Shown here piece after piece: positions 1-64,000 of a stretch of 64,000 nt of DNA. How positions within the stretch are numbered: position 1 is the stretch's first letter; every line of letters starts with the position of its first letter. The position numbers were made by a program, and so were the translations under genes. This DNA is from Jaminaea rosea (taxonomy: Eukaryota; Basidiomycota; Exobasidiomycetes; Microstromatales): contig NW_020289984.1 in the NCBI RefSeq assembly GCF_003144245.1, positions 186,001 through 250,000 on the forward strand. Direction: 5' to 3'. The notes below the pieces were generated by a model that was given only the letters and a program-made list of their open reading frames with translations, searched no databases and was not told where the DNA came from.

Positions 1-108
1 TGGGTGAGGTCGCGGCGTTTGTTGATGCGAGGCTAGCAGCGAAACAAGAGATAGTTGCGTGAGGAAGAAAGTGGCGACGCTGCTCTGCGCTGTACTTGTA
101 CGATATCA

Positions 109-1432
109 TCATCTCAAGCATTTCATCTGCTTCCACCAGTTGGCTTCGAACTTCCTAATCGTCTTGTGCGATGCCTCTTCCAGCTCATCGTCGTCTCCAT
201 CGTTCTCCATATCGACATCTCCTCTTCTTTGAGCAAGACTTCGATCGAAACGCTCCCAATTGTGCGCTATTAACTTCGCCGCCTCGTTCACGTCTCCACC
301 ATCATTACATGCTCCAGGCTCCTCCCTCAACACGTACGGCGTCGCCATCTTCAACATCTCGTAGTTGCGCTCTGCGAGGTCTCCCGCCGTGTGCCAGTCA
401 GACTCGATGAGGAGCCTCGTAGGCGGAACAACGCTAAGCTGCGATGCCAGACTCTTCTGCCTCAAGTTGATGGTAACGGAGAAGCTCACAAAGACGTTGG
501 GATGCGTGCGAAGGATGGCGGAGATCATCTCTTCGCTGAGCGTGCAAGAGTGCAAGTCGAGACAGATGTCCCGAAAGGCTCGACCATTGGCACCATTGTA
601 AACACGACAGCTCTCTTTGAGAAGCTGTATGGTAGCCTCGGGCGCTCGCACGCTGTGAAAGGAGACGCTGCGCCCCAAGTCGACGGCGACGCCGATCTGG
701 GCGAGGACGACCTTGAGCTGATGCTCAATGGGGACGGAGAGGGTCGTAAGGCGTTTGCCGCGCAGGGCGAGGGTATGTTCGTTGATTGGCGGTTGTGAAT
801 CTAGCAAACCTTGCTCTGATGGTTGGTCCTGAACGACATGCTTTGCTGCTGGAATGCGAAAGGCCCGATCGAGGCCTACTTCGCCCAATAGCGCAGAAGG
901 AAACTCCTCGAGGTGGGTCCGAAGCTCGGACAGGATCGCCTTGAGGGAGCGTGGCGGAGGTAGATGAGGGAGAAGGGCCTCTAACTCTTCCTTTGCCTGT
1001 AATGTTGATCTCGAGTCGATGAGGAGCGAGCGATAATGGTCCTCACGCGATGTGACCTCGTCATCGAGGGAAATTGTGTGACTATACCACGGGTGGTAGC
1101 CTGATGCGGCAACGGGCATGGTCAGCATACGAGCCCCAGCTCAATGGGAGACCTCCTGGGACGAGCTCACCAAAGCATGGTCGCAAGTCCATGCTGCTCT
1201 CTTTGCTACTCCCCTCGGCCTGCAGTCTCCTCACCTCCAACGCCAAGTTGCGAACTAGTTCCTGATCACCGCTACAGCTGCTCATGGCGCAGACTCTGCC
1301 CAGCGGCACCTCGCAGAGCCTCTGAGCCAGGTCCTGCAGTCCTTGCTCGTCTCCTGCCCTCAACCTCGGGTCATCGGTGGGGTGAGCGTGAGCATCGGTC
1401 AACAAAGACGCGATGTTGGCGTCAAAGGTCAT
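109..1432 (-). CDS. TatD-family metal-dependent hydrolase (Scn1-like)
   Basis: Two exons (1432-1171 and 1100-109) joined by a 70-bp GT-AG intron in phase 1 give 417 residues. The intron splits the motif PCFG-YHPW, which is continuous in TatD proteins. The N-terminus carries the metal-binding pair DAHAH (His15, His17); GEVGLDR, FHS, DLHS and IESDWH supply the later ligands of the TIM-barrel site. TatD enzymes are Mg2+-dependent phosphoesterases or DNases; the GYHPWYSH form resembles the fungal Cut9-interacting Scn1 branch. The start chosen is the first ATG ahead of the HxH motif; the open frame runs further upstream without a better start. An acidic insert (DMENDGDDDELEE) lies near the C-terminus. 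The exact substrate cannot be told from sequence. Confidence 0.9.
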
Positions 1433-1704
1433 TGAGCGGATTAACGAGAGGACACCTTCATCGCCGAGAATCGAGGAGCGCTCGAGCCAACTTGGAGACG
1501 AACTGGCCTCCACTCCACTTTGAGAGCACCAGACGCAGCGCAGACGACATGCAGACCAGCAATGCCACAGACTCGCTCGCACCTTCGCCCCCGTCGAATG
1601 CGACGATGCACGACAGATCCACGGTGGTATTGTATTGACAAGGTGATGGAGAACGACGCCCACTTTAGATACTATGTACAGTACAGCACGTCTAGATGAG
1701 AAGG

Positions 1705-3585
1705 CTAAGCATTGAGGATGAGAGTCGTCAGCCCCGAGCTGAATTTGAACGTCCCCCTCCTGCCATCAACGCTGATCATGGCCGTCCGCCTCGAGCAGTC
1801 ATTCTGCACAACCATCCCGATGCGCTTCTGACTCGATGTAGCCAAATTGGTCCCGTTCCAGGGCGCCGCAAAGGTGGAGATGCCGCTCAAGCAACCCAAG
1901 CCTGCCGTACCCAGCGATGGCATCTGCGTCCCCGCATCTGCAGCAACGCGGTACGCAGCACCGCCGCCAAGCCGAGTGAGGTTGGCCGTAGCTGCTGCGA
2001 AATGGTAAGTGACGATAAATTGCGCATTGCCCGCCCACATGGCCGGATCCATAAAGTTGTTGGGCGACGTGAGGGTAAAAGCTCCCTGGCAATTCTCGCA
2101 CGGTGCATTCTCAATGTATGGCTTCGACTTTTTGTCGAGCACGATGTTCCACGCCATGAAGGAGCGAACGCCGCGGTTGATCGTCGGGAATAAGAAGTTG
2201 CTCAGCCAATACTTGGTCGACCACCACTGGTTGTCACTGTCGTCGGTCGTGGTGCACTCGGTCAAGTGGGCCTCATGGCTCATCCCGGCCGTCGCGGCGT
2301 TGAAATCATCGAGCTGACTTGCATTGCCATTGTAGCAATGCCAAGCTACTCCGTCGCTCGTGTTGGCCTTGATGGCGTCAACGGCACGAGACCAACCGCT
2401 GAAATTGTCGTCATGGACGAAGATCTTGGGGTGGTAGCCCATGGTGGCAAGCTGAGTACGCAAGGAGGCAGCTACGGCCGCCTCGCTCGAGGCAGACAGC
2501 CAGCTTGATGGATAAGTCTCTGTGCCTCTAGTCGGCTCATTCTGTATCGTGAGCGACGTCGCCGTCACTCCGGCGCGGACCAGCGCCTGATAGCTCTTGG
2601 CAAGGTATTCGGCATACAAGGGCTCCTGGCCATACAGAAGCTGACCACCATTCGTATTGTTGGATGTCTTCATCCAGGCCGGCGGCGTCCAAGTCGAAAG
2701 CATAATCTTGAGATCTGGCCGACGATTGACGGCGTCCTGGAGGACGGGCAAAATGTAGGCACGGGTGTCCTGGATGGTAAAGTTGGCGAGCGACGAGTTA
2801 CCGCCGGTGATGGTGGCATTGGTATCGGCAAAGGTGTAGATTCCCTGCGCAGAGTAGTCGCTCGATCCAATGGGAACACGAATGGAGCTGAATCCAGTGC
2901 GGTTATTGAAAAAGTAATCCATGACTGCCTCGTAGTTGGTGGCGTTGCTCTGCTTGAGCTGAAAGAGAAGCCAGCACGAGCTGTCGGTAAACGCGGCGCC
3001 AAAGCCGTCCATGGGTTGCGCAACGGCCGAGGTATTGACGACAATGTCGACCCCATTGAGGTCACTGGTGGTAGCGTCGAGGTCAACGCCACCATCATCT
3101 GACCATGAGAAGACTTTGGGCTTATAGCTGTCGCTGCTCGTGTAGAAGGAGCCCGCCTCCCGCATCCCTTCGGCGTCAGTAGCTAAGCCCATCGACGGCA
3201 ACTTGAGAGGCTTGTGCTGATGACCATCGTTGGGGACACGGTTCTTGATGCCGTAGTAGGCGCCGAGCACGGCCTGCGACAGAGGATTAGCGTGTCAGAC
3301 TGAAGGCTCCAAAAGGTTTGCTAGCTAGCGCCTTTACTCACCGCCGCGACGACCGCCGCAACGAGGAGAAATGTCCATATCAGCGGCTAGAGGCGTGAGA
3401 GTCAGTCAGTGACGAGAGTTCTATGGCTCAATTAGCGGCACAGTCTTCTATGGACTCACCGCCGGTCTTCGCCACCAAGGCTTCGGCCGTCTCTGATAAT
3501 CGGAGGCGGCCCGCTTTGGCAGCTCAGGTGTGGCGTTGCCGGACGACAGAGCATGCTTGCTCTCGGAATAGCTCCTGTACGACAT
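1705..3585 (-). CDS. Membrane-anchored GH30 glycoside hydrolase
   Basis: Three exons (3585-3460, 3386-3342, 3273-1705) with 73- and 68-bp introns, both phase 0, encode 579 residues. The N-terminus is cytosolic-type and basic (RPKPWWRRPA), followed by a hydrophobic segment at about residues 43-65, so it reads as a type II signal-anchor protein rather than a freely secreted enzyme. The catalytic domain has the GH30 landmarks: DGFGAAFTDSS, the acid/base Glu303 in IQNEPT and the nucleophile Glu396 in HLTEC. Family members cleave beta-1,6-glucan, glucosylceramide or related beta-glycosides; a role in cell-wall or glycolipid remodelling is inferred. Several N-glycosylation sequons (NNT, NTT, NNRT) fit a lumenal domain. 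It shares a 588-bp divergent promoter region with the next gene. Confidence 0.9.
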
Positions 3586-4173
3586 AGCTGCTGCCTGGAA
3601 GAGTCGCCGGCAATGACGAGGACGAAAGGGTATCTGTGCGAGATGAAGTGGACACTAGGGAGAGGTTCGTGCCCGCGATTAGCTTGGGTCGAGAGCACGA
3701 GCACGGTGTCCATGACGGCCTCTGAGATAATTCTCCGCCAAGGCTCATGGCTGGATCTAGGCGCTGCAGTGCTCCTTCGCTGCGCTGCGAAACGACGCCC
3801 TGCAGCCACACGCAAAATGCAGGACCCTCTTAGACCCCGATCGATTGACCTTTCCGCCCTACCACGTCTGAAAAAGAACCACCTGACTTTGCCATTGGGT
3901 GTCGTTGAGGACTGAGACGACGAGCTTCGGAGCGAAAGTGGTGTCGCAGAGAAAGTCATCTAGCTCGCGCTCAAGGAAGATGCGTGACGAGGGCGCCGAG
4001 ACACATGGTATGCGGGGATGTAGTCTTCCAGTGTCTTGATTGGCTCGGCAACGTGCCAACGTGGGGACAGGGGTAGGGTACAGCTTTGACGCCCTCAGCA
4101 GTGGCATCGAGATCGGGATGGTCAGTCCTGACTGACTCCTTACCCAAGTTCGCCGCTTTACTCACGGCATACC
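3586..4173. other. Divergent intergenic region
   Basis: Sequence between the GH30 start (minus strand) and the next start (plus strand). It must hold both promoters. I see no clear TATA element, repeat or conserved ORF; open frames here lack domain signal. Confidence 0.5.
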
Positions 4174-5199
4174 ATGCTAGCTTCTCTCACCAACCTTTGG
4201 TCCTCCAATGCGCCTGAGAAGAGCAAGGCCGACGATGAGTCTAACGCTCAGAAGGTCGTCATTCCGGCTCGACGCTCCTCAATGGCCGTCGAGACACGCG
4301 TCGATGAGCGCGGACGCAGGCTAGGCTTGGAAGATCCGGATGAGCCCGCACTCAAGGACGATCCGGCCATCTTTGTCAAAGTGCCCAAAGCCCAGGCCAA
4401 GCGAGTGACGGTAGGAGGCAAGCGAGCAGCACCAGAGACCAAGGTGGCAACGTCCCTTGTACCCTCGGAGGGCAAAGACTACATTGATCCTCGCGTCTAC
4501 GGCGGTACCAGCCTGGACTCTTCCGCTGGCTTGGGGGAGCCGCTCAACGTCATCGTCTCAGCACTTTCCTCGCCAGAGGTGCTGACGCGGAAGGGCCTCC
4601 AGTCTTACTTTCGCTCCCTTGACTTTGACTTTGAGTGCTTTGGTCTGCACTCTGGCACCCCACAGACGGCTTTTCTCGATCTCAGAGGCCCAATTGATCA
4701 GAACTTTCTCTATCGCGAAGTGTACACGCCCCTGGATCACCTCTTTGGCACCTGCATCGAGTCGCTAAAGGGCGGCAACCACATTCGGGCATGGCAGCAG
4801 CAAGGGACGGGGGCTTGGTTCCTGGCCTTGTCAAAGGAGAAGGATGTGACGAGTCACCACGACGTCGTCCCCGATGGCTACAATATTGGGCGAGACGAGT
4901 TTGTCAAGAAGTCGCAGTCGGAACCGAACGGCCATACGTCCTTCTTTGGCAAGCATTATCGCACGACTGTCCGCTACGTTGAAGGCCTCCTGCCAGTCGG
5001 AGCACAGGGCATCAATCACGACATTGCCATCGATGGCAGGACGGCTGTGGTGACGGTCGAGCTGTTGAATGGCAAGTCAAAGAGTACATCGAATGCGAAG
5101 GTAGCGAAGGCGGGTACGACGCCAGGGAAGCGACGTGTATTGAAGGTCCTACTGTCAAAGCGTCGTGAAGGCGGTCTGAATGTAGCCACTGCTGCGTAG
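4174..5199 (+). CDS. Unrecognised conserved-looking protein, 341 aa
   Basis: Single uninterrupted ORF starting at an ATG (MLASLTNLWSS). The first ~115 residues are charged and low complexity (KSKADDESNAQKVV, RRSSMAVETR) and look disordered. Residues ~120-330 look folded, with alternating hydrophobic pattern (PLNVIVSALSSPEVLTRKG, FLDLRGPIDQNF, YTPLDHLFGTC, GTGAWFLALSKE) and a basic C-terminus (GKRRVLKVLLSKRREGG). No signal peptide, membrane segment or cysteine-rich module. Codon use resembles neighbouring genes, which supports a real gene. I do not recognise the family and assign no function. Confidence 0.78.
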   Translation: MLASLTNLWSSNAPEKSKADDESNAQKVVIPARRSSMAVETRVDERGRRLGLEDPDEPALKDDPAIFVKVPKAQAKRVTVGGKRAAPETKVATSLVPSEGKDYIDPRVYGGTSLDSSAGLGEPLNVIVSALSSPEVLTRKGLQSYFRSLDFDFECFGLHSGTPQTAFLDLRGPIDQNFLYREVYTPLDHLFGTCIESLKGGNHIRAWQQQGTGAWFLALSKEKDVTSHHDVVPDGYNIGRDEFVKKSQSEPNGHTSFFGKHYRTTVRYVEGLLPVGAQGINHDIAIDGRTAVVTVELLNGKSKSTSNAKVAKAGTTPGKRRVLKVLLSKRREGGLNVATAA

Positions 5200-5510
5200 T
5201 AGCAATAGCTTGCTTAGTACAATGAGATACCCGTGACGTTCGACTTTTCTTATGCGTGATGAGGGGTGGCAGAGTCAAGTCAAGTGCCCTTTGTTCCACG
5301 CCTCTTTCTCGCCCGCAGGCCCGCACGCCCACACGCCCCACACGCCCTGGAGGGCGACGCGTCCGCTCCGCTCTTGGTCCGCCTTCCGCCGTGGTGTGCC
5401 TTGGAGACGGAGGGTGCATTCAATCAATCAATCTTCTGCCCCTCCTTATCACTCCCACCAACACCGCGCTCGCACTGCTTGATTCGTCCTGACACTCGCT
5501 GTTCATCGCT
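5200..5510. other. Intergenic region upstream of SMC5
   Basis: 3' flank of the 341-aa gene followed by the SMC5 leader. C- and T-rich tracts occur close to the SMC5 ATG, as is usual for this genome. Nothing else seen. Confidence 0.45.
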
Positions 5511-8500
5511 ATGAGTGCCTCTAGGGCCTCTGCGAGCGGGTCTAGGAATAAGCCTCTGCCATCTCAGACGAATGGAGTGGCCGCCGCTGCATCCAATGGC
5601 CGGCGATCGCGTAGCTCAGCAACCCGCCAGCGAGGCAACAATGACGAGGGCAGCGGCCTCGATGGCGATGCCGACGGAGAGAATGACCCAGCTGCCGCTC
5701 GTCAGCGCAAGCGTCTGCGACAAATCAAGCACGAGGCCATGGATGGCGCTGCTGCGGCAGCTCGCGGTCCAATGGGCGATAGCCAGACGCAGCCAGAGGC
5801 AGAGGCATCTACATCGACGGCGCGTACCTCGTCTTTGACGCCCCCGCCCAGCATGCCAACTGCTTCCGACGCAGGATCAACAGCACTCGCGGAGATCAAG
5901 AGAGAGGAGCAGATGCTCAACAGCCACAGTCAGGCGGGCCCGAGCCAGGCCACGGATGGCGAGGACGAGGAGATTGAGGCAGGGCCGAGCAGCGGTAGGC
6001 AAACACAGCCGGAGACGGCAGCAGCAGCATTTCAGTCAGACGAGAATGCCATAGAGAGGGATGCGGATGGGTGAGTAGGAACAATCTGGCCCTGTGAGCT
6101 CTTACCGGTCGTGCTGATGACCCTTGTCCTTGGCCCCAGTTTCATACCCGGATCCATCGTTCGCGTCAAACTCGAGAACTTCCTCACATACGACAGCGTC
6201 GAGTTTGCCCCAGGTCCACACCTCAACATGATTATCGGTCCCAATGGGACAGGCAAGAGTGCTATTGTCTGCGCAATCGCTCTCGGCTTGGGTTGGAAAC
6301 CCGCGACTCTGGGGCGAGCCAAGGACGTGGCAGCCTTTGTCAAGCAAGGGCAGGAGGACGGCTTCACAGAGATCGAGCTTAAGGGACCCATCGGGGAGCG
6401 CAACACCGTAATCAAGCGCATTATTCATCGCAAGAACAACCAAAACGAGTATCGCCTCAACGGCAAAAAGGCTACCAGCAATGAGATCAAGGAAGCCGTC
6501 CAGCACTTTGATATCGACGTTGGCAACCTCTGCTGCTTCCTGCCCCAAGACAAGGTGGCAGAGTTTGCCCGGATGGATCCGTCGCGCCTCCTCATCGAAA
6601 CGGAAAAGGCAGCAGGTGATGGCAATCTCGAGCATTGGCACGAGAAGCTCGTAGGCTACGGCGCGGAGGTCCGAGACCTCGAGGGCAAGCTGCAGGAAGA
6701 GAGGGACGAACAGCAGAACCTCGAGCAGAGGAATGAGGTACTCAGTCGTGACGTGGACCGTTTTGAGGAGAAGCGCCGTCTGGAGGATGAGGTTGCTCTG
6801 CTGGAGGTGCGATTGCCCTTTGCAGAGTACACCCGAGCCAGAACAGCGTACAGCAAGGCAAGGGACGCTAAGATCGAGCGCAAAGCAGATTTGAACGCCC
6901 TCAGGCAGGCAAACCAACCTCTTGAGCGCAAGGTGGACGATATGAAGGAGGAGCAGCGCAAGTTGGAAAGTCGCAAGCAACGATGGGAAGAGAAGGTCAA
7001 GAAGCTCGACCGCGAGATCATGAAGCATGTCAAGACCGTCGACGAGCTTGACACCGATATGACAGACCTATACGGTTCCATGGAGAACATGAAGTCTCGA
7101 GAGAAGATGCACCAAAGGTTGGTAAGCGAGAGCGTCAGAGGAGAGCGACGACACGTACTGACTGCGCCGAAACGATCATTTCCCCATTACTCTCGTACGC
7201 AGCCTCATCGCCAAGCTTAAGCAAGAGATCGCCACACTCGAAGCCATCATTGGCCAGCAACCACAACAAGCAGACACTTCCGACGTCGATCAGGCCTTGC
7301 GCCAGACTCGCGCATCGATGAGACAGATTGAAGAGCGACAGAGGGCAATTCAGGAGCGCATCGAGGATATTGGCATCGAGAATCATTCGCTGCATAGCAC
7401 CAAGGACGAGACGCTTCGCAAGCTGCAAAGACTCGACGACGCCCGAGGCCGCAAGATTCAGATGCTGCGCACCGCCGATGCTCACGCCGTCAAGGCCATC
7501 GAGTGGCTGCGAGCCAATCAGAATCTCTTCCAGCAAAAGGTCTACGAGCCTGTCATGCTCGAGGTCTCCGTCAAGGACAGTAGGGCTACTGCCCATGTCG
7601 AGTCGTGCATCAACTGGCAGCAGATGAGGACGTGAGTACGCACCGGCCTATAAAGACAACCGGGCAGCAAACCTGATGCTGATGCTCTCTAACCCTTTCC
7701 TTCGGACCCTCAGCTTCGTCTGCCAGACTCGAGCTGACTATGATCTGTTCACTCGCGAGCTCGTGGACAAGCATAAGCTCAAGCTCAACGTCTCTGAGCT
7801 GGAAGGCGCACGCTCCACCCGGCAGATGGAGGCGCAAAGGCCATTTCAGATTGACGACATTCGACGAATGGGATTCGACGACTTCGTCTGCAACCTCGTC
7901 GAGGCTCCTGAGCCTGTGATGCAGTTTCTCTACTCGTCCTGCAACGTCCACACTATACCCGTCGCCTTTGGCGATACTGTGAATCTGGAGCAAGCCGAGT
8001 CCACGAAGCAGCTCCGCCGCTACATTGCCAACGGCGCCAATCACACAATCCAATACTCGGAGTACGGCAACCGCCTGCCGCAGACGATGTCGCGCGACCT
8101 CAATGCTCCTCGTACCCTGACGCAGACTGCCAACCAGGCTGAGAAGAAGCGGCTCGAGCAAGTCATGAAGGACGTTGCCGAGAAGCTCAGCGAGACAGAA
8201 AGCAAAGTTGGCGAGCTTCAAGGTGATCTGGCTCGTGAGAAGGAGGCTATGGCAGAGGAAAAGGCCAAAAAGGAAGACCTCGAGCGCCAAAGGCAAGACG
8301 CTCTTCGAGCTCTTCACGAATGGGAGAGGGCCAAGGTCGATGCTGATCAGAAGCGCAAGAGACTCGACATGGAGCTCAGGAAGCCGTCGGCGCAGCAAGA
8401 GCGTCAGCGCATTGCCAAGCAGTTGGAGAGCAAGACGCTCAAGCGCCTCGAGGCAGTCTCGACGCTGCATGGCATTGTCGTCGACCAAGTTCAGCTCAGG

Positions 8501-9514
8501 GCCGAGGTCGACGTCGCCCTCCTCGCCGAGCTCCAGCACGCTTCCAACTACAGTGCCTGGAAAAGCTACCTCCATACCAAGGACAATGACTTCATCGAAG
8601 CAGAGAATCGCTACAAAGACGCAAGCCTCGCCTTGGAGCAGGCGAAAAAGGCATGCGACAAGCATCGTGAATCTGCTCAAGCTAGGTTGGACCTTCTGCC
8701 GCAAGAGGTCAAAGACCGCTTCGAGGAGGAGCAACAGCAAGAGGCTGACCGCAACGAGCCCGCAATGGACATTGGCCAGATTCAGTCGCAGCTGTTCGAG
8801 AAGAGGGCTGCTCTGGAGCTCGCGCAGGGAGTTTCGCCTGCAGTCGTAGAGGCTTACAAGAAGCGCGCCGCTCAGATCAAGTCGCTCGACGAGTCCATTA
8901 TCATCAAAGAGCGCGATCTCGTCAAGAAGATGACCAAGCTGGAGAAGATCAAAGAGAAGTGGTATCCCGAGCTCGACAGGCTTGTCAAACAGGTCAGCGA
9001 AAAGTTCTCCGCAGCCTTTGACCGTATCGGCTGCGCGGGAGAGGTACGTCTCTCGGAAGCTGATGATCATCACTACGAGAAATGGGGCATCGACATCCTC
9101 GTCAAATTCCGCGACTCAGAGAATCTCCAGCTACTCACGGGTCAGCGTCAGTCTGGAGGGGAACGCTCCCTGTCCACGATACTCTACCTCATGTCTCTGA
9201 CCGAGCTCTACCGTTGCCCCTTCTCTCTCGTCGACGAGATCAACCAAGGGATGGACCAGAGGGCCGAGCGTGCTGTTCACGATCAGATGGTCGAGGTGAC
9301 ATGCCGTAGCTCGGCGGGGCAGTACTTCCTCATTACACCGAAGCTGCTGACTGAGCTGAGGTACCACGAAAGGATGAAAGTGCTCATCATCAACAATGGC
9401 GAGTGGATGCCCGAGAAGTTGAGTCTCGCACGATACGCCAAGCTAGCGACCGGAGGAATGGCAGGTGGGGCAGCTACGGCCAGTGGCTCGTCGGGCAGGG
9501 CCATTGTGGTCTGA
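5511..9514 (+). CDS. SMC5: Structural maintenance of chromosomes protein 5
   Basis: Four exons (5511-6070, 6140-7117, 7203-7631, 7714-9514) give about 1255 residues. After a disordered, acidic and serine-rich N-terminus of ~185 residues comes FIPGSIVRVKLENFLTYD and Walker A GPNGTGKS (~residue 219). Long coiled coils flank a hinge region near residue 640. The ABC signature QSGGERS (~1131) and Walker B region FSLVDEINQGMD (~1157) are intact, and STILYLMSLTELY is typical of SMC5. SMC5 pairs with SMC6 in the nuclear complex that protects stalled forks and supports recombinational repair. The second junction is uncertain: donor GTTGGT at 7118 with acceptor CAG at 7202 keeps frame, but donor GTAAGC at 7122 with an AAG acceptor at 7215 also does; they differ by a few coiled-coil residues. 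Confidence 0.93.
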
Positions 9515-9676
9515 GCAGACAAGCGGTTCGAGAGCTTTCCGCATACGAGAGTTGTTGTTCATCATTATCGTCATCTTCATTGTATCTCTTTCGATATCTC
9601 TAATCAGTCATCAAATCCTGAAGTCGCGCTGCAAGCGCTATCTCTCAATGCGAGAGGCGTGAAGGGCATCTCATTG

Positions 9677-11675
9677 CTACAAATCGCTGCTCTTCCTCCG
9701 GCAGTACTCTCGCACCACGAGCGACACAATGAATTCAGCGAGCAGCACAGAAGCTAGGATGGCCAGCGTGCCTGTGAGAGCCTGGTCAGATGGAGGTCCG
9801 CCGTACGCGATGAAGACGGCTTGGATGGCTGGAAGGACGACGGCAAAGCCGAGGCGGAATATCCAGCCCAGCTTGTCGCGACGTCGAGGCCTCGGACTGT
9901 CAGTGGCACGGGTCCTAAGGCCGCGAAGGATCTTGACGATGGCATCTGCGGCAAGAAAGATTGCGCAGGCTCCGTAGAGAAACTTAGTCTGCCGGGTGAG
10001 AGATAGAGTGAGGAAAGGACGGGGAATCAATCAGTTGGAAACGCGTCCCATCATGCTACTCGCGCCTCGCCGCCACCGACTCACCTGCAAAAGATTTTGC
10101 TCGATCCACGAATTGAGCGATGACGAGTTCTGCTGCGAGATGGCTTGGGACAAGCCATCCCATTTCGACAGCACCAGTCTTAGCGGCGGGTCAAGGGATA
10201 TGGACGCCATCTCCTTTGCGGCGCTTCTGAGGCCAGCTGCCTGCCCTGCGCTGGGTATTTGACTGCCGAGAGTCTCTTCTATGATGGTGAACATCGACAG
10301 CACGACTTCGTGCGCCCTGGCACTGCCGTGCGCCGGCATGGTCTCGTTTCGACCGTCGATGATGGCGTACAGGTCGTAGTAATCTAACTCGTTCCACGGC
10401 GGGTAGTCTGGCAGCCATTTGCGCGGGTTGTCGAAAAGCTCCTCGATGGCGCGCATAGCATTGAGGAAACCGACAACCTTCTTCAGACCAACGACGGTGA
10501 CCAAACTGGCCAGATGTAGGATGAGGTGCATGTAGCTCCAGCTGAGCCCAGCGAGGGGAGGAAGGTCGAGCTCTCGCGAGGCGTCGGAGAAGTAGGCTGG
10601 CCATTGGATTAGGGGGCATCAGGGACCGCTGATGAGTAAAGCATCGATGCAGTCTGTCTCTTCTCGCAAGCGTCGCACACTCACCGTAGAACTGCATCAG
10701 TAAGGTAATGACAGAGCTCAAGGTCTGTAAGATACTACCCCGAGCCCATCCGCCAGCAGGACTTCCATCCCCACCCCACTGGTGAGCACCAATACTGAAG
10801 CCGTTGAGGACATCGCCCAGAGAATTGAAACCTTCGCCCAAGATAATTAGCCCAAATGTCGCCATTCTTTCCGCAAGGATCGTGTCACCTAGTGGCCCGA
10901 AGCGAAGCGTAAGCTCCGTATAGCTTTGGGCGACGACTTCGAGCAAAATTGCCAGACCCCACATGACACCCTGCTGCCAGACGACACCAAAGTTGTCGTC
11001 GAAGAGGCGGCTGACGCCCCACATGATTGCAGAAATGGTGCTTGCGGCTACTATGACGCAGGTGCCTAGCCGCATCTGCGGATCGCAGCGCAATGAGGGA
11101 TCCAGTGACCAGACGAGTGCGAAGTCGAGGATGAGGCAGACTCTAGTCAGGGCGTAGAGGAGCGTCGCCGTGGCAAAGCCAGACCGAGTGAACTCAGAAG
11201 GCACCGTCGTGAATCCCAGCCAGACGCAGAGGAGCACGAAGCGGAGGACGCCTTGCGCTACGCTCCTCAAGCGACCCGTACGCTGGCGGTAGCGTACGTC
11301 AAAGAGGGTTTGGGTGAACCAGGCCCACCACAGTATTGCGAAGAAGGCTGCAAAAGCGGCAATCTGCCTAGCCCGATCGAAGCTCATCGAGGCTGAGTAT
11401 ACGTTGAGAACGGCGGCAAAGAGGAGGTCGAACAGCAGATCCTCAAAGGTCGGCAGCTGAAATGACGTCGCAGGTCTGGGCGTAGAGTCGATCGATACGC
11501 GCGGAGGGCTTGTGCTGCGTGTGTCCCATGCCTCCTCTTTGCCGTCTTGTCGGTCCACTCTGTTGAGGAGCATGATAGCATCCGTGGTCGACTCGGGACG
11601 CTTGTGTACATCAAGAAATCCATGGGAGGCTTCCTTTCCCAGCGAAGTGGATCCTTCGGCCGCCAGCATGGACAT
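9677..11675 (-). CDS. LtrA-family (low temperature requirement A) membrane protein
   Basis: Three exons (11675-10685, 10596-10085, 9988-9677; introns 88 and 96 bp) encode 604 residues. The Pfam-type LtrA core is visible: FEDLLFDLLFAAVLN at the first helix, IAAFAAFFAILWWAWFTQT, then ERMATFGLIILGEGF, the conserved ER...ILGE signature. About nine hydrophobic helices can be counted, ending with LYGACAIFLAADAIV and LAILASVLLAEFIVSL. The N-terminal ~90 residues are soluble. Spliced junctions restore continuous helices (QFY-AYFSDASREL and NLLQ-TKFLYG), which supports the model. The biochemical role of LtrA proteins is not established; no transport substrate is inferred. The gene is convergent with SMC5, 162 bp apart. 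Confidence 0.9.
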
Positions 11676-12218
11676 CTTAGAAGTGTCGGTGGTAGCATGA
11701 CAAGAGAAAAGGGATATCGATGAGCAATTGGGGACCTACTGAGCGCTTGCCAGGGCTTGCTACGACTTGCTGCAGCATAGCATTGCCTGACGCCTCTCGG
11801 TGTGTTGCGCCTCATTTTCGTGCGATTTTGTGCTTGCCGCCGGTCCTCGTCTGCTCTTTGCCATCTGCCAGAGCCGAAACGGACCAGCCTGCCGGAACCA
11901 CCATTCTTGTTCCGGACTATCGTCATTCACGACCTTCGTGTCTTGAGATGTTTGGGCAGGATCAGATGGTTGCCTGAATTCCTGGCCCAGATAGACCAGC
12001 TTCAAAGCGCCGACTATCTATTCCGTGATTGTCCTTTTTGCCGTCGCTGTGATACCGTCCCCGGCTTCGCCGTCTGCCCAGGATCATTTCCGGGCGTATA
12101 TCTCCCTTCAACAGGCTCTCGTCCTGACGAGCGCTCAACGCGGGGCTGAGATCGATCGATGACTCGGCCAGAAGAGCCTCTCATCCCTCTTTGCCACTCT
12201 CTCTCATCTGCGCTGACC
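11676..12218. other. Divergent intergenic region
   Basis: Lies between the LtrA-type gene and the first gene of the small secreted protein cluster. No conserved ORF, tRNA or strong promoter motif recognised. Confidence 0.45.
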
Positions 12219-12781
12219 ATGCTCGCTCTCGCCATGTTGATCGCTTTTGCTGCGCTTGGCGCTCGTATGACCGATGCAGTCGGCAATGGTAAGCGACGAG
12301 TAAGTCAAGCTCCAATCGGGGCCTCATCTTACCCTGTTATTCTGTTCTGCCCCAGGCGGCGAGTGCCAACGACTCATCGACGGCCATTGTCAGTCCAGAT
12401 TTGCGTTGCTAAGGCCTTCATACGCTCACACATCAGCCCGCTACCGCAGGCATCTACAGCCCGCCGGCCAGCAAAATGACACAGCCCATGGCAGTTGACC
12501 TGTCCCGAGGCAAGATACTCCTCAAGACTACAGGCGGTGGTGGTAGCCAGACTTATCTGCTTGATGATCACAGCGACGGATTCATTGTGGTCCATTGTCT
12601 CGGGGACGCTAAAGACCAAGCTCTAGAGTTCAGCTTCGATGGCAGTCAGGCGTTTGTCGTCGGGCCGATGACAGATGGGAAAGCGTATGCTTCATTCTCA
12701 AATAATCCACGGAAGGTCGGCAAGGGAGCTGAGCAGGGTAGCATGACCAAGGGGGTCGATATCATCGTCGGATGCGAGTAG
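12219..12781 (+). CDS. Small secreted four-cysteine protein, cluster I copy 1
   Basis: Three exons (12219-12288, 12356-12388, 12450-12781) encode 144 residues. A signal peptide (MLALAMLIAFAALGARMTDA) is followed by GGECQRLIDGHCIYSP, so two cysteines lie close together; the third is in VHCLG and the fourth in the terminal GCE. The body carries GGGGSQTYLLDDHSDGF, LEFSFDG, VVGP and ASFSNNPRKVGKG, nearly identical to copy 2. Exon 2 is only 33 nt with phase-1 introns on both sides, exactly as in copies 2 and 3. Unlike them, this copy has no intron after NNPRK. No known domain recognised; extracellular location is inferred from the signal peptide and paired cysteines. Candidate effector or cell-surface protein. 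Confidence 0.85.
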
Positions 12782-12970
12782 CTAGCAGAAGGTGGCACTC
12801 TCCGTACCCTGTCGCCCACGCTCGTAGCGGGTACAAACGGGTACAAAACAATCAAAGCCAATAAGCGACCGCTGCTGACGAGAAGCTGATGATCGGCCAA
12901 CGCTTGCCATTGACCTGAATGCGATCTCCAGTGTGTCTTCTTACAGTTCTTACAAACTACAATATCTAAC

Positions 12971-13597
12971 ATGCTCCTGGCAATCAGCACGTCCTTTATC
13001 ACACTTGCCTTCGTTCGCCCTGTCCTCAGTCGTGAGTACGCGAGGCACAGGTGCAACGCCTCAGAATGCTGACACGTCGACTCGATGACGGTGCAGAGGG
13101 CGAGTGTCAGCGCTTAGTTGATAAACATTGTCAGTCGTAGCCCACTTTCATTAAGTCCAGCAGGTGCTTGCGCTCGCGCTCACGGCTCATTCATCCACAG
13201 GCATCTACGGTCCCGACTTCTCGCATCTAGTCGAGCCGATGTTCGTCAATACCACGCGCGGCGAAGTCCTTCGCGAGAGTCGTGGCGGTGGCGGCTCGCA
13301 GACTTTCCTCCTCGACGATCACAGCGACGGCTTCATCGCAGTGCATTGTCTCGGCGTTGATAAGGACGAGTCTCTCGAGTTCAGCTTTGACGGCAATCTG
13401 TCTTTCGTTGTGGGCCCCACTGTAGAGGGAAAGGCATGGGCATCTTTTTCGAACAACCCGAGGAAGGTGAGAAGCGGTCAGGCGCAGCATCGAACGAGAA
13501 GTCCGGCTAACCATGAGTGCACGCGAGGCAGGTTGGCAAAGGTCAAGAACAAGGCAGCAGGACGAAGGGAGTTGACCTCTTTGTCGGATGTTATTAG
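12971..13597 (+). CDS. Small secreted four-cysteine protein, cluster I copy 2
   Basis: Four exons (12971-13031, 13097-13129, 13201-13466, 13532-13597) encode 141 residues. Signal peptide MLLAISTSFITLAFVRPVLS precedes QGECQRLVDKHCIYGP. The central block GGGGSQTFLLDDHSDGFIAV and the block ASFSNNPRKVGKG-EQGS-TKGVD match copy 1 closely, marking a recent tandem duplication. Cysteines: EC, HC, HCLG and final GCY. The last exon, 66 nt, starts in phase 0 and encodes the VGKGQEQGS tail to GCY-stop; without this splice the frame reads into unrelated sequence, so the match of the tail to copy 1 is strong support for the intron. No domain recognised. Confidence 0.87.
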
Positions 13598-14103
13598 ACC
13601 AGTGAGATCGGCGCAATGGTATGATCAGACTCGCGTCGGGTTTCTTTCAGTGAAAGCGTCTGTAATGATCCAGCGAGACGTAAATCTGCCTTTGATCGGT
13701 GCTTTGCGGCTCGGTAATCGTGGCGAATCCCTTAGCTTGCGGGCCGCATCCGCAGACGCGGCTGCATCCATGCGCTACGGCCCGTCCTTGAGGCCGCTGC
13801 CAGATCGGCGGCACCATAGGTACTGTACCAAGCGTGCGAGGATTTGCTTGCAAATGATGGTAGCGTCCAAGAAGGACCGCTTGTCGGTGATCACTTCCAG
13901 TAACTTTCGGGGCCTTCAGCAGACCGCGGTGCACGGCAGCGGTACGAAGATGGCCGCAACGAGGCGGCTTTGCGACGGTGGAGTGACCACTGATGGCCGG
14001 TCTTACCATCGATGAGGACTCTTTCCTCATCGTGTCCGCTCGATATAAAAGCAGAATGCTCCGTTGCCTCGCCCTCTTCCGAGCGACCATCTCACCTTCA
14101 AAC
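13598..14103. other. Intergenic region within cluster I
   Basis: About 500 bp between copies 2 and 3. It contains no further copy that I can see. Near its right end is a TATA-like element that is listed separately. Confidence 0.5.
14044..14050 (+). promoter_or_regulatory. TATA-box-like element of cluster I copy 3
   Basis: The heptamer TATAAAA stands about 55 bp upstream of the copy 3 ATG at 14104, in the correct orientation. It is the clearest TATA element in the window and is suggestive of regulated, inducible expression. Function is inferred from position only. Confidence 0.5.
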
Positions 14104-14742
14104 ATGTCGGTTACCGCCAAAGTGTCCTTCTTCATTCTCTTCAACACCGTCATGGCCTCGGGCGTAGCTGCAAATCTAAGTGAGCTACACATCGCAATCA
14201 TACTCTACGCGACGTAATGCTCACCTCAGTCCATCCTTTAGATCCTCTTTGCAACGGCGACAAAACGGTCCACTGTGAGTGGAAGCCTTCTACGGAGATA
14301 GGCGGTCTTCGCCGCTGACTTTTACTCGGCCACCTAACCGACCCCTAGGCATTCGCTCCCCTAATAGCGCTCAGTTGGTCGGTTCGCCTTTTGTGCACCT
14401 TGACTCGGGGTCCCTCCTAGGACAAGAGGTCGACGCGGTCGGCGTGCACACCTGGGCCGTCTCCAACACAGCGGCAGTCAGGTTGACCTTCCGCTGTGGG
14501 AATTCTGGGCATAGCCAGACGTTCAATATGGGCTTGACTCCGACGGGTGGGGTGCTCTTTGGGCCTCAGGTGGAGGGTAGCGCAAGTGTTTACTTCAATG
14601 ACAATCCGGGTCAAAAGGTGAGCAGGCTGGAAGCATTGGCTGAGTACGCGAAAGATCATACTCCATTCTTCGCTCACAGGCCACTCGCGGCAAGGAGATC
14701 CAATCGAGCACGCCGGGCGTTGATGTCACGGGCAGTTGTTAA
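14104..14742 (+). CDS. Small secreted four-cysteine protein, cluster I copy 3 (diverged)
   Basis: Four exons (14104-14179, 14242-14274, 14349-14617, 14680-14742) encode 146 residues. The signal peptide is MSVTAKVSFFILFNTVMASGVAA. Exon 2 is again exactly 33 nt (phase 1 on both sides) and encodes the C...HC pair as PLCNGDKTVHC. The remainder is much diverged from copies 1 and 2 but keeps FRCGN, SQTF, GVLFGPQVEGSASVYFNDNP and a terminal GVDVTGSC, so all four cysteines are retained. Conservation of exon layout despite low sequence identity argues for diversification under selection, though no rate calculation was possible here. Confidence 0.83.
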
Positions 14743-14869
14743 CTGTGGGCAAGCTTGGTTGCTGTCCTCACGCCGAGGCGTATTTCCGGCTACAAAATAA
14801 TCACTCCTTCGCTCTTGCCCACGTTCTGCCTTGCGTGAGAATCGCGACTCTTGGGGTTCCGCATCTGCA

Positions 14870-15887
14870 TCACAACTTGCCCCATCTCATTTCCTTCTTG
14901 CTCAATGCGGCCGCAAATGCCTCGGGCATCTCCTTGTTTTGGAGCATACTGCTATTGACCCAACCGATGTGGTCCAGACCCTCTCTGACCGAGTGGTCGC
15001 GAGAGTAGAGAAGGCTGGCCTTGGTTGCGCGTACGGCTACGGGCGACTTGGCGGCGATGAGCTTGGCGGTAGCGAGGGCCTCGGCTGGTCGCGTTGCAGG
15101 GAAGGAGGAGGACCGGTCAGTTTACCAAAGTCGTCCCTTTGTAGAATGATCATCGCCTGCTACCCACCAATGACTCCCCCTCTGCCTCCCTTGGTGACCT
15201 TGCCCACGAAGCCAATGCGATGTGCCTCCTCCGCACCAAATTCTCGCGCCGTCAATGCCAGCTCACGAGCCACGCTATCGTTTCCTACAATTCGTGGGAA
15301 GCGTTGCAAAGAGCCAATATCTGCTGCTAGGCCGATGTGCTGGTAAAGACAGGCAGTGTCAGCTCATCGACGTGGGAATGCCCTTCAACGTCGCCCTCGC
15401 TACTTACGACCTCCCTGATACTAAATCTCGCCCCTTGATCCGCATACCTAATATCACAAGCACTCATCAAATCTACGCCTAGTCCATACGCAACTCCATG
15501 CACGGCAGCAATGACCGGCTTGCCACATCCCTCGAGCATAGTCAAACTAGCCTGAAATTCGTCGATATGCCGTTTCAACTTCCAGGCACTCCTCGCCGGA
15601 TCGTCCTCGATAAGCTCCACAAGGCCGCCCGAGGTGACGTCCAGTCCTGCGCAAAACGCTTTTTCGCCCTCGCCTGTCAATATCACGACGGCCACGTCTG
15701 GGTCGACGGAGATGTGAGAGAGGACGCGATGGAAGTCGTAGGTCATGAGGTCGGACCATTGATTGACTTTGCTGTTTGAAAGGGAGAGGCGCAAGACGAG
15801 GGGAGCATCGAGGGTGAGAGAAAAATTACGTGGTGCAGGGGAGAGACCATTGTAAGGCCGTGGGTATGAGGAGTCTGCGTCTGACAT
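14870..15887 (-). CDS. Enoyl-CoA hydratase/isomerase family, dienoyl-CoA isomerase-like
   Basis: Three exons (15887-15408, 15339-15168, 15084-14870; introns 68 and 83 bp) encode 288 residues. Crotonase-fold signatures are present: FCAGLDV (first oxyanion-hole segment), HGVAYGLGVDLMSACDIRYAD (second), then HIGLAADIGSLQRFPRIVGN and LAAKSPVAV-type helix. The Asp in GVDLMSACD and the order of motifs fit delta3,5-delta2,4-dienoyl-CoA isomerase (ECH1/Dci1), an auxiliary enzyme for oxidation of unsaturated fatty acids. The C-terminus is WGKL, at best a weak peroxisomal signal; no mitochondrial presequence is evident. The start chosen is the first ATG in frame (MSDADSSYP). Confidence 0.9.
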
Positions 15888-16587
15888 GCTGCCGAGCTGA
15901 GATAGTCTTGGGACCAGCGTCAAGGATGGCAAGCCAAAGACGTCGCCCTCGCCCTCGCCCTCGCGGCCAATCCGGTCCTCGGCTGAGCCTGGGGGCGGGG
16001 GGATCCTCGAGTAACCGGACGGCCGGGCCACCCTCGAACTTCGTCAAGACGGCACACAGATCACTTGACAAGGTCGTTGTCATGCGATCGACGAGGAGGC
16101 GAGACGAGATCAAGTCTTCTGCTCAAGTATGAATTCGACAGCATGGAGCCATGACAATGATGGCGGCAGGCGAGCGGGACGGACGGGCGGGCCGGTGAAG
16201 CAGCTGAGTGAGAGTCGGGCCAAAGTCTTTGCTCGTCAATGAAGGATAGCTAGAAATACAGGTGAATGAATGGAAAGCAGGGTGATCACATGGTGGCGAG
16301 CAGACAAGACCGGACGAAAAGAGTGCCACAAGAACGACACAAGAATGCTGCGCCGGTGGAGGTGGAATGCTAGGTGAAAAAATGGCAAAGGAGCCAGAGG
16401 TCAACAGGCGCCGGTCGCACAGCGGCGGCTGAGAAGCAAAGGCTGGGATGAGAGCCGCTGAAGTGCTGACAACATGGAAATTGGTGGATCGTGCGTCTTC
16501 CTTGCTTGCTTGCTGCAAAGAAGCCCATTGCTTTGCCCTTGAACAGGCCGGTATGGCAGTAATGCTGACCTGCTCCTCTTGGCGGCT
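15888..16587. other. Intergenic region with hexanucleotide repeat
   Basis: Promoter region of the dienoyl-CoA isomerase gene plus the 3' flank of the 258-aa gene. A short CCTCGC-type repeat lies at about 15942-15963. No conserved ORF seen. Confidence 0.5.
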
Positions 16588-17364
16588 TTATCGGATGGGC
16601 GATGGCTCAAAGCCATTGACGAGCTTCTTGGGGCTCGATCTGTCGTGACGACGTCCGTGAAGGTGTTCTTCAAAGTCTTGCTGGCGGCCACCAAACATCT
16701 GCTGATGGTGCTCGTGATGCTGCTGCTGGTGCTGCGGCTGAGCATTAGGCGAGAGAGACATCTTTGCCCTATCTTCAGCGACTGCCTCTAGATGTCCGCC
16801 CGGACGTTGATGCCACTGCTGCTGGTACGGCGATGAACCAATGCGATCAGATGGTGTCTGCATGGGTGTGTTGGCCGGTGCTTGAGCAAAGCCAAAGCCA
16901 GACGAGCCGGCGCCCGACTGGTAGGAGCCGTTGGAGTGATGACCCCCCGAGGCATTAGAGGAATAGCTACGAGGAGCATTGCCGCGGTCATGGAAGCCAT
17001 TCAACTCTGCGCTGCCCTGTTGGTATCCGAGCATCCCGACTGCCATGTCCTGGTCTACATAGCTACCGGGTGGCTGCATTGGCGTGTCATCCAGAGAGGA
17101 CCCGCCCACCCATCCTAGCCCATCCTGCCCAACAGACCCGCCGCCACTACGGTGCTGCGGTGTCGAGGTGCGGCGCTTGCTGTTGGCAGAGCCGCTGCTG
17201 ATTTGACGTGAGCTGGATGGCCCAGCATGAGGATGGCAAGGGCCGAGTGCCTGTTGGCCGAGGGTGGCGCGGAGGTTCTCGCGAATCTCCTCAAGTCCCT
17301 GGCCGCGGTCGCCGGCGTGGACCTGTTGCATTGAGCCGATGAGGTCGTCAAGGTTGAGCGCCAT
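16588..17364 (-). CDS. Unrecognised Gln/Ser/His-rich protein, 258 aa
   Basis: Single-exon ORF beginning at ATG with MALNLDDLIGSMQQVHAG, the only part that looks folded: an amphipathic helix pair continuing as LEEIRENLRATLGQQ. The remaining ~200 residues are low complexity, rich in Ser, Gly, Gln and His (QPQHQQQHHEHHQQ), with a basic stretch GRRHDRSSPKK near the end. Such composition is common in nuclear or RNA-associated disordered proteins, but nothing identifies a partner. No signal peptide or membrane segment. I do not recognise the family; the conserved-looking N-terminus is the part to search with. Confidence 0.72.
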   Translation of the reverse strand: MALNLDDLIGSMQQVHAGDRGQGLEEIRENLRATLGQQALGPCHPHAGPSSSRQISSGSANSKRRTSTPQHRSGGGSVGQDGLGWVGGSSLDDTPMQPPGSYVDQDMAVGMLGYQQGSAELNGFHDRGNAPRSYSSNASGGHHSNGSYQSGAGSSGFGFAQAPANTPMQTPSDRIGSSPYQQQWHQRPGGHLEAVAEDRAKMSLSPNAQPQHQQQHHEHHQQMFGGRQQDFEEHLHGRRHDRSSPKKLVNGFEPSPIR

Positions 17365-18652
17365 CTTCGCGGAAAGGTGTAGAGACGACGATGGCGGGGG
17401 ACGAGACTTGGGTTGAGAGCGACGAGTGCAAAACCGGCTGAGTGAGGGAGGCTGTGGCGCTTAGTGGTCCCAGTCGTCTTAGGAGAAGAGGGAGGACCTG
17501 ACCGTACGCCCGACGTCGTGGCTGGCAGAGGACCCGAGGATGAGTGCGACGAGGGCAAAAGAGAGAGGAAACAAGAGCTGAAGATGTATGAGATGGAAAG
17601 GATGGTGGAGGATGGTAGTTGCGAAGCACAACTCGCTCGCGACTCGGTCCGGGCATCACTATGTAACCGGCGCGTGGAAGCAGCGGAAAAAGGCGCCGGT
17701 GCCACGTGGCCGAGCCTTCCCGTCCTCAGTCATGGCTCAAGGCTCACCACGGCTCACGGCTCCTCACGCCTACTCTGACCAGCTAGCGCCACGAGACCGC
17801 CGCAAGTGAAAACATATCGTGGCACGGCGACGATCGTGTCTTGCCTCGAAGTTATCAGATGGTCCCACCGTCGTGAGGCTTGGACGTCCATCGCGCTCGT
17901 CTCGGCCTTGCGCATGCTGCACCATCGATTGACGGTGGTCCAAGAATTGCCGCTTCATTCCCATCTTCATCCGTCTTTGTGAGCCATGGTAGCGCTCACT
18001 GTTCGCCCGTTCCCGCTCTGAACGACGTGCTGCAACCGTCCTCATGGAACCTCTGATGCGTACGTTTCGTGTGCGTGGCGTCCGTACTGCTTGCATGAGA
18101 GATGGGCCCACAAGCGTGCGAGGGGCATCGTGCGCTCAAGTGGGAGTGAAGCCTGGAAGAACTGCGCCGCCCTTCCGTCGCCCATCTGTCAAAGGGTGCT
18201 TTTGTGTGTTGGATTCGATTGGGGCGCCATGGCGCATTTCGTCTGGTCGCCTCGCCCGCATACAGGCAGGCAGACAGGCAGGTTGGTCTGGGTCTGGGTC
18301 TCCTCGCTCTCGTCGGCGAGGCAAAAGCAGAGTTGAGTTGGCCGAAACCAAACGGCGGACGGGCGGCGGCGGGCGGCAGCGGCGGCGGAGCACGACGACG
18401 TCGAGGCCAGCACGGACAGAGCGAGCGGGGGCCACAGGACAGCCTACCAGGCAACATCCTTCTTGCTCTTCTCTCCTTACCATCCTCCATCCTACCTAGT
18501 AGCCGCTCCGTGAGTTCAAAGGCGGTGTGCAAAACAAGACGACTATTGCTGACCCTTTTGCCGTTATCGTCTCGACGACCCGGCCAGTAAACGCTCCTTG
18601 GTCCGCACCCTACCTTTACCTTCTCCCTCTCTCCTTCAACCAACACCCTAAG
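17365..18652. other. Long divergent intergenic region upstream of UGP1
   Basis: About 1.29 kb between the starts of the 258-aa gene and UGP1. It contains a CAGG-type short tandem repeat at about 18263-18282 and a GGC-rich stretch at about 18358-18395. Pyrimidine-rich sequence (TTCTCCCTCTCTCC) lies just upstream of the UGP1 ATG. Open frames on both strands show no domain signal. Confidence 0.45.
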
Positions 18653-20506
<1,854 letters not shown>

Positions 20507-20830
20507 AGCGGCGGCGGCGGCGGCGGCAGCGGCGGCGGCAGGTCCCTGTCTGCTCGACTGCGATACTGAAGATGAGGGAGGGGCGAGGGATGGGAAGATG
20601 TACCAGGCCATCGGGTCCTGCATAGCCGCTCAGCACAGAAAGCTTGCCCTTCTCACTTTTTCTTCGGGACGATGCCTCGGACTCTGCTTCTTCTTCCCTT
20701 CTCAGGGTTCTTTTGTTGATGTCGAATGGGTGCTGTTCTTCTCGCTTGCTTTATATACACTTTGAGACTCAGACGCAATTCACGCGAAAATCACACGATG
20801 GGTTCAGCTTGATCGATGCCACGGTGTAGC
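20507..20830. repeat. Convergent intergenic region with GGC microsatellite
   Basis: Starts with a (GGC)n tract at about 20508-20540 directly after the UGP1 stop, so it lies in the 3' UTR. UGP1 and RRP7 converge here. A TATA-like string at 20751 points at no gene start. Confidence 0.75.
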
Positions 20831-22204
20831 TTAGTATGGCTTGAACCTTCTCGCCTTTCTGCCATCAACGCCTTCTACTCCGCCCTCTTTGAGTTGCCTC
20901 ATTCTCTCAGCATCCTCGGCAAAGCCCTTTCTCAGGTTGGCGATACGCTGCCTGGCCTCCTCGCGCACCTGGAAACGATAGAAGTCCTCCAAGCCTGCGG
21001 GCACAGCACTTTTCCCTGCTCCCTTTGCTTTGGCCTGTGCTGCGGCCAAAGAGCGAAGTCGGGCCATCTTGACTCCTCCACTGCCCGCGAGAGGAGGAGC
21101 ACCAGACTCTTCGCCAGGTGCTCCGCCACCACCTGAGCGACCGTACTTGCCTCCTGGGAGGACGATGACGAAGCCATCCTCGTCCAAGGGCTCGCCATTG
21201 GGCCCATATGACGCTATACGGATCCCACCGGGAGCACCACCCAGTTGACCAGGTGTCCCACTCTTGTGTCGCTTGATCATCCACGTACGACGCGCGACCA
21301 ATGAATCAGCGTGTCGCTTGACGGCCGAGAGGGGTGCGGGGCGGTGAGCGTCGTAAGTCTCGATGAGGGATTGCAGGCCTAAAGGCGCAGAGGTGGCTGC
21401 CGAGGCAAGCGTGGCTTGCAGCGCTGTTGTAGGGCGATGGCTCCGTATATCATTGCGATCGTCATCGTCCTTGTAAAGCTTGGCAGCCTTACGCTGTGCC
21501 TCGCGGAGGGGATCTTGCCACTTGAGGGGCTTCGATGCCGAGGATTGGGAGAGTTCGAGGGCGCGCTGCACGCTCGCCGGCTCGAGCAAGACGATGTGTG
21601 CTGTTGAGCCAGTGTTGAGGAGCGGCCTTGGATTGAGGGGAGCGGGTAGAGGGACAAGGGCTGGTGGGATGGAGGCGGCTGCTGAGGCTGCGACAGCCTT
21701 TTTTGATTTGCGACTGCGGGGTGGAGCTGTCGATGCTGCTTGCGCTACTGCCGCTGTAGTCTCCTCCTCCAGATCCTGACGCTCCTCATTCTCGCTCTCA
21801 TCGTGATCCTCCTCGATTCCAAGCGTGGTCTCATCCTCGAGGGCCTTCTGACCAGCGAAGCGCACCTCCTCGACGCGGCCTACGCCGGCCTTGTCAAAGA
21901 GGGAGCGCAGATGAGCCTCGGTGCCGTCGGCGGGAATATTGACAGCGAAGAGAGTGCGGTCTGATGGGAAAGATGCGGACGAGGAGGAAGAAGAGGCAGT
22001 CGCCTTGTGCGGGCGGAGGTAGAGGAAGTGCGCCGCCGAGGAAGAAGACGAGGACGACGAAGAAGAAGAAGAAGAAGAGGGAACAGAGAGGCGTAGAACA
22101 TGGAAGCCAGCGACGGTGTTGTGGGCCTTGACGGATGAGAAGCTCTTGGACGATGACGACGTCACTGCCTCTGCCGTCTTCATCTTCTTGTTTGCCTTTG
22201 CCAT
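20831..22204 (-). CDS. RRP7: Ribosomal RNA-processing protein 7
   Basis: Single-exon ORF of 457 residues. An RRM-like region near residues 80-130 (SDRTLFAVNIPADGTEAHLR) is preceded by poly-serine runs. The diagnostic C-terminal helix is clear: FYRFQVREEARQRIANLRKGFAEDAERMRQLK ending in RKARRFKPY, matching the Rrp7 family. RRP7 acts in the small-subunit processome in the nucleolus, in early 18S pre-rRNA cleavage. Compared with yeast the protein is long because of serine-, alanine- and glycine-rich inserts, one encoded by a GAA-type repeat on the plus strand near 22050-22080. It shares a short divergent promoter with the mL41 gene. Confidence 0.9.
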   Translation of the reverse strand: MAKANKKMKTAEAVTSSSSKSFSSVKAHNTVAGFHVLRLSVPSSSSSSSSSSSSSSAAHFLYLRPHKATASSSSSSASFPSDRTLFAVNIPADGTEAHLRSLFDKAGVGRVEEVRFAGQKALEDETTLGIEEDHDESENEERQDLEEETTAAVAQAASTAPPRSRKSKKAVAASAAASIPPALVPLPAPLNPRPLLNTGSTAHIVLLEPASVQRALELSQSSASKPLKWQDPLREAQRKAAKLYKDDDDRNDIRSHRPTTALQATLASAATSAPLGLQSLIETYDAHRPAPLSAVKRHADSLVARRTWMIKRHKSGTPGQLGGAPGGIRIASYGPNGEPLDEDGFVIVLPGGKYGRSGGGGAPGEESGAPPLAGSGGVKMARLRSLAAAQAKAKGAGKSAVPAGLEDFYRFQVREEARQRIANLRKGFAEDAERMRQLKEGGVEGVDGRKARRFKPY

Positions 22205-22421
22205 TGTTCGCGAATGGTTGACAAGACGATGAGCGGCTGCAACCTTGAATTCACTCCTGGAAGTGCGCCTCTCTCCGTCTTGGAAATCTCGCGAGTGCGT
22301 CTGCCGCCTGTCATCCGCGGGCCGACTGGTCGACTGGATTCTTGGTCCGTTCTTGTCGTCGTCGTCTCATCACCATCATCATCCTCGTCGATCGTGGTCA
22401 TCACCTGTCCAACGCTACAGA

Positions 22422-22943
22422 ATGCTGCGCCCTACTTTGCCACTCTTCAGCAAAGCTGTGCGACTCCCTCTCAACTCAAAGAAGGCGAATCGCGACTTCT
22501 ACAAGGGAACACGTACTGGCAACCCACTCCGTCGAACCCGTATCGCCCTCATGTCGCACCATGGCTCGAGGATTCAGAGGGATCCAGCTACAGGCAGGGA
22601 AAAGACGTGGACTATCATGGGACACAGACTTGATGAGAGTAGGATGATGAGCTTCGTCGTTCCGCCCGGATTGGAGGGTTGCTCTGTGAGTTGGCCCTCA
22701 TAGCAAGCTTCATGGTCACCAAAGTATGTATGCTGACATCTACTCTCCATCCAGCTCAAACCCTACGTGCAGCGTGCCTTTTCGCCAGCTGCAGATGCAG
22801 AAGGTGTGCCGCACCTCCGTGGTGGATATCCGGCAGTGACCAGGAACAAAGAAGTAGAGGAAGGCGTGGCGCTGGGTGAGGGTGGGTTGGATGCTGTCAG
22901 CTACGAGGAAGCGAGGAGAGTCATTTGGAACAGGAGGTCATGA
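22422..22943 (+). CDS. MRPL27: Mitochondrial large-subunit ribosomal protein mL41
   Basis: Two exons (22422-22685, 22755-22943; 69-bp intron, phase 0) encode 150 residues. The N-terminal part KANRDFYKGTRTG is the family hallmark, followed by RRTRIALMSHHGSR and SFVVPPGLEGC; splicing then restores LKPYV, as in mL41 proteins. The N-terminus (MLRPTLPLFSKAVRLP) resembles a short mitochondrial presequence. It is a structural protein of the mitoribosome large subunit. The start is 217 bp from the start of RRP7 on the opposite strand, so the two genes probably share regulatory sequence. Confidence 0.9.
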
Positions 22944-23565
22944 TTAAGCAGCACCGAGGGACAGCAAGTGATAACAGGAGGAGAGGGACGAGATAGACAG
23001 CCTCAGCGCATAGGCGCCATCGCTGGAGGCCACCAGCACCCATTTGTACTATACAATTCGCGACGCATCGATGTGGAACATCTTTGCTTCACACAAGAAA
23101 TCAGCCTACCCTGTAATCTTTGTCTGTCGTATGCGAAGCCAAGGCCCCGTCATGGAAGTGGAGCTATTCAGCTTCTTAAGCAGAAGCATTGTGAAGTTGT
23201 CATTCGTCTTTCATCGTTGATGGTGCTGTCGGCCCGCGTGTACCGTGCTCACTCGCCGCCGTCGGCCTCGTCGGTCCTAGCTAGACAAGCAGGCACCGTC
23301 GTGATCGGATGTGGCGGCCTCGAGTCAAGGCGCCGGCAGGCAGACCGAGCTCGAGTGCAACCAATCTTCCGTTGGACGGCCCGCCCACTTTATCCATTTC
23401 TAATCCCTATCCAAATCAACCTCATCCACGTCGTGCCCTTGACCAAAGGCAACACACAGCTCATCAGCAAAGCCAGCTAGCCACCCCTCGTCTCCTTTCT
23501 TTCCCAACGACCCTCGACCTCCGCATTCTTGTCGGTGCGCGCAGAGCTGCGAGACCAATTCAGAC
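22944..23565. other. Intergenic region upstream of LEU1
   Basis: 622 bp holding the mL41 3' flank and the LEU1 promoter and leader. I searched by eye for a palindromic CCGG-type Leu3 site and did not find a convincing one. No ORF with domain signal. Confidence 0.45.
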
Positions 23566-26136
23566 ATGGCCGCCGCCCCTCAGACCCTCTACGAGAAGAT
23601 CTTGTGAGTGCGGCGCCATTGAGTGCCACATGACATGACTAGCACCTCACTGATTTGACTGACGATTTGTCTGCTCTGCTCCTCGCAGCAAGTCCCACAT
23701 CGTTCACGACGATGGCAAGGGCAATATCCTCCTCGCAATTGACCGGCATCTCGTCCATGAAGGTCAGTGAGCGAATGGTCAAGGCATGACCGAGAGTAAG
23801 CTGAGCTGATCCCTCAATACCGCTCTCTCACTCGTAGTGACATCGCCCCAGGCATTTGAAGGTCTTCGCAAGGCAGGACGCAAGGTCCGCCGAGTAGACC
23901 AGACGCTCGCCACCGTTGACCACAACATTCCTACCATCAGCCGCAAGACGTACAAAGACACAAAGACGTTTGTCGAGGAGTCCAACTCGCGAACTCAGTG
24001 CCTCACCCTCGAAGACAACGTCAAGGAGTTCGGACTCACCTTCTTTGGGCTGACTGATAACCGTCAGGGCATCGTCCACGTCATTGGGCCCGAGCAGGTG
24101 CGTGCGAGCCCGAGAGCTGCTTTGCATTGATATGGGCTGAGTGGAGCTCACAAGTATCTCATGACCTCCTTTTCCGTTCGCAGGGCTTCACGCTCCCCGG
24201 CGCTACCATCGTCTGCGGTGACTCGCACACCTCTACCCACGGAGCTTTCGGCGCTCTCGCCTTCGGTATCGGTACCTCGGAGGTCGAGCACGTTCTTGCT
24301 ACCCAGACGCTGCCACAGAAGAAGGCGAAGAACATGCGCATCCAGGTCGACGGTCAACTCGGTCCTGGCGTCACGTCGAAGGACATTGTTCTTCACGTCA
24401 TCGGTATCATCGGCACTGCTGGTGGGACTGGATGCGTCATCGAGTTCTGCGGCAGCGCCATCCGCCAGCTCTCGATGGAGGCCCGTATGTCCATCTGCAA
24501 CATGTCGATTGAAGGAGGTGCTCGTGCTGGCCTCATTGCACCCGATGAAATCACCTTCGAGTACATCAAGGGCCGCCCTCTGGCCCCCAAGGCGGGCAAG
24601 GAATGGGAGGACGCCGTCGCTTACTGGAAGACGCTGCCATCCGACGAGGGCGCAAAGTACGACGTCGAGGTCAAGATCGCCGCCGAGGACATCCCTCCCA
24701 CACTCACCTGGGGTACCTCACCTCAGGATACCGTTGCCATCACTGGTGTTGTCCCCGACCCCTCGGACGTCCAGGACGAGAAGCGTGCCGCAACGATTAA
24801 GCGCTCCCTCGAGTACATGGGTCTCACGCCAGGAACACCCATGGAGCAAGTCAAGCTGGACAAGGTCTTCATCGGATCGTGCACCAACTCGCGTATCGAG
24901 GACCTGAGAGAGGCGGCCAAGATCCTCTACGGGCGCAAGATTGCTTCTCACATCTACGGCATGCTGGTGCCTGGCTCTGGGCTCGTGAAGAAGCAGGCGG
25001 AGGCAGAGGGGCTCGATAAGATCTTCACTGCAGCAGGCTTCGACTGGCGTGAGGCTGGATGCTCCATGTGTCTCGGCATGAACCCTGACCAGCTCGCCCC
25101 GGGAGAGCGATGTGCTTCGACGTCGAACCGCAACTTCGAGGGACGTCAAGGTGCCGGTGGCCGCACCCACTTGATGTCACCAGCCATGGCCGCCGCCTGC
25201 GCCATCACAGGCTACCTGACAGACGTGCGCAAGTTTGCGTCGGGCCGTGTGGGCTCCGAGGCAGACAAGCCGGCCTTTGAGGTCCAGGTGACCGACTCTA
25301 AGGCCTACCTCGGCGAGACGCCCCTCCACGTCCCTGCCGATACGCCCGAGGGCGCACAGACCGGACAGACTGACGAAGACAAGATCCGCGACGTTCCCGC
25401 CAGCACCACTTCGTCAGCCGCAGCGTCGGGAGGTACACCGTCGGGCAGCTCTCGCAAATTCACCGTCCTCAAGGGCATTGCCGCCCCCATCGACCGCGAG
25501 AATGTGGACACGGACGTCCTCATCCCTGCTCGATTCCTCAAGACGGTCACTCGTGCGGGGCTGGGCAAGTCCCTCTTCTACCGTGACCGCTACGACGACT
25601 CGACGGGCAAGGAGAACCCAGACTTTGTTCTCAACCAGGACCCTTGGCGTCAGGCCCGCATCATCGTCTCGAGGGACAACTGGGGCTGCGGTTCGAGTCG
25701 CGAGCACGCTGCCTGGGCCCTGGATGACTTTGGTGTCTCGTGCGTGATTGCCAAGTCATTTGCCGACATTCACCACAACAACTTGCTCAAGAACTTCTTG
25801 CTTCCCATTACAATGAGCGATGCGGAGCAGCTGGAGGCCTGCATGGATGCAGCCAAGCGTGGAGAGGAGATCGAGGTCGACCTGCCCAAGAAGACGGTCA
25901 AGCTGGCGTCTGGGCAGAGCTTTGCCTTTGAGATGGACGAATGGAGTCAGCATTGCCTTGTTAATGCGCTGGATGACATCGAGCTGACCCTGGCCAAGGA
26001 GGAGCACATTGCGGCGTATGAGGAGAAGAGGAGGCAGACGACGCCGTGGTTGGAGGGTCCCAAGGCGAGGAAGCTCGAGGCGAAGCCCGTGAGCAAGATG
26101 GAGGCCAAGGCTGCTAGTGGGAAGTTGGACTGGTAG
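23566..26136 (+). CDS. LEU1: 3-isopropylmalate dehydratase (isopropylmalate isomerase)
   Basis: Four exons (23566-23603, 23689-23762, 23838-24097, 24184-26136) encode 774 residues, the full size of the fungal single-chain enzyme. The large-subunit half carries [27 protein letters not shown] and [11 protein letters not shown], the three cysteine sites of the 4Fe-4S cluster. A low-complexity linker ([15 protein letters not shown]) joins the small-subunit half, with [14 protein letters not shown] and [12 protein letters not shown]. It interconverts 2- and 3-isopropylmalate in cytosolic leucine synthesis. The three introns all sit in the first 600 bp and each junction restores conserved sequence ([23 protein letters not shown]). 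Confidence 0.97.
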
Positions 26137-26443
26137 CGCGGTATCAGTGCAGCAAGTGAGAGGCAGCTTGGTCTCGTGTTCCAACTCTCTTGATATTCCA
26201 CGTCTCTCATTTCCCAATGTCAATCGCGTGTCTACCGATTGCTGTGGAGTGTTGTGGGTGGCGTCTCATCGATTTCAAAAGAGGTGAGGCGGGCGGTGCA
26301 GGGTCCAGGCCGCGGTGTTGAGCGTGACTGGCTGCAAGACAAGCGGTTCAGTCCGCTGCGCTGCAGGCGGCATCTCTGGTGATCCTTTGGTCTTTCTTTC
26401 ACTTCTCAGATACCATACCACGCCTTGACGGCTGCGCACGCGA
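26137..26443. other. Intergenic region
   Basis: 307 bp between LEU1 and the exchanger gene, in tandem orientation. No repeat or clear promoter motif seen. Confidence 0.45.
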
Positions 26444-29400
26444 ATGGTCAAGAGACGTCGCGTGCTGCCATGGACGGCCTTCCTGGCCAGCTTGGCTGCC
26501 CTAGCCGTTGCATCATCCTCATCGACGGCAACGACGCATGACATCTTGACCACAGCAAGAAAGCATCACAGCACGTCGTCCTCCTCCACGTCCCCCTCAT
26601 CGTCTAAGCACCACTCTACGACATCGCACTCACAAGGCACACCGACACCGACGTCGACTCACCATCCTTCACCACCACAAGACAATTGCGACCCTCTACC
26701 GCTCAACCTGTCCCCTCGTGATCTCTGCACTCATGTTCAGTCCAACTGCCCCTCAAACGGACGAATTGACTACCTCGAGCTCTACTACTGCTCTCCCCTC
26801 GGTCCAGATCCCAGTGGCGGAGCGAACCTCACAACAGGTATCACTGCCAGGCGGATTGGGGCCATTCTGCTAATCGTTTCCTGGATGGCCTTCCTCTTCT
26901 CCTGCCTTGGTCTCGTGGCCTCCGACTTCTTCTGCCCGAACCTTAGCACTCTGGCCTCGCGCCTTGGACTCAACGAAAGCACCGCTGGTGTGACCTTTCT
27001 CGCGCTAGGAAATGGGTCGCCAGATGTCTTTTCCACCTTCTCCGCAATGTCCACCGGGTCCGGAGCATTGGCCATTGGAGAGCTGATAGGCGCCGCATCC
27101 TTCATTGTGTCCGTTGTTGCAGGGAGTATGATGCTCATTAAGCCTTTCAAAGTTCGACGTTGGCCCTTTCTCAGGGATGTTGGCTTCTTTACCGTCGCAG
27201 TCGCTTTGACTATGGTGTGCCTCGTTGATGGACACCTCACTCTACCAGAGAGCTTGGCGTTGGTGGGACTTTACTTGGCCTACGCGAGCGTAGTCATCAT
27301 CGGTTCGATGTGGGAGGAGAGGCAGCGACGTCGCAAAGTCTTTTGGCAGCAGACCAGGAGCGATTGGGCTGGCTCGGCGGGCTCAGGCTACCAAGATGAT
27401 GCGCCAGTAGGCGATCGACTACAGGTAGAAGAGGTCGCGCAGCCCATGGATGTTGGGAGACATCTGGGGCTACCTCCGCGTAGTCCTGAGTACCATGTTG
27501 ACGACGAAGCAGAAGAGGGCGACCCAAATGCCGATCCTTTCGAGGTTTGGGCCAGTCAGCAGGCAGCTACTGGAGCCACGACTTCCCCTCGCTCAGTACC
27601 TGGGGCAAGGCGGCCACAGACCTCATCGCGCGAGTCATCACGGCGAGGCTCACCCACCGGCTCGCCGCAACTGCAGACACCTCGAGGCGGCGGTGGTCTT
27701 CCCCCTTCTCATCGGCTGGTCAGAAGCGCGTCAAAGCTGCGCAACAGATCAGGGCACATGCCCCGCCACTCTCTACTGGGGGCAGTCGAGTTCCGAGATG
27801 TAGTCCGCTCGCTCACATTGCAGGGTCAGCTGGCGCCAGCGGATGATGTAGCCGCAGAAGCACAGGCGCGAGCTGTAGCCGAAAGCAGAGACCCGGAGGT
27901 ATTCTTGCCACATCCGTCTTCGCACCACCATCAGCGCCACCAGCGTAGGCACTCGGTCACAGACAGCGAAGGTCGCGCTGCGGCGAGGGGCGAGCCTTCA
28001 AGACAGATGCCAGCGGCATCGAGCTCCGCGTCTGTTCAACGTCCGGCAGCCTCTTCGCGCGGATATAGCGCTCCATCGCGCCACCAGCCTAGCATCAGCC
28101 TGGACGCTTCGGGCATTGACGACCCGTGGAAGGAGCATTCAGCACATGATGGCTGTGAAGATGCGTCTGGCGGTACAGCGGGCCCCTCAGCTACCGCTGT
28201 GACATCCCAGCCTGGTCTGGCTCGCCTTGTCATCCCCGACAAGAGCAAGAACGACGTCTTTAGCAACGGCAATGGCAGGAGTCACGGCTCTGGAGCGGGA
28301 GGCGGAACCAAGCAAACAAAGCACTCCCCCGCTCCCTCAATCCTTATCCTAGACGAGAATGGACAGGAGCGCGTGGCGCTCACGATGGGTGGAGAAAGTG
28401 AGGACGCTGTGCCTCCTCCATCACTCTCGCCGTCCGCATACCCTAGAGATGAGGAAGAGGAGGAGCCTCTCTACCGGTCACTGCGCCGCTTCCTCTTCCC
28501 TTCACTACATCACTGGCGCAATAAATCCATCCTGGGCAAGGTGCTCAGTGTGGTCAACCTTCCGCCCCTTTTGGCCTTCAATCTCACGCTGCCCGTCGTA
28601 GACGATGAGGCGGAAGCGCGAGCCGCCGCACGCGTAGTCACAATAGGTAGCGCTAGCGGAAGTGGCGTTGGACTGGGCGGGGAAGGCGAAGGCGCCCTCA
28701 GACTCAAGGGAAGCGACGAGGCGCCCCTCTTTGCTCGCTCTCCCGTCGCCGTAGAAGAGGATGCCCACGAAGTCGCCGAGGACGAGGTGCTCGACCTCGC
28801 AACTGGGCAGCGGTTGCGCTCACCGAATGTCTGGAGCGAGAGCAATGCTGCAGGGGACGGCGGTCAACTGGAAAACAAGATGCGTGATCTCGATATCTCC
28901 AAGGCACTGCGGCGCCATCCGGCAGAAGAGACTTCCCCGCTTCCATTCGGTGACCGACGAGGTTCGATGAGCAGCGTCGATGGGGACGATGACGGGGCCT
29001 CCTGCTCATCAGATGACTCCAACTCCAGTCTAGAGTCCCACTCCGTACCTCAAGGCAACGCTAAGCTGTTTCTCACCTGCTCGCAATGCCTGCTCGCCCC
29101 ACCGTTCTGCGTTTGGGCAGCGACAGATTTTGAGCCAAGGTGGTCGGCCTTGGGGTCGGTTGCTGCGGGTACAGGCCTCGCAGCAGCGGTGGTCGGGTGC
29201 TCGATGCGCGCGAGAAGAATGGGAGGGGCATGGTTGAGCACCAGCACAAGAAGTGCTTTTGGGCTGGCAAGATGTTTTCTCGGCTTCCTCGTCAGTATTG
29301 CCTGGATCTCGACCGTGGTAGACGAAGTCGTCTCGATTCTGCAAGCCCTAGGACTTATCTGCGGACTCTCGGAAGCGATCTTGGGGGTCACACTCTTTGC

Positions 29401-29806
29401 GATGGGCAACAGTCTCGCAGACTTGGTAGCCAATACGGTCATCTCCCGGGCTGGATACCCAAGCATGGCGATTGCGGCTTGCTTTGCTGGGCCTCTCCTG
29501 AACCTGCTTCTAGGAATAGGGCTGAGCGGCACATGGTTGCTGGGTCAACCTGCTGACGACGGGAGCCATGGTGCGCAGCGTTACCATTTCGAGATCTCCC
29601 CCACTCTGCTTAGCTCTGCTACTGGACTGCTGGTGCTTCTGGTCGGTACGCTGGTGCTTGTGCCGTTGCACGGTTTCTACTTGGGTAGGAGGCTGGGCTG
29701 GATGCTTATCGGCAGCTATGCGCTCATCATGACGATCAATGTGCTGGTAGAGGTATTCGTTGATCAGAGAGGGGGCAAGAAGAAGGGGCACTATGGTGTA
29801 GGGTGA
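26444..29806 (+). CDS. Cation/Ca2+ exchanger (NCX/CCX superfamily) with long cytosolic loop
   Basis: Intronless, 1120 residues. A signal-peptide-like segment (residues ~9-25) and a Ser/Thr/His-rich lumenal stretch with CDPLPL...CTHVQSNC...YYC precede the first membrane bundle. Alpha-1 repeat GVTFLALGNGSPDVFST is at ~182 and alpha-2 GVTLFAMGNSLADLVAN at ~981; both have the GN(G/S)xxD signature of the exchanger superfamily. About 11 hydrophobic helices form two groups, separated by a very long hydrophilic loop (~residues 290-870) rich in Ser, Arg and acidic runs. The layout is that of NCLX/CCX proteins and of yeast YDL206W. It probably moves Ca2+ in exchange for Na+ or H+ across an internal membrane; ion and membrane are inferred. 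Confidence 0.92.
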   Translation: MVKRRRVLPWTAFLASLAALAVASSSSTATTHDILTTARKHHSTSSSSTSPSSSKHHSTTSHSQGTPTPTSTHHPSPPQDNCDPLPLNLSPRDLCTHVQSNCPSNGRIDYLELYYCSPLGPDPSGGANLTTGITARRIGAILLIVSWMAFLFSCLGLVASDFFCPNLSTLASRLGLNESTAGVTFLALGNGSPDVFSTFSAMSTGSGALAIGELIGAASFIVSVVAGSMMLIKPFKVRRWPFLRDVGFFTVAVALTMVCLVDGHLTLPESLALVGLYLAYASVVIIGSMWEERQRRRKVFWQQTRSDWAGSAGSGYQDDAPVGDRLQVEEVAQPMDVGRHLGLPPRSPEYHVDDEAEEGDPNADPFEVWASQQAATGATTSPRSVPGARRPQTSSRESSRRGSPTGSPQLQTPRGGGGLPPSHRLVRSASKLRNRSGHMPRHSLLGAVEFRDVVRSLTLQGQLAPADDVAAEAQARAVAESRDPEVFLPHPSSHHHQRHQRRHSVTDSEGRAAARGEPSRQMPAASSSASVQRPAASSRGYSAPSRHQPSISLDASGIDDPWKEHSAHDGCEDASGGTAGPSATAVTSQPGLARLVIPDKSKNDVFSNGNGRSHGSGAGGGTKQTKHSPAPSILILDENGQERVALTMGGESEDAVPPPSLSPSAYPRDEEEEEPLYRSLRRFLFPSLHHWRNKSILGKVLSVVNLPPLLAFNLTLPVVDDEAEARAAARVVTIGSASGSGVGLGGEGEGALRLKGSDEAPLFARSPVAVEEDAHEVAEDEVLDLATGQRLRSPNVWSESNAAGDGGQLENKMRDLDISKALRRHPAEETSPLPFGDRRGSMSSVDGDDDGASCSSDDSNSSLESHSVPQGNAKLFLTCSQCLLAPPFCVWAATDFEPRWSALGSVAAGTGLAAAVVGCSMRARRMGGAWLSTSTRSAFGLARCFLGFLVSIAWISTVVDEVVSILQALGLICGLSEAILGVTLFAMGNSLADLVANTVISRAGYPSMAIAACFAGPLLNLLLGIGLSGTWLLGQPADDGSHGAQRYHFEISPTLLSSATGLLVLLVGTLVLVPLHGFYLGRRLGWMLIGSYALIMTINVLVEVFVDQRGGKKKGHYGVG

Positions 29807-30107
29807 TCAGGTGAGCATTACGAAAATACGAGCGTCCTCACAGTCGAACGATCACGCTTCACGCAGACAGATGGAAGGATATTTCGTGGGGTCTGACTGT
29901 GTGCGTAAGGTCGCATCTACCATGGGAAAATGATGCATGTAACGTGTAAGGGACTCCGTCTCTACCAAGAAGTGGTGTATGCTTGACAGTTGTACCTCTG
30001 CGACGACCCTGATCTAGCGTAGCTTCTAGGTGATTTTCCTCGCGATGGTGAATCAGCGTCGCTGGGAACGGCCCATTCAGGAACGCAAGGCCCCTCTGAT
30101 GTTACTC
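29807..30107. other. Convergent intergenic region at the edge of the secreted-protein array
   Basis: 301 bp between the exchanger stop and the stop of the last array gene. No feature recognised. Confidence 0.45.
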
Positions 30108-30784
30108 TTACTTCCCCATGTACCAGATGTGGAGAGAACTGGTCACTTCGCCAGCCTTCAAAGCGACCGGCCATTCGCCTGCCAAGAAAGCAGAGAAAGC
30201 AGAGACGCGTGTCAGTGCAGTCACGAAGCGCCAATTTGGCTACTCGCCCGCTCTCTCGCTATGCTCACAGTCATCCAGAGGATTCAGGTAGAGGCAGGTA
30301 CCACCAGCCATACCGCTTGGCTGCTCAGAGTTCAGTAGACAGATTGCCCACTGGTCTCCTCTGCATTGTCCGCGTGCGAGGCGGCCGTAGCCAAAGGGGC
30401 CGCAGGGAGAGTCTGCCGCGCAACGTCGGAGCAGCGACGTCAGCGGCAGGCAAGGAAGCGGATATGGCGGGCGGCCGTGATACACGATTGATGTCGATCT
30501 TACTTACTGATCTGTAACATGTTGGGACCGAGTGCGCCCCAGTCTGCCACCTGTACGGTCGGCTGCCCTGCATCGCCACCCTGGCACTGAAATACGACCC
30601 TGGCTCCCTCATCTATCCGCGTAGTGTTGGTGGCAGAGCAGAAGCGCGAGTAGGTGACGGGCGCGGCCCTCTTCTTCGTTGAGTGCTCTTCGCCAGCCAC
30701 TTTGAAGGGCGCATGCGAGCAGACGGCGTGCTTTGCCGTGCAGAGGGCTGCTGAACTTGCGAGCAGGATGATGGTCACAAGCAT
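30108..30784 (-). CDS. Small secreted eight-cysteine protein, array copy A (most diverged)
   Basis: Three exons (30784-30508, 30412-30269, 30178-30108), phase 1 at both junctions, encode 163 residues. The signal peptide MLVTIILLASSAALCTA is followed by KHAVC, so the mature chain should begin just before the family's His-x-x-Cys. An insert rich in Lys and Arg (EEHSTKKRAAP) follows, absent from other copies. Exon 2 keeps SPCGPFGYG, QWAICL, GTCLYL and LDDC; exon 3 encodes EWPVAL and ends IWYMGK. The Cys of DDC is split across intron 2 as T|GC, as in every copy. At the 3' end of the array; no known domain recognised. Confidence 0.85.
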
Positions 30785-31216
30785 GAGGAAAGGGCAGAGC
30801 AGAGCGTAAGGTGAAGAAGCAAGGAGTCAAAGAGAAGGTCGAGAGGAGAGATCAAATAGTCCTCAGGCAAGCCGCCAGGAGCGGGGCAAACAGGGCTTCA
30901 TCGGCTCACGGAGAACACTGACAGTACTCTTTGCAGCCCTACATTGGTTGGCGCCGCAGTTTCGGAGGAGGCATCGACCGAAGTACGAACCTGCTGGGCA
31001 GAGGCAGACCTTCCAATGAGCGCAGTTCGCCATGCCGGCAGGCACACGACTGCCGCGGGGCAAAGTTGGTCGCGATCGGTTGGCGGTACTGAAGCGTTCT
31101 TATTGACAATCGGAAGCTCGCAGGGGGCAAAGGCAAGCGGCGACGGCGACTCCGCTCTGATGCATTTGAGAGAGCAAGGCAGCGTCTCAGGGTGCAATGC
31201 CGTCTTCAGGCCCACC
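30785..31216. other. Intergenic region in the array
   Basis: 432 bp between copies A and B. I looked for an extra or decayed family copy (HxxC, PCG..GYG, DDCEWP) and found none. Confidence 0.5.
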
Positions 31217-31824
31217 CTACTTTCCATTCCAGAACCAAACCTGGAGTTTGATGGGCAAGGCGGTGTACTCTATCGTGTGCGGCCATTCGCCTACATCGAG
31301 CGTCGCGATGCAAAGTCGTCAGCAGGTTGCTTGGCTGCTCATTCCTCTGCAATCTCTTCGCGCTCACAGTCATCGATGGACGCCCAATAGTAGCAGTCGC
31401 CAACACTGGAATCGCCAAGGCATGCGGCCCAGAGTGTGCCGTAGCAGTTCTCGTGCTTGTCCCGGCCGTATCCAGTACCATCTGCGCAAGGGGTAGCTGT
31501 CGGTGAGGAGACCACCACGTGAGCTTATGAACAGGGATGCAGCCAGTCGCTCTCGCACTGACCGAGCTCGAGCGTCTTGCGCTTCAAAAATCCCCAGTCA
31601 GCTACTTTTGTGTTCAGGCCGCCGATGAAGCCTGGGTCGCAGCCATAAATGGCCACATCGGTAGAGTTGATGTGGTCTATGATTCCTGCATGGCAGTATT
31701 CGTGGTAGCCGTACTGAACAGGGCTTCCGCCACCCGGCTTGTAGCTGCACACGAAGTGATCAGCCACGGCCGGCTGGACAGCGAAGGTAGCTGCGAGCGT
31801 GAGGTGAAAAAGGAGCGCGAGCAT
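31217..31824 (-). CDS. Small secreted eight-cysteine protein, array copy B
   Basis: Exons 31824-31563, 31496-31368 and 31290-31217 encode 154 residues. Signal peptide MLALLFHLTLAATFAVQPAVA; the mature part starts DHFVCSYKPGGGSP, then YGYHEYC, NSTDVAIYGC (with an N-glycosylation sequon) and VADWGFLKRKTLEL. Exon 2 encodes TPCADGTGYG, NCYG, WAACLG, DCYYW and IDDC; exon 3 encodes EWPHTIEYTALP and ends VWFWNGK. All eight family cysteines are present. The open frame runs further upstream, but this ATG is the one that begins a signal peptide. Function unknown; extracellular location inferred. Confidence 0.88.
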
Positions 31825-32273
31825 GACGGGGATAGCGGGCAGCGGCGTGGAGAACAAGATGTGAGGTGTGGTGATAAGAAGAGAAGGAGCAGCCTCCCAC
31901 GGCACAAGAGGTTTGTCAGGCTGGCTGCAGCTACCTCTCTCGGATGATTTGACGACTGCCTGAGAAGATCAATGCTAAGCCGCACCCACGAGCCCATCGC
32001 ATTCTGTCAGCACCATGGCCTGATAAGCGTAGGTGCGGGCGGAGACGTAAGCGAGGGTCTAGCTGACCGCCCAGTACGCGACAGCGAGGGCGAGGGGCGC
32101 ACACGGGCCAGGATGGTGCGGATTAGAATTCTGTCAGGCCGTCGAATGTGTCATTGAGGCAGACAAAGGGCGACGAAAGCTTCAGCTAGAGCACCGTACT
32201 AAGGCAGAGCGACAGGTGGACAGCAGGATTGCTGCGCACCCTCATCACAATGATCTTACTTTGATCAGCATCG
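31825..32273. other. Intergenic region in the array
   Basis: 449 bp between copies B and C; no family motif or other gene seen. Confidence 0.5.
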
Positions 32274-32897
32274 TCAAGAGTCGTGATACCACACGATGAT
32301 TTGGCGAGGCAAATCCTTGTACTCCTTCGGCCCAGGCCAAGCACCTAGGAAGCCATCGGGGCAGGTCCATAGTCAGTTGCACTTCCTCATCACACAAGCT
32401 GCAGGCCGAAGCGGCTTCCTCACGTACAGTCGTCATGAGATGCCAGATAATAGCAGGCGTCGTTGTCCGAGCTATCCAAGCAGAAGGCCCAGAGCTTAGA
32501 ATAGCAATCGCCGTTGGCCCGGTGTCCGTACCCGCCGGTACCGCAAGGAGTTGCTACGGTGCAAGTGGCATGCATCTCGCGACGCGAGCGGTGCATCAGC
32601 TCTCTCCTTCGCTCTTCGCGAGCTCTGGTCCTGTCACTGACCAATCTCGAGCGTCTTGGGGGCCAAAAAGCCCCAGTCGGAAATACGTGCGCTGTTGTTG
32701 TCGCCGCCGTCAGAGCGACAGACATAGGCGCACACTTGGGTTGAATTCGCCGGATTAATTCTAGTTGCCACGCAGTATCTCTTGAAGCCGTACGTCGAAG
32801 GAGCTTGAGAACCAGGTTTGTAGCAGCATGTGAAGTGGTCGGCGAGTGTGGAACGTCCCAGCAGTGCGAGTGCAAGAGTGAGCGTATTGGCGAACAT
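32274..32897 (-). CDS. Small secreted eight-cysteine protein, array copy C
   Basis: Exons 32897-32642, 32553-32428 and 32344-32274 encode 150 residues. Signal peptide MFANTLTLALALLGRSTLA, then DHFTCCYKPGSQAPSTYGF, RYC and NSTQVCAYVC. Two extra cysteines in exon 1 (CC and VC) give ten in the mature protein, room for one more disulphide than its neighbours. Exon 2: TPCGTGGYG, DCYS, WAFCLD, ACYYL and HDDC. Exon 3 begins AWP rather than EWP and ends IVWYHDS. Introns fall at the family's positions and phases. Donor of intron 2 is GTACGT, as in copies D and F. Confidence 0.87.
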
Positions 32898-33265
32898 GGG
32901 CCGAGCAGATCGCAATTCTGGAGAGGTCGAGAGCGGGAATGGAAGGGGATGAAGAGAGCGAAGGCTATCTTGCAACTATGTAGCGCTCAGAGATGCTCAG
33001 ACCATCTCTCCTGGTCTGCTACCCGGGATTGCAAGATTTTGACCCACACACGTGCGTACAATACGTTTGGCGCCATTGTATGAAAGCCATTGACAGCAAT
33101 GAACAGGTCGGGCAGGCAGCAACGCCACGATCTCATTGCACTCAGCTCGCTCGATACGCGGCATGAAGGAGTATAGAAGATAATGTGGGAAAAGCAAGCT
33201 ACCAGGCGACGCCAGCATCGCCCACCCCAGCATGTGCTTCGTAATGGCACGCAGCGTAAGCGGAG
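32898..33265. other. Intergenic region in the array
   Basis: 368 bp between copies C and D. A 78-codon minus-strand frame here starting at 33233 lacks family motifs and a convincing signal peptide; not called. Confidence 0.5.
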
Positions 33266-33883
33266 TTAGGGAGGAGCGAAGTACCAGATGGTGATCGTAG
33301 TGGGAAGCTTCGCGTACTCAAGCTTTCCAGGCCACTCGCCTACGAGTTGCCGTTTGGCAGATGGGCAGGGTCAGATACACTCTCGGCAGGGCTGTAGCTG
33401 CTGGAAAGCTACTGGACGTACAGTCATCGTGGCGGTCCATATAGTAACAATTTCCCAGATCAGAGTTGTCCAAGCACATTGCCCAGTGCCTGGAGTGGCA
33501 TCCGCCGTCAGCAGCGAAGCCGTAACCGCCGGAACCGCATGGCGTAGCTACAGGTTGCGGTCAGCAGAGCCTGCGTGTCAGCTCTCCGGCCGAGTCAAAA
33601 GCATGCCTCGATCCTTACCCATCTCGAGCGTCTTCGGCGCCAAGAAGCCATAATCCGCGACACGGGCATTGCGATTATCCCCCAGTTGAGAGCTACAGTT
33701 ATAAATCGCGACCTCGGTTGACTCCGCCGAACCGCTCTTGTTGGCTACGCAGTAGAGTTTGTACTGATACGTCGAAGGGTTCTTGGACCCGGGCTTGTAG
33801 GTACATACGACGTGTTTGGTCAGCGCCATGCGACCAACGCATGCGAAGACGAAGGCAGCGGGGATCAGAATGCTGTGAAGCAT
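33266..33883 (-). CDS. Small secreted eight-cysteine protein, array copy D
   Basis: Exons 33883-33619, 33547-33422 and 33339-33266 encode 154 residues. Signal peptide MLHSILIPAAFVFACVGRMALT; mature start KHVVCTYKPGSKNPSTY, then LYC, STEVAIYNC and RVADYGFLAPKTLEMG. Exon 2: TPCGSGGYGF, GCHS, WAMCLD, NCYYM and HDDC. Exon 3: EWPGKLEYAKLP then ITIWYFAPP. All eight core cysteines are kept. The sequence is closest to copies C and F in exon 1. No catalytic or binding motif from a known family recognised. Confidence 0.89.
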
Positions 33884-34177
33884 TTTAGCAGGGCTGAGCG
33901 AAGGTCGTCCAGCAGCGAAAGGGAGGATGAGGAGCAGATCACAGGTCAATACGCATGCTGAGATGCTTTGTCGCTCGTCGCTTGTTCGTCCGTCGGTCGC
34001 TCGTTCGCTCATTCATATGCTTCAAGGCAAATGAGCCAGTTAGACACGTGCTGAGCCACAATGAAAGACATAGGGCTGTGTTACAGTGGCTCGCGCTTGC
34101 CGTTGGGCAGGATATCAAATCAGGAGCCGAATCAGGAGCCGTGCTACGGAGCCCCCGCTCAGCCATCTCGCAATGCA

Positions 34178-34812
34178 TTAGTCGGCGGGATGGAACCAAA
34201 TGTGCATCTTCTTAGGCAACTGATGCCATTCAAATTGCACTGGCCACTCGCCTGACCGAGCGGGCCAGAGGGGGCAGCGCGCGAAAAGCAGAAGGGTCAG
34301 CACTCGTGAGAGCCAAGGGGGTTCACCGCTTTACGCACAGTCGTCGTGAGATTTCAAGTAGTAGCAATCGCCCGCATCTGAGTTCTCCAGACAAGCCGCC
34401 CAGTGGCGACCAAGACAACGGTACTTATCGTCCACGCCGTATCCCTTGTCGCCACACGGAGTCCCTATTCGGCGAGGTGCGCGGCGCAACGTTGTCAGCT
34501 CATCAGTCTCGCTTGCCTTCATGAGAGTCGATGCTCACCGATCTCGAGCGTCTTCGGCTTCAGAAAGCCCCAATCGGCCACCCTCTCGTATGTCTTTCCG
34601 ATGATCGCCAACTGACAGGTGTACTCGGCCACGTCCGTAGAGTTGAGCGGGTTTTCGAGTCCTGCGGCGCAGAAGACCTTGTAGCCGAAGTTGGCAGGAC
34701 TGCCGGCTCCAGGCCTCCAGAAACAGGTAGCGTGCTTCGCGTCGGCAAGGCGCCAAGGAGGAAAGACCGTGAGGACCAGAGCAAAGGCGAGGTGGAGTGC
34801 AAAGGCTAGCAT
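34178..34812 (-). CDS. Small secreted eight-cysteine protein, array copy E
   Basis: Exons 34812-34539, 34464-34339 and 34251-34178 encode 157 residues. Signal peptide begins MLAFALHLAFALVLTVFP and probably ends at LADA, giving a mature start KHATCFWRPGAGSP. Then FGYKVFC, NSTDVAEYTC and RVADWGFLKPKTLEI. Exon 2: TPCGDKGYGVDD, RCLG, WAACLE, DCYYL and HDDC. Exon 3: EWPVQFEWHQLP and HIWFHPAD. Intron 2 has a GTGCGT donor. Start set at 34812 because the adjacent upstream codon is not ATG. Confidence 0.88.
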
Positions 34813-35118
34813 CACGGGTCTTGGTACCGTAGGAGACTCAGGATATTGAGATAGTGAGAAGGAAAGGACAGGTCAATGCGATCTGATGTACTCTGAGATT
34901 CTGCTCGGCTGAAGTTTATGATCAAGCCCTGGACCCAGGGATCTCACGCAGCGAAGGTAACCGTTGTCAACAGCAAATGCACACTACAGACTGGGGCGGG
35001 GCCTACAGTGGAGCGAAAGTGCGGCCAGATTTGAATGCCATTCACAGTATTTGCAGGCTGCAGGAACCGTAGGGGGTCACCTCCGTCGCTTGCGCTGCGG
35101 CGCCCTCATAGCCTCGCA
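34813..35118. other. Intergenic region in the array
   Basis: 306 bp between copies E and F; no extra copy seen. Confidence 0.5.
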
Positions 35119-35736
35119 TCACTTTCCCGCCTTAAACCAGATATCGACGGCGCTCGGCAAGTCCTTGAACTCCGTGGTCGTGGGCCATTCGCCTGAGTGG
35201 GTGAGTCGGGCAGACAGGGGCGTGAGAAAATTGCAGCCCATCCCTATCTAAGATGAGGTCCGAGGAGCGACGTACAATCATCATAAGCGCCGACGTACCA
35301 GCATTGGCCCGAGTCGGAGCTGCCCAAGCACATTGACCAGGTATGGCCGTAGCAGAGCCCGTTGCTGACATCAGTCCCGTACCCATCGGCGTTGCAGGGG
35401 CAAGCTGAGCGTGTGTCAGAGGTGTCGCTTCAGCGCTTGCACTAGGTCTGCTGTGTGGATCCCCTGCGACCCACCCATCTCGAAAGTCTTTGGCTCTATG
35501 AAGCCCCAGTCAGCGACCCTGAGAGTCGTGTTGCCCTGAAGGTCCGAAACACACTGATAGATGGCTACGTCAGTGGAATTGAGGGGATTATTTTTGCCCG
35601 CAGAGCAAAACTTTTGGTACCCATAAGTCGAAGGGCTTTTAGGCCCTGGGGAGTAATTGCACGTGAAGTGCTTGGCCACGACGAAGCGCCAGCCGAGGAC
35701 GACAAGGAGATGCAGAGAAGACGCGACGGTGAGCAT
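35119..35736 (-). CDS. Small secreted eight-cysteine protein, array copy F
   Basis: Exons 35736-35475, 35404-35276 and 35192-35119 encode 154 residues. Signal peptide MLTVASSLHLLVVLGWRFVVA; mature start KHFTCNYSPGPKSPSTYGY, then KFC, NSTDVAIYQC and RVADWGFIEPKTFEMG. Exon 2: ACPCNADGYG (an extra Cys before the usual PC), LCYG, WSMCLG, QCWYV and YDDC. Exon 3: EWPTTTEFKDLP and DIWFKAGK. The GT-AG introns and phases match the other copies. C-terminal GK is shared with copies A and B. Confidence 0.88.
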
Positions 35737-35882
35737 GATTGGCGATGTTGGTCGCAGCGACTACAAGGTGATGGAAAAAAAGGAGCGTAGGACATGCCGC
35801 GATGCAGCATCTTTGATTCTTTCACTGGACGCAAGAAGAGCAGTTGCACATCTCAGCCCTCTGCCCTGCTCAGCATTTGCGA

Positions 35883-36617
35883 TCAAGCGGAATGGTTTCT
35901 TTGGGTGCTACTTGCACTTATTGGAAGCCCGCAGACCGGTGTTTCTTCGGCTTGCTCCCGATGCCCCGTCCTCTTGCCCCAGTCCCCAGAATCATACCAG
36001 ATATCGATGTATACCGGCAACTGTTCAAGCTTGAAGCGGCGAGGCCACTCGCCTGCAGCAAAGGGCGGTGAAGAAGCGTCAGCTTAATGCGTTCCTCAGC
36101 GAGCTAGCCGGGGGCGAGTTGAACGCACAGTCATCGTCCGCAGACATCCAAAAGCAGTTTCCTTCTCGCGAGATGCCAAGGCACATGGCCCAAGAATCCC
36201 CATAGCATTGGTCGTCCTGATCCCGACCGTACGCTAAGCCTCCACAGGGACTCACTGAGGGAGCGTCCGGAAAGGCGAAAAGGTCGGGAGAGGTGAGCAG
36301 TGCACCCGATGAGCGACGAGATGAAGCCGCCGGTACCAACTCATGTCCAATATTTGGCCAATTTTCCCCCCAAAGCTGGCCACCTTCGTTCCTTTGGCTC
36401 CAAAGTAGCCCCAACCACACCGGTATTCGGCAGTGACACCCATTTCGACAGAGTTGCCCAATTTCGCCTGGCAGAAAAGCTCATAGCCGTAATGCTCCGG
36501 ACTGCCGGGGCCGAGCTTCCACGAGCAGGCGACATGGGCTGCCAGGGCAAGGCAATGAAGCTGCTGGAGAAGGGGAAGGACAGTGAGCGTCAAAGCGGCG
36601 AGCGAGAGAGCCAACAT
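35883..36617 (-). CDS. Small secreted eight-cysteine protein, array copy G (long tail)
   Basis: Exons 36617-36341, 36254-36129 and 36052-35883 encode 190 residues. Signal peptide MLALSLAALTLTVLPLLQQ ending near LALA; mature start AHVACSWKLGPGSPEHYGY, nearly the same as copy H. Then LFC, AEYRC, and exon 2 SPCGGLAYGRDQDDQC, WAMCLG, NCFWM and DDDC. Exon 3 encodes EWPRRFKLEQLP and IDIWYD, then continues about 35 residues beyond where other copies stop (GDWGKRTGHREQ...RNHSA). The first junction is uncertain: the phase-1 model uses donor GTTGGT; donor GTACCG with acceptor GAG at 36248 is also in frame and would give MSCPCGG. Confidence 0.83.
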
Positions 36618-36791
36618 GGGAAAGGGGATATGGAGTGGGGGAAGAGCAGATAGCCAAGACAATCAGTCAGATTGACAGTGCGATAAGATACGACCGCAGA
36701 GTCACAACCGTTATTTGGCTCCATGCTTGCCCTTTGCTTTCCTCGAGCCTCCTCGCACTACGGCCTCAAGCGGAAAATTTGTCCTCTGCTG

Positions 36792-37516
36792 CTAGATCCG
36801 AGTGTCAACAGTGGGTGCGAGGGTCCGGTGAGGGCTCGACTGTCTCTCCGTGGCAGCCGCAACCCGGCGCTTCTTCTTTCTCCCGCCCCCGCCCGAGTCG
36901 TACCAGACATTGACGAACGTGGGCAGCTCGTCGAAGTCAAAGAGACGGGGCCACTCGCCTGAGGCGAAACAGCGGAGGATGTTGCTGTCAGCTGATCGTC
37001 GTTGCAAATGTGCTGCTTGTACTGTATGCTTGCTAAGTGCGTACAATCGTCATCGGCAGACATGTAGAAGCAGTTTCCATCTTCGGACCGACCTAGACAG
37101 ACCCCCCAATGGGCCGAATAGCATTCGTCGTCGAGGTCACGGGCATAGGGGAAACCGCCGCAGGGACTGGCTGAGCGAGCGAGAAGAGCGAAGAGCTCGG
37201 CTCAGTAAATTCATCTTCTGTCTCATAGAGCTGAGCCGCTAGTCTTACCAAAATCGAGCGTACGCCCAAGATTCCACCCCCAGCTGGCCACCATGACACC
37301 AGGTGTCCCAGCGTAATTTTGGGAGCACTTGTACTGTCTCCACTCTGTTCCACTGCCCAGCTCTGCCTGGCAAAAGTGCTCGTATCCGTAGTCTTGAGGA
37401 CTGCCAGGCCCAAGTTTCCAGGAGCAGGCGACGTGCGCTGCGTGGGCGTGATGGGATTGCGCTTCGAGAAGGGTAAGGATGAGAAGCAGGATCAGCGTCA
37501 GCGTGTTGGAACCCAT
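36792..37516 (-). CDS. Small secreted eight-cysteine protein, array copy H (long basic tail)
   Basis: Exons 37516-37249, 37170-37045 and 36958-36792 encode 186 residues. Signal peptide MGSNTLTLILLLILTLLEA extends to HHAHA; mature start AHVACSWKLGPGSPQDYGY, then HFC and YKC. Exon 2: SPCGGFPYARDLDDEC, WGVCLG, NCFYM and DDDC. Exon 3: EWPRLFDFDELP, VNVWYDS and then a tail GGGGRKKKRRVAAATERQ continuing to VDTRI. Copies G and H form the most recent pair, sharing the exon 1 block and the long tail position. First gene of the array in transcription order. Confidence 0.87.
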
Positions 37517-37898
37517 GGGTGGTACTGAGCAGGGTTCAATAGGCAGGGACAGGAATGTCGACAGCGCAAGTAGGTCATAGCCGCAGCTGTCTTTCTTTTT
37601 GCCCCTCTACTGTAGAAGCTCAGGTGGGTCAATCGTATCGGATGATCTCGGCTGGAATTCTTCTGCTCGCCGGCTCGACGGTAAGATTTTGAAACGTTCT
37701 AATGAACGAAAGGCAAGCAGGCGCGCCTTCACCAAGGGATTGCGCGGTATAGTTCGATGGTATTGATACGCGACCGGATGCTGGGTCAGCGCGCCCTGAT
37801 GGGCAGAACAGGTCGTGGGTAGTAGTGGTCATTGTGGTAGTCCCGAAGCGTTCAAAAGCGCTCCTTGTCGTCTCGCTGCCGTAGATCCTTGGCCCTGC
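37517..37898. other. Intergenic region at the promoter end of the array
   Basis: 382 bp between the array and the 650-aa gene (both minus strand). It holds the copy H promoter and the 3' flank of the next gene; no motif recognised. Confidence 0.45.
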
Positions 37899-39851
37899 TT
37901 ACCGCAACCAGCCGCCAAGGCCCCACCCTCCTTGCGTGCCACCACTCGCTGGAAGCCCATCCTTCATCACTGCTGCCTCACCCTGCTGCTTCCCACCACC
38001 AGGCGCAGAATCAGCCCTCAACAGCTTGAGCCGCGCCAACGCTCCCTCATCCCTCGCCCTATTTGCGTCTTCGATGATCTCTCCGTCCTCTTCATGCACG
38101 CCGAGTCCGGGAGATCGCAGCGCATTATAAGCTGAAAACTCGGACGAGGCGGGCGTAGAAGGCTTGATGACTGAGGGTGAGCGCGCATGACCCGTACTCA
38201 GCAGCATCGAGGCCGCGGAGGCGGATTGAACGCGCCGATGTGGTGGCGGTGTTGGGTTGACTGCCATGAGGGGAGGTAGGTCTACAGGAGCGTTTTGCGG
38301 AGTGACTGGAGGCGGGTCCGATGCCCACCTGTCTTCGGCCTCGAGCTGCTCATGCACGTCTTGCAACGAGGATGAGGCGGAGGTAGAAGGCGCAACACTC
38401 GATGGCGCGAAATACGTTTGGCTTCGCCGATGCTTCGGCATGGGGCCACGAGCGGGCGAGGCGCTCGTGGCAGCCGTCGTTGTGGATGCTGCAGCTGTCT
38501 TGCCCACGCCCAGTAGTGATGGAGTTGATAGCGGGGCAGCGAGCGAGTCTTCTGCGCCGCTGCTCGAGCTGCTGATGACACTCGCCGAGCTCGACGCCCT
38601 TGCCAGCTTGGGCGTCGATGCAGCCAGGCTGGTGAGCAAGGCTTTTGCATCCTGTGTACCACCGGCAGTGGCATTGGGGTTGCTGCTGCTCGCGCCCCCA
38701 GCCAACATCCTCTCTAATCTCTTCGCAGCCGTCTTCCCAATAGTAGCACCAACATCTTGTGCCTCAACGATGCCTTCTAGCCTAGTCGATGGGCTGACAT
38801 GCACCTCTGGCCTGGCCAAAGTCCTCCATCTAGTGCCCCCCTCCCCGCCGGACAAGACGGCCCTGTTCGACGCTATACTGGTGGACGCAAGAAGTCCCTC
38901 CATCTCGCGATTCACCTTGAGCAATGCATCCTCCATGGAGCGATTACGCTCCAGCTGAGCCCGAAGCTCCCGCTCCCGCTCTTCGAGCTGGGAGTCCATC
39001 TCGCGTTGTCTTGCTTGCAGGGAGGAGAGGTATTCACGATCGGATAGGGTGGAGTGGAGTAGGAGGTTGGCTGCTTGCAGGGCTACATTGGCAGAGACGA
39101 GGGCGGCATTGAGGGCTGCATCGCCCTCATCGCTTGAATCGTCGTCGCCGTTTTGGCCTGATTGGTCTTGGTATCCGGCCATCGCTTTGTGCTGCAGCGC
39201 AGTCATCTCGCCGCGCAGACTGTGTGATGAGGCGGCCGAGGTAGAAAGCGTGCAGCCAGTCGAGCTTGGCGTATCCAGTGACGAAGAGGTGATGCTCCCG
39301 CGGTACGAGTTCAAGTCCTCGTCTGTCGGCTTGATGAGGTGCTCACCGCAGATGCCGAACTTATCCCTCAACGAGCAATCTCTCTTGACCTCAAGCGGAC
39401 TCGACTTGCCCTCTCGCTCATGCTCCGGCACCTCATCTTCACAGTCACAATCCAGCGTAGTCGATGCTGCAGTCCAAATACTCCATCGCTGATTGTTCGC
39501 CACGCCCGAGGTACCAGACGAGTCCGGGTCGACGAGAGTATCAGACGAGATCATCCGCGACTGACGCCACTGTTGCTGGCTGGAGCGAGGGGATGTCGTG
39601 CGCGCCTCACCTACCGAAGAGGTCGAGGTCGATGCCACTGAGGCTATGGATCGGGTGGATCGAATCGTTGCAAAGGGATCGCGTGTTGATCTTGTTGACG
39701 AGGCAGCGTGGGCGGCGCCGTGTTGTTTGGGCGTGGGACCCGGCCTTGTCTTATGCGGATCAAGCGAGGGGGAGCGAGAGGATGATGGTGATGACGAGGC
39801 GCGAGACGGACCTTGCGTTGAGCGCAACGTCAGAGGAGCAGGAGGAGCCAT
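37899..39851 (-). CDS. Unrecognised Ser-rich protein with central coiled coil, 650 aa
   Basis: Single-exon ORF from an ATG. Residues 1-120 are Ser/Arg-rich and disordered. A short conserved-looking block follows (WSIWTAASTTLDCDCEDEVPEHE and RDKFGICGEHLIKPTDEDL). Residues ~235-325 form a strong coiled coil (NVALQAANLLLHSTLSDREYL, REMDSQLEERERELRAQLE, MEDALLKVNREMEGLL). The C-terminal half is low complexity, closing with GGWGLGGWLR. No signal peptide or membrane segment. Overall it looks like a scaffold or cytoskeleton-associated protein, but that is only an impression from composition; family not recognised. Confidence 0.76.
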   Translation of the reverse strand: MAPPAPLTLRSTQGPSRASSSPSSSRSPSLDPHKTRPGPTPKQHGAAHAASSTRSTRDPFATIRSTRSIASVASTSTSSVGEARTTSPRSSQQQWRQSRMISSDTLVDPDSSGTSGVANNQRWSIWTAASTTLDCDCEDEVPEHEREGKSSPLEVKRDCSLRDKFGICGEHLIKPTDEDLNSYRGSITSSSLDTPSSTGCTLSTSAASSHSLRGEMTALQHKAMAGYQDQSGQNGDDDSSDEGDAALNAALVSANVALQAANLLLHSTLSDREYLSSLQARQREMDSQLEERERELRAQLERNRSMEDALLKVNREMEGLLASTSIASNRAVLSGGEGGTRWRTLARPEVHVSPSTRLEGIVEAQDVGATIGKTAAKRLERMLAGGASSSNPNATAGGTQDAKALLTSLAASTPKLARASSSASVISSSSSGAEDSLAAPLSTPSLLGVGKTAAASTTTAATSASPARGPMPKHRRSQTYFAPSSVAPSTSASSSLQDVHEQLEAEDRWASDPPPVTPQNAPVDLPPLMAVNPTPPPHRRVQSASAASMLLSTGHARSPSVIKPSTPASSEFSAYNALRSPGLGVHEEDGEIIEDANRARDEGALARLKLLRADSAPGGGKQQGEAAVMKDGLPASGGTQGGWGLGGWLR

Positions 39852-40273
39852 CTTCGCAGACTGAGGATGCGCAGCAGCAGCCGCTTTAGTCTGTGTTTCG
39901 GGTGAGTTTCGGATGCGCCGGCGGCGACGTCGGGCGAGAGGTCAAGCACAGCGGCTCATCCACCCAGCGAGCTTGGTGAGAGGAGTGAGCGTCGCGCTGG
40001 TCTGTAGGTGTTTCTGTTGTGAAAGGGAGATGGTTTGGATGATGGTAGGGAGCTGAGCGCACCCTTGTCAATTAGTGATCGTATTTTTGGCCGTCAAAGC
40101 GGCACCGGCGGCGGTTGAAGCCCCTGGACGGACAGGCAGGCGGCGGAACGAGCGCAGGCCCATTGCTGCTTTGAGCGCCGCCCTTTCCCCTTTCCGCCCT
40201 GGAGGCTTTGGCTTTGACATCAGCACCAAAACAAGGCAACCTCAACTTCCTCACGAAAAGCCCCTTGGCAAGA
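39852..40273. other. Divergent intergenic region
   Basis: 422 bp between the starts of the 650-aa gene and nicotinamidase. The frame upstream of the nicotinamidase ATG is open but has no ATG, so it is taken as leader. Confidence 0.5.
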
Positions 40274-41101
40274 ATGGCTGGTCTCATCCTCGTAGATGTC
40301 CAGTATGACTTTCTGCCTGGTGGAGCGCTCGCCGTCAAGGAGGCGGACACGATCATCACGCCTATCCTCGACGAGCTTCTCCCGCCCGCCTCGGCCTCAT
40401 CGAGCTCCCAACAGCCGTGGCGCACCATCGTAGCGACGCAGGACTATCATCCGGTGGGGCACATCTCTTTCGCTTCCTCACATACAGGAGCCAAACCGCT
40501 CGATACGAGACGCGTTAGTCATCCCTTGATCAAGGGCGAGGAGATAGACCAAGTCATGTGGCCAGACCATTGTGTGCAGGGTACCAGGGGCGCCGAGATT
40601 GAGGATCACGTCGCGGCCAGGCTACGGCAGATCAAGACGTCAGAGCGGGAAGCGCCGGACATCATCCTGGTTCAAAAGGGTACCGACCCGCACGTAGACG
40701 GGTATTCTGGTCTAAGCGACAACGCTCAGTCACGCTTTACGCCCTTAGTACGATATCTCTCCTCTCGCCGCCCCGACCCAATCGACGTGGTCGTCGTCTG
40801 CGGCCTGGCGACTGATTATTGCGTACTTTACACTGCGATGGACCTCGTCAAGTTTGGGTACAAGGTCCTACTGCCCCGCGAGGCGACCAGAGGAGTCGAT
40901 GCGCAAGGAAGTCAGGAGGCGCTGGACAAGCTGGAAGCTGCTGGAGTCAAGGTAGTGCAGACTGCGAGGGAGGCAAAGGAGCTGGCGCGGCAGATGGTGA
41001 AGCAGCTCGAGGCTAGAAGCGAGGAAAGCTACTTGGGCAAGTTTGAGCTGGAGCAGAAGAAGGTGTGGGAGGAGCAGATGGGGAGACAGAGTGTGCAATG
41101 A
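40274..41101 (+). CDS. PNC1: Nicotinamidase
   Basis: Single exon, 275 residues from the first in-frame ATG (MAGLILVDVQYDF). The isochorismatase-fold catalytic triad is intact: Asp8 in VDVQYDFLPGG, Lys125 in VQKGTD and Cys173 in GLATDYCV. The metal site is visible as Asp57, His59 and His63 (QDYHPVGHISF), and WPDHCVQGT is typical of fungal nicotinamidases. It deamidates nicotinamide to nicotinate in NAD+ salvage and thereby relieves sirtuin inhibition. The C-terminus is extended by a charged helix (YLGKFELEQKKVWEEQ). Length is slightly above yeast Pnc1. Confidence 0.95.
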   Translation: MAGLILVDVQYDFLPGGALAVKEADTIITPILDELLPPASASSSSQQPWRTIVATQDYHPVGHISFASSHTGAKPLDTRRVSHPLIKGEEIDQVMWPDHCVQGTRGAEIEDHVAARLRQIKTSEREAPDIILVQKGTDPHVDGYSGLSDNAQSRFTPLVRYLSSRRPDPIDVVVVCGLATDYCVLYTAMDLVKFGYKVLLPREATRGVDAQGSQEALDKLEAAGVKVVQTAREAKELARQMVKQLEARSEESYLGKFELEQKKVWEEQMGRQSVQ

Positions 41102-41288
41102 CAAGAACTTCAAGCAAGGAAAGACTCGCATCCTGCTGTGACAGAGCTGAAATGGGGTATAGATCGCGTGAGGAAAGCGCTGGTATACATGAGGAGAGAA
41201 TGGAACGGGCGGAGGGTGAGAAGAGGCTAGATCTCTCTTTGCAGAATGGCGGGCTACCGATGATCATGGCCCTGCTTCGGCGAAGGCA

Positions 41289-42487
41289 TCACCGTACCAG
41301 GATGAGGTCCTGCGCCTTGATCGCTATGGCATCGCCCTTGCTGCGGGCAACCACGCTTGCCATTTGCCAAGTCGAGCCAACTCGTCGAAGTCGGCGCAAT
41401 GAGGATTGACGCATCTTGGTTCTCGTCGTCTCCACTCCCAGATTGGCGTAGACCGTACGCTCCAGTCCAGGATAAGACGTTTGCACCGTCAGCTCGCTCA
41501 GCATAGCGTACCGGTGTTGCTGCTCCTTGTTGGGGAGGTGGAAAGGCGAGCGCGAGTGCGAACTTCGGTCGCATAGATGAGGTGGCGGAGGACGGGAGAG
41601 CTGCAACCTTTTGCTGATGCCAGAGGGCGCAAAGAAGGGACTCGCGCACCCAGACAGGAGCGCGGGCCAGGTCGTCTTGGTCTCCGTCGTCCTCGCCGTG
41701 TCCGCTGATGAGTCTGGCCTGCTCTACGTCGAGACGCTGCATACCGTCGCATTGAGGCAAGAGGCCGGCCGACAGGCTCGTCTGAGCAGCAGTTTGGCAG
41801 AAGTTGTCCTCGAGAAAGCGGGCCGCCTTCCTTGCTGCGACGTTGATGGGAGAATCACCATTCTTGAGGAGGTCGAGGGTGCGCATGGCTGTGCGTGCGA
41901 GCCAGAAGGGAAGGATGTATGCTAGTCAGCTATTGAAGTGAAGCAGTCGCGTTCCAACTGGTTCGAGCTACTCACACTCCAAGGGCACTACCACCTGCAC
42001 ATCACCGGTCTTGAGCCATTGATGAACGGTGCGCAGCGAGTAGATGAGAACGCTCGAGTCGACTACAGTGACCTTGGATGCCGGATGGGCATTTGTGGCG
42101 CTGTGAGAGGCCTCATTCTTGAGTCTGGAAGCTCTGCCTCTACATGCCCTGGAGGCCAGCCCGTCACTTGCCGCAAGCGTTGTCTTTGAGGACGACGATG
42201 TAGCAGTCGCGGTTGCTGCCTGCTGTGCATCCTTCCCCTTGTTGAGCCTCCTCCCGATGGAGCACCGATTCTTTTCCTGCTTGGACGCTTCCACCTCCTT
42301 TTCCATACACGCTACTCGGTGCTGGAGGAAGAGGGCGCCCATCGCTTTGCACATTGAGTTCTAAGGGGACGAAAGGAAGGACAGGCCCACAATCGGTAAG
42401 TATCGTAAGCCACACGGGCTATATCGGCGGCTGTCTGAGACTGATCCTCACTTTGTCCTTCTCGACAGCTGTGCTGTCAGGCGCCAT
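41289..42487 (-). CDS. PIN-domain protein, putative RNase, family unassigned
   Basis: Four exons (42487-42452, 42360-41976, 41888-41608, 41525-41289) give 312 residues. MAPDSTAVEKDK joins NSMCKAMGALFLQHRVACMEKEVEASK, then a basic and Ser/Thr-rich stretch, then the PIN start KVTVVDSSVLIYSLRTVHQWL with its acidic Asp. Splicing restores VVVPLE-SMRTLDLLKNGDSPIN-AARKAARFLE, the second PIN segment, and ends with QQHRYAMLSELTVQTS and KAQDLILVR. The last intron uses an unusual GTTGCA donor; no other donor keeps both conserved-looking frames. PIN domains are Mg2+-dependent endoribonucleases, as in NOB1, SMG6 and Swt1; which this resembles most cannot be settled by eye. Confidence 0.75.
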
Positions 42488-42855
42488 GATGGCGGTGGAG
42501 GGATGACTGTCTCGCTGTCGGTGATGATGGTACAGAGTCAAGATGGAAATGACGGCACGGCGATGAGATCAAATGTCCGTCCGGCTGAGCGCTCAGTCGA
42601 GCCGCCGGATGGGCTTGCCGAGGCCGCAACGAAATCAACGACTCCACACAAGAGGCATCCTCACCAGACTGCACATCACAAAGCGACTATGCTCCAAAGT
42701 ACAGTAAAAGCTTCGGAGCCATTTGTCGATATCATAGATTACAAGATCATGGCTTCTGCGCCACAGACAAAGCTTGAAGGAGCTCACCGCCTTGTCAGAC
42801 GAGGTCACCCCCTCCTGTCCACCACCTTTCGACCGTCCTAAACTGCCCGGTCGAC
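42488..42855. other. Intergenic region
   Basis: 368 bp between the PIN-domain gene start and the spliced stop of the dehydrogenase gene (both minus strand). Nothing else recognised. Confidence 0.45.
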
Positions 42856-44702
42856 CTACTTCGATGCCGGTTGTGACGGAAGGTACTGGAGGCGGAAAAG
42901 AATTCTTGGTCAGGATTCTACGCCTCGAGCAGATTCGCTTCTGGCTCTCGCGGACTCACCTTGTTTGGATTGAAGATGCCCCTCTCGTCGAACAAGCCCT
43001 TTATCCTCTGCATCCACTCGACGCTCTTCTGCCCCTTGGTATACCCAATCTTCTCAGCCTTCATATAACCGAGCCCATGCTCAGCACTGATAGATCCTTG
43101 CACCCCACTCGTCCACTCGTAGACATACGGCTCGATCAAGGCCTCGATCTCAGGTGCGTAGGCCTCGGCTACAATGTTGATGTGGAGATTCCCGTCCCCA
43201 ATGTGGCCGTAGCCTACCACGTCCTTGATTTGCTTGTCCTGACCCAATACGCCTGCGTCGTTGAAGCGTTGTCGGAGGTGCTCAACCAGCTCGTTCATCT
43301 TGGGAATGGGCATGGAGAGGTCGTACTTGTACACGGCTCCCTTTTTGCCCGCTGCCTCTGCGATACTCTCCCTCAATGACCAGAGAGAGCCAGCTTGGCT
43401 TTCATCCTGCGCCATGACACCGTCTGTGATCATTGAGCTCTCCATCAGCTCCTCGAGAAGACCAGAAAGCTTCTCGTCATCGTGATCCTTATTGCTGCCG
43501 CTGGTTTCAATGAGCACGTAGAAGGGGTGCTTGGCCTCAAAGGGGTTCTTGATGCCGTGATGCACGACGAGGTTGAAGGCGTCTTGGTCCATGAATTCAA
43601 AAGCGGACAGGATCTCACCGCAGTGCGACTTGACGCGACCAAAGACTTGCTGCACGGCATCGAAGGAGTCGACGGCGAAGACTGCTACATTCTGTGCAGA
43701 GGGGCGTCGAGGTGTTACGATGGAGACGCCAGTGATGAGTCCGATGCTGCCTTCCGAGCCGATGAAGAGCTGCTTGAGATCGAAGCCCGTATTGTCCTTG
43801 CGGAGGGTGCTGAGTCCGTCGAGCACTTCGCCATTGGGCAACACGACTTCGAGGCCGAGAACGTTGCCATGCAAAGAGCCATATCTCAGGAAGCGAAGCC
43901 CTCCTGCATTGGTGGCTACATTGCCTCCGATGTGGCAAGACCCCTTTGCGCCCAGATCGAGGGGCATCATGTATCCCTTTGCGCCAATCTCTCGGTCAAG
44001 GGACTCGAGGATGCACCCGGCGTCGCATACAAGGGTGCCAGAGACCTCATCGAAGGAACGGACCTTGTTCAGGAGAGCCGTCGAGATGATGACCTGCAGC
44101 GAGAAGCAGAGAGAGGAAAGAGAGGATGAGCGGGTCTGCGTGTCAACACTTGGGCCTCGCCCTCGGGCGCTCGTACTCACCTCATCCTCCACCGGCACGC
44201 TCCCACCCACGAGTCCAGTGTTCCCGCCTTGCGGTACGACTGCGATCCTCTTCTCGTAGCAGTACTTGACCACATCTGCCACCTCCTGCGTACTCTTGGG
44301 CTTTACGACCAGCTGCGAGCGCCCCTTGTACTTGTTCATCCAGTCGGCATTGTAACCGTCGAGCTCGTCTTGGCCTACAGGCTTGACGCCACAGGACGAG
44401 TCGGAAGGTTGAATCGTGGTGAGGAGGGATGACGAGGGGGAAGAGAGGAAGGAGGCAAAGGCGGTGATGTCCTCGCCGGTCAACTTTGCATATGTGTGCG
44501 GTGAGGCATGGGTAGCGAGGGCACGGCGTGGCGCAGATGGATTGGCTAATACTTTGGAAGGGAAGACATTGGTGCGAGGCGAAACGCGAGGAGCTGGAGT
44601 GGCCGTGCTAGTGGTGAAGAGCCGTGAACTCGAAGTCAAGGCGGCTCGAGAAGGGAGCACGACTCTTCGACCGCCGATTTTTGCAGCGGGAAGGAGTGAC
44701 AT
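42856..44702 (-). CDS. D2HGDH: D-2-hydroxyglutarate dehydrogenase, mitochondrial FAD enzyme
   Basis: Three exons (44702-44181, 44093-42960, 42885-42856) encode 561 residues. The N-terminus is Arg/Ser/Thr-rich like a mitochondrial presequence. The FAD-binding motif VVPQGGNTGLVGGSVPV, GGNVATNAGGLRFLRYG and FIGSEGSIGLIT mark the FAD_binding_4/oxidase family, and GYGHIGDGNLHINI plus SISAEHGLGYMK are metal and substrate motifs of the D2HGDH/Dld2 branch. Intron 1 (87 bp) is a multiple of three without stops, so unspliced RNA stays in frame, but splicing restores PVEDE-VIISTALLNKV as in relatives. Intron 2 hides a 30-nt last exon, giving NPNK-YLPSQPASK, the usual family end. It oxidises D-2-hydroxyglutarate (possibly D-lactate) to the keto acid. 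Confidence 0.95.
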
Positions 44703-44956
44703 GACGATGTAGAGGTGATGTAGGGTAAAATCAAGAAGTCAGTCTAGTCACCCTCGTCACCATTGCAACATTGCCGCTCTTGCCGTCCTCGGTCGCCTCG
44801 TCTCGGATCGGAAGAGGAGCTCGTCTGTGCAGTCGAGCGGACAGAGCGAGGCGGGGAGCGGGCTGAGAATTTCAAAAGTCGTCTTCGGAGTCGCCCGACT
44901 GTGGATGGAGGGATTCGCCGCTGTTTCTCGCCATCACCACCACATTACATCCCAAC

Positions 44957-46579
44957 ATGGAGACAAACGGAGCAGTCGCCTCGTCGTCATCTTCATCGCC
45001 ACGTACCGCGCCACCAACATCGCAGCAACCGCGCATCGATGAGCTCATCCTCGATGCTGGGCCTCTCCTTGCTCAGCTACCTCTGCGTGGTATGGCAAAG
45101 AAGTTCTACGTGCCGCCAATGGTAATGGCTGAGCTAAAGGACAAGAAGGCGCGCGATCACTTGGAGTTCCTCAAGGTTGGAGGCCTCGATCTAGAAGTGA
45201 GGGAAGCAGGGCCTGAGGCTCTTGCTGCAGTCATCGCATTCGCAAAGAAGACGGGGGATTATGCCGTCTTGTCGCGCCCGGACTTGTCAGTTCTGGCCCT
45301 GGCTTATGCTCTCGAGGTGCAGAGACACGGAACCTGGAGGATACGAGATGAAGTGGGAGGCAAGACGGGTCAGCAGATGCATGAGGCGAGGAGGATGGTG
45401 GAGCAGCCGGCTGAGACAGGGCCGTCTTCATCATCAGCGGCAACTGCTGAGCGCAGGCGAGAGGAGAATGGTTTCCAGGCAGAGACGACCGTCGAGCAAG
45501 ACGAGCCAGTGGAGCACTCAGCCGCCGCGCCCGCTACCGAGGCCCAGTCAATACATTCAATCGCTGACGAAGAAGAGGAAGCCAGCGAGGCAGAGATTGC
45601 CGCCGCTATCGCCAAACTCGATTTACAGTCACAGCAGAATGGATCCTCGACTCACGGGGAGAATGCCGACGAGGAGGAGCACGAGGACGACGAAGGCTGG
45701 ACACACGTTGGCTCGTCTTCGAAACGCGTCGCTCGCGAACAAGAAGATTACGGCGGCAGCGATGGCGAGGGAGAGTGGGTCACATCGGAGAATATTACGA
45801 AGCAGAAGCAGCGTGACCTTGGCCTGGTAACAGATGAGGCTATGGAAGCCATGCGTGGCGACTCTGCTGTCAAAGAGGCAGTCGACCCTTCAAATTCGAC
45901 CGGCCCCTCCAAGCCTTCGCGCAATCGCAAAGGCAAAAAGGGTCCCTCCCGCATGACCGTAGCAACGATGACGGCAGACTACGCAGTGCAGAATGTCCTC
46001 ATTCAGATGGGTCTTTCTCTCGTCTCCACCGAGGGCTTACGCATTCAGAAAGTCCGCAGCTGGGTGCTCCGCTGCCACGCCTGCTTCAAGCTGTGCAAGG
46101 ATAGCGAGAAGAAGTTTTGCCCTCACTGCGGTAACCCGACACTGCTAAGGACGAGCGTGACGAGCGCTGCACCTGGTGCGAAAGGTGCTGCTACGGACGA
46201 GGGGCTACAGGTACACCTCAAGAAGAATTTCCAATATAAGAATCGGGGCACCATCTATTCTCTGCCCGCCCCTAAGCCTTCCTCCTCGTCAGCTCTCAAA
46301 GACCCCAAGCGTCGTGCTGTGCCTATCCTGAGGGAGGACCAGCCCGAGTGGCAGAGAAGCGTAGAGAGGGAGAGGGTCCGCAAGCATAAGGAGCAAAAGG
46401 CGCTGGACAAGTCACTGGAGAAAGGCTTCGATACACTGAGTGCGAGGTACGACGATCCGGACTTCATGACTGGATTGCTTGGTGGGGACTCGAGTAAGGG
46501 GTGGGAGGGAGGTCTGCCGGCTGTGGGGGCTGGCAGGCGCAACCCAAATCAGGCGAGACACGGAAGGAGGAGAAAGTGA
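44957..46579 (+). CDS. NOB1: 20S pre-rRNA D-site endonuclease NOB1
   Basis: Single exon, 540 residues. The N-terminal PIN domain begins with DELILDAGPLLAQLPLRG and continues KKFYVPPMVMAELKDKKARDHL and LSRPDLSVLALAYAL, with the catalytic acidic residues in place. The zinc ribbon near residue 372 (RCHACFKLC...KKFCPHCGNPTL) and the C-terminal block HLKKNFQYKNRGTIYSLP are diagnostic. An acidic, disordered linker lies between them. NOB1 cleaves 20S pre-rRNA at site D to form mature 18S rRNA in the cytoplasm. The start is 254 bp from the start of the divergent D2HGDH gene. Confidence 0.96.
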   Translation: METNGAVASSSSSSPRTAPPTSQQPRIDELILDAGPLLAQLPLRGMAKKFYVPPMVMAELKDKKARDHLEFLKVGGLDLEVREAGPEALAAVIAFAKKTGDYAVLSRPDLSVLALAYALEVQRHGTWRIRDEVGGKTGQQMHEARRMVEQPAETGPSSSSAATAERRREENGFQAETTVEQDEPVEHSAAAPATEAQSIHSIADEEEEASEAEIAAAIAKLDLQSQQNGSSTHGENADEEEHEDDEGWTHVGSSSKRVAREQEDYGGSDGEGEWVTSENITKQKQRDLGLVTDEAMEAMRGDSAVKEAVDPSNSTGPSKPSRNRKGKKGPSRMTVATMTADYAVQNVLIQMGLSLVSTEGLRIQKVRSWVLRCHACFKLCKDSEKKFCPHCGNPTLLRTSVTSAAPGAKGAATDEGLQVHLKKNFQYKNRGTIYSLPAPKPSSSSALKDPKRRAVPILREDQPEWQRSVERERVRKHKEQKALDKSLEKGFDTLSARYDDPDFMTGLLGGDSSKGWEGGLPAVGAGRRNPNQARHGRRRK

Positions 46580-47011
46580 GCGTGAGAGTGTGTGAGACAC
46601 CTGTAATACTACTGTATGGGATCTGGCTTGCTTTCGCAATGTGGACGGCTCGCTCGGCAGCGCACCGTTCAAGTGTTGTTCTCTGCTGCTTCAGCGCCGC
46701 TCGCGTCGACGCCTTTTGGACTGCTCATCGTCTCCCTCTCCGACCGCGTTTCGCCCGCCCGCTCGCTCCATTGGCCTGTTCCGCTCGCTCCTCGTTTCGT
46801 TCCCTTCAACGCTTCCAAATTCACCGACCACCCCTGTCGCCCCTCTGACAGCTTCTTGCTTCGCAATTTCTCCTTTCTGAGCTCTTACCATCATCACTGC
46901 TAAGCTTGTCACGACACGGCGCGCGCACTCGCAGCTACCCTAGCATACAACCTCATCTGCCACGACTCCGACCTGCATTGACGCCACTTTTACGCACCAC
47001 CACGAAATGAG
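46580..47011. other. Intergenic region with two-codon upstream ORF
   Basis: 432 bp ahead of the coiled-coil gene, pyrimidine-rich near its right end. At 47007-47015 the string ATGAGATGA forms a two-codon upstream ORF whose stop overlaps the main ATG at 47012. Confidence 0.55.
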
Positions 47012-50000
47012 ATGAACAACACGACTTTGTCCACTCCGTCTACCTCATCGTCTCGAGGCAGCGCAGGGGACAGCAGCCACGCTCAGATCCGCACACGATC
47101 AGATAGCATGACGGGCAGCGGCGGCGATCCTTCTAGCCGGTCCATCCTCCCCGGCTCCAGTCTCTTAGGCCTCAGCACCCCCGAACGGCCTGGCGGCTCG
47201 TCTTCCTCCTCCTCAGGCGGTACACTTCGACACAAGGCCTCGCTCCTCTCTGTCAGATCCTACGATGGAGGTCGATGCTCCTCCCCAGCTCCATCAACAC
47301 ACAGCGTCCTCTCTGCCCTCGAAGACGACGACCCGGACGCGATTGAGGACCTCGAAGACTCTATGCGACATAGTGGCACAATTGATGAGTTTACGAGGAT
47401 TATCACTGAATTTCGCGTGGAGCGGAAACGCCGAATGCAGAATAGTAGTGGGAGTAATGGAAGCCGACGAGGCAGGGAGAGTAGCGGCCTTGTTGTTGGT
47501 AGCGGTGAGCCACCTGCGTCAAGAAGCACGACGCCTACTCCGCCGAGAGTAGGGCAAGACAGTGGACTGCTTCCGCCAGCAAATGGGAGAGATAGTTTTG
47601 AGTCGACTAGTGGGGATGTAGATTCGCAGCAGAGGAGAAGGTGTACATGTTGCTGTGGGCAACATAATTGCGAAAGAGCGAAAAGAGCAACGGAGGAATG
47701 GGCGGACATGGAGTCGTGAGTATTGGCAAGGCATCGGAAGACCTCCATACCATCGCTTGTAGCTCGCTGACGACCCTTTTCGTTCATCGCTTCATAGCGA
47801 TCTCCGTCTCGCCGCTGAGATTGGCCAAGCTCTCCTCCGAAAGCACGACGACCTTTCTGCCCAAACTTCAACGATCGAAGCACGCCATGCATCTCAAGTA
47901 GACAGCCTAATGAGCAAGCTTGCTTCCAGTATCAAGGAGTCAAACGACTACTCTCGACGTTTAGCGGCTACTACTCTCAACCTCGAGGCAGCCGACTCGA
48001 GCAATCGGGCCCTGCTCGCCGAGCTGGACAACTGTCGGCGAGAGCTGTCACGCATCAAAGGCGAGAAGGCACAGCTTGTTGCTGCGGACAGCAAAGCACA
48101 GAGGCTGGCAAGGGAGCTGGAGGATACTCAGCAGGAGGTCCTTGCTGAGCGCGAAAAGAGAGAAGCGGCTGAAGCGAGGAGTAAACGGGCGGCCGAAAGA
48201 GTAACGCAGTTGAGTGAAGCATTGAAGAGGCAAGTAGACGAGGGCCAGACAGCACGGCAGACTGATGCAACGGGTGCGAAACTCGGGGAGGACATCGTTG
48301 AGGCTGCGAAGGAGCGCTTCAGGGCTAGCGTCGCTGCTGCGCAGCAGGCCGGCGAAGCTGCTTTATCATCGACAGCCGTCGACGCCAGCGAGCTTGCGGC
48401 CATGGCGTCTGCGAATGAAGCCCTAGAGAAGCAGGTTGACCAGACGACCGCCCTTCTCGCGGCCGCCAACGAAGAGCTGGCCACATTGAGGGAGGAGCGC
48501 GCGGGTTTCTTGAACACGGGTACATCCTCTGCAGGTGGACGCAGTATCCCATTCCTGGGCCGCTCCACGCACGCACGCAGCGCCAGCGGAATGAGTGATG
48601 GGCATCATCGCCTTGCTTTGGCTTTTGCTCACCAGCAGCACCTTCAACAGGATCTCAACAGCTCAAGCGCTAGCCAAGCAGATGAAACGGCCGTGCCAGG
48701 AGGAGGGGCTCCCTCGCCCTCTCTGGCCGACGAGCTCTCTTCGCACGAAATGGTCGCTCAGCCTTCACGCTCTCCGTCTGGTCGCCCACTCTCACTCAGT
48801 CTTCATCGCCCGCTACTCCTCTCCGATCGCTCTGCGAGCAGAGCATCTGCCAGGAGTGATGTTTCCCCGCGGCTGGGCGGAAGTCGTCTGCTATCTCCGA
48901 CGATGCCTCCATTTGAGCAGGGGTCTGCAGCAACGTCAGCAAGCATTACGACGCATGCTGCACCTGCAGCAACAGCAGCACCAGTTGCAAGCTACACATC
49001 ATCCCCTGGAACGACCGTAGACTCTGCCGCGACTGTCAGCGCAGGTAGACGGTCTGTCAGCTCTGAGGCCCAAAAGATACGAGCGGAATATACTGCTATG
49101 CACGCCGCCGCCCCCCCTCCGCCTTCCGACAACGGCTCGACAAGCGATACGATGAGTAGCGCTGCTCCCTCAGCCTCGACCGCTCCGACGAGCTCCGCTG
49201 CTCACGCTCCCGTCCGCAGCTCATCGACATCCTTACCTCCGGCCGCGCCAAAGCGCGATCCCCGCACATCGCATCTTCTCACCCTTCTCGACTACGTTAC
49301 GCGACTCTATACTCGACTTTCGACTGCGGACGTTGACTCCCTGTCTCGCCGTCTGCAGCGCCAACACTTGGCGGGCGGAGATGTCGGCTACTTGGCGAAG
49401 GTGACGATCCAGGGGATCACCCGCGACGCCGAGGGGTTGAGGGAGCACTTCAGGCGTCTCATCGAGCAGGAGGCACGCGAGCGCCAGGTCCAACCGGCGG
49501 AGGGAACAAAGAGTGATGCAGCCTCTTCGCGCTCCTCTGAAGCAGGGGCAGTAGGCACAGCAAATCCACAGCTGGAGAGTCTGTTGACTCGCAAAGACTT
49601 CTTCACGCTAGTCAAGTTGCTGAGGGACGTCCTTTTCGAGCTCGCGAGGCTACGAAGCTGTATCAATGAGGTGCAGCTTAACCCGGGGCATGCGACAAGA
49701 ATTTTGAATGAGCATCTGAATGGCGGGCAGGGGAGTGGGAAAGGAGAGGAAAAGGGTGTGGGAGGATGGTTTGGAAAGCTACTTGCCGGTGGACTCGCAG
49801 TCGCTGGTGGTGGGAGCGGTCAGTCTTCGGCAACTCCTGCCTCAGCAGCGCCCCCTTTGTCTGCTACCGCTTCGAATGCGGCAGCGAGTCCCGCCGCAGA
49901 TGCAGGCGACGGCGCTTCTCCTGCCGCCGGCCAGGCTACGCTTACAAGAGGAGCAAGCATCAGTCGCCCAGCGAGTCGGTCAGGACCTGCCGGCCTGGCG

Positions 50001-51164
50001 AATTCCGCGGCTTCATCACTACAACGCTCGGTCTCACGCGGAGCAGCTGTAGCTAGTCGCCCCTCAACGGTCGCCGTAGAAGTCAAGGGTGGGACCCGCG
50101 CTACATCCGCCGAGTTCCCTCAGGATCAAACGGAAGGCCCAAGCACCGCGTCATCAATATCAGCTGCCGCCCCTGGAGGCCTGACACGGCCGATGCCTCG
50201 AGCGACACGGGGTCGCTCCGGTCTGCTAGGCGTACCGGGCTCTTCATCCGTCGGCGCGGGCGCTCCTCACCCTCACCTCCTTTCGCGGGTACAGAGCCGC
50301 AACCTCAGCGGTCTCTTCGCCGGCGCTCCAGCTGATGCATGGGAGTCGCTGCGTACTACAAATGCGCCGGTGCCAAGCTCGGGTACTACCACTAGTGCGA
50401 CCCACGACTTCATTCGCTCGCCGGGATATCATGGTCGCAATCGCCCACTTTCGCGAATAGTGGACGATGATGAGGTTTCATTGCACCATGGAAAGCCTGG
50501 ATGGGGGTCGGATGACAGTGGAGACCCGACGGCAGCGGACTCTAGTCGCAGAGGCTTGCAACGGCGCCCGCGCGGCCTGTCTGACAGCTCGATTCACTCG
50601 ACCTTTCTCGAGCACGGAACTGCTGAAGGCGAGGAGAACAACGCCAAAAGCTCTTCAGGCCACGGCTTAGGCATCTCTCACGGCGCGAGTAGCAGTCATG
50701 CCGCCCCTGCGGGTCGTATCATGAGCCGAGCAACTTTGGCCTTGCAGGCGCCCATTGCGTTGAAAGGAGGAGGAGGAGCCGGAACTGCTTCTGTGACGCG
50801 GGCATACGGTTCGAGCAGGCAGTACGACGAGGAGGACGAGGACACTGACGGCGACACGGCTAGCACGCTAAGCGTGAAGGCTCCTCCTTCCACTGGTAGC
50901 GGTGCCGACAAAGCACGTTCGAAGCCGGCTCGGCCGAACACCGCAAGTGGCACGGGCGGAGGCCTGCTCTCTGGCCTCGGGCAAAGTATGTGGTCCGGCT
51001 TCCCCTCGTTACGACCTCAGCCCTCTACTGCTACGTTGAGCACAAGCGCTGCTGCCAGTGTCGCAGCTGTGCTTTCCTCATCACCCGGGCATGTGAGCAC
51101 GATGAGGCCCGGAGGTGGGAGTGGGGGTGGGTTGGGAGGGAAGATGGGTCGCGATGGTGCGTGA
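47012..51164 (+). CDS. Large coiled-coil protein with CC1-box-like motif (putative dynein adaptor)
   Basis: Two exons (47012-47715, 47798-51164; 82-bp intron, phase 2) encode 1356 residues. The first ~115 residues are Ser-rich; then DPDAIEDLEDSMRHSGTIDEFTRIITEFR, and a cysteine cluster RRRCTCCCGQHNC. Just across the splice comes DLRLAAEIGQALLRKHDDL (~236-254), which has the AAxxG-xxLL pattern of the CC1 box of BICD-, TRAK- and HAP1-type dynein adaptors. A coiled coil follows to ~400. The middle is low complexity; a folded block lies near residues 675-810 (LLTLLDYVTRLYTRLSTAD, LLTRKDFFTLVKLLRDVLFEL). The tail is again disordered. Adaptor function is inferred from the motif only; I do not recognise a named orthologue. 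Confidence 0.8.
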
Positions 51165-51432
51165 GAAGATGGCGGGCAGACGGCTCGCATCGTCCCGGAG
51201 ACTGAGACTTTGTATCATATTCGCTGTGCGACTCTCTTCCACTCTTTGCACTTCCTTCCCCTGCAGCCGGTTGACGAATCAGGGTCGTCTCTTCAGTCGT
51301 CGCCGACGCTTCCTGCTGTGCTGAGAGACTCGCGAGAGACTAGCATTGAGCGAGCCCTCTCCCTTATAAATCGGTCTCGATCGTGCGACTTGCGCAGTCA
51401 ACACGCGACCTCGACGAATGCGAAGAGACGAG

Positions 51433-51477
51433 AAGGCAGATCTATGGTACTTGAATACCAATTTGCAAATCTGCCTT
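51433..51477 (+). other. Nested inverted repeat (predicted hairpin)
   Basis: Outer arms AAGGCAGAT (51433-51441) and ATCTGCCTT (51469-51477) are perfectly complementary; an inner pair TGGTA/TACCA encloses the loop CTTGAA. The element lies about 65 bp downstream of a TATA-like string. It could be part of a non-coding RNA, a 3'-end element of the preceding gene, or chance. Confidence 0.4.
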
Positions 51478-52673
51478 GAAGTTCACGCGACACAAGCGTG
51501 CGTGGCTCCCCGGCTTCTTTCCTTTTGATATCGCTGCGCCTCGCCTCCATCCCCGCCTAGAGGGGTGAGAGGATCAGCAGACAGATGATCGGGCGACAAC
51601 GGGGCAACGATGATGGGAGAGCTCCTCGGCCGCTGCTAGCGGCTGCGTCCACGGGTCTCTTTTGGCGTTGATATCGTCATCGCAGCCCGCTTGCTCGCGT
51701 CGCTGGACCCGCATCTAAGGGTCGCAGACTCCGGGCAGCCGAGCAGTCGAGCAGTCGCGCGATGGGGCAAATGCGACGCCACCCGAGAAGCGTGAGCCGG
51801 CCGCCACAGCAGCAGGCACCACGGCTGGGTGGTACCTCGGCCATGAGATGCCGCGACCCGTTCACAGCCTCAGCTCGAAAGGAGAGGGTAAGAGAAGAGA
51901 CAGAGTGGTGCTTGAGAGCGAGGGCGGCTACTGATTGTGTGTGAGCAATGCCCCGTGAGTGAGCGAGCGGGCGACGAACGCTCACGATGTGGATGCACTA
52001 GCAAGAAACCACTTCTGCTGCACACAAAACGAGACGTGCGCGGGCATTTTGCTCGAAGGCGCAAGTCAGGGTCAATGGACCCTGGAAAGCGCTCAGATGC
52101 CCAGATGGGCTGAACAGTCGCTCTCCGCTGATCCCGTCTAGCGACGAGTCGCCACAGAAAGAATCGCGCCTGGCGTCCGCGTCCAAAGGCCGTCGCTTTG
52201 TGATAGCCTCTTGCTTCTGCTCCTCTCGATGGATGCGCTATGCGATGGAAGCCCACTCAATCTCAACTCGGATTAAGGGTGTCTGTGACTGGCTCATCAC
52301 AGGAATCAAATCCTTTTCATTGTGGTCATCATCTCATTGAGAGATTCCTTTGTTTCTCTCTGACCTGGTGGACCGCCCCGCGTCACTGTCCCGCTCTCGC
52401 ACTTGCCTTGCCTCCGACTGTGCCGCATCGAAGCTGCCGCCGCATCGCCGCCGCATCTCCGTGCCAAGCCCAACATCATCCCGGCCCTTCGCGCCTCACG
52501 ACGACGGTGACGACGACACGACAATAGCCTCTCGGTCTAGCCGGTCCAGGCTCCAGCGCGAGAACTACGCAAAGCAGCCGCATCGTTTTCGTCCAACACA
52601 AGCCGGCCCAAGAACGCTGCCTTCACTATCAAGGGCGCCCCGCTTTTTCTCCCTTCGGGTCTAATAACGTCAG

Positions 52674-52700
52674 GCGTGCGTGCGTGCGTGCGTGCGTGCT
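52674..52700. repeat. GTGC tetranucleotide microsatellite
   Basis: Several consecutive GCGT/GTGC units with one interruption, upstream of the RhoGEF ATG. Confidence 0.8.
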
Positions 52701-52771
52701 TGTGCGTGCCGTGCCTGCTTCCGCGTTCGTCTGGTTCCGCCGCCTCCGACGCCGCCTCGCCGCTGCCCTCG

Positions 52772-52797
52772 CTCTCCCTCTCTCTCTCTCTCTCTCA
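52772..52797. repeat. CT dinucleotide microsatellite
   Basis: Near-perfect run of CT units in the presumed leader of the RhoGEF gene. Pyrimidine tracts near starts are common in this window. Confidence 0.85.
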
Positions 52798-53129
52798 CCA
52801 CTCCTTCAACCTCACCACGCCAATATCTTGGCTTCGGCCACACGAGCCCCTTTCCACTTCCTTGTGCTGACGGGCAAAGCCAACTAGCATCGTCTGTCAT
52901 CGCTCGCACAAACCTCTCGCCCCACGACCGATCTCTGAGGCGGGAGCGACGCCCGTCCCCTGTGGCTCCCACAATACACGACGAGGCGAGCGCACAAACC
53001 TCTCTTTCCATCTCGTACCGTCCCGGCATTGTGACCGTACCAAAGGGCACACACCCATTGTCTCGGGGCTATCCGCCCGAAGACGTTGCCTTGGCCAGCA
53101 TTTCTTCTTCATCTAGCTTTTCACCGGCC

Positions 53130-56100
53130 ATGGACGACGACGACAACGCAGAGGCATCAACGTCGAGAACCATGCCATCTCAACCGCCAGGAACAATCAA
53201 GGACCTACCCGCCTTCTCAGACGTACTGCGTTCCTCGTCTCCATCTCTTGCATCGCCCGAGGAGGTCTTCTTCACTCCAAGAGCAGGCTCTCCCTTCTTC
53301 CCTACCAGCATGTCCGCTCTCCCAGCCACTGCGAGCAAAGTCTCCCATCGCGATCCTTCCTCTTCCTCATCCTCTCGCTCCATTTCGCCATCCAATCTCC
53401 TACGCAAGCCCATCTACGACGTCAATTCAACTGCACCCAGCCGCCGTAGCACAGATCCAGAGGCGCAGAGCGATTCGAGCGAGTCGTCATCCAAGACAGA
53501 GACGGCTAGCATCGCTACCATCACGCAGTCGCAGCGAGACAAACCTCTCCCGCCGTCGCCGCTGTCGATAGAAGCAATGTCATCCCCACCACCAGCAGAC
53601 GAGACGGTGACGGAAAGGTTGACGCAATCTCGGGGTCTGGCCCCCGCCCTCGCTACCCTCGATCTATCTGCAGCGGCATCTACTGCCCCATCCCTGCTGC
53701 CAGCTCGACTGCGCCAGGGTCTCATCGAGGAAGGCTTGTCCGAAGTGGCAGCCACGACTGAGCAGGAGCTCATGGTTGGGAGAACAGAGCCGGAGGTGGC
53801 TTCTGCCCTCGCCGCAGTAGACGCTCTCGCTGCCGTCGACATGACAGATCGTCAAGCCTCGAGCTCCAGCGATATCAGCCGCACACCTTCGACGTCGACT
53901 ACGGGGTCCATCACTACGCAAAGTCAGATTTCGACCGAGACGTCGCCCTCTACCGTATCCAGCGAAGCAGCTGACGACCTCAAGACCGTTCGGCCGGACA
54001 GCAACGACCAAACGCCACCGAACTTGCTGTCCGAGAAGGACCTACAGTCCAAGCTGCGTCGCTACCACGCCCTGGTTGAATTGGTTGAGACGGAGCAATC
54101 GTACGCTCGCGATCTCAGTGCGCTGGTGCACGTCTACATGGATTCACTCCACCTCCAGCAATACTTTGAAGATCATCCGGCGCGCATCGAAGTTGTGGTC
54201 CGCAACTCTCCCGAGCTGGCTCAACTGCACGCCGAGGTGGCAATGGACCTTGAGCGCATACTCGACGAGAACTGCATCGGGCCTGGAGACGTCGGGAGTG
54301 AGAGCGATAAAGCCGTCAGCCCTGGAGTCGATGCAGCCATCGTGGCAGTCGGAAGTTACTTTGCCAAGCTGGATGGCAGACTGGTCCTCTACCAGGAGTT
54401 CTGCGCTCGTCATGCAGAAGCGCTGGCCGTTATCAGAGAGGCCGAGAAGAGACACAACGGAGAGGACTTTGCTGCATTTGAACGACTGTGCGGTAACATC
54501 TTGAGGAGTAGGCCGAGTCCATCGCGCAACGCGTCTGTGACGGACCTTTCGAGACAGTACCACTCTCGCTCGGGCTCGTCGACTCCGGCGCGTGCGGTGA
54601 CACCGCTGCCTAGTGGCCTTTCTCCCATGACGCCAGCGACAGCTTCAGCTGATGGATCCGCTTCGAGCGATTCGACCTTTTCTGCACGGCCAAGCGGGCG
54701 ATTGACGTTCGCAGACCTGCTCATCAAGCCTATTCAAAGGCTGTGTCTTTATCCACTCGTGCTGCACACTCTTCTCAAGCACACAGGCGCAGAGGACGGC
54801 GGGCGCGACGAGCTCGAGGCGGCATTGGTGACCGTGAAACGGGTGGCTGACGAAGTCGACGCAGCAGGCAGGCAACGCGAGCAAATGCTCCTTGCCGAGT
54901 TGATTGCATCACGCGTCGAGGCACACGCTATCATCACCAAGCCACTCCTTGCATCCATGGGCTTCGTCTCGCTCTCCGGCACCCTTGACGTTCTCTACCA
55001 CCATGCCACCTTTTCGCCTCTCACGGCACCACTGCGATTCCGCTTCCTGGGACTCTTCCTCTACAACGAAGGCCTGCTGATGGTCAAGGTGCGCAAGGGC
55101 GGGGCATACGATCCATTGCATTGGTTTCCATTGAGGGATGCCGAGATCAGCTCCGTGGAGGAAGACGAAGGAGTTCTGCCGCACGCATTTAGGCTGAGCG
55201 TCAAGGGCCAGCATCATTTTGAACTTGCGGCGTCCAGCTCAAGGGAGAGGGCGTTGTGGGTGGAGAAATTAATGGCGGCCATGGCGGCCGATTCGCTCGA
55301 GGCGACGACGACGCTGGCCGAGGCCAAGGGCAGCAGCTTCCCCTCGAATCTGCCCTGCCTGCGAGACCCTTCATTAAGCTCTGCAAGTGACGCGAAGCGC
55401 GACCCTCTGAGCGAGTTTCTCGCTCAACAGAGCGCCTCGGCCAACTCGTCCGAGGTGCTAGTGCGGTACGCCACCCTCCCGCAGCGAGCCGTCATCGATC
55501 GGGGGATGATCTTCTCAGACTCTATTCTGGGCGCCAGAGCTATCACGCAGCAGGACGGAACTTTCACGCCAGGAGGGTCGATCACCAAGTCGTCGGCGGG
55601 CAGTACAAATACCACGCCTGGCGCCACTACTCCCGTCGCAGGCCTCACTGCATGGCCAGCGAGCGCCTCTGCTTCTTCGACGTCCTCCCTCAGCGCCGCG
55701 GTCGGAGCCGCGATGGGTTTGGCACGGGTGGCCAAGCGCACAAGCAGGCAGAGCATCAACGCCAATGTTTTTGAGATGGCTGCGCACCAGCACGTGGCTG
55801 CAGAGGAGCAGAGGATTGCAGCCGCGACGCGTGCGGAGGAGCTTGAAGCTGCCGCAGCAGCCGTGGCAAGTAGCAACACCGCTCGTCGCACAGGTCGCCC
55901 CACCCTCCGACCACAGTCGATGATTCTCGCCTTTGGGTCAAGCTCGAACGCAAATTCGCCAAACTCTACGGCGCCCACAGCCCAGTCTCTTCAGTTTCCT
56001 TTTACGAGCACGAGCGGGTCGGATGTTGTGCTCGACTCCCCGCCTACCACGCCCTTTGCGCACCTGAGTCAGCAGAGTAGCGAGGGATCGGCAACGGGAA

Positions 56101-57980
56101 CGGCCATGTCTGCAGGTGGAAGCATCTCGCGCCCGTCGTCGCCAAACAAAGGCCCCTCCCTACTTAGGAGAAGGCAGAGTGGATTGCGAGATGCCTTCTC
56201 CGGTACGTGGTCGAGGAGGGGACGATCGCAGACGGCAGACGTCGTCGTCAGCGGGAGTGCTGGCGCAAGCAGCAGCAGTGGCGGCAGCATGAGCGGGAGC
56301 AGCCCGTTTGGCCTTGGTGTCAGCCGCACTTCGCCATCGCAACCTGCCTCGCCGCTGGGGTCGACCTTCGTGCTTGGGGACTCGGGACCATCAGAAATGG
56401 GCGTGGTTCGAGTGGCCTCACCTGAGGACGGTGCAGATTCGACCCAGCAGCCTCCTCGCCCGCCCTCCTCGCTCAAGCGAGCTCTCACTGGCTTGACGGG
56501 GAGGCGGGATCGATCAAAGAGCGTGACGGACATGCGACCTTCTATTGGGCCTCTCGCACAAGCAGAGCCTGCAGCACGATCTGCGTTCGAGAGCTCTGAC
56601 AGGGCAGCGGCTCAACAGCAAGCTCAGACACAACCACGTCCCCCATCCCGCGGTCAGCATCGTCGTCGAACGAGCAGCACATTTGGCAACATGCTCGGCC
56701 TGATGGGCCCACCGCTCGACTCTTTGCGGAGGTCTGGGAGCATTTCGACGGGAAGGTGGGGAGGGTCTCAGTCTGCTAGCGCAAGCAGGAGGGGTAGCGT
56801 GGTAGATGAGCAGCAACAGCAAGTCGCGCCTCAGCAGATGGTCGACACGTTGGCCGCCAGCCGCCTATCTATGTCCTGCATTAGAGATCCTCCGCCAGCT
56901 TCACCATCTTTGGCGGGTACCATGCCCGCCAACTTCGCAGCGCGCAATCGCTCACAGCCTTTCCTTGTCTCGAGGGATGCGCAGCAGCAGCGGCAACAAA
57001 GCGCCAGCGCCAGTGAGGGCTCTCCAAACAGTCGCTCCCCGCAGTCATTCGGACGAGCGGCAACGGATACAGACCTCATTACAGGGCCCATCGTTCCAGC
57101 TCAGGAGGCGCGCAGCTCTCGTCCATCTACACCGCGCTCCACTAGCAGTCCGCTGCAACGACAGGGGCCGGGTAGTAGATTAAGCCAGTTCGGCAGCGAC
57201 TTCCTGCAGGGAATGACGGCTCGCTTCCCAGATTCTTCGTCGTCCTCACTTGCATCTTCGCGCTCGAATCCCGGGTCGAGAAATCACTCTAGGCGGAGCT
57301 CGGCAGCCAGTGTGGGCGAGGTTACCGGAGTCTCTGCGGCGGGCGCACCGACAACAGGACTCACTACGGGCAACGGGACGGTGACTTCTTCTTCGCCCTC
57401 TGGCAGCGGCTCAGGCTCGACGTTTCTTGCGCGTACCTTCAATCAGCAGAGACGGAGCAATCGGCTGTCGGCCTTGTTCTTGCCGCTGACCACGAGCGCG
57501 GGCGCTGGCATCGGTGGTAGAGAAGGTGCCAGCGGTGGCAGCCTCCTGGGATCATCGGCCAACAGCAGTGCAACGAGCGTTGCAGCCGCTCATCAGCAGC
57601 AGAACGGGCTTTCATCAGGGCCTAATTCGCCTCCGATTCCACAGCGCAGAGGCAGCTTGGACCTCAGCGAGACGGCGACTCTCGCCCCTCCCCTGCACCT
57701 GCCCCTTTCGTCGACACGGCTGTCGCCGTCCTCGGCGTCGAACACTGGCCTCGCACCTGGGAAGGAGTTTGGCCTCCCTTCCCCGCTTGCGGAGCAAGAG
57801 GAGACTGAGAATCCTTTCAATTCGATAGCGTTCCCACAGGGAAAAGAGGGCGAGGACGAAGAGGTGCAGGGTGAGAAAGGGCAGGAGCAGGGCGAGACGC
57901 GACATGAGGAGAAGACTGAGCACGGCGCGACAGCAGGAACGACGGACGTGGGAGAGGAACAGTCATGCGCGGCAGCCTAG
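53130..57980 (+). CDS. Rho guanine-nucleotide exchange factor (DH-PH domains)
   Basis: Single exon, about 1616 residues from the first in-frame ATG (MDDDDNAEAST). The first ~300 residues are Ser/Pro-rich. The DH domain starts near residue 310 with RRYHALVELVETEQSYARDLSAL, contains a Ser-rich insertion around 465-515, and resumes with FADLLIKPIQRLCLYPLVLHTLLKHT, the hallmark helix. A PH domain follows near residues 610-720 (LRFRFLGLFLYNEGLLMVKV ... FELAASSSRERALWVEKLM). The remaining ~900 residues are Ser/Gly/Gln-rich with basic stretches and look disordered. DH-PH proteins activate Rho, Rac or Cdc42 GTPases in polarity and morphogenesis; the target GTPase cannot be read from sequence. An upstream exon extending the N-terminus cannot be excluded. 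Confidence 0.88.
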   Translation: MDDDDNAEASTSRTMPSQPPGTIKDLPAFSDVLRSSSPSLASPEEVFFTPRAGSPFFPTSMSALPATASKVSHRDPSSSSSSRSISPSNLLRKPIYDVNSTAPSRRSTDPEAQSDSSESSSKTETASIATITQSQRDKPLPPSPLSIEAMSSPPPADETVTERLTQSRGLAPALATLDLSAAASTAPSLLPARLRQGLIEEGLSEVAATTEQELMVGRTEPEVASALAAVDALAAVDMTDRQASSSSDISRTPSTSTTGSITTQSQISTETSPSTVSSEAADDLKTVRPDSNDQTPPNLLSEKDLQSKLRRYHALVELVETEQSYARDLSALVHVYMDSLHLQQYFEDHPARIEVVVRNSPELAQLHAEVAMDLERILDENCIGPGDVGSESDKAVSPGVDAAIVAVGSYFAKLDGRLVLYQEFCARHAEALAVIREAEKRHNGEDFAAFERLCGNILRSRPSPSRNASVTDLSRQYHSRSGSSTPARAVTPLPSGLSPMTPATASADGSASSDSTFSARPSGRLTFADLLIKPIQRLCLYPLVLHTLLKHTGAEDGGRDELEAALVTVKRVADEVDAAGRQREQMLLAELIASRVEAHAIITKPLLASMGFVSLSGTLDVLYHHATFSPLTAPLRFRFLGLFLYNEGLLMVKVRKGGAYDPLHWFPLRDAEISSVEEDEGVLPHAFRLSVKGQHHFELAASSSRERALWVEKLMAAMAADSLEATTTLAEAKGSSFPSNLPCLRDPSLSSASDAKRDPLSEFLAQQSASANSSEVLVRYATLPQRAVIDRGMIFSDSILGARAITQQDGTFTPGGSITKSSAGSTNTTPGATTPVAGLTAWPASASASSTSSLSAAVGAAMGLARVAKRTSRQSINANVFEMAAHQHVAAEEQRIAAATRAEELEAAAAAVASSNTARRTGRPTLRPQSMILAFGSSSNANSPNSTAPTAQSLQFPFTSTSGSDVVLDSPPTTPFAHLSQQSSEGSATGTAMSAGGSISRPSSPNKGPSLLRRRQSGLRDAFSGTWSRRGRSQTADVVVSGSAGASSSSGGSMSGSSPFGLGVSRTSPSQPASPLGSTFVLGDSGPSEMGVVRVASPEDGADSTQQPPRPPSSLKRALTGLTGRRDRSKSVTDMRPSIGPLAQAEPAARSAFESSDRAAAQQQAQTQPRPPSRGQHRRRTSSTFGNMLGLMGPPLDSLRRSGSISTGRWGGSQSASASRRGSVVDEQQQQVAPQQMVDTLAASRLSMSCIRDPPPASPSLAGTMPANFAARNRSQPFLVSRDAQQQRQQSASASEGSPNSRSPQSFGRAATDTDLITGPIVPAQEARSSRPSTPRSTSSPLQRQGPGSRLSQFGSDFLQGMTARFPDSSSSSLASSRSNPGSRNHSRRSSAASVGEVTGVSAAGAPTTGLTTGNGTVTSSSPSGSGSGSTFLARTFNQQRRSNRLSALFLPLTTSAGAGIGGREGASGGSLLGSSANSSATSVAAAHQQQNGLSSGPNSPPIPQRRGSLDLSETATLAPPLHLPLSSTRLSPSSASNTGLAPGKEFGLPSPLAEQEETENPFNSIAFPQGKEGEDEEVQGEKGQEQGETRHEEKTEHGATAGTTDVGEEQSCAAA

Positions 57981-58279
57981 CGATTCTCAGCGACACAGGT
58001 GAGATCAGCAAGGTGCGCCCGAAGGTTGCGGCGGCACCGCTTCCGAACACGAATCACTTCCCTACCCACCCAAGACTTGTACAAAGAACATTTGCTACCC
58101 CACCCACCCCCTGCCCCTCTCTACTGCGGCATTGCCTGCTTCCATCCATTGCGAACATTTTCTCGACGATTGCGCTCGACACGAAGGACGTACTGTATCA
58201 TCATTCTCATCATCATAATCATAATCATTAGCGCCGCATTCGTGAAATGCTTTTACACGACGTCTCACCGTCGTAGCGA

Positions 58280-60598
58280 TCAAAATCGGCCGCCCAGACT
58301 TCTCGCAGCTTCAGAAGCGCTGATTCGACCTCTACCTCCTCGCCCAGCTGCGCCTCCTCCTCGCCCAGGTGGGCCGCTACGGGGCGTAGTCCCGAATGTA
58401 GAGATGGGTGGGGGAGTGGAATCGGCGTCTGCCCTTCTCTCGGACTGTGGCAGGGCGGAGACACTGTTGCTCATTCCTGCTCCGCTATTAAGGAACGGGT
58501 TCGGCCGCCCGCCGCTGAAGCGAGATGTGTTCAGCCCACCTTGCCCGCCTTGATGGGCACTAAAGCCACTAGGCTGCTCGTCCTGAGACGAGGGCTGGGG
58601 CAGGAACATGCTCTGCGTAGCGGTCGGTGCGGGTGGAGAGGTGGGACGCTGCTGAGTCGCTGGGGAGGGCGGGGATGGAGACAGCGGGCGCGGCTGTCCG
58701 GCTGCGAATGAGGTCGGCGGGCGCTGCTGCTCAATGCTGTGACGAGGAGACGTGTATGGCGACTCGGTGCTCCTTCTGGGCGCTGGTGTGTCCGCAAAGG
58801 ACTCTTGCTGCGCATGCTGCTCCTCGGATTGCGGGGCAGGAGCACCTCGAGAAAAGTCGCGATTGCTCGACACCGTGGCGGGCGCTGGTGTTGACGATGG
58901 CGGTGGGGAGCTTCCAGCCACCGAGGACGATGGATGTCCAACCAGCGCTTCGTCCGCCTCCTCCCCCTCCCCCTCCTCGTCTCCGGGCAGAACCCCGCCC
59001 TTTCCAGCCTTCTCCACCTTTTCTCCCCTTAATTCCCCCCTCACCCTCCTCAACACGTCCATCTCCCTTCTCAAGCTCCTCACCATTCCCCTCGCATGCT
59101 CCTGCAAGCTCTGCTTTACATCAGCATGCGCAGATCGACTGTGTGCGCGCAGAGACTCATGCATCTGACCCGAGAGATCGCCCAATAATTGCCGCAGGTG
59201 GGCAGCATAGCGTGCGGAATCGGCAAAGTCGTCGATTGCGACTTCGATGCGATCGCGCGTGATGAGGTGAGAGTTGGAGGAACCTGAACCATGATGTGCA
59301 GCTTGAGAGCCCATCTTGATTTTCAAAGATTCGACGTCGCGCTTCTTGACTAGAGCGCGTTTAGAGGCTTCGTAATGCTCTTCGACGAGCGCATTGCGCG
59401 CGAGTAATGCTTCCTTGGCCGCTCGAGCATTCTTTCCCTGGTAGGCTAGCTGGTAGAGAAGGGTCAAGCCTTCTGTCTGGCAAGAGGAGCGCGTCACTGC
59501 GTCCAATGGACCAGCGAGAGCTTTTGCTAATGTCTCCAAGTGGGAGGGCAGGCCAGCACCGGCGCAGAGTGGTCGAGTGGCCTCTACGCCCGCCCAGGTG
59601 TGCAATGAGTTGCAGAGGGCTGCGGTTGACGTTGAGAGGCGTGAGGTGCGGGCGGCAACGCAATTCTGGCCCTTTTGAGCTGCGGTACTGAATTGGAGCT
59701 CGAGACGTGTGACTTCCATGCGAGCTGACACGAGGTCCTCGTCATCATCGTGTACGTTGCGCGAGAGGGAGAGGCCTTTGCCGCCTGTCCCTGTGGACGA
59801 GGACGAGCTCTTGCCTCCGCCTAGAGAGATGCCGAAGAAGCTGCTACCACCGCTCGAGCTACTGCCGTTGCTAGTTGTCCCTCCGCCACCTACTGTCGTG
59901 CCGACGACTCCACTGGGTAAGCCCAGCCCTACGCCAACATCAATCGTCATGCCTCCACCAGCGGCGGCTGCCCTATCATGCGCCTGTTGCGCCATTAGTG
60001 CATGCCATCGTTTGGCAACGAGAGGCATCGCGCCGCCATCTTCCATTGGCTCTAGTGGGTGATAGCTATAGTCTGCCTCGACAAAGTTGCGCGTCTCGGC
60101 GTGATCTCTATGCGCCGGCTCCGCAACGAGGCGTTGCAACCAGCGCGAGAGATGAAAGCAGAGCAGCCTTCCCTCTGGTAGCGAGGTGGGATGGACAGAG
60201 GCATCATTGCCAATGGTGGCGAGCAGTCCAGGAGTGGGGAGTGGTAAGGCGGCGAGGATATGAGTGGGGACGTGCACTGATAGGGAGAGGGCGAAGAGTG
60301 CTAGCTCGCGGAGAGTGCGGGTGAAGGGTGGGTAATGGGAGCGACGATATGCTGGGAGATTTGTGCTGGCCTCGAGCTGGACGCAGAGGTCCCTGCTGCG
60401 CTTCTGAAGAGAGAGGACGCGGATGCGAAGGTGAGGCGGAGGACGTGGAGGTTGCGGAGGAGCAGGCGTTGATGAGGAAGAGGGGCCACGCTCCATTGTA
60501 TGCGTCGTGGCAGGGCGTGGTTGGTGTCGCACGGGCGCAGATGGGCGTGGTTGTAGGCCACCATCACTGCTTCCGCCGCCGCCAATGACTGCCTCCAT
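58280..60598 (-). CDS. Putative PX/BAR-type sorting nexin
   Basis: Single exon, 772 residues from ATG (MEAVIGGGGSSDGG). After a Pro-rich N-terminus, HLRIRVLSLQKRSRDLCVQLEASTNL with YPPFTRTLRELALFALSL resembles a diverged PX phosphoinositide-binding domain, followed by TRNFVEADYSY. A helical region covering about residues 275-580 (RMEVTRLELQFSTAAQKGQN, EALLARNALVEEHYEASKRAL, RDRIEVAIDDFADSARYAAH, MVRSLRREMDVLRRVRGEL) resembles a BAR-type bundle. The C-terminal 180 residues are Pro/Ser-rich. A role in endosomal membrane sorting is inferred; the PX signature is weak, so another lipid-binding or coiled-coil family is possible. It is divergent from the reductase gene, 226 bp apart. Confidence 0.72.
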   Translation of the reverse strand: MEAVIGGGGSSDGGLQPRPSAPVRHQPRPATTHTMERGPSSSSTPAPPQPPRPPPHLRIRVLSLQKRSRDLCVQLEASTNLPAYRRSHYPPFTRTLRELALFALSLSVHVPTHILAALPLPTPGLLATIGNDASVHPTSLPEGRLLCFHLSRWLQRLVAEPAHRDHAETRNFVEADYSYHPLEPMEDGGAMPLVAKRWHALMAQQAHDRAAAAGGGMTIDVGVGLGLPSGVVGTTVGGGGTTSNGSSSSGGSSFFGISLGGGKSSSSSTGTGGKGLSLSRNVHDDDEDLVSARMEVTRLELQFSTAAQKGQNCVAARTSRLSTSTAALCNSLHTWAGVEATRPLCAGAGLPSHLETLAKALAGPLDAVTRSSCQTEGLTLLYQLAYQGKNARAAKEALLARNALVEEHYEASKRALVKKRDVESLKIKMGSQAAHHGSGSSNSHLITRDRIEVAIDDFADSARYAAHLRQLLGDLSGQMHESLRAHSRSAHADVKQSLQEHARGMVRSLRREMDVLRRVRGELRGEKVEKAGKGGVLPGDEEGEGEEADEALVGHPSSSVAGSSPPPSSTPAPATVSSNRDFSRGAPAPQSEEQHAQQESFADTPAPRRSTESPYTSPRHSIEQQRPPTSFAAGQPRPLSPSPPSPATQQRPTSPPAPTATQSMFLPQPSSQDEQPSGFSAHQGGQGGLNTSRFSGGRPNPFLNSGAGMSNSVSALPQSERRADADSTPPPISTFGTTPRSGPPGRGGGAAGRGGRGRISASEAARSLGGRF

Positions 60599-60824
60599 GC
60601 CGGTCGAGGTGCGGTGAAGCAGGGGAGGGCAAATGTGTGGAAAGCGAGTAAAGGCTCTTTGAATGCGAGGCGAGGCGGTTCCACTGAGCGCGGGCCACGA
60701 CAAAGCCACGTGGCGCCCGACTCCACCCCCGCACTTAACTCCGGATGTCGGCACAGGACGCCGGCTCGAGAGTACGTCTTTCTCTTGAATCCACTTCAAT
60801 CAACAGCCTCCCAAGCTAGCTGTC

Positions 60825-62057
60825 ATGTCTCCACCGTGAGCATAAGGCTACGCATTGCCCGTCACTAGCAGAGGAACTGACCACCTCCCTCCTCGCCCCG
60901 ACAGCACCCAAGGTCAGTTCCTCCGTCTGCACGCTCCCCCCGAAGGGAGCCCCCGCGGTACCCGAGGAACTGCAAAGGTCGAAACGCTCCCCCTCACGCC
61001 TCCCTCCAAAGACAAGGATCTCGTCCTCTTCAAAGTCCTCGCTGCAGGCTTCAATCGTCGCGATGAATGGTCGATGCAAGGCGCCTACCCAGGCTTGACC
61101 TACCCTTCGACGCTAGGCTGCGATGCGTGTGGATTCGTCGTTGGGGAGGAGAAACAGCGCTACCTCGTCGTTCCCACTCGCGGCTGGTCAAAGGACACGC
61201 GAGGACCAGAAGCGGATGTGCCCGGCTCTGATGGACAGAAAGCTGGTAATGCGCTGGGAGGTAAAGGATTTGGGCTATTGGGTGGGACGCGCCAGACGGG
61301 CGGCGTCGGCTGCTTTGCCGAGTACATGACAGTAGAGCGATCCCAACTTGTGCCTGTGCCTGACCACCTCTCGGACGAGGAAGCCGCAGCCTTGCCCTGC
61401 GCAGCCGTAACAGCCTACCGCGCCTTGTTCACCAAGGCGCGTGTCGAGCCAGGCCACAATGTCCTCATCACGGGTATCGGTGGAGGGGTGGCCCTCCTCG
61501 CCCTTCGCCTCGCTCTAGCACGAGGTGCAAACGTATACGTGACCGGCGGATCGCAGCCGAAGCTGGATCACGCCCTCAAAGTGGGCGCAAAGGCAGGAGC
61601 AATCTACAAAGATGCCAAGGCATGGCCAGAAGCGATCAAGCAGTCCCTCCCCAAGGACCGTCCTTACCTGGACGCAGTCATCGACTCGGCTGGCGGGGCC
61701 ATTTGCGCTCAAGCGCTCAAGGCCGGGCTTCGACCTGGTGGGTCTGTCGTCGTCTTTGGCATGACTGCAACGCCCAAGGTAGACTTTACCATGCGTGAGG
61801 TGCTGCAGAACGTAGACCTGTGCGGCTCGACGATGGGATCTGAAGAGGAGTTCCGTAGGTGCATCAGATTCATTGGCGAAAAGGGCGTCAAGCCAGATGT
61901 GGACACGGTGCTGTGGGGTGGGCTGGAAGAAGCCCGCGACAAGGGATTCGAGATGCTGGCTGATGCCGAGAAGAGGGCGCGCGGCGGCAAGGTGGTTTGT
62001 CGTGTGGCCCCCAAGGAGGAGGGAAAGAGTGGTGGGCCAGAGGAGAGCAAGCTGTAG
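60825..62057 (+). CDS. Zinc-type medium-chain dehydrogenase/quinone reductase family, ends in SKL
   Basis: Two exons: an 11-nt first exon (60825-60835, MSPP) and 60905-62057, joined by a 69-bp GT-AG intron, giving 387 residues. The first exon supplies the only ATG near the conserved start TQGQFLRLHAPPEG. The fold is shown by VLAAGFNRRDEWSMQG, STLGCDACGFVV, the proton-relay-like region CFAEYMTVERSQLVPVPDHLSDEEAAALPCAAVTAYRAL and the NAD(P)-binding loop VLITGIGGGVALLAL. The Zn-ADH cysteine lobe is absent, as in the YogA/quinone-reductase-like branch. The last residues ESKL form a canonical peroxisomal targeting signal type 1. A 15-bp tandem repeat overlaps the stop. Substrate unknown. Confidence 0.9.
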
Positions 62058-62083
62058 GCGGGCAAGCTGTAGGTGGGCAAGCG
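62047..62083. repeat. 15-bp tandem repeat across the reductase stop codon
   Basis: Unit GCAAGCTGTAGGYGG occurs twice in full and once in part. The first copy contains the last Lys and Leu codons and the TAG stop of the reductase; the second duplicates them in frame. Confidence 0.85.
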
Positions 62084-62129
62084 ATATGTATTGGGGTCGC
62101 AAGGAATGTACAAAGAAAGTCTCGCCGTG

Positions 62130-64000
62130 CTACATGAACTGCAGCGCCGCAGCCAACTTATCCGCAGGATCGTCATCGAGCCTCGCCATTTCAATCTCAC
62201 TCAGGAGCTTCTTGATCCCCACCGTCTTGGCTGGCGCACCCGACTCGTCGAGTGCTGCTCCCTCCTCGCCGTCATCCCTGCTGCTCCTCAAGCCTACATG
62301 CGAGAGCAGTTGCACGCAGCGCTGGTGAGCGCGTTCGTCGCCGTTGAAGAGGTCGACCTCGCGCAGGACGTGCTCCACTGAGCGCACTGAGGAGATGGCA
62401 GGGACGCGCATCTCGGCGAGGAAAGCCTGCTGCAGATCCATGTCCTGGAGCATCGCCCGGTTGCTCGTGGTGGCGAGGACAAGAAGGCGGCGACCCTTGG
62501 GTGGGCGCTTTCCCAGCAGCACGCTCAGCGCCTGCAGAACACCGTTCGAGAATCGCGGGCCGATGGGCACCCACTCGACGAGCTTCTCTACAGAATCGAC
62601 GACGATGCAGCTGAGCGGCGACTTGTACGAGTCGTTGAAGACCTTGTTGAGGTGCGCAATCTTGGCGGGCTCGCTCAACCCCACCATGTTCTCGGGCGAG
62701 ACGAGCTTGACAAAGGGGAATTGCGACGACATGGCCATCGTAGCGGCGAGGGCCGTCTTACCTGACCCGGGCGGGCCGTGCAGGAGAGCGGTGACGAGAG
62801 GTGTGCGAGTCGAGGTGCGCACCTGCTCGACGCGCAGAGCGCCATCGCGAAGGATGACGTCGATGTGGGGCGCGAAACGCATGATGCCGTTCTGAACGAC
62901 TTGTTGCAGCTCTTCTTCTGATACACCGAATGCAGGCTGAACCTCGTCAAGGGCTTGGAGGAAGTCGTCGCGGTTGACGCGCATGTTCTCGACATCGTCT
63001 GAGATGCCAGCCATTGTACCCACCTTGACGTGGCGTGAGAATGCGAATGATGTGGCGCTTTTGACCAGACCGGCGATTTCAGCGCCAGAGAAGTTCTTGG
63101 TGGCCGCAGCGAGCTCATCAAGGTCAACGTCATCGTCCATGACGCCGTTGGTGCGCATCTTGTTCGTCTGGATGGAGATGATCTGGCGACGGCCGTGTTC
63201 GTCGGGAAGGTTGATCTCCATGTGTACTTCGAGTCGACCCGGTCGGAGCAGCGCTTCGTCGATCATGTCGAGACGATTGGTCATTCCGATGAGCAGGATG
63301 TTGTTGAGCTGGTCCACGCCGTCCATCTTGGAGAGGAGCTGATTGACGACGGAGTCGCCGACGCCCGTCCCGCCACCCGTCGAACCACGCTGCTTGCAGA
63401 TTGCGTCGAGCTCGTCGAAGATGAGGATGTGCAGGCCAGACTCGTCGCCCTTTTCCTTGTACTCCTTTTCTGCGTCTGCAAAGAGTTTGCGGATGTTCTC
63501 CTCGCTCGCTCCGACGTACTTGTTGAGAATCTCTGGACCATTGATGATCTTGGGCTCGCGAGCGTTGAGCATCTTGCCGATTTGGCGGGCCATGAGCGTT
63601 TTACCCGTGCCCGGTGGACCGTAGAGGAGGATACCCTTGACGTGCTGGATGCCGAGCTTGTCGACCAGGGCTGGCGGGAAGATGCGCGAGGCAAAGGCAC
63701 GACGAAAGATGGCGCTGAATTCGTCGTCGAGACCGCCGATGCCCATGTCCTCGAACTTGAAGTTGGCTTGAAGGATGGCATTGGGAGGGGCCTTTTTGCC
63801 GCTGGCCTTCAGTTTGATCTGACTGTCCTTGGCCTTGTTGAAGTTGACGTCAGTTTGAGCGATCAGTATGCCCTGGCGCGAGAAAGAGGGGGCTGAGTGT
63901 CAGCACCGCAATGGGATCGTCTGGAGTCACGCCGCGTCGCGCACCTTGTCCATGCCAGTAGGGGGGCCGCTCGCTCCACCCTTTGCATCAATTTGCCCGG
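62130..64000 (-). CDS. SEC18: Vesicular-fusion ATPase Sec18/NSF (5' part outside the window)
   Basis: The visible part comprises 63945-64000 (running off the window) and 63872-62130, separated by a 72-bp intron, phase 0; about 599 residues are seen. GILIAQTDVNF ends the N-domain. D1 AAA+ domain: GLDDEFSAIFRRAFASR, Walker A GPPGTGKT, Walker B ILIFDELDAI, and SRH region MTNRLDMIDEALLRPGRLE. D2: GPPGSGKT, IVVDSVEKLVEWVPIGPRFSN. The order and the VPIGPRFSN motif are specific to NSF. The hexamer with alpha-SNAP (Sec17) disassembles SNARE complexes after membrane fusion. The N-terminal SNAP-binding domain is largely missing only because of the window edge. Confidence 0.98.

Follow-up and report, generated by a model that had tools for sequence, protein, structure and literature searches.

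In smut fungi, small secreted cysteine-rich proteins can be encoded in multigene clusters, of which mig2 of Ustilago maydis is an example, and expanded effector families built on a single scaffold are exemplified by the RNase-like effectors of powdery mildews and the MAX effectors. The gene array of Jaminaea rosea analyzed here resembles the mig2 cluster as a set of tandem genes for small, predicted secreted, cysteine-rich proteins in the Ustilaginomycotina. Compared by description only, it differs from mig2 in belonging to a family of at least 86 loci, in its eight-cysteine pattern, A-x-H-x-x-C start and DDCEWP block, and in its occurrence in a phylloplane species. With the RNase-like and MAX effectors it shares a conserved scaffold carried by numerous diverged paralogues, whereas no sequence match to them was found, and the J. 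rosea family has a strict eight-cysteine core and a pN lower than pS in each of the ten pairs compared. We know of no report of J. rosea as a pathogen. J. rosea is named as a phylloplane species (PMC7766764), a related Jaminaea was isolated from a Lantana leaf (PMC8880017) and another Jaminaea species is found among rice phylloplane yeasts (PMC7142645).

Eight three-exon genes in tandem

Within the window, that is, the whole 64-kb stretch of DNA analyzed, eight genes (A to H) were rebuilt from the DNA on the minus strand, from the start of H at 37516 to the stop of A at 30108 (Table 1). These models agree with the initial annotation, which had described eight minus-strand paralogues of 150–190 residues with three exons each. 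All eight carry two phase 1 GT-AG introns of 66–95 bp, and the donor of intron 1 in gene G is a weak GTTGGT. Adjoining genes are spaced by 146–449 bp, and the encoded proteins show pairwise identities of 29–55%, with gene A as the most divergent member (29–36% identity to the other seven). A search of the window with the family HMM returned 24 pieces, every one inside the array, corresponding to eight genes of three exons. On one side the array borders a gene for a Na/Ca exchanger, and on the other a frame of 680 aa that has no match in Pfam; farther out lie genes for aconitase, NOB1, RRP7 and UDP-glucose pyrophosphorylase.

Table 1. Spliced models of the eight array genes, with positions given in the window.
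Gene	Length (aa)	Span	Exons	Strand	Remarks
A	163	30108..30784	30784-30508, 30412-30269, 30178-30108	-	Uninterrupted spliced frame; GT-AG introns, both phase 1; eight core Cys
B	154	31217..31824	31824-31563, 31496-31368, 31290-31217	-	Spliced model
C	150	32274..32897	32897-32642, 32553-32428, 32344-32274	-	DDCAWP variant; 10 Cys in total
D	154	33266..33883	33883-33619, 33547-33422, 33339-33266	-	Spliced model; overlaps public BDZ90DRAFT_261278
E	157	34178..34812	34812-34539, 34464-34339, 34251-34178	-	Spliced model; overlaps public BDZ90DRAFT_261278
F	154	35119..35736	35736-35475, 35404-35276, 35192-35119	-	Spliced model
G	190	35883..36617	36617-36341, 36254-36129, 36052-35883	-	Spliced model; C-terminal tail
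H	186	36792..37516	37516-37249, 37170-37045, 36958-36792	-	Spliced model; basic C-terminal tail

The family across the genome and in public databases

The array accounts for eight of at least 86 family loci, intron-bearing as well as intronless, on seven contigs of the 16.6 Mb genome; intactness as genes is established for part of these loci only. Median identity among 78 models was 32%. The three-exon splicing proposed for the window genes is indirectly supported, since models of two paralogues lying beyond the window coincide with J. rosea proteins in public databases: one with three exons (C10:353 kb) is identical throughout, and one with two introns (C10:573 kb) is identical from its seventh residue onward. 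The sole public J. rosea model found for the window genes, BDZ90DRAFT_261278 (P0001), is a fusion of genes E and D, in which the first 104 residues equal the first 104 of gene E and the last 150 equal residues 5–154 of gene D. Word-limited protein searches returned 15 matches, five from J. rosea and ten known by contig only, and the second of them recovered two of 32 intronless members as identical public proteins. Part of the family thus appears to be absent from the public annotation or wrongly joined there, although the recovery figure is a hint rather than a count because the search was word-limited. If this is true, comparing secretomes by way of gene models would give too low a count for the family.

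The initial annotation had recognized no named family, and none from Pfam, NCBIfam or the PDB sequences fits in the libraries searched. Pfam-A gave no significant fit for 54 members, the best match outside IL6Ra-bind having an E-value of 0.0066 (one member of 32). NCBIfam yielded no significant match for the eight window proteins (best E 0.051), and neither did the PDB sequence searches (best E 0.097), one of which listed just two entries, amphiregulin (E 0.097) and a protein of designed origin (E 0.46). As far as the literature on secreted proteins of Jaminaea and the Microstromatales was searched, no paper on this family was found.

One public protein carries a precomputed label for the cytokine-receptor domain IL6Ra-bind (PF09240), and the likeness lies in a brief segment surrounding the first core cysteine. 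The fused P0001 reaches 26.4 bits, above the cut-off of 24.3, gene D alone gives an E-value of 0.00056, and matches were obtained for two of the eight window proteins (E ≤ 10) and two of 32 intronless members (E ≤ 1, best 0.003). However, gene D alone stays below the curated cut-off at 20.8 bits, so that only the fusion passes; the match is limited to positions 8–51 of the 96 in the profile, about half of it; 14 additional members gave no match at E ≤ 1; and the PDB sequence matches include no cytokine receptor. We therefore give almost no credence to real homology with this domain.

Predicted secretion signals, motifs and the cysteine core

A hydropathy scan, run in place of a dedicated signal-peptide predictor, found a strong signal-like hydrophobic N-terminus in 75 of the 78 models, so the signal peptides claimed initially hold as signal-like starts, and secretion itself is predicted. 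The same scan detected neither a 19-residue membrane-like stretch beyond residue 35 nor a GPI-anchor-like C-terminal hydrophobic stretch in any of the 78 models. By its signal-like start, even number of cysteines and tandem expansion, the family is classified from sequence as a putative secreted cysteine-rich multigene family.

Small, signal-bearing, cysteine-rich proteins in many copies would also be expected in interference competition, with antimicrobial or killer-type disulfide-rich proteins acting against leaf microbes and diversifying by tandem duplication, and the leaf-surface habitat described in PMC7766764 and PMC7142645 is consistent with this. Against it, no known antimicrobial or toxin family was matched in Pfam and the short gaps between the genes, judged by length alone, leave little room for partner immunity genes. 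In addition, the Jaminaea row in a table of PMC7142645 has no entry in the last column. On balance, we regard this explanation as possible but unlikely.

The motifs proposed for the array differed in how well they stood. Eight cysteine columns align in all eight window proteins, and each protein has the mature start [KDA]HxxC. The closing [IV]W[YF] likewise occurs in all of them, but it is not terminal in G and H, where tails of 36 and 35 residues follow. DDCEWP is present in every protein except that of gene C, WAxCL in six of eight, and the blocks YGYxxFC (3/8), VADWGF (3/8) and PCGxxGYG (4/8) are looser than had been claimed. Genome-wide, A-x-H-x-x-C was found in 64/78 models, with the Ala two residues ahead of a near-invariant His that lies near the likely cleavage site (72/78), and each Asp of the DD before the last cysteine is kept in 71/78. 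Of the 144 alignment columns that are well filled, those of the signal peptide included, 42 hold less than 1 bit, alongside near-invariant Cys, His and DDC-W columns.

The full set of core cysteines (C1 to C8) is present in 64/78 models, and one or more are missing in the other 14, some of them truncated or poorly modelled. Across a 73-model set, C1, C6 and C7 are kept in all 73 and C8 in all 71 rows having a letter there, while C2 and C3 are kept in 69 and C4 and C5 in 70. Among trusted models, C2 and C3 were jointly lost twice (C20_212413, C10_420459), as were C4 and C5 (C20_201259, C20_202975), C20_202975 being truncated and also lacking C8. C2 and C3 are likewise absent from C10_571556, a model that is not trusted. 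Further losses concern C4 in C10_411007 and C10_362137 (doubtful splicing), C8 in C1_271808, C2_1242139 and C10_354923, and five core cysteines each in the truncated C10_407085 and C2_1244616. The apparent loss of C2 in C10_544625 reflects a wrong gene model, as fragment P0015 carries the missing cysteine.

Since the cysteines vanish in pairs, the models hint at C2-C3 and C4-C5 disulfide bridges. When double losses were drawn at random, two disjoint pairs lost twice each arose in 0.2% of draws, a figure that serves as a guide only because the four trusted double losses were chosen after the table was inspected; any set fitting one pairing arose in 3.4%. The model C4_1015324 has lost C3 and kept C2, which speaks against a strict C2-C3 pair; C5 was also flagged in this model, but it is counted as a C3 loss alone because the letters show a Cys beside the C5 column.

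Evolution of the family and its possible roles

In ten pairs chosen by hand, pS was near saturation (0.64–0.83) and pN ranged from 0.23 to 0.36, with omega values of 0.15–0.25 in the four pairs with finite dS. An excess of amino-acid-changing substitutions between paralogues was thus not found in any of these pairs; the values are whole-pair averages, and synonymous sites are too saturated for single-site tests. Because pN is far below a nearly saturated pS, the sequences point to a family that is old and under constraint more than to a recent burst of arms-race evolution; an effector role would still be compatible with this. Taken together, exon phase, the cysteine columns and the low pN relative to pS make chance untenable, and chance or artefact was ruled out as the origin of the array pattern.

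On a tree of 73 models, cluster labels changed 23 times, compared with a mean of 51 and a minimum of 47 in 200 shuffles, so copies group by location as tandem duplication predicts. Genes G and H are nearest to each other (100/100), and the best tree unites F, E, B, D and C (99/93), joined by G and H at 87/75, with A placed elsewhere. A clade uniting the whole window array is thus absent from the best tree, yet the AU test did not reject it (p 0.077). Intron state changed at least seven times, against a mean of 24.9 in shuffles. A single origin of all intronless copies was provisionally rejected, as the one-clade tree fits worse (AU p 0.018); this result is provisional because some of the models are doubtful and the tree bootstrap had not settled. 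Nothing convincing as a shared promoter motif emerged from 43 upstream stretches of 250 bp, and tblastn of one intronless member against genome contigs (25 pattern matches) and viral contigs (11) gave no prokaryotic or viral relatives.

Old paralogues with low pN relative to pS would also fit maintained subfunctions, as in components that build, or bind ligands in, the wall, matrix or spore surface of the fungus itself, or in scavengers of sugar, lipid or metal with stage-specific paralogues; the near-invariant His and DD could hold a metal or ligand. Yet at least 86 loci at such low median identity seem too diverse for a structural component, and a GPI-anchor-like C-terminus is missing from all 78 models, and we judge this alternative unlikely.

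To us, it is an evenly balanced proposition that the array represents a local cluster of a large J. rosea family whose secreted, disulfide-locked, single-domain members act in extracellular interactions and are, broadly speaking, effector-like. The chain would be cleaved to begin with x-His-x-x-Cys and would then leave the cell, its fold presumably held by two core bridges among C1, C6, C7 and C8 in addition to C2-C3 and C4-C5. The repertoire may be kept because its variable segments bind different extracellular targets, whether on leaf surfaces or within the apoplast; these targets could come from the plant or from microbes that share the habitat. The likeness to fungal effector islands drawn in the initial annotation remains putative, and a role as plant effectors is one option among several. 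The low average pN relative to pS counts against such interaction proteins, in that it is not the classic mark of an arms race. Arrays of numerous differing and seemingly extracellular variants could also form a polymorphic repertoire for self/non-self or mating recognition, but no observation singles out such a role and we hold it to be very improbable.

Large secreted repertoires are usually taken as a mark of pathogens. A bolder version of the interaction-protein reading, which we advance tentatively as one possibility, is that this undescribed family, possibly with a new fold, ranks among the largest secreted repertoires of a leaf-surface fungus that is not known to cause disease. It would then comprise long-maintained combinatorial extracellular binders directed against neighbours or host molecules, and hence an organised system instead of the leftovers of a pathogenic ancestor. 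A large, old and constrained family in a leaf-surface yeast-like fungus provides a concrete example on which to ask what role such repertoires play where there is no disease.

Eight-gene array and genome-wide family

Based on an enumeration of ATG starts, GT-AG introns and open frames on the minus strand, with gene H modelled separately, eight genes of three exons each were reconstructed in the window (A–H). The encoded proteins comprise 150–190 amino acids, share 29–55% pairwise identity and conserve eight cysteine columns (8/8); the tandem array proposed in the initial annotation was rebuilt completely from DNA. Its motif blocks were all recovered as well, with YGYxxFC, VADWGF and PCGxxGYG being looser than originally formulated. 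Both introns of every gene are in phase 1 and 66–95 bp long, intron 1 lying immediately ahead of the PC block and intron 2 interrupting the last core cysteine codon (DD-C/EWP, the slash marking the intron). The array is flanked by ordinary genes, and a Na/Ca exchanger gene directly adjoins it. Two open frames of the window, of 680 and 1133 amino acids, showed no Pfam match at E 0.001.

Searching the 16.6-Mb genome (21 contigs) returned 110 pieces with gene E and 59 with gene A (E ≤ 10), as well as 83, 97 and 94 pieces with three further members (E ≤ 0.01). Grouped by place, these represent at least 86 family loci, a count that excludes a few frame-broken or fragmentary pieces and within which intactness was established for part of the loci. 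Models were obtained for 78/86 loci, namely the eight window genes, 36 intronless copies (one without start methionine) and 34 others of uneven quality, five of which were left out of the resulting 73-model tree. Four models outside the window are confirmed by public Jaminaea rosea proteins: P0013 is identical to the three-exon model at C10:353 kb across all 151 residues, P0012 to the two-intron model at C10:573 kb from the model's seventh residue onward, and P0007 and P0008 match intronless models exactly. The arrays on contig C20 additionally contain three frame-broken or fragmentary family pieces, as birth-and-death evolution would leave.

Family loci and further features by contig (C10, NW_020289984.1, carries the window)
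Contig	Position	Strand	Feature	Family loci
C10	window 30108–37516	-	genes A–H	8
C10	353–364 kb		family loci	9
C10	404–411 kb		family loci	8
C10	417–421 kb		family loci	3
C10	526 kb		family locus	1
C10	545 kb		family locus	1
C10	570–580 kb		family loci	9
C20			family loci	33
C4			family loci	5
C14			family loci	3
C2			family loci	3
C1			family loci	2
C7			family locus	1
C10	window 33266–34812		genes D and E, joined in P0001	
C10	window 37899–39941	-	open frame, 680 aa	
C10	window 47763–51164	+	open frame, 1133 aa	
C20	171758–171956		broken or fragmentary piece	
C20	177502–177905		broken or fragmentary piece	
C20	211165–211260		broken or fragmentary piece	
C20	181353–181859		copy with 84-bp intron	
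C20	182250–182768		copy with 84-bp intron	

Public relatives and a probably mis-joined protein

The basidiomycete J. rosea belongs to the order Microstromatales; a passage of PMC7766764 refers to it as a phylloplane species. Three protein searches yielded 5, 6 and 4 proteins, of which five are named J. rosea entries and ten (P0002–P0006, P0009–P0011, P0014, P0015) stem from a source labelled 'lgn', taken to be assembled public reads. No other named species was among the matches of this search, which requires shared five-letter words (at most 100 used) and which distant relatives may escape. Window genes E, G, H and A have near-orthologues in P0002, P0003, P0004 and P0005, respectively, and other family genes are likewise represented by near-orthologues on the 'lgn' contigs; sequencing has therefore probably covered a close relative, or a second strain, of J. 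rosea. P0015 reached an E of just 0.94, yet it is identical to the model at C10:545 kb over 41 residues.

The only named protein among the five matches to the window proteins, BDZ90DRAFT_261278 (P0001), consists of gene E residues 1–104, one residue and gene D residues 5–154, and is likely a mis-joined gene model, i.e. an annotation error. Because the start of gene E is joined to gene D, P0001 exceeds the cut-off of the cytokine-receptor domain IL6Ra-bind (PF09240), and a fungal protein thereby receives the label of a cytokine receptor. IL6Ra-bind was also the top Pfam match of the eight window proteins (E 0.00056) and of 32 intronless members (E 0.003), a match judged to be due to chance; for 14 other members, an unrelated family ranked first (E 0.14). 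Searches of PDB sequences with family members (best E 0.097) and of NCBIfam with the window proteins (best E 0.051) likewise gave no convincing match.

Introns, age and spread of the copies

Three homologous intron sites were identified. The first, after about residue 44, occurs in the copies at C10:570–580 kb and on C1, where nine models place it in phase 0 and two possibly mis-modelled ones in other phases; the other two sites, both in phase 1, are those before the PC block and in DDC/EWP. The 36 intronless copies are full-length and located on C20, C4 and C7. Intron presence or absence requires at least 7 changes on the 73-model tree, compared to a mean of 24.9 and a minimum of 18 in 200 shuffles, and a single clade of all intronless copies was disfavoured (AU p 0.018). 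Repeated intron loss, perhaps by way of reverse-transcribed copies, is the simplest reading, part of the models behind it being uncertain. A possible intron gain is found in two neighbouring copies of an otherwise intronless C20 cluster, which carry one 84-bp intron each at a site unused in every other model.

Across the entire chain, ten chosen pairs (four window, six intronless; not all of them the family's nearest) showed pS of 0.64–0.83 and pN of 0.23–0.36; dS was computable in four (1.46–1.97; omega 0.15–0.25). The low pN at high pS therefore indicates old, constrained protein-coding genes, and these values, as whole-chain averages rather than single-site estimates, support real genes and argue against a recent burst. 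DNA of the probable relative or strain behind the 'lgn' contigs would permit a proper selection test. On the tree, copies cluster by genomic place, as tandem duplication would have it.

Cysteine frame and predicted role

A strong hydrophobic N-terminal start was present in 75/78 models, and none of the 78 showed a membrane-like stretch downstream of it. As A-x-H-x-x-C occurs in 64/78 models, the predicted cleavage probably leaves a mature x-H-x-x-C start. The core cysteines are complete in 64/78 models and deficient in 14. Losses tend to be paired, with C2 and C3 as well as C4 and C5 missing together twice each in trusted models; contrary to strict C2–C3 pairing, C4_1015324 (a model on contig C4) lost C3 alone. 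Among four random double losses, two disjoint pairs each occurring twice arose in 0.2% of draws and sets compatible with one pairing in 3.4%, values that serve as a guide only, the trusted cases having been selected after inspection. Variable columns (under 1 bit) account for 42 of 144, signal-peptide columns included.

The probable mode of action is an unchanging frame held by disulfides, its His, Trp and DDC-W positions near-invariant, that carries variable segments, and these would bind varied extracellular targets, from the plant or from other microbes. Such binding outside the cell is the likeliest predicted use of the family, with the data favouring neither plant nor microbes; a putative role as plant effectors may be one option.
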